Positions 1 to 11,263 of a DNA stretch of 11,263 bases are shown here, piece after piece. The position numbers and the translations under genes are program-made. The stretch lies in the NCBI GenBank assembly GCA_002440045.1, contig DJRI01000161.1:1-11263 (forward strand). The letters run 5' to 3'. How positions within the stretch are numbered: the first letter of the stretch is position 1; the number at the start of each line of letters is the position of its first letter. A model generated the notes under the pieces. It was not told the DNA's origin. It saw nothing but the letters and a program-made list of their open reading frames with translations, and did not search any database. This DNA is from Ruminococcaceae bacterium UBA6364. Lineage in GTDB: Bacteria; Bacillota; Clostridia; Oscillospirales; Acutalibacteraceae.

Positions 1-576
1 GTTGTCGGACAAAATATTGTCCCCCGTTTTTGTGAGCGGCGGCAAGCTGTCAATTGTCGGCTGGGTATTAGAACTTGTATCGCGCGCCGTGGTCTCTTTG
101 CCGCCCGAAGAAGTTGACGTCTTCTTTCCGGTTGTGCTTTCAAGAGCAGCCTCGGTAGTACTGTCAAAATCACCTGTTGGGTCTTCAAACCTGATTGAAA
201 AATCAACATTTTCAGTTGCAGGCAACGTTGACGGTTCGGTGTTTGCCGGTTTTGAATGAAGGATTTTTACAATACCGATTATTCCGAGTGCCGTAACAAG
301 AACGCCGAGCACACAAACCGTGATTATTATTGCGGCTGTACGCTTTTTTGCTTTGTCGGTTTCGGCAGACCGCTTTATCGGCGGAGCTTTCGGCGCGGTG
401 CTTGAAGGTGTAATACTGCCTTCGGGTTTTAAAGACTCTGCTTCGCGCTTTTCTTCCCCGAGGGTTTCGCCGCTTTTTGAGCCGTCATTTAAATTTTCGC
501 CGCCGTTCTTAATTTCTTCGGCGTTATTATCGTTTTCAAACGGCTCCGGTTTGTTATTTTTAAAATTATCGTCCAC
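1..576 (-). CDS. Single-pass membrane protein, C-terminus beyond the window edge
   Basis: An open frame of 192 codons runs from a GTG at 576 off the left edge with no stop. The start is chosen because GGAGGA (583-588) lies 6 bases upstream. Residues 1-79 are hydrophilic and rich in Asn, Glu, Lys and Gly. Residues 81-106 (start AAIIITVCVL) form one strong membrane segment, preceded by Lys75, Lys77, Lys78 and Arg79. By the positive-inside rule the N-terminus is cytoplasmic and the C-terminus outside. Residues 110-185 are a Ser/Thr/Glu-rich linker typical of surface-exposed, possibly glycosylated, stalks; any folded domain lies beyond the window. There is no N-terminal signal peptide. It follows the 72-residue small protein on the same strand, and only about 40 bases separate that gene's terminator from this start, with no convincing promoter between. 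I do not recognise the family, and the visible part gives no enzymatic motif. Confidence 0.8.
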   Translation of the reverse strand, partial: MDDNFKNNKPEPFENDNNAEEIKNGGENLNDGSKSGETLGEEKREAESLKPEGSITPSSTAPKAPPIKRSAETDKAKKRTAAIIITVCVLGVLVTALGIIGIVKILHSKPANTEPSTLPATENVDFSIRFEDPTGDFDSTTEAALESTTGKKTSTSSGGKETTARDTSSNTQPTIDSLPPLTKTGDNILSDN

Positions 577-592
577 AGCAAATCCTCCAAGT

Positions 593-608
593 CGGTGCAG
601 CCGCACCG
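593..608 (-). other. Short hairpin just upstream of the membrane-protein RBS
   Basis: A perfect 6-bp inverted repeat (593-598 and 603-608) with a 4-base loop lies between the T-tract of the preceding terminator and the GGAGGA ribosome binding site (583-588). On the minus strand it is not followed by a T-run, so it is not a terminator for that direction. It may stabilise the 5' end of a processed or read-through transcript. Its role is inference. Confidence 0.4.
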
Positions 609-609
609 T

Positions 610-649
610 AAAAAATAAAAGGGAATGTGACCAATGTCACATTCCCTTT
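610..649 (-). terminator. Intrinsic terminator after the 72-aa small protein
   Basis: A perfect 14-bp stem (arms 618-631 and 636-649, loop 632-635) is followed on the minus strand by TTTTATTTTTT (down to 610). The stem contains GGGAATGTG, also found in the hairpin after the sister gene (1073-1095). It should terminate most transcripts from the 72-aa gene. Read-through is the only evident way to transcribe the membrane protein downstream. Confidence 0.85.
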
Positions 650-687
650 GGTGAAAACTATTGCAATAATTCACACACAACCGACGA

Positions 688-906
688 TTAGTCGAGGTTG
701 GGCAAGTTGCTTGCGATAACATCAGCCAACTGCTTGATAACATCGCCAACATAGGGTAAATCAACAAAAGCTGCAAGATAGCCTGAATAGCTAATGATGT
801 TGCCGTCTTCGTCATAGTTAGGAGAAATAACTGAAGAAAGAGCCTGTGCAACCTGGTTGAGATCTACGCCATAGTTTCCAAGAATTTCCCAAATAGCCTG
901 TAACAT
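688..906 (-). CDS. Small acidic protein, 72 aa, paralogue A
   Basis: The start is an ATG at 906 with AGGAGG (915-920) 8 bases upstream; the stop is TAA. It is clearly homologous to the 66-residue product at 1134-1334. Shared features are an identical N-terminus MLQAIW, then NYG-x-D, a repeated A-x-A pattern, a central acidic loop, LA-xx-VD-x-P-xx-GD-xx-K, and a C-terminal Leu-Asp. By eye about 40% of aligned residues are identical. The layout suggests helix (2-28), acidic loop (29-42, with DEDGN at 32-36), helix (43-66). There is no Cys, signal peptide, double-glycine leader or membrane segment. Net charge is about -8 (one Lys, nine acidic residues). Function is unknown. The strong RBS, the private promoter and terminator, and the duplication argue that it is a real, highly expressed product. 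A secreted leaderless peptide, a signal or a small cytoplasmic regulator are all possible. Confidence 0.85.
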   Translation of the reverse strand: MLQAIWEILGNYGVDLNQVAQALSSVISPNYDEDGNIISYSGYLAAFVDLPYVGDVIKQLADVIASNLPNLD

Positions 907-942
907 TTATGTGACCTCCTTTCACTTCTAATCTTCGGGCAT

Positions 943-1014
943 ATAATATCACACTTTTTTAACATTATTGTTCCGAAAAAGAAATAAAACGAGATTTTTT
1001 TAAGAATTCTTAAG
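943..1014 (-). promoter_or_regulatory. Promoter and regulator box for the 72-aa small protein
   Basis: Read on the minus strand, an extended -10 TGaTATTAT lies at 943-951. Seventeen bases upstream the -35 hexamer is poor (ACAATA). A conserved block GTTTTATTTC-N5-CGGAA lies at 971-990. Further upstream is a direct repeat of TTAAG (1000-1004 and 1010-1014 on the plus strand, 10-base period), inside the palindrome 1000-1013. The sister gene has the same elements at almost the same spacings. A weak -35 with a conserved upstream repeat suggests an activator-dependent promoter. The expected transcript start is near 936, giving a leader of about 30 bases. Confidence 0.65.
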
Positions 1015-1025
1015 ATTTATAAGAC

Positions 1026-1054
1026 TTAAAAACAGAAAAATCGCCGTACGGCGA
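1026..1054 (-). terminator. Intrinsic terminator after the 66-aa small protein
   Basis: The perfect 14-base palindrome TCGCCGTACGGCGA (1041-1054) is followed on the minus strand by TTTTTCTGTTTTT. This is a conventional intrinsic terminator separating the two small-protein cassettes. It lies downstream of a second hairpin (1073-1095) and ends only about 12 bases before the regulator box of the next cassette. Confidence 0.75.
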
Positions 1055-1072
1055 CAGAATTGTTTGAATAAA

Positions 1073-1095
1073 GGGGAATGTGAAACACATTCCCC
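1073..1095 (-). other. Conserved GGGAATGTG hairpin in the 3' region of the 66-aa gene
   Basis: A perfect 10-bp stem (1073-1082 and 1086-1095, loop of 3) is followed on the minus strand by only TTTATTCAAAC, so it is a weak terminator. Its stem sequence GGGAATGTG is the same as in the terminator of the sister gene (618-649). It may be the original terminator of the duplicated unit, or a conserved 3' stability or binding element. Confidence 0.65.
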
Positions 1096-1133
1096 CCGCT
1101 GAGTGTAAGACGATTGCACGCCTCAGACCAAAA

Positions 1134-1334
1134 TCAGTCGAGCTGAATATTGGGAATAGCGCTTGCAAAAGCTTTGAGGATATCGCCGATAACCGGGAAA
1201 TCAACTAACTGGGCAAGGTTACCTTCATACTCATTCGTATCGGGATTGAGCCAGATAAGAGTTTTCATAGCTTCAGCGATTTTAGTTACGTCAAGACCAT
1301 AGTTGGCGAGAACGTCCCAAATTGCCTGTAACAT
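1134..1334 (-). CDS. Small acidic protein, 66 aa, paralogue B
   Basis: The start is an ATG at 1334 with AGGAGG (1343-1348) 8 bases upstream; the stop is TGA. The coding start and leader are nearly identical in DNA to those of the 72-aa gene (GTGAAAGGAGG, TAAATGTTACAGGC). The protein begins MLQAIWDVLANYGLD and has a central acidic segment (residues 30-38, NPDTNEYEG). It continues with a second likely amphipathic helix containing LVDFPVIGDILK (43-54) and ends in Leu-Asp. It has no Cys, signal peptide or membrane span. Net charge is about -6. It differs from its paralogue mainly in a shorter loop and in residues 17-31. It sits in a separate transcription unit between its own promoter (1371-1443) and two hairpins (1073-1095, 1026-1054). 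The family is not recognised and no function can be assigned. Confidence 0.85.
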   Translation of the reverse strand: MLQAIWDVLANYGLDVTKIAEAMKTLIWLNPDTNEYEGNLAQLVDFPVIGDILKAFASAIPNIQLD

Positions 1335-1370
1335 TTAGACGGCCTCCTTTCACTCCTTATATTTGAGTTC

Positions 1371-1443
1371 ATAATAACACATATAAAACGATTTATTTTT
1401 CCAAAATCGAAATAAACTAAAAGTTTTCTTAAGAAAATTTAAG
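1371..1443 (-). promoter_or_regulatory. Promoter and regulator box for the 66-aa small protein
   Basis: On the minus strand an extended -10 TGtTATTAT lies at 1371-1379, with a poor -35 (AAAATA). The block GTTTATTTCGATTTTGGAA is at 1399-1417. The direct repeat TTAAG-N5-TTAAG is at 1429-1433 and 1439-1443 (plus strand), overlapping the palindrome TTTTCTTAAGAAAA (1424-1437). From the -10 hexamer to the conserved block there are 22 intervening bases, as at the sister promoter. To the repeat there are 52 here against 51 there. The predicted transcript start is near 1364. Confidence 0.65.
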
Positions 1444-1463
1444 AATTTAATTTCCTTTGCGGC

Positions 1464-1485
1464 AAAAACCGTGCAAAACGGTTTT
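1464..1485 (-). terminator. Intrinsic terminator of the ytvI-cpsB unit
   Basis: The minus-strand stem AAAACCG (1479-1485) pairs with CGGTTTT (1465-1471), with a 7-base loop, followed by one more T. The stem begins inside the stop codon of the phosphatase gene, so translation ends at the hairpin itself. A longer imperfect pairing with GCGG/CCGC outside it is possible. The T-run is short, so efficiency may be moderate. Confidence 0.55.
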
Positions 1486-2236
1486 AAAACCGCGATATAG
1501 GAGCAAAACGGACGGGAGTTATCTTTTTGTTTTCAAGAAGCGCCGCAGGATTTGTATTTAAAATTCTGTCAAGAAGCCGCCTGTCAACTGTGTCGGGATA
1601 ATTTTCGGTCATACTGACAAGCGCCGTGTTGCGCCGCCTGTCGCTGTGAGCATCGCTTCCCAAAAAATCGACATAACCGCTTTTAAGCATTTTTAAAGCA
1701 ACAAGGCTTTCGGCTTCACCGAACGCACCGAGCGGCGAAGCGCCGTTCATCTGAAGGAGCGCGCCGTTTTCGGTAAGGCGCTCTAAAGCTGAAATATCTT
1801 CAATAACAAAGCCGTATCTTTCGGGGTGCGCTATAACGGGCGTAAGTCCGCATGACTCAAGATATTTGCACCACGAAATAACGTCCTCCTCACGGGTTTT
1901 ATAAAAATCAAATTCTATTAAAATGTAGTCGGTGCCTGCAAGCGTATAAGGTTTAAAATATTTTATATCAAAAATATCGTCGTCACAAAGAATCTCAAAG
2001 CCCGTTTCAAGCTTGAGGTCGATGCCCTCATCTTCCAAAACCTCTCTTAACTGCTCGGTTTTGTAATTACGCCTGTCATACAGCTCCTCCGCACTGTCCC
2101 AATAGACAATGTGCGGCGTGAGGAAAAGAGTATTTGTGCCTGTAGCTTCTGCGGTGCGGCACATTTCAACGCTCGTTTCAAAGCTGTCGGAGCCGTCGTC
2201 AAGATGCCAAAGCGTGTGCGAATGTAAATCAGTCAA
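1484..2236 (-). CDS. PHP-family phosphatase of the CpsB/CapC/YwqE type
   Basis: The predicted product is 250 residues, close to the usual CpsB/YwqE length. These are manganese-dependent protein tyrosine phosphatases of the PHP fold, best known for dephosphorylating BY-kinases in capsule and exopolysaccharide control. Metal-ligand motifs are in order: DLHSH (3-7), TPH (40-42), GFE (79-81), HPER (137-140) and GSDAH (193-197). The start is a TTG at 2236: AAGGTGA lies 5 bases upstream and the result MTDLHSH matches family N-termini (typically M-x-D-x-H-x-H). A longer frame reaches an ATG at 2302 but would overlap the upstream gene by 74 bases and add an unconserved basic leader. With the TTG start the genes overlap by 8 bases, implying translational coupling to the permease. 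No BY-kinase or polysaccharide gene is in the window, so the substrate is open. Histidinol phosphatase and other PHP hydrolases are less likely. Confidence 0.85.
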   Translation of the reverse strand: MTDLHSHTLWHLDDGSDSFETSVEMCRTAEATGTNTLFLTPHIVYWDSAEELYDRRNYKTEQLREVLEDEGIDLKLETGFEILCDDDIFDIKYFKPYTLAGTDYILIEFDFYKTREEDVISWCKYLESCGLTPVIAHPERYGFVIEDISALERLTENGALLQMNGASPLGAFGEAESLVALKMLKSGYVDFLGSDAHSDRRRNTALVSMTENYPDTVDRRLLDRILNTNPAALLENKKITPVRFAPISRF

Positions 2237-3443
2237 CGTGCTCACCTTCTGTTTGCCCGGATGCACCACTTTCACAGTCGGCGCATTCATTCGGCGCTTC
2301 AACCGTGAGTGTTACTGCATCTTCAGATTTTTTGCCACCGAAGATTCCCTCGTCATACATAAATTTAAGAATTATTACCGTAAACGGCAAAATGATTATA
2401 CCGAGAGCGCCGAGGAATTTTGCGCCGATAAACATTGCCATAACAGTAACGATTGCGGGAAGCCCCGCCTGATTTGCAACAAGCTTAGGCTCGATTATCT
2501 GCCTTATAACGGTAATCACGGCATAAAGCACAAAAAGTCCGATTCCGAGCTTGGGGCTGCCGAAGAATATGTTGTAAAGCGCCCACGGAATAACAACCGT
2601 GCCTGTGCCGAGAACGGGCACAATATCAACAACGCATGTTACAAGCGAAATAATGGCAATATAGCCGCCGGTGTAAACGCCGATTATCTTCATAAGATAA
2701 AGTCCCAAAAACATTTCGCCGAACGTTATGAGCATTATCGTCGCATACGCTTTAAGCATTTTGCCGACACCGTAGGTTACGGTGTGCTTTGCCGAAATAA
2801 CGTGCGCGCGTTTTTTCTCGGGTATCATTTTGAGAATAAGGTCGCGAATATCTTCATAGTCGGCAGTCATAAAGAAGCACGAAATTATTGTAACAAGAAA
2901 CGCAAGTATTGCGGACGGCACACTTTTAAGAACGCTCCAAGCGCCGCTTAACGGCCCTGAAATCACCGAAAAATCGAAGCTTCCGTCGGGCTTTCCGCTG
3001 CCGTCAAGGTTTGCAAAAAGCTTTGTTACCATTGTTGAAGCACTGTCGCGTATTGCTTCGGGCAATTTGGCGACAACATCGAGCGAAAACTTTTCAATCG
3101 TATCAAACATCTCTTTAAGCGACGAGAACTGCCCGAACAAAAACGAGAAGAACTCGCGAAGCTCATAAAACGTTATGCCGCAAATGGCAACAATAAGCGA
3201 TACTATAAGTATTACTATAAGCAGCACCAGCGCAAACGAGATTGGCCCGTGGGCTTTAATGTGAAGCGCCTTTTTCAGCTTGTTAATCGGCTTTTGTAAA
3301 AACACGGCAAGCGCCGCGGCAAAAAGGAACGGGAAAATATAGCCGAAGGCATATTTAACCGTGACGCAGTATATGCCGACAATAACGGCAAAATACAAAA
3401 AGTTAATTAAAAATTCGCGCCTGCTTTCAACTTTATTCAGCAT
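2229..3443 (-). CDS. ytvI: AI-2E family permease, YtvI-type integral membrane protein
   Basis: A 404-residue polytopic membrane protein of the AI-2E transporter (UPF0118) family. The N-terminal hydrophobic pairs (about 12-50 and 68-92), the hydrophilic middle (93-165) and the C-terminal cluster of membrane segments (about 170-195, 228-290, 298-318, 330-362) follow the family layout. VVDIVPVLGTGTVVIPW (271-287) and IIEPKLVANQAGLPAIVT (316-333) match its most conserved region and resemble the sporulation protein YtvI of Bacillus. The start is an ATG at 3443 with AGGAGG 6 bases upstream; the ATG at 3449 abuts the AGGAGG and is unlikely. The C-terminal tail (365-404) is hydrophilic and acidic and contains ECADCES. 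The gene is first in a two-gene unit with the phosphatase and diverges from hom. In this family substrates are unsettled: some members move AI-2 or ions, and YtvI's role in sporulation is undefined. Confidence 0.85.
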   Translation of the reverse strand: MLNKVESRREFLINFLYFAVIVGIYCVTVKYAFGYIFPFLFAAALAVFLQKPINKLKKALHIKAHGPISFALVLLIVILIVSLIVAICGITFYELREFFSFLFGQFSSLKEMFDTIEKFSLDVVAKLPEAIRDSASTMVTKLFANLDGSGKPDGSFDFSVISGPLSGAWSVLKSVPSAILAFLVTIISCFFMTADYEDIRDLILKMIPEKKRAHVISAKHTVTYGVGKMLKAYATIMLITFGEMFLGLYLMKIIGVYTGGYIAIISLVTCVVDIVPVLGTGTVVIPWALYNIFFGSPKLGIGLFVLYAVITVIRQIIEPKLVANQAGLPAIVTVMAMFIGAKFLGALGIIILPFTVIILKFMYDEGIFGGKKSEDAVTLTVEAPNECADCESGASGQTEGEHVD

Positions 3444-3483
3444 AATCATCCTCCTGAAAACACCAAAACTTTTTCCAAATTAT

Positions 3484-3512
3484 ATTTTATACCATTTTTA
3501 TAAAATTTACAA
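3484..3512 (-). promoter_or_regulatory. Predicted sigma-A promoter of ytvI-cpsB
   Basis: On the minus strand TTGTAA (3507-3512) and TAAAAT (3484-3489) are separated by 17 bases. The leader to the ATG at 3443 would be about 34 bases. The AT-rich setting offers other possible -10 sequences. Confidence 0.5.
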
Positions 3513-3541
3513 TATATTAAGGCGGATTGTTGAAAATTCTT

Positions 3542-3580
3542 AGAAATTTCCGAAAAATACAGAAAATTTCAAAAAAATAC
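3542..3580. repeat. Imperfect tandem repeat between divergent promoters
   Basis: Two head-to-tail copies of about 19-20 bases, each starting AGAAA and ending AAAATAC (3542-3560 and 3561-3580), lie between the ytvI and hom promoters. They end about 10 bases before the hom -35. The A-tracts could bend DNA or act as an UP-like element for hom, or be a regulator site. Low-complexity AT-rich drift is also possible. Confidence 0.4.
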
Positions 3581-3590
3581 ATTTTTCCTC

Positions 3591-3619
3591 TTTATTATTC
3601 GCGCAGACTGTGTTAAAAT
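3591..3619 (+). promoter_or_regulatory. Predicted promoter of hom
   Basis: TTTATT (3591-3596) and TAAAAT (3614-3619) are 17 bases apart. Transcription from near 3626 would exclude the ATG at 3621 and favours the hom start at 3657. The leader is about 30 bases, too short for a T-box or riboswitch. Confidence 0.45.
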
Positions 3620-3656
3620 AATGAATTATTATACATATAATCGCGGGGGTAGCCTA

Positions 3657-4892
3657 ATGCAGATTGCAATTATGGGTTTCGGAACGGTCGGTTCGGGCGT
3701 TGCCGAGCTGTTCTTAAAAAACAAAAAGAGTATTGTTCAAAGAAGCGGCCAGAGCACGCTTGAGCTTAAACGTATTCTTGATATAAGAGATTTTTCGGGG
3801 CACGCGCTTGCACCGCTGTTTACCGATAATTTTGACGATATTCTTAATGACCCGTCGATAAGAATAGTTGTTGAAACGATGGGCGGGCTTAACCCGGCAT
3901 ATGAATATGTTTCAAAATGCCTTGAAGCGGGCAAGGATGTTGTTTCTTCAAACAAAGAGCTTGTCGCTTCTAAGGGGTGCGAGCTTTTAAAGCTTGCCGA
4001 AAAAAATAACGTCAATTTTCTTTTTGAAGCAAGCGTCGGCGGCGGCATACCGATTATACGCCCGATAAGCCAATGCCTTGCCGCGAACGAAATCGACGAA
4101 ATTGCGGGAATACTCAACGGCACAACAAACTTCATTCTTAAAAAGATGATAGATGAAAATATGAGCTTTGACGACGCGCTCAAGCTTGCACAGGCAAACG
4201 GCTATGCCGAAAGAGACCCCTCTGCCGACATATTGGGCTTTGACCCTGCACGAAAAATATGTATTCTCGCTTCACTCTGCTTCGGCAAACACGTTTACCC
4301 CGATTTTGTTGAGACCGAAGGTATAACCGAAATCACCCACAGCGATATTGACTATGCCGCAGAACACGGCTATGTTATAAAGCTTATCGGCAGGGCAAAA
4401 AAATATTCCGACGATAAAATAACAGCCACTGTGGGACCTTGCCTTATCCCCAACCACAGCCAGCTTTCAAATGTCGATGATGTTTTCAATGCCATTCTTG
4501 TGCGCGGCGACGCTATAGGCGACGTTGTGTTTTACGGCAGGGGCGCGGGCAAATTCCCGACGGCAAGCGCAGTGGTGGCTGACATAATCGACTGTGCGCG
4601 CCACAACACAAAAAGGCGTCTTTTCGGGTGGGACTGTGCAGAAGATAATTATGTTATGGACCCGCTTATGGCAACAAGCTCGCTTTATGTCAGAGCCGAA
4701 GCGGACGACTATGTTGCGGCATTCAACGCAATCAACTCTGTTTTTGAAAGCCCCTCGATACTTCACCGCGACGGCGAAAGCAAAAACGAAATTGCTTTTA
4801 TTACCCCCTCTATGCGCGAAAAAGAGGCTCGCGCCGCAATAAGCAAGCTCCCCATTAAAGCAGAGCTTATTTTAAGAGTAATGGACTACTGA
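3657..4892 (+). CDS. hom: Homoserine dehydrogenase with C-terminal ACT domain
   Basis: A 411-residue NAD(P)-dependent homoserine dehydrogenase, reducing aspartate semialdehyde to homoserine at the entry to threonine and methionine synthesis. The nucleotide-binding GFGTVGSG is at 7-14, SSNKELVASKG at 97-107 with the conserved Lys100, GGGIPIIRP at 128-136, and NGTTNFI at 154-160. The substrate-site signature ERDPSADILGFDPARK is at 185-200, ending in the conserved Lys200, and GRGAGKFPTASAV at 294-306. Residues from about 332 to 411 fit an ACT domain, the usual site of threonine feedback inhibition in monofunctional Gram-positive enzymes. I chose the ATG at 3657, giving MQIAIMGFG, because it puts the Rossmann motif at the N-terminus and follows GCGGGGGT; the in-frame ATG at 3621 adds 12 unconserved residues. 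It is monocistronic, with terminators just after it, and is not clustered with thrB, thrC or an aspartokinase here. Confidence 0.95.
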   Translation: MQIAIMGFGTVGSGVAELFLKNKKSIVQRSGQSTLELKRILDIRDFSGHALAPLFTDNFDDILNDPSIRIVVETMGGLNPAYEYVSKCLEAGKDVVSSNKELVASKGCELLKLAEKNNVNFLFEASVGGGIPIIRPISQCLAANEIDEIAGILNGTTNFILKKMIDENMSFDDALKLAQANGYAERDPSADILGFDPARKICILASLCFGKHVYPDFVETEGITEITHSDIDYAAEHGYVIKLIGRAKKYSDDKITATVGPCLIPNHSQLSNVDDVFNAILVRGDAIGDVVFYGRGAGKFPTASAVVADIIDCARHNTKRRLFGWDCAEDNYVMDPLMATSSLYVRAEADDYVAAFNAINSVFESPSILHRDGESKNEIAFITPSMREKEARAAISKLPIKAELILRVMDY

Positions 4893-4909
4893 TACTAAAT
4901 TAATATGAC

Positions 4910-4960
4910 AAAACCTCCTTTGGTGCACGGTATTAAGCCGTCCGAAGGAGGTTTTAATTT
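4910..4960 (+). terminator. Intrinsic terminator of hom
   Basis: Perfect 11-bp arms AAAACCTCCTT (4910-4920) and AAGGAGGTTTT (4945-4955) enclose a second small stem (ACGG 4927-4930 with CCGT 4938-4941). They are followed by AATTTTT. It lies 17 bases after the hom stop. The stem arms equal the anti-Shine-Dalgarno sequence of 16S rRNA and its complement. Confidence 0.85.
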
Positions 4961-4964
4961 TTAT

Positions 4965-4995
4965 GAAAAAAAGAGGGGCTGCAAAAGCAGCCCCT
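4965..4995 (-). terminator. Intrinsic terminator of the leucine-rich-repeat gene
   Basis: On the minus strand a perfect 9-bp stem AGGGGCTGC/GCAGCCCCT (4974-4982 and 4987-4995) with a TTTT loop is followed by CTTTTTTTC. It stops transcripts arriving from the right, tail to tail with the hom terminator. Confidence 0.85.
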
Positions 4996-5000
4996 GTTTC

Positions 5001-5021
5001 AATGCACTTTCATAGTGCATT
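5001..5021. terminator. Third hairpin in the convergent intergenic region
   Basis: A perfect 8-bp stem AATGCACT/AGTGCATT (5001-5008 and 5014-5021, loop of 5) lies 9 bases after the stop of the leucine-rich-repeat gene. On the plus strand it runs into TTTTTATT, so it could back up the hom terminator. On the minus strand it has no T-run and may simply protect the 3' end. Confidence 0.5.
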
Positions 5022-5030
5022 TTTATTGTG

Positions 5031-8000
5031 TTATTTTGCCTGTGCGGCTTTCTTTTCAGCTTCCTGCTTTTCGAGCTTTTTCTCTTTTCTCTTATAAACA
5101 AGGAACCAAATCACGCCGATTGCAACAAGTACGCCTATTACTATACCGAGTATTGAACCCGAATTGTCGGGAACGTCTATCGTAACAGCGTCATAGTTGA
5201 AATAGAAGCAGCCGTCAAATGCGTTATCGTCATAAGAAGTGAGGTTTGAATTAACAACAAACTCACGAAGCTCGTTGCATGAGCCGAATGCATAAGAGCC
5301 GATTTTTCTTACGCTTTCGGGGATATTGACGCTTCTTAATGCGTCGCAATCAAAGAAAGCTTCGTCGCCTATTTTCTTAAGTCCGTCGCAGAATGTTACG
5401 GAAGTAAGACCGTCGCAGTCATAAAATGCTCTCTCGCCTATTTCTGTTATACCGTCGGGAATTTTGTATTCACCGTCTTTGCCCTGCGGGAACAAAACAA
5501 GCTTGTTCCATTCGCCGTTTTCGTCGGCGGCAACAACAGCACCGTCAAGCGTTTTGTAAGCGGCGTTGCCTTCGCTGATATTTACAGCTTCAAGATTAAG
5601 GCATCCGAGGAAGCTTAACGGGTCAAGCACGGCAAGCGTTGCGGGAAGAGTAATTTCTTTAAGAGCCGCGCAACCGCTGAAAGCATATTTACCTATTGAT
5701 TCAACCGAGCCGAGCGTAACGCTTTCAAGAGCGGCACAGCCGGCGAACAGGTCTGTCGGTATTGCGGTAACACCTTCGGGAAGAACAATGTTTTTAAGAG
5801 CGGCACAGCCTTTGAACGCCGCACTGCCGAGAGTTGTGAGGGCAGAACCTTCAGAGAACTCCGCTTTTTCAAGAGTTGCAACATTTTCAAATGCGCAATC
5901 GTCAATCGTTACAACGTTTTTGGGTATTGTAACGTTTTTAAGAGAAGCGCCCTTAAATGCCTCTTTGCCGATAAACTCAAGCGAAACGGGAAGAATAACA
6001 GCCGTTACGGTTTCATTATTAACCGCATTGTCGGCAACAGCCGTTGTGCCGTCGGCAACAGCAAGCGTTGCAACGTTGCCCGACACTCTGTAAAGAACGC
6101 CGCCTGCATAAACAGCGCCGCCAGCAGAGTTTTTGAACCAAGCCGTTGAATCAAGCGCGGCTTCTTCAATATTTCTTAAAGTCGAGGGGAAGCTAATTGA
6201 TGTAACGCCGTCGCAAAGGGTAAATGCGTCGGCACAAATAACCTCGGTACCCTCGGCTACGGCAACAGCCGAAGCGCCGCTTGCGGCAAGAATTACAAGC
6301 TCTTTTCCGTCTTTTGAATAAATGCCGGAAACAGTGTTTTTAAAGAATGCGTTATCTTCGGCAACTTTAATGTCTTTAAGAGCAGAGCAGCCCGAAAAAG
6401 CGGAAGCCGAGAAATTTTCAAGCGATGCGGGAAGAAGTACGCTTTCAAGGCTCTTGCAGAAAGCAAACGACTCATCGCCGAGCTTGCTGACCTTTTCGCC
6501 GAGCGAAAGCTCTTTAAGGTTTTCGTTGCCGTAGAAAGCGCCCGTGTCAATTCTTACAACGCCGTTGCCTGTTTTAACGCTTGTAAGTCCTGCGTTTTTA
6601 AAGGCATATGCGGCAATATCGCGAAGCGTATCGGGAAGCTCTATTGAAGAAAGAGCCTTACAGCCTTCAAAAGCCGAAGCGCCTATATATGTAACGGCGC
6701 CGCCGAGCTTAATCTCTGAAAGAGCGTCGGCATTTTTGAATGCGCTGTTGTTGATTGTGGTAACGGACTCGGGCAGGCTGATTGATTTAATCTTTGAATT
6801 TTCAAAGGCGTATGCGCCGATTGTTTTAAGCGCCGTATCCTCGGTGAAAGAAATACTTTCGATGTCGGAGCCGCGAAGAGCGCCGTTTCTTATTTCTTCA
6901 ACCTTTTGCGGAAGCTCAAAAGCGCCTGTTTTTGCCGCGGGGAAGGAAATTAAAACCTTGCCGTTTTTAGAATAAAGAACGCCGTCCTGAGCCGAGAAGT
7001 TTTTATTCTTTTCGTCAACCGTAAAGCTTTCAAGCGTTTCGATATTTGCAAATACGTTTGAGCCGAGGTTTTTCATATTTTTGCCGAAGTCCATGGTTTT
7101 GAGCTTTGTGTCGGCAAATGCTCTGTCTTCAATGTCGGTAATTGTTTCGCTGAGCTTTACATCGGTAAGAGATGTGCAGCCCGCGAAAGCTTCATAGCCG
7201 ATTGAGGCAACCGTACAACCCGAGAAATCAGCCTCTTTTAATGAAGAGCAACCCTTGAAGGCGCCCGCGTCGATAAGCGACACGGCAGAGCCGCAGGTGA
7301 TTTTTTCAAGGTTTGTGCAGTTCTGGAAAGCATAAAGGCCAATCTCTTCAACGTCGTCGCCGAAAGTGACTGTTTTTATGTCGGTGCAGCCGATGAATAC
7401 ATATTTTTCGATTATTTCGATGCCCTCGCCTATAACAAGGTCTTTAACGTCGCCCTTGTAAGAATAAAGGACTCTGCCGAGGCTGAGAGCGCCGTCGGGA
7501 GCGTTATTTTCCCATGCAGTGCCTGTGAAAGCATCTTTTGCAACGTTTTTAAGGTTTTTGTGGTGTTTGACTTCTGCAAGAGCAGAGCAACCGTAGAAAC
7601 ATCTTTCGGGGATTGCGGTAACGGAATCGGGTATTGCGTATTCGGTCATCGAAACACAGCCCTCAAAAGCGGACATACCGATTTTTGTAAGAGAGTCTGC
7701 TTTTTTAACTTCCTTAAGGGCCGTGCAGTTCATAAAAGCGCCGGGCTTTAATTCTGTTACGGCCGATGTGAGTTTTACTGTCGTTATGTTTTCGTTGCCC
7801 GCAAAGCACCCATTACCTACGGATGTGAGGGACAACCCGCCAATCTTTGACGGAACCGTTACAACGGTGTCGTTTCCGGTGTAGCCTACAATCTCTGCTT
7901 CGGAGTCGTTGTTGATTCTGATATACTCAAAATCGCCTTCGGCTCTTTTGTTAAGAAGCTCCTCTTCGGAGAGTGTAAGCTGTTCTCCGAGTCCGTCGCT

Positions 8001-8093
8001 GTCGGCGAATGCCGAAATCGGGACGGCAGCCGTAAACACGATTACCATTAAAATCGCAAGAATACAGCTGAGCGGCTTTTTAAATGCTGTCAT
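5031..8093 (-). CDS. BspA-like leucine-rich-repeat surface protein with membrane anchor
   Basis: A 1020-residue exported protein. Residues 1-30 are a signal peptide: Lys5-Lys6, a hydrophobic core, and likely cleavage at AFA|DS. Residues 31-80 match the BspA-type N-cap (FEYIRINN..EIVGYTGND). About 32 repeats of the LRR_5/Treponema-type pattern follow, with period about 23 and core I-xx-x-AF-x-G/N-C-xx-L. They are interrupted by inserts of the GVLYSKNGKVLI kind near 200-215, 359-395, 578-612, 655-690 and 838-885. Residues 979-1000 form a membrane span, followed by a Lys/Glu-rich cytoplasmic tail (KRKEKKLEKQ). There is no LPxTG motif. The topology is an outward-facing repeat solenoid anchored at its C-terminus; family members bind host proteins, other bacteria or polysaccharides, but the ligand here is unknown. 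I chose the ATG at 8093 because AAGGGA lies 11-12 bases upstream; the ATG at 8105 lacks spacing to that site and would add MRYF. It is a single-gene unit. Confidence 0.9.
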   Translation of the reverse strand: MTAFKKPLSCILAILMVIVFTAAVPISAFADSDGLGEQLTLSEEELLNKRAEGDFEYIRINNDSEAEIVGYTGNDTVVTVPSKIGGLSLTSVGNGCFAGNENITTVKLTSAVTELKPGAFMNCTALKEVKKADSLTKIGMSAFEGCVSMTEYAIPDSVTAIPERCFYGCSALAEVKHHKNLKNVAKDAFTGTAWENNAPDGALSLGRVLYSYKGDVKDLVIGEGIEIIEKYVFIGCTDIKTVTFGDDVEEIGLYAFQNCTNLEKITCGSAVSLIDAGAFKGCSSLKEADFSGCTVASIGYEAFAGCTSLTDVKLSETITDIEDRAFADTKLKTMDFGKNMKNLGSNVFANIETLESFTVDEKNKNFSAQDGVLYSKNGKVLISFPAAKTGAFELPQKVEEIRNGALRGSDIESISFTEDTALKTIGAYAFENSKIKSISLPESVTTINNSAFKNADALSEIKLGGAVTYIGASAFEGCKALSSIELPDTLRDIAAYAFKNAGLTSVKTGNGVVRIDTGAFYGNENLKELSLGEKVSKLGDESFAFCKSLESVLLPASLENFSASAFSGCSALKDIKVAEDNAFFKNTVSGIYSKDGKELVILAASGASAVAVAEGTEVICADAFTLCDGVTSISFPSTLRNIEEAALDSTAWFKNSAGGAVYAGGVLYRVSGNVATLAVADGTTAVADNAVNNETVTAVILPVSLEFIGKEAFKGASLKNVTIPKNVVTIDDCAFENVATLEKAEFSEGSALTTLGSAAFKGCAALKNIVLPEGVTAIPTDLFAGCAALESVTLGSVESIGKYAFSGCAALKEITLPATLAVLDPLSFLGCLNLEAVNISEGNAAYKTLDGAVVAADENGEWNKLVLFPQGKDGEYKIPDGITEIGERAFYDCDGLTSVTFCDGLKKIGDEAFFDCDALRSVNIPESVRKIGSYAFGSCNELREFVVNSNLTSYDDNAFDGCFYFNYDAVTIDVPDNSGSILGIVIGVLVAIGVIWFLVYKRKEKKLEKQEAEKKAAQAK

Positions 8094-8151
8094 AAAATAA
8101 CGCATCCCTTCAAATAATTTCTGCGGAATATACCAAATTACAGATAGAGTT

Positions 8152-8180
8152 ATTATAATATAAACCCCCTCGCTTGTCAA
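8152..8180 (-). promoter_or_regulatory. Perfect consensus sigma-A promoter of the leucine-rich-repeat gene
   Basis: On the minus strand TTGACA (8175-8180), a 17-base spacer and TATAAT (8152-8157) match the consensus exactly. The transcript start should be near 8145, giving a leader of about 50 bases to the ATG at 8093. The -35 lies inside the inverted repeat 8166-8203. Confidence 0.85.
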
Positions 8181-8203
8181 GCAATACGCCGACTTGCGAG
8201 GGG
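8162..8203 (-). terminator. Inverted repeat after folD: terminator overlapping the next promoter
   Basis: The 8-base arms GCGAGGGG (8196-8203) and CCCCTCGC (8166-8173), with GAC/GTC pairing further in, form a hairpin on the minus-strand RNA. It is followed by GTTTATATTATAAT. It lies 40 bases after the folD stop and is the only terminator candidate for that operon. The T-run is poor, so some read-through into the next gene is likely. Because the -35 of that gene is in the loop side, the DNA palindrome could also be an operator. Confidence 0.5.
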
Positions 8204-8242
8204 TCTGCACGAGCTTAATGTTTAACAAAATTTCAGACCGAT

Positions 8243-9094
8243 TTATGTGTAATTTGTCATTTCGTATGCCCTTACGGTGTTTTCAAGAAGCATTGTTATC
8301 GTCATAGGACCGACGCCGCCCGGAACGGGCGTTATATACGACGCTTTCTTTTCAACATCCGAAAAAAGAACGTCGCCGCAAAGCTTTCCGTTTTCGTCGC
8401 GGTTTATGCCGACGTCTATAACAACAGCGCCGCTCTTTACCATATCGGCTGTTATAAGGTGCGCCTTGCCGGTTGCGGCAACAAGTATATCGGCTCTGAG
8501 CGTTTCCGCTTTAAGGTCTTTTGTTTTTGAGTGGCAAACGGTCACCGTGGCGTTTTCTTTTAAAAACATCATTGCAAGCGGCTTTCCGACAATGTTGCTT
8601 CTGCCGACTATAACGCAGTGTCTGCCCTCAATCGGAATGTTCTTTTCTTTGAGCATTTCAATAACCCCGGCGGGCGTGCAAGGCAAAAAACCGTAATCGC
8701 CCGTAAGTATGCGCCCCGTGTTTATCGGGTGAAAAGCGTCAACATCCTTTTTGGGGTCAATGGCATTTATAACGTTTTTTTCGTTTATGTGAGAAGGCAG
8801 CGGCAGCTGACACAGTATGCCGTTAACGCGCGGGTCCGAATTGAGCTTTGAAATAAGCTCTAAAAGCTCGCTTTCGCTTGTGTTTTCGCTCAATGCGTAT
8901 TCAAACGATTCAATTCCGACCTCTTCACAGGCGCGCCTTTTATTTCTTACATAAATCTTTGAAGCGCCGTCGTCGCCGACGATTATAACGGCAAGCCCGA
9001 TGTGACCGCCGTTTTCGCGGTACTTAAATACCTTTTCTTTTATTTCGCGGCGTTTTTTTGCCGAAATTTCGGTACCGCTGATTATTTCAGCCAT
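8243..9094 (-). CDS. folD: Bifunctional methylenetetrahydrofolate dehydrogenase/cyclohydrolase FolD
   Basis: A 283-residue cytoplasmic enzyme interconverting 5,10-methylene-, 5,10-methenyl- and 10-formyl-tetrahydrofolate. The catalytic YVRNK is at 48-52 (Tyr48, Lys52), NGILCQLPLP at 91-100, DVDAFHPINTG at 117-127, and PCTPAGVI at 138-145. The cofactor-site motif GRSNIVGKPLA is at 164-174 and the C-terminal signature PVPGGVGPMT at 256-265. The length is standard for the family. The ATG at 9094 gives MAEIISG, typical of FolD, and overlaps the lgt stop by 8 bases; a GTG at 9103 is in frame but poorly placed relative to any RBS. It is last in the ymfH-lgt-folD unit, so its translation is probably coupled to lgt. 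Confidence 0.96.
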   Translation of the reverse strand: MAEIISGTEISAKKRREIKEKVFKYRENGGHIGLAVIIVGDDGASKIYVRNKRRACEEVGIESFEYALSENTSESELLELISKLNSDPRVNGILCQLPLPSHINEKNVINAIDPKKDVDAFHPINTGRILTGDYGFLPCTPAGVIEMLKEKNIPIEGRHCVIVGRSNIVGKPLAMMFLKENATVTVCHSKTKDLKAETLRADILVAATGKAHLITADMVKSGAVVIDVGINRDENGKLCGDVLFSDVEKKASYITPVPGGVGPMTITMLLENTVRAYEMTNYT

Positions 9095-10121
9095 TTTCGC
9101 CACCGCCTTCGTTTTCGCCGCCGACAGCTTTTGACGCTTTTACCTTTTTCTTTTTGGGCGGCATATCCTGTTTTTCGCCGTATTTGTCAAAATAATAATC
9201 AACACCCTCGATAGGCTTCGGGTTTTTAAGAACGGATAAAAGCTTTATTATGAAAATTGCAAGGCACACAACCGCAAGCACCAAAGAAAGCGCCTGCGAC
9301 ACGCGAATGTCGGTGCTGCCGATATAAAGGCTGTCGGTTCTCAAGCCCTCAACAACCGCTCTTTCAATACCGTACCACACGCCGTACAAAAGGAACATCT
9401 GCCCGCTGAACTTTCTGCACTTTTTAAGTATGATATAAAGCACCAAAAAGCCGAGAATGCACGAAACGGATTCATAGAAAAACGTCGGGTGGACGCGAAT
9501 ATTGTTTTCTGAAATATAGGCATAAACATTTTCCGTTCCCGAAAGCCCGAATTTGTCGGGATTTGCGGCGATATAGTCCGCAACCTTGCGGCTCATCATT
9601 CCGAAATCGCCGTTTGTTATTGTGCCGAACGCCTCCTGGTTTGCATAATTGCCCCATCTGCCTATGCCCTGACCTATAAGAAGGCTCATTCCGACAAGGT
9701 CAAGCAGGTTATAAAAGTTGATTTTTTCAACCTTGCAGGTTATGTAGCCGGCAAGAATACCGCCTATAATACCGCCGTAAATGGCAAGTCCGCCGTGCCA
9801 TATTTTAAATATTTCGCTTAAATGGCTGCCGTAGTATTCCCACTCGAAAATAACATAATAGGCTCTTGCGCCGATTATTCCGCCGAATGTGCCGTAAATG
9901 AGCACATCGACCATCTTGCCGAGGTTAATCTTCCAGGTATACGCAATTCTTCCGCCGAAAAGCGCGGCAAGCGTAAAGCCGAATGCGATTATCACACCGT
10001 ACCATTTTATGCTGACTTCGTGCCCGAAAATATTCGCTTCGCAAAACACCGAGGACACGTCAAACACCTTGTCGATGCCGCCGAAGGTAACTTCGGCAAC
10101 ATCGGAAAACCAATCAATCAT
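9087..10121 (-). CDS. lgt: Prolipoprotein diacylglyceryl transferase Lgt
   Basis: A 344-residue membrane enzyme transferring diacylglycerol from phosphatidylglycerol to the lipobox cysteine of prolipoproteins, the first step of lipoprotein maturation. Diagnostic segments are GGIIGARAYYVIF (80-92), IWHGGLAIYGG (107-117), the signature GRWGNYANQEAFG (154-166), HPTFFYES (211-218), ER (253-254) and EGLRTDS (258-264). The membrane segments fit the usual seven. It is longer than typical members (about 260-300) because of a hydrophilic C-terminal tail from about residue 300. That tail includes PPKKKKVKASK (321-331) and a Gly/Glu-rich end overlapping folD. The start ATG at 10121 has GGGGAG 6 bases upstream, formed across the stop codon region of the preceding gene (13-base gap), which indicates coupling. 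Confidence 0.96.
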   Translation of the reverse strand: MIDWFSDVAEVTFGGIDKVFDVSSVFCEANIFGHEVSIKWYGVIIAFGFTLAALFGGRIAYTWKINLGKMVDVLIYGTFGGIIGARAYYVIFEWEYYGSHLSEIFKIWHGGLAIYGGIIGGILAGYITCKVEKINFYNLLDLVGMSLLIGQGIGRWGNYANQEAFGTITNGDFGMMSRKVADYIAANPDKFGLSGTENVYAYISENNIRVHPTFFYESVSCILGFLVLYIILKKCRKFSGQMFLLYGVWYGIERAVVEGLRTDSLYIGSTDIRVSQALSLVLAVVCLAIFIIKLLSVLKNPKPIEGVDYYFDKYGEKQDMPPKKKKVKASKAVGGENEGGGENG

Positions 10122-10134
10122 TTAAAACTCCCCT

Positions 10135-11263
10135 TTACAGCGGATTTATTACCGAAAGAACGCATTTGTTCTCGTCAAACGAGGTTTCTAAAAGCCCGTT
10201 AACGCAGTCAAGGTCTATTTCCTGCAAAATGTTAAATTCGGAAAAAAGCTTTTCGCCCGAAAAATGCGACACAACAAGTCCGTTTGCAAGCGTGTCTATA
10301 TCGGAGAATGCGCGGACGGTTTTGCCGTATTGCTTTCTTCTTGCAATTTCAAAATCCTCTTTTGAAATCCCCGATTTTTTAAACTCTTTTATTTTATCTT
10401 TTATAGCCTTTGCTACTTTTTCGGGGTCTTTCGATTCGCCCGAAAACAGCTGACAGGCATATTCGTGACCGTTGAAATACTCGCACGAGAAAGAGCCGTT
10501 AATAAGACCTTCGTCCAAAAGCTCTTCATAAAGCGACGACATCTGCCCTGCGATAATGTCAAGCAAAAGCGTCATACCTATTTCATCTTTAAGCGAAACA
10601 AGCGGTTTTGCCCTTGAATCTTTAAAGCCGAGAACGAAAACGGGCGTTACAACCGAAAGCTTGCCTTCAATATACGGCTTTACTATTGTTTCGGGCTCTT
10701 TTTCAATTGCCCTTTCGACTGTAAAATCAGCGTCGGGCTTAATAAGCCTGTCTGCAACCTCAATCACTTCTTTGGGCGTTACGTTGCCAGCAACCGCAAG
10801 CGCCATATTGCCGAGGTTGTAAAAAGTGGCGTAGCACTCGTGAAGCATCTGCGCCGTAATTTGCGATATTGACTCCTTTGTTCCCGCAATATCGGTCTTT
10901 ACGGGGTGCGTGTGATACATACATTTAAGCATATTGAAAAGGCACTCCCAATCGGGAACATCTCTGTACATATCTATTTCCTGACCGATTATGCCCTGCT
11001 CTTTTCTGACGGTTTCCTCGGTAAAATAGGGGTGTCTTACAAAATCTATCAATATTTCAAAATTCTCTTTAAAGCTCCCGGTGCACGAAAAAAGATAGCA
11101 TGTCCTGTCAAAGCCCGTATAAGCGTTAGCCGAAGCGCCCGTTTTTGCATAGCGCTCAAACGCGCCCAATTCTTCGCTTTCAAAAAGCTTGTGTTCAAGA
11201 AAATGAGCAATGCCCTCGGGAACACGGGTGAATTCCTTGTCTCCCTTAAGCTTAAAGCAAGTG
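10135..11263 (-). CDS. ymfH: M16-family zinc peptidase, YmfH-type, N-terminus beyond the window
   Basis: The frame is open from the right edge to a TAA at 10135, giving 375 visible residues; a full-length relative has about 425. The inverzincin motif HFLEH is at visible residues 20-24 in the context EGIAHFLEHKLFE. It is followed by GASANAYTGFDRTCYLFS and VRKEQGIIGQEIDMYRDVPDW, which carries the downstream acidic ligand region. TDIAGTKESISQIT and the second lower-similarity M16 half come next. This matches Bacillus subtilis YmfH, one of a YmfF/YmfH pair (YmfF lacks the zinc motif). Members are linked with the 5-aminopentanol modification of elongation factor P or simply annotated as insulinase-like peptidases. 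A TTG inside the visible frame at 11169 is not the start, because conserved active-site sequence continues upstream. It heads the visible operon with lgt and folD, and a ymfF partner is expected just off the right edge. Confidence 0.9.
   Translation of the reverse strand, partial: TCFKLKGDKEFTRVPEGIAHFLEHKLFESEELGAFERYAKTGASANAYTGFDRTCYLFSCTGSFKENFEILIDFVRHPYFTEETVRKEQGIIGQEIDMYRDVPDWECLFNMLKCMYHTHPVKTDIAGTKESISQITAQMLHECYATFYNLGNMALAVAGNVTPKEVIEVADRLIKPDADFTVERAIEKEPETIVKPYIEGKLSVVTPVFVLGFKDSRAKPLVSLKDEIGMTLLLDIIAGQMSSLYEELLDEGLINGSFSCEYFNGHEYACQLFSGESKDPEKVAKAIKDKIKEFKKSGISKEDFEIARRKQYGKTVRAFSDIDTLANGLVVSHFSGEKLFSEFNILQEIDLDCVNGLLETSFDENKCVLSVINPL

Follow-up and report, generated by a model that had tools for sequence, protein, structure and literature searches.

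Short acidic peptides of gut Clostridia and a predicted surface-anchored partner protein are encoded in a recurrent two-gene module

In lantibiotic operons the peptide gene is followed by a downstream gene for an immunity lipoprotein, which is lipid-anchored on the outer face of the membrane. The beta-class phenol-soluble modulins of staphylococci are anionic, leaderless peptides of about 45 amino acids, which form amphipathic helices and are strongly expressed. Leaderless bacteriocins are short, helical and made without a leader; some act as two-peptide sets and most keep the formyl-Met (PMC6131525). A conserved domain is assigned to only 6.1% of the small-protein families in a global catalogue (PMC11364881). 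Families without a domain are hard to study, since nothing points to a partner.

The peptides described here resemble each of these systems in part. Like the leaderless bacteriocins of the aureocin A53, lacticin Q and enterocin L50 types, the peptides of our window (the whole stretch of DNA analysed, one entire contig of 11,263 nucleotides from an 81%-complete genome) are short, helical and without a leader. Their charge differs, Cereucin V carrying +3 to +4 among the table rows of PMC6131525, whereas the peptides here range from -3 to -11. Moreover, secretion and immunity genes are known for leaderless bacteriocins, while the peptide genes here hold a vertically inherited position beside the S10 operon. 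Peptides of the genera g44 and g98 are similar in kind to the beta-class phenol-soluble modulins. In contrast to the modulins, the members scanned have no Pfam match, no linked ABC exporter was recognised and a predicted surface-anchored partner is present; the staphylococcal haemolytic-peptide family of Pfam was unlisted when 20 members (E<=1) and 10 distant members (E<=10) were searched by hmmscan. The gene order is like that of lantibiotic peptide and immunity-lipoprotein operons, but no modification enzymes were seen, there is no leader and the domain of the partner has no convincing match.

We propose that an abundant, leaderless, amphipathic acidic peptide acts at the membrane or outside the cell together with a rarer surface partner, and that the two peptide genes of the window arose when the leading gene of a two-gene module was duplicated in tandem in this lineage only. 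To this reading as a whole, export and function of the peptide being inferred from sequence, we assign a joint probability of roughly 45%. The pair of peptide and partner appears to be an undescribed gene pair of gut Clostridia, and a literature search among open-licence papers brought up neither the peptide family nor the pair. The features of the window are as follows.

1134..1334, minus strand: 66-aa acidic peptide gene, the upstream paralogue and first in transcription (ORF, homologues, purifying selection in the family)
688..906, minus strand: 72-aa acidic peptide gene, the downstream paralogue (ORF, paralogue of the 66-aa gene, AF2 pLDDT 83.4)
1371..1411, minus strand: promoter of the 66-aa gene, TTC-N7-GAA block and extended -10 (alignment and pattern)
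943..983, minus strand: promoter of the 72-aa gene, TTC-N7-GAA block and extended -10 (alignment and pattern)
1343..1350, minus strand: Shine-Dalgarno sequence AAAGGAGG of the 66-aa gene (sequence)
915..922, minus strand: Shine-Dalgarno sequence AAAGGAGG of the 72-aa gene (sequence)
about 1072..1097, minus strand: terminator-like hairpin 3' of the 66-aa gene, 12 pairs followed by TTTATT (folded 3' region)
651..676, minus strand: conserved 26-nt 3'UTR hairpin GTGTGAATTATTGCAATAGTTTTCAC (12 of 22 genus genomes, pairs kept)
618..649, minus strand: intrinsic terminator separating the 72-aa gene from that of the partner (terminator scan; stem covaries in relatives)
1..576, minus strand: partner gene P_up with GTG start, one hydrophobic span and a Thr/Ser-rich stalk, its 3' end cut by the contig end (start placed by eye from a Shine-Dalgarno sequence at 584-588)
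1484..2302, minus strand: CpsB/PHP-family gene, conserved neighbour (PF19567, 4.4e-47; synteny)
2229..3449, minus strand: YtvI / AI-2E-family membrane protein gene, conserved neighbour (TIGR02872, 2.6e-60, PF01594; synteny)

The initial annotation had described a tandem pair of paralogous genes of 66 and 72 codons without giving their strand; both frames are on the minus strand. The pair is real. The two proteins are 46% identical over 65 residues with an E-value of 1.2e-12 in a whole-genome search, so that the resemblance is not a matter of chance. They are acidic (net charges -8 and -6) and free of cysteine, as had been claimed, and also leaderless: a leader or signal peptide is absent from the pair and its relatives, which instead start directly with an amphipathic helix (judged from the sequence rather than by a signal-peptide program). 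The motifs MLQAIW, NYG-x-D and VD-x-P-x-x-G-D-x-x-K and the Leu-Asp end are all present in the pair, but the supposedly invariant MLQAIW does not extend beyond it. In a 20-row alignment of the family M1, L2, G13 and L44 are invariant, and W6, N11, D15, A20, G42, P51, G54, F60 and A61 are conserved at 90%. The AF2 model of the 72-aa protein is compact (pLDDT 83.4), with a predicted helix-helix-beta hairpin-helix order, which supersedes the previously suggested helix-loop-helix fold; the beta hairpin is missing from shorter relatives. The helices of the peptides are amphipathic and the N-terminal one bears a well conserved Trp. A winged-helix reading of the model was put aside because of the strong acidity of the protein and because no winged-helix structure was prominent. 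Fold matches to chaperonins and PE/PPE were weak and, like the PDB sequence matches, left unused.

A homologue search, the check put forward in the initial annotation, revealed relatives of the 66-aa protein in 18 of the 22 genomes of the genus (E<=0.1; weakest best match 5.7e-6). None was returned by this search for G201, G202, G210 and G218; a divergent 75-aa member in G201 was reached later via the promoter pattern. Two copies are found in the window's genome and in G200, and a single one in the other 16 of the 18, which argues against a two-component pair as a general rule. A 20-member profile retrieved 215 proteins at E<=0.001 among 5.8 billion, and Pfam domains are absent from the best 120 of these 215; from another search the best 120 of 138 matches were used. 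The 14 named relatives are called Oscillospiraceae or Clostridia bacterium, nine of the titles giving a ruminant gut sample and five no host. Run on 398 family genomes, the profile matched 13 (E<=0.01): seven belong to the own genus and the other six, all weak, to five genera. Start motif and promoter block both accompany small ORFs in three of these six (G076, G337, G056); the matches in G370, G098 and G276 fall inside unrelated long ORFs. A single-protein search of genome contigs gave no match, the relatives being reached by alignment only. Peptides of 46-54 aa are similar to those of 66-75 aa over 29 residues (hhalign probability 90, E 1.6e-6), and the link to peptides of 35-49 aa is weaker (profile comparison, probability 75, E 2.7e-5).

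Purifying selection, another of the earlier suppositions, is evident in close pairs of the family, with dN/dS values of 0.08-0.41 (Nei-Gojobori, listed pairs with dN below 0.35). The window pair itself is given no value, because its synonymous sites are saturated (pS 0.80). The view that the peptides belong to no recognised family also stands: Pfam, NCBIfam, PHROGs and PADLOC hold no family above threshold for them, and the anti-phage defence models of PADLOC gave 0 families at E<=0.1 for both window peptides. DUF5665 (19.2 bits, cut-off 27), HTH_15 of MerB and PqqD were sub-threshold and taken as chance. A tree was drawn from 47 rows (hand-picked from the best 120, plus the window pair and four locus rows) and has few columns and many open forks; its end branches measure 2.57 for the 72-aa and 1.11 for the 66-aa protein and 2.9 and 1.44 for those of G200, at a median of 0.046. 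The longest end branches are held by both tandem duplications in the genus, i.e. the window pair and L014/L032 of G200. The first peptide of G200 entered alignments A1 and A2 by match coordinates, with the last residues of its 76 missing.

The lasting partner of the peptide gene, missed by the initial annotation, is the gene immediately downstream, and as a module the two genes are well supported by sequence comparison. In the window, P_up leaves the contig where its conserved C-terminal domain begins. Alignment shows P_up to be homologous across the genus loci, G076, G337 and G043. Of 300 genomes of the family, 25 are matched by a P_up profile at E<=1e-6, and 14 still at E<=1e-13. P_up is predicted to be a membrane- or lipid-anchored extracytoplasmic protein with a Thr/Ser-rich stalk; lipobox-like N-termini were recognised by eye in g98, g76, C52 and G200. 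Anchor and stalk, together with a dockerin-like stretch in two paralogues, suggest that the conserved domain lies outside the cell. These secreted-looking paralogues (L191, L192) have the P_up-type domain fused to the stretch, which was seen by eye; the Pfam dockerin model matched 1 of 14 P_up members. Searches with the domain against Pfam, NCBIfam and PDB sequences gave nothing convincing, nor any match to a known immunity family. Weak partial matches in single members, for example to Mfa1 fimbria (1.3e-4), SP0191 lipoprotein (4e-4), EF-hand and dockerin, were not used, and with PADLOC two of four partner proteins gave weak partial matches only.

The module was assessed by the presence of a small, acidic, Cys-free ORF with a strong Shine-Dalgarno sequence ending <=350 nt upstream, acidity itself being a criterion. 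Such an ORF precedes 26 of the 39 partner-family genes, many of them kin from one genus, as compared to 0 of 276 other non-overlapping long ORFs in the fetched loci. At E<=1e-10 the count is 26 of 33. When overlapping ORFs are included it is 26/40 versus 1/299, that one lying out of frame over a P_up gene, and with the charge criterion lifted 26/39 versus 29/276, these control ORFs all having a charge of 0 to +6. Thirteen partner-family genes do not score under the strict criteria. Six are weak matches (L181, L184, L186, L187, L188, L190), two are misses of the criteria (G098, with a 47-aa acidic ORF and a weaker Shine-Dalgarno sequence, and L035, with a known peptide) and five have no adjacent small ORF, namely G056, where peptide gene and partner are on separate contigs, and the paralogues G175:C29, G175:C45, G205:C17 and G205:C3. 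G060 and G013, outside the 39, also lack an upstream small ORF. An out-of-sample test on 394 genomes of the order, eight of them with a match and all eight from this family (genera g1 and g98), yielded a small acidic ORF of 35-48 aa at 4/4 newly met P_up genes. The window's own genome contains a second module on contig C52 with a 49-aa peptide. Modules are found in the genera g1, g44, g76 and g98; peptide length varies from 35 to 90 aa, and the net charge of -3 to -9 is acidic in all 21 modules examined. The g98 peptides (36-48 aa, acidic, Cys-free) show little sequence similarity.

A terminator-like hairpin and T run lie between the peptide stop and the P_up start in all 21 modules examined, and the observed hairpin energy was reached by 0 of 160 shuffled versions of 16 of these regions. 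From the end of the stem to the P_up start codon there are 19-46 nt in seven g98 modules and C52 (8/8) and 41 nt in the window. This leaves little promoter room, and in these modules P_up therefore most likely depends on read-through.

According to our preferred explanation, the first gene as a strong cassette would produce a short, leaderless, acidic and amphipathic helical peptide. The hairpin behind it would keep the second gene low, by read-through or, where there is room, from a weak promoter, and one transcript would yield much peptide and little partner. The second gene would encode a membrane- or lipid-anchored protein presenting its conserved C-terminal domain outside on the Thr/Ser-rich stalk. 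Since this product is often a lipoprotein without cytoplasmic part, direct cooperation would require the peptide to arrive at the membrane or outside the cell; the peptide would be exported without leader or inserted into the membrane and act there with the surface partner, which may serve as receptor, chaperone, anchor or self-protection/immunity protein. The compact AF2 fold of the 72-aa protein speaks against this, as it would suit a cytoplasmic protein too.

Separate cassettes with promoter, strong ribosome binding site and terminator had been postulated for the two peptide genes, and this arrangement was recovered: the promoters by comparison, the Shine-Dalgarno sequences by reading and the terminator-like hairpins by scan or, for the 66-aa gene, by folding. 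The latter hairpin (1072..1097) is absent from the list of the terminator scan, and a sigma-70-type promoter scan of the window gave no site for either peptide gene, its four sites lying elsewhere. The extended -10 fits the housekeeping -10 TATGnTATAAT given in PMC6873888; the Pcauto promoter of acetogens, described there as an (A/T)G repeat, was not accepted as the same. In the pattern scans TTC and GAA were fixed beforehand. The strict pattern occurs in the genus at five sites away from the peptide gene (G202, G203, G205, G206, G209), and across 398 family genomes at 43 sites in 27 genomes versus 1 control match. Of the 43 sites 27 were read, and many precede other genes, which by eye encode transketolase, secreted proteins and proteins of the arginine pathway; at L147, L150 and L152 no ORF was obtained. 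The sites elsewhere in genus and family rule out a private switch of the peptide gene. In genus g128, 4 of the 5 genomes with a site carry three to five sites each before varied genes. The block is also located upstream of an unnamed membrane protein of ~260 aa (L087, L102, L103 in G205, G206, G209). Other small amphipathic-looking ORFs lie behind this promoter class at L158, L163 and L153 (G394, G048, G190), and the two scanned, L158 and L163, have no Pfam match.

Codon adaptation to ribosomal genes is 0.64-0.85 for the peptides at 9 scored genus loci, compared to medians of 0.45-0.55 for the other long ORFs there; the best single other ORF reaches 0.69-0.82 and equals or exceeds the peptide in several loci. 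At two g76 loci the values are low (0.41 and 0.49), below the median of other long ORFs. The scored set consists of relatives' loci, with the window's own genes and L037 outside it. The strong expression signals on which the initial annotation relied are supported by Shine-Dalgarno sequences, promoters and a codon adaptation above the median in 9/9 scored genus loci.

In a special case of our explanation the peptide would be a leaderless bacteriocin, or would resemble a surfactant, and the anchored protein would confer immunity to it. The peptides are leaderless, Cys-free and amphipathic, their sequence diverges while their physico-chemistry stays constant, and a surface-anchored protein adjoins them. 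However, leaderless bacteriocins are typically cationic and 21/21 examined peptides are anionic, no ABC exporter was recognised beside the peptide genes in the window (the flanks of relatives being compared with the window), and there is no family match. The constant position next to the S10 operon throughout the genus is not what bacteriocin islands show, and this, like the exporter result, weighs on our preferred explanation too. We regard the special case as somewhat unlikely.

The constant neighbourhood allows another interpretation. All 17 fetched genus loci show a homoserine-dehydrogenase-like ORF (by eye), then divergently ytvI, cpsB and the peptide gene, with P_up next on the same strand; ribosomal L3 or S10 is listed afterwards in 14 of them. 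The order ytvI, 90-aa peptide, P_up and S10 operon is kept in G076 and G337, and ytvI, 54-aa peptide and P_up in G043. Proteins of the AI-2E family are reportedly antiporters or AI-2 exporters. The peptide could be cytoplasmic and, bound to the inner membrane face, act as a small regulator of the YtvI/AI-2E-family protein encoded next to it, or regulate other proteins of the envelope; its N-terminal amphipathic helix with the well conserved Trp and the compact predicted fold would suit this role. Against this, the module is found away from ytvI in g98 and on contig C52 of the window's genome. One neighbourhood is common to four g98 loci, and flank comparison over 1.5 kb showed that G289, G098, G730 and C52 have the P_up gene alone in common, so that the pair recurs in different places. 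Furthermore, 26 of 30 family ytvI loci read with 1.5-kb flanks are without a member of the peptide family, whereas P_up follows in 25 of 26 peptide loci found via peptide, ytvI or promoter, the exception being G056. A regulator of YtvI is therefore unlikely in our opinion. Further along the window (5031-8228, minus strand) a BspA-type leucine-rich-repeat protein of 1065 aa with a hydrophobic C-terminal segment is encoded.

The transcript itself may have a second function, its 26-nt 3'UTR hairpin making the short mRNA also a regulatory RNA or protein binder. GTGTGAATTATTGCAATAGTTTTCAC is present as a single copy per genome behind the peptide gene in 12 of 22 genus genomes (<=2 mismatches), identical in 11 of them and absent from the backwards control. 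The sole variant (G217) differs at two positions with all pairs kept. The adjoining terminator stem varies, four pairs having compensatory changes, and synonymous sites are far diverged between groups; in the window the hairpin stands behind the downstream 72-aa gene only. On the other hand, it was not found in the other 10 of the 22 genomes at the same threshold, including the peptide-holding G057, G203, G204, G207 and G212, and inspection by eye showed none downstream of the peptide genes in G076, G337, G043 and G056, so that it is not part of the module's core. It has no Rfam match, and a DNA-binding site would look alike; a dif-like site was provisionally set aside in view of the dif sequence. 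A dual-function transcript hence seems improbable to us. Leader-ORF attenuation, by which the small ORF and the terminator would mainly control the surface protein, is very improbable. It is favoured by the order of promoter, short ORF, terminator-like hairpin and partner, with hardly any space for another promoter in 9 modules, but opposed by a product of 35-90 aa under protein-level selection in the genus, by its duplication in the window with own promoter and terminator, and by a codon use typical of abundant proteins at the genus loci scored.

The sequences themselves show that the genes exist, are conserved and evolve under purifying selection within the genus, and that the module and the hairpins are real. 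A bolder version of our explanation, in which gut Oscillospiraceae-type Clostridia export a leaderless acidic peptide in bulk, sense or hold it by their own surface-anchored partner and, in one subgroup, use the ultraconserved 3' hairpin of the transcript for an RNA-level function, would be a long shot. Gene order and its recurrence in several neighbourhoods connect a peptide family that evolves fast and has no annotation to a single family of surface proteins, and this connection can be tested directly. The 26-nt 3' hairpin, with one copy per genome, offers another well-defined target. Should the peptide indeed leave the cell without a leader, the leaderless peptides would gain an anionic branch, and one would have to ask which exporter serves it.
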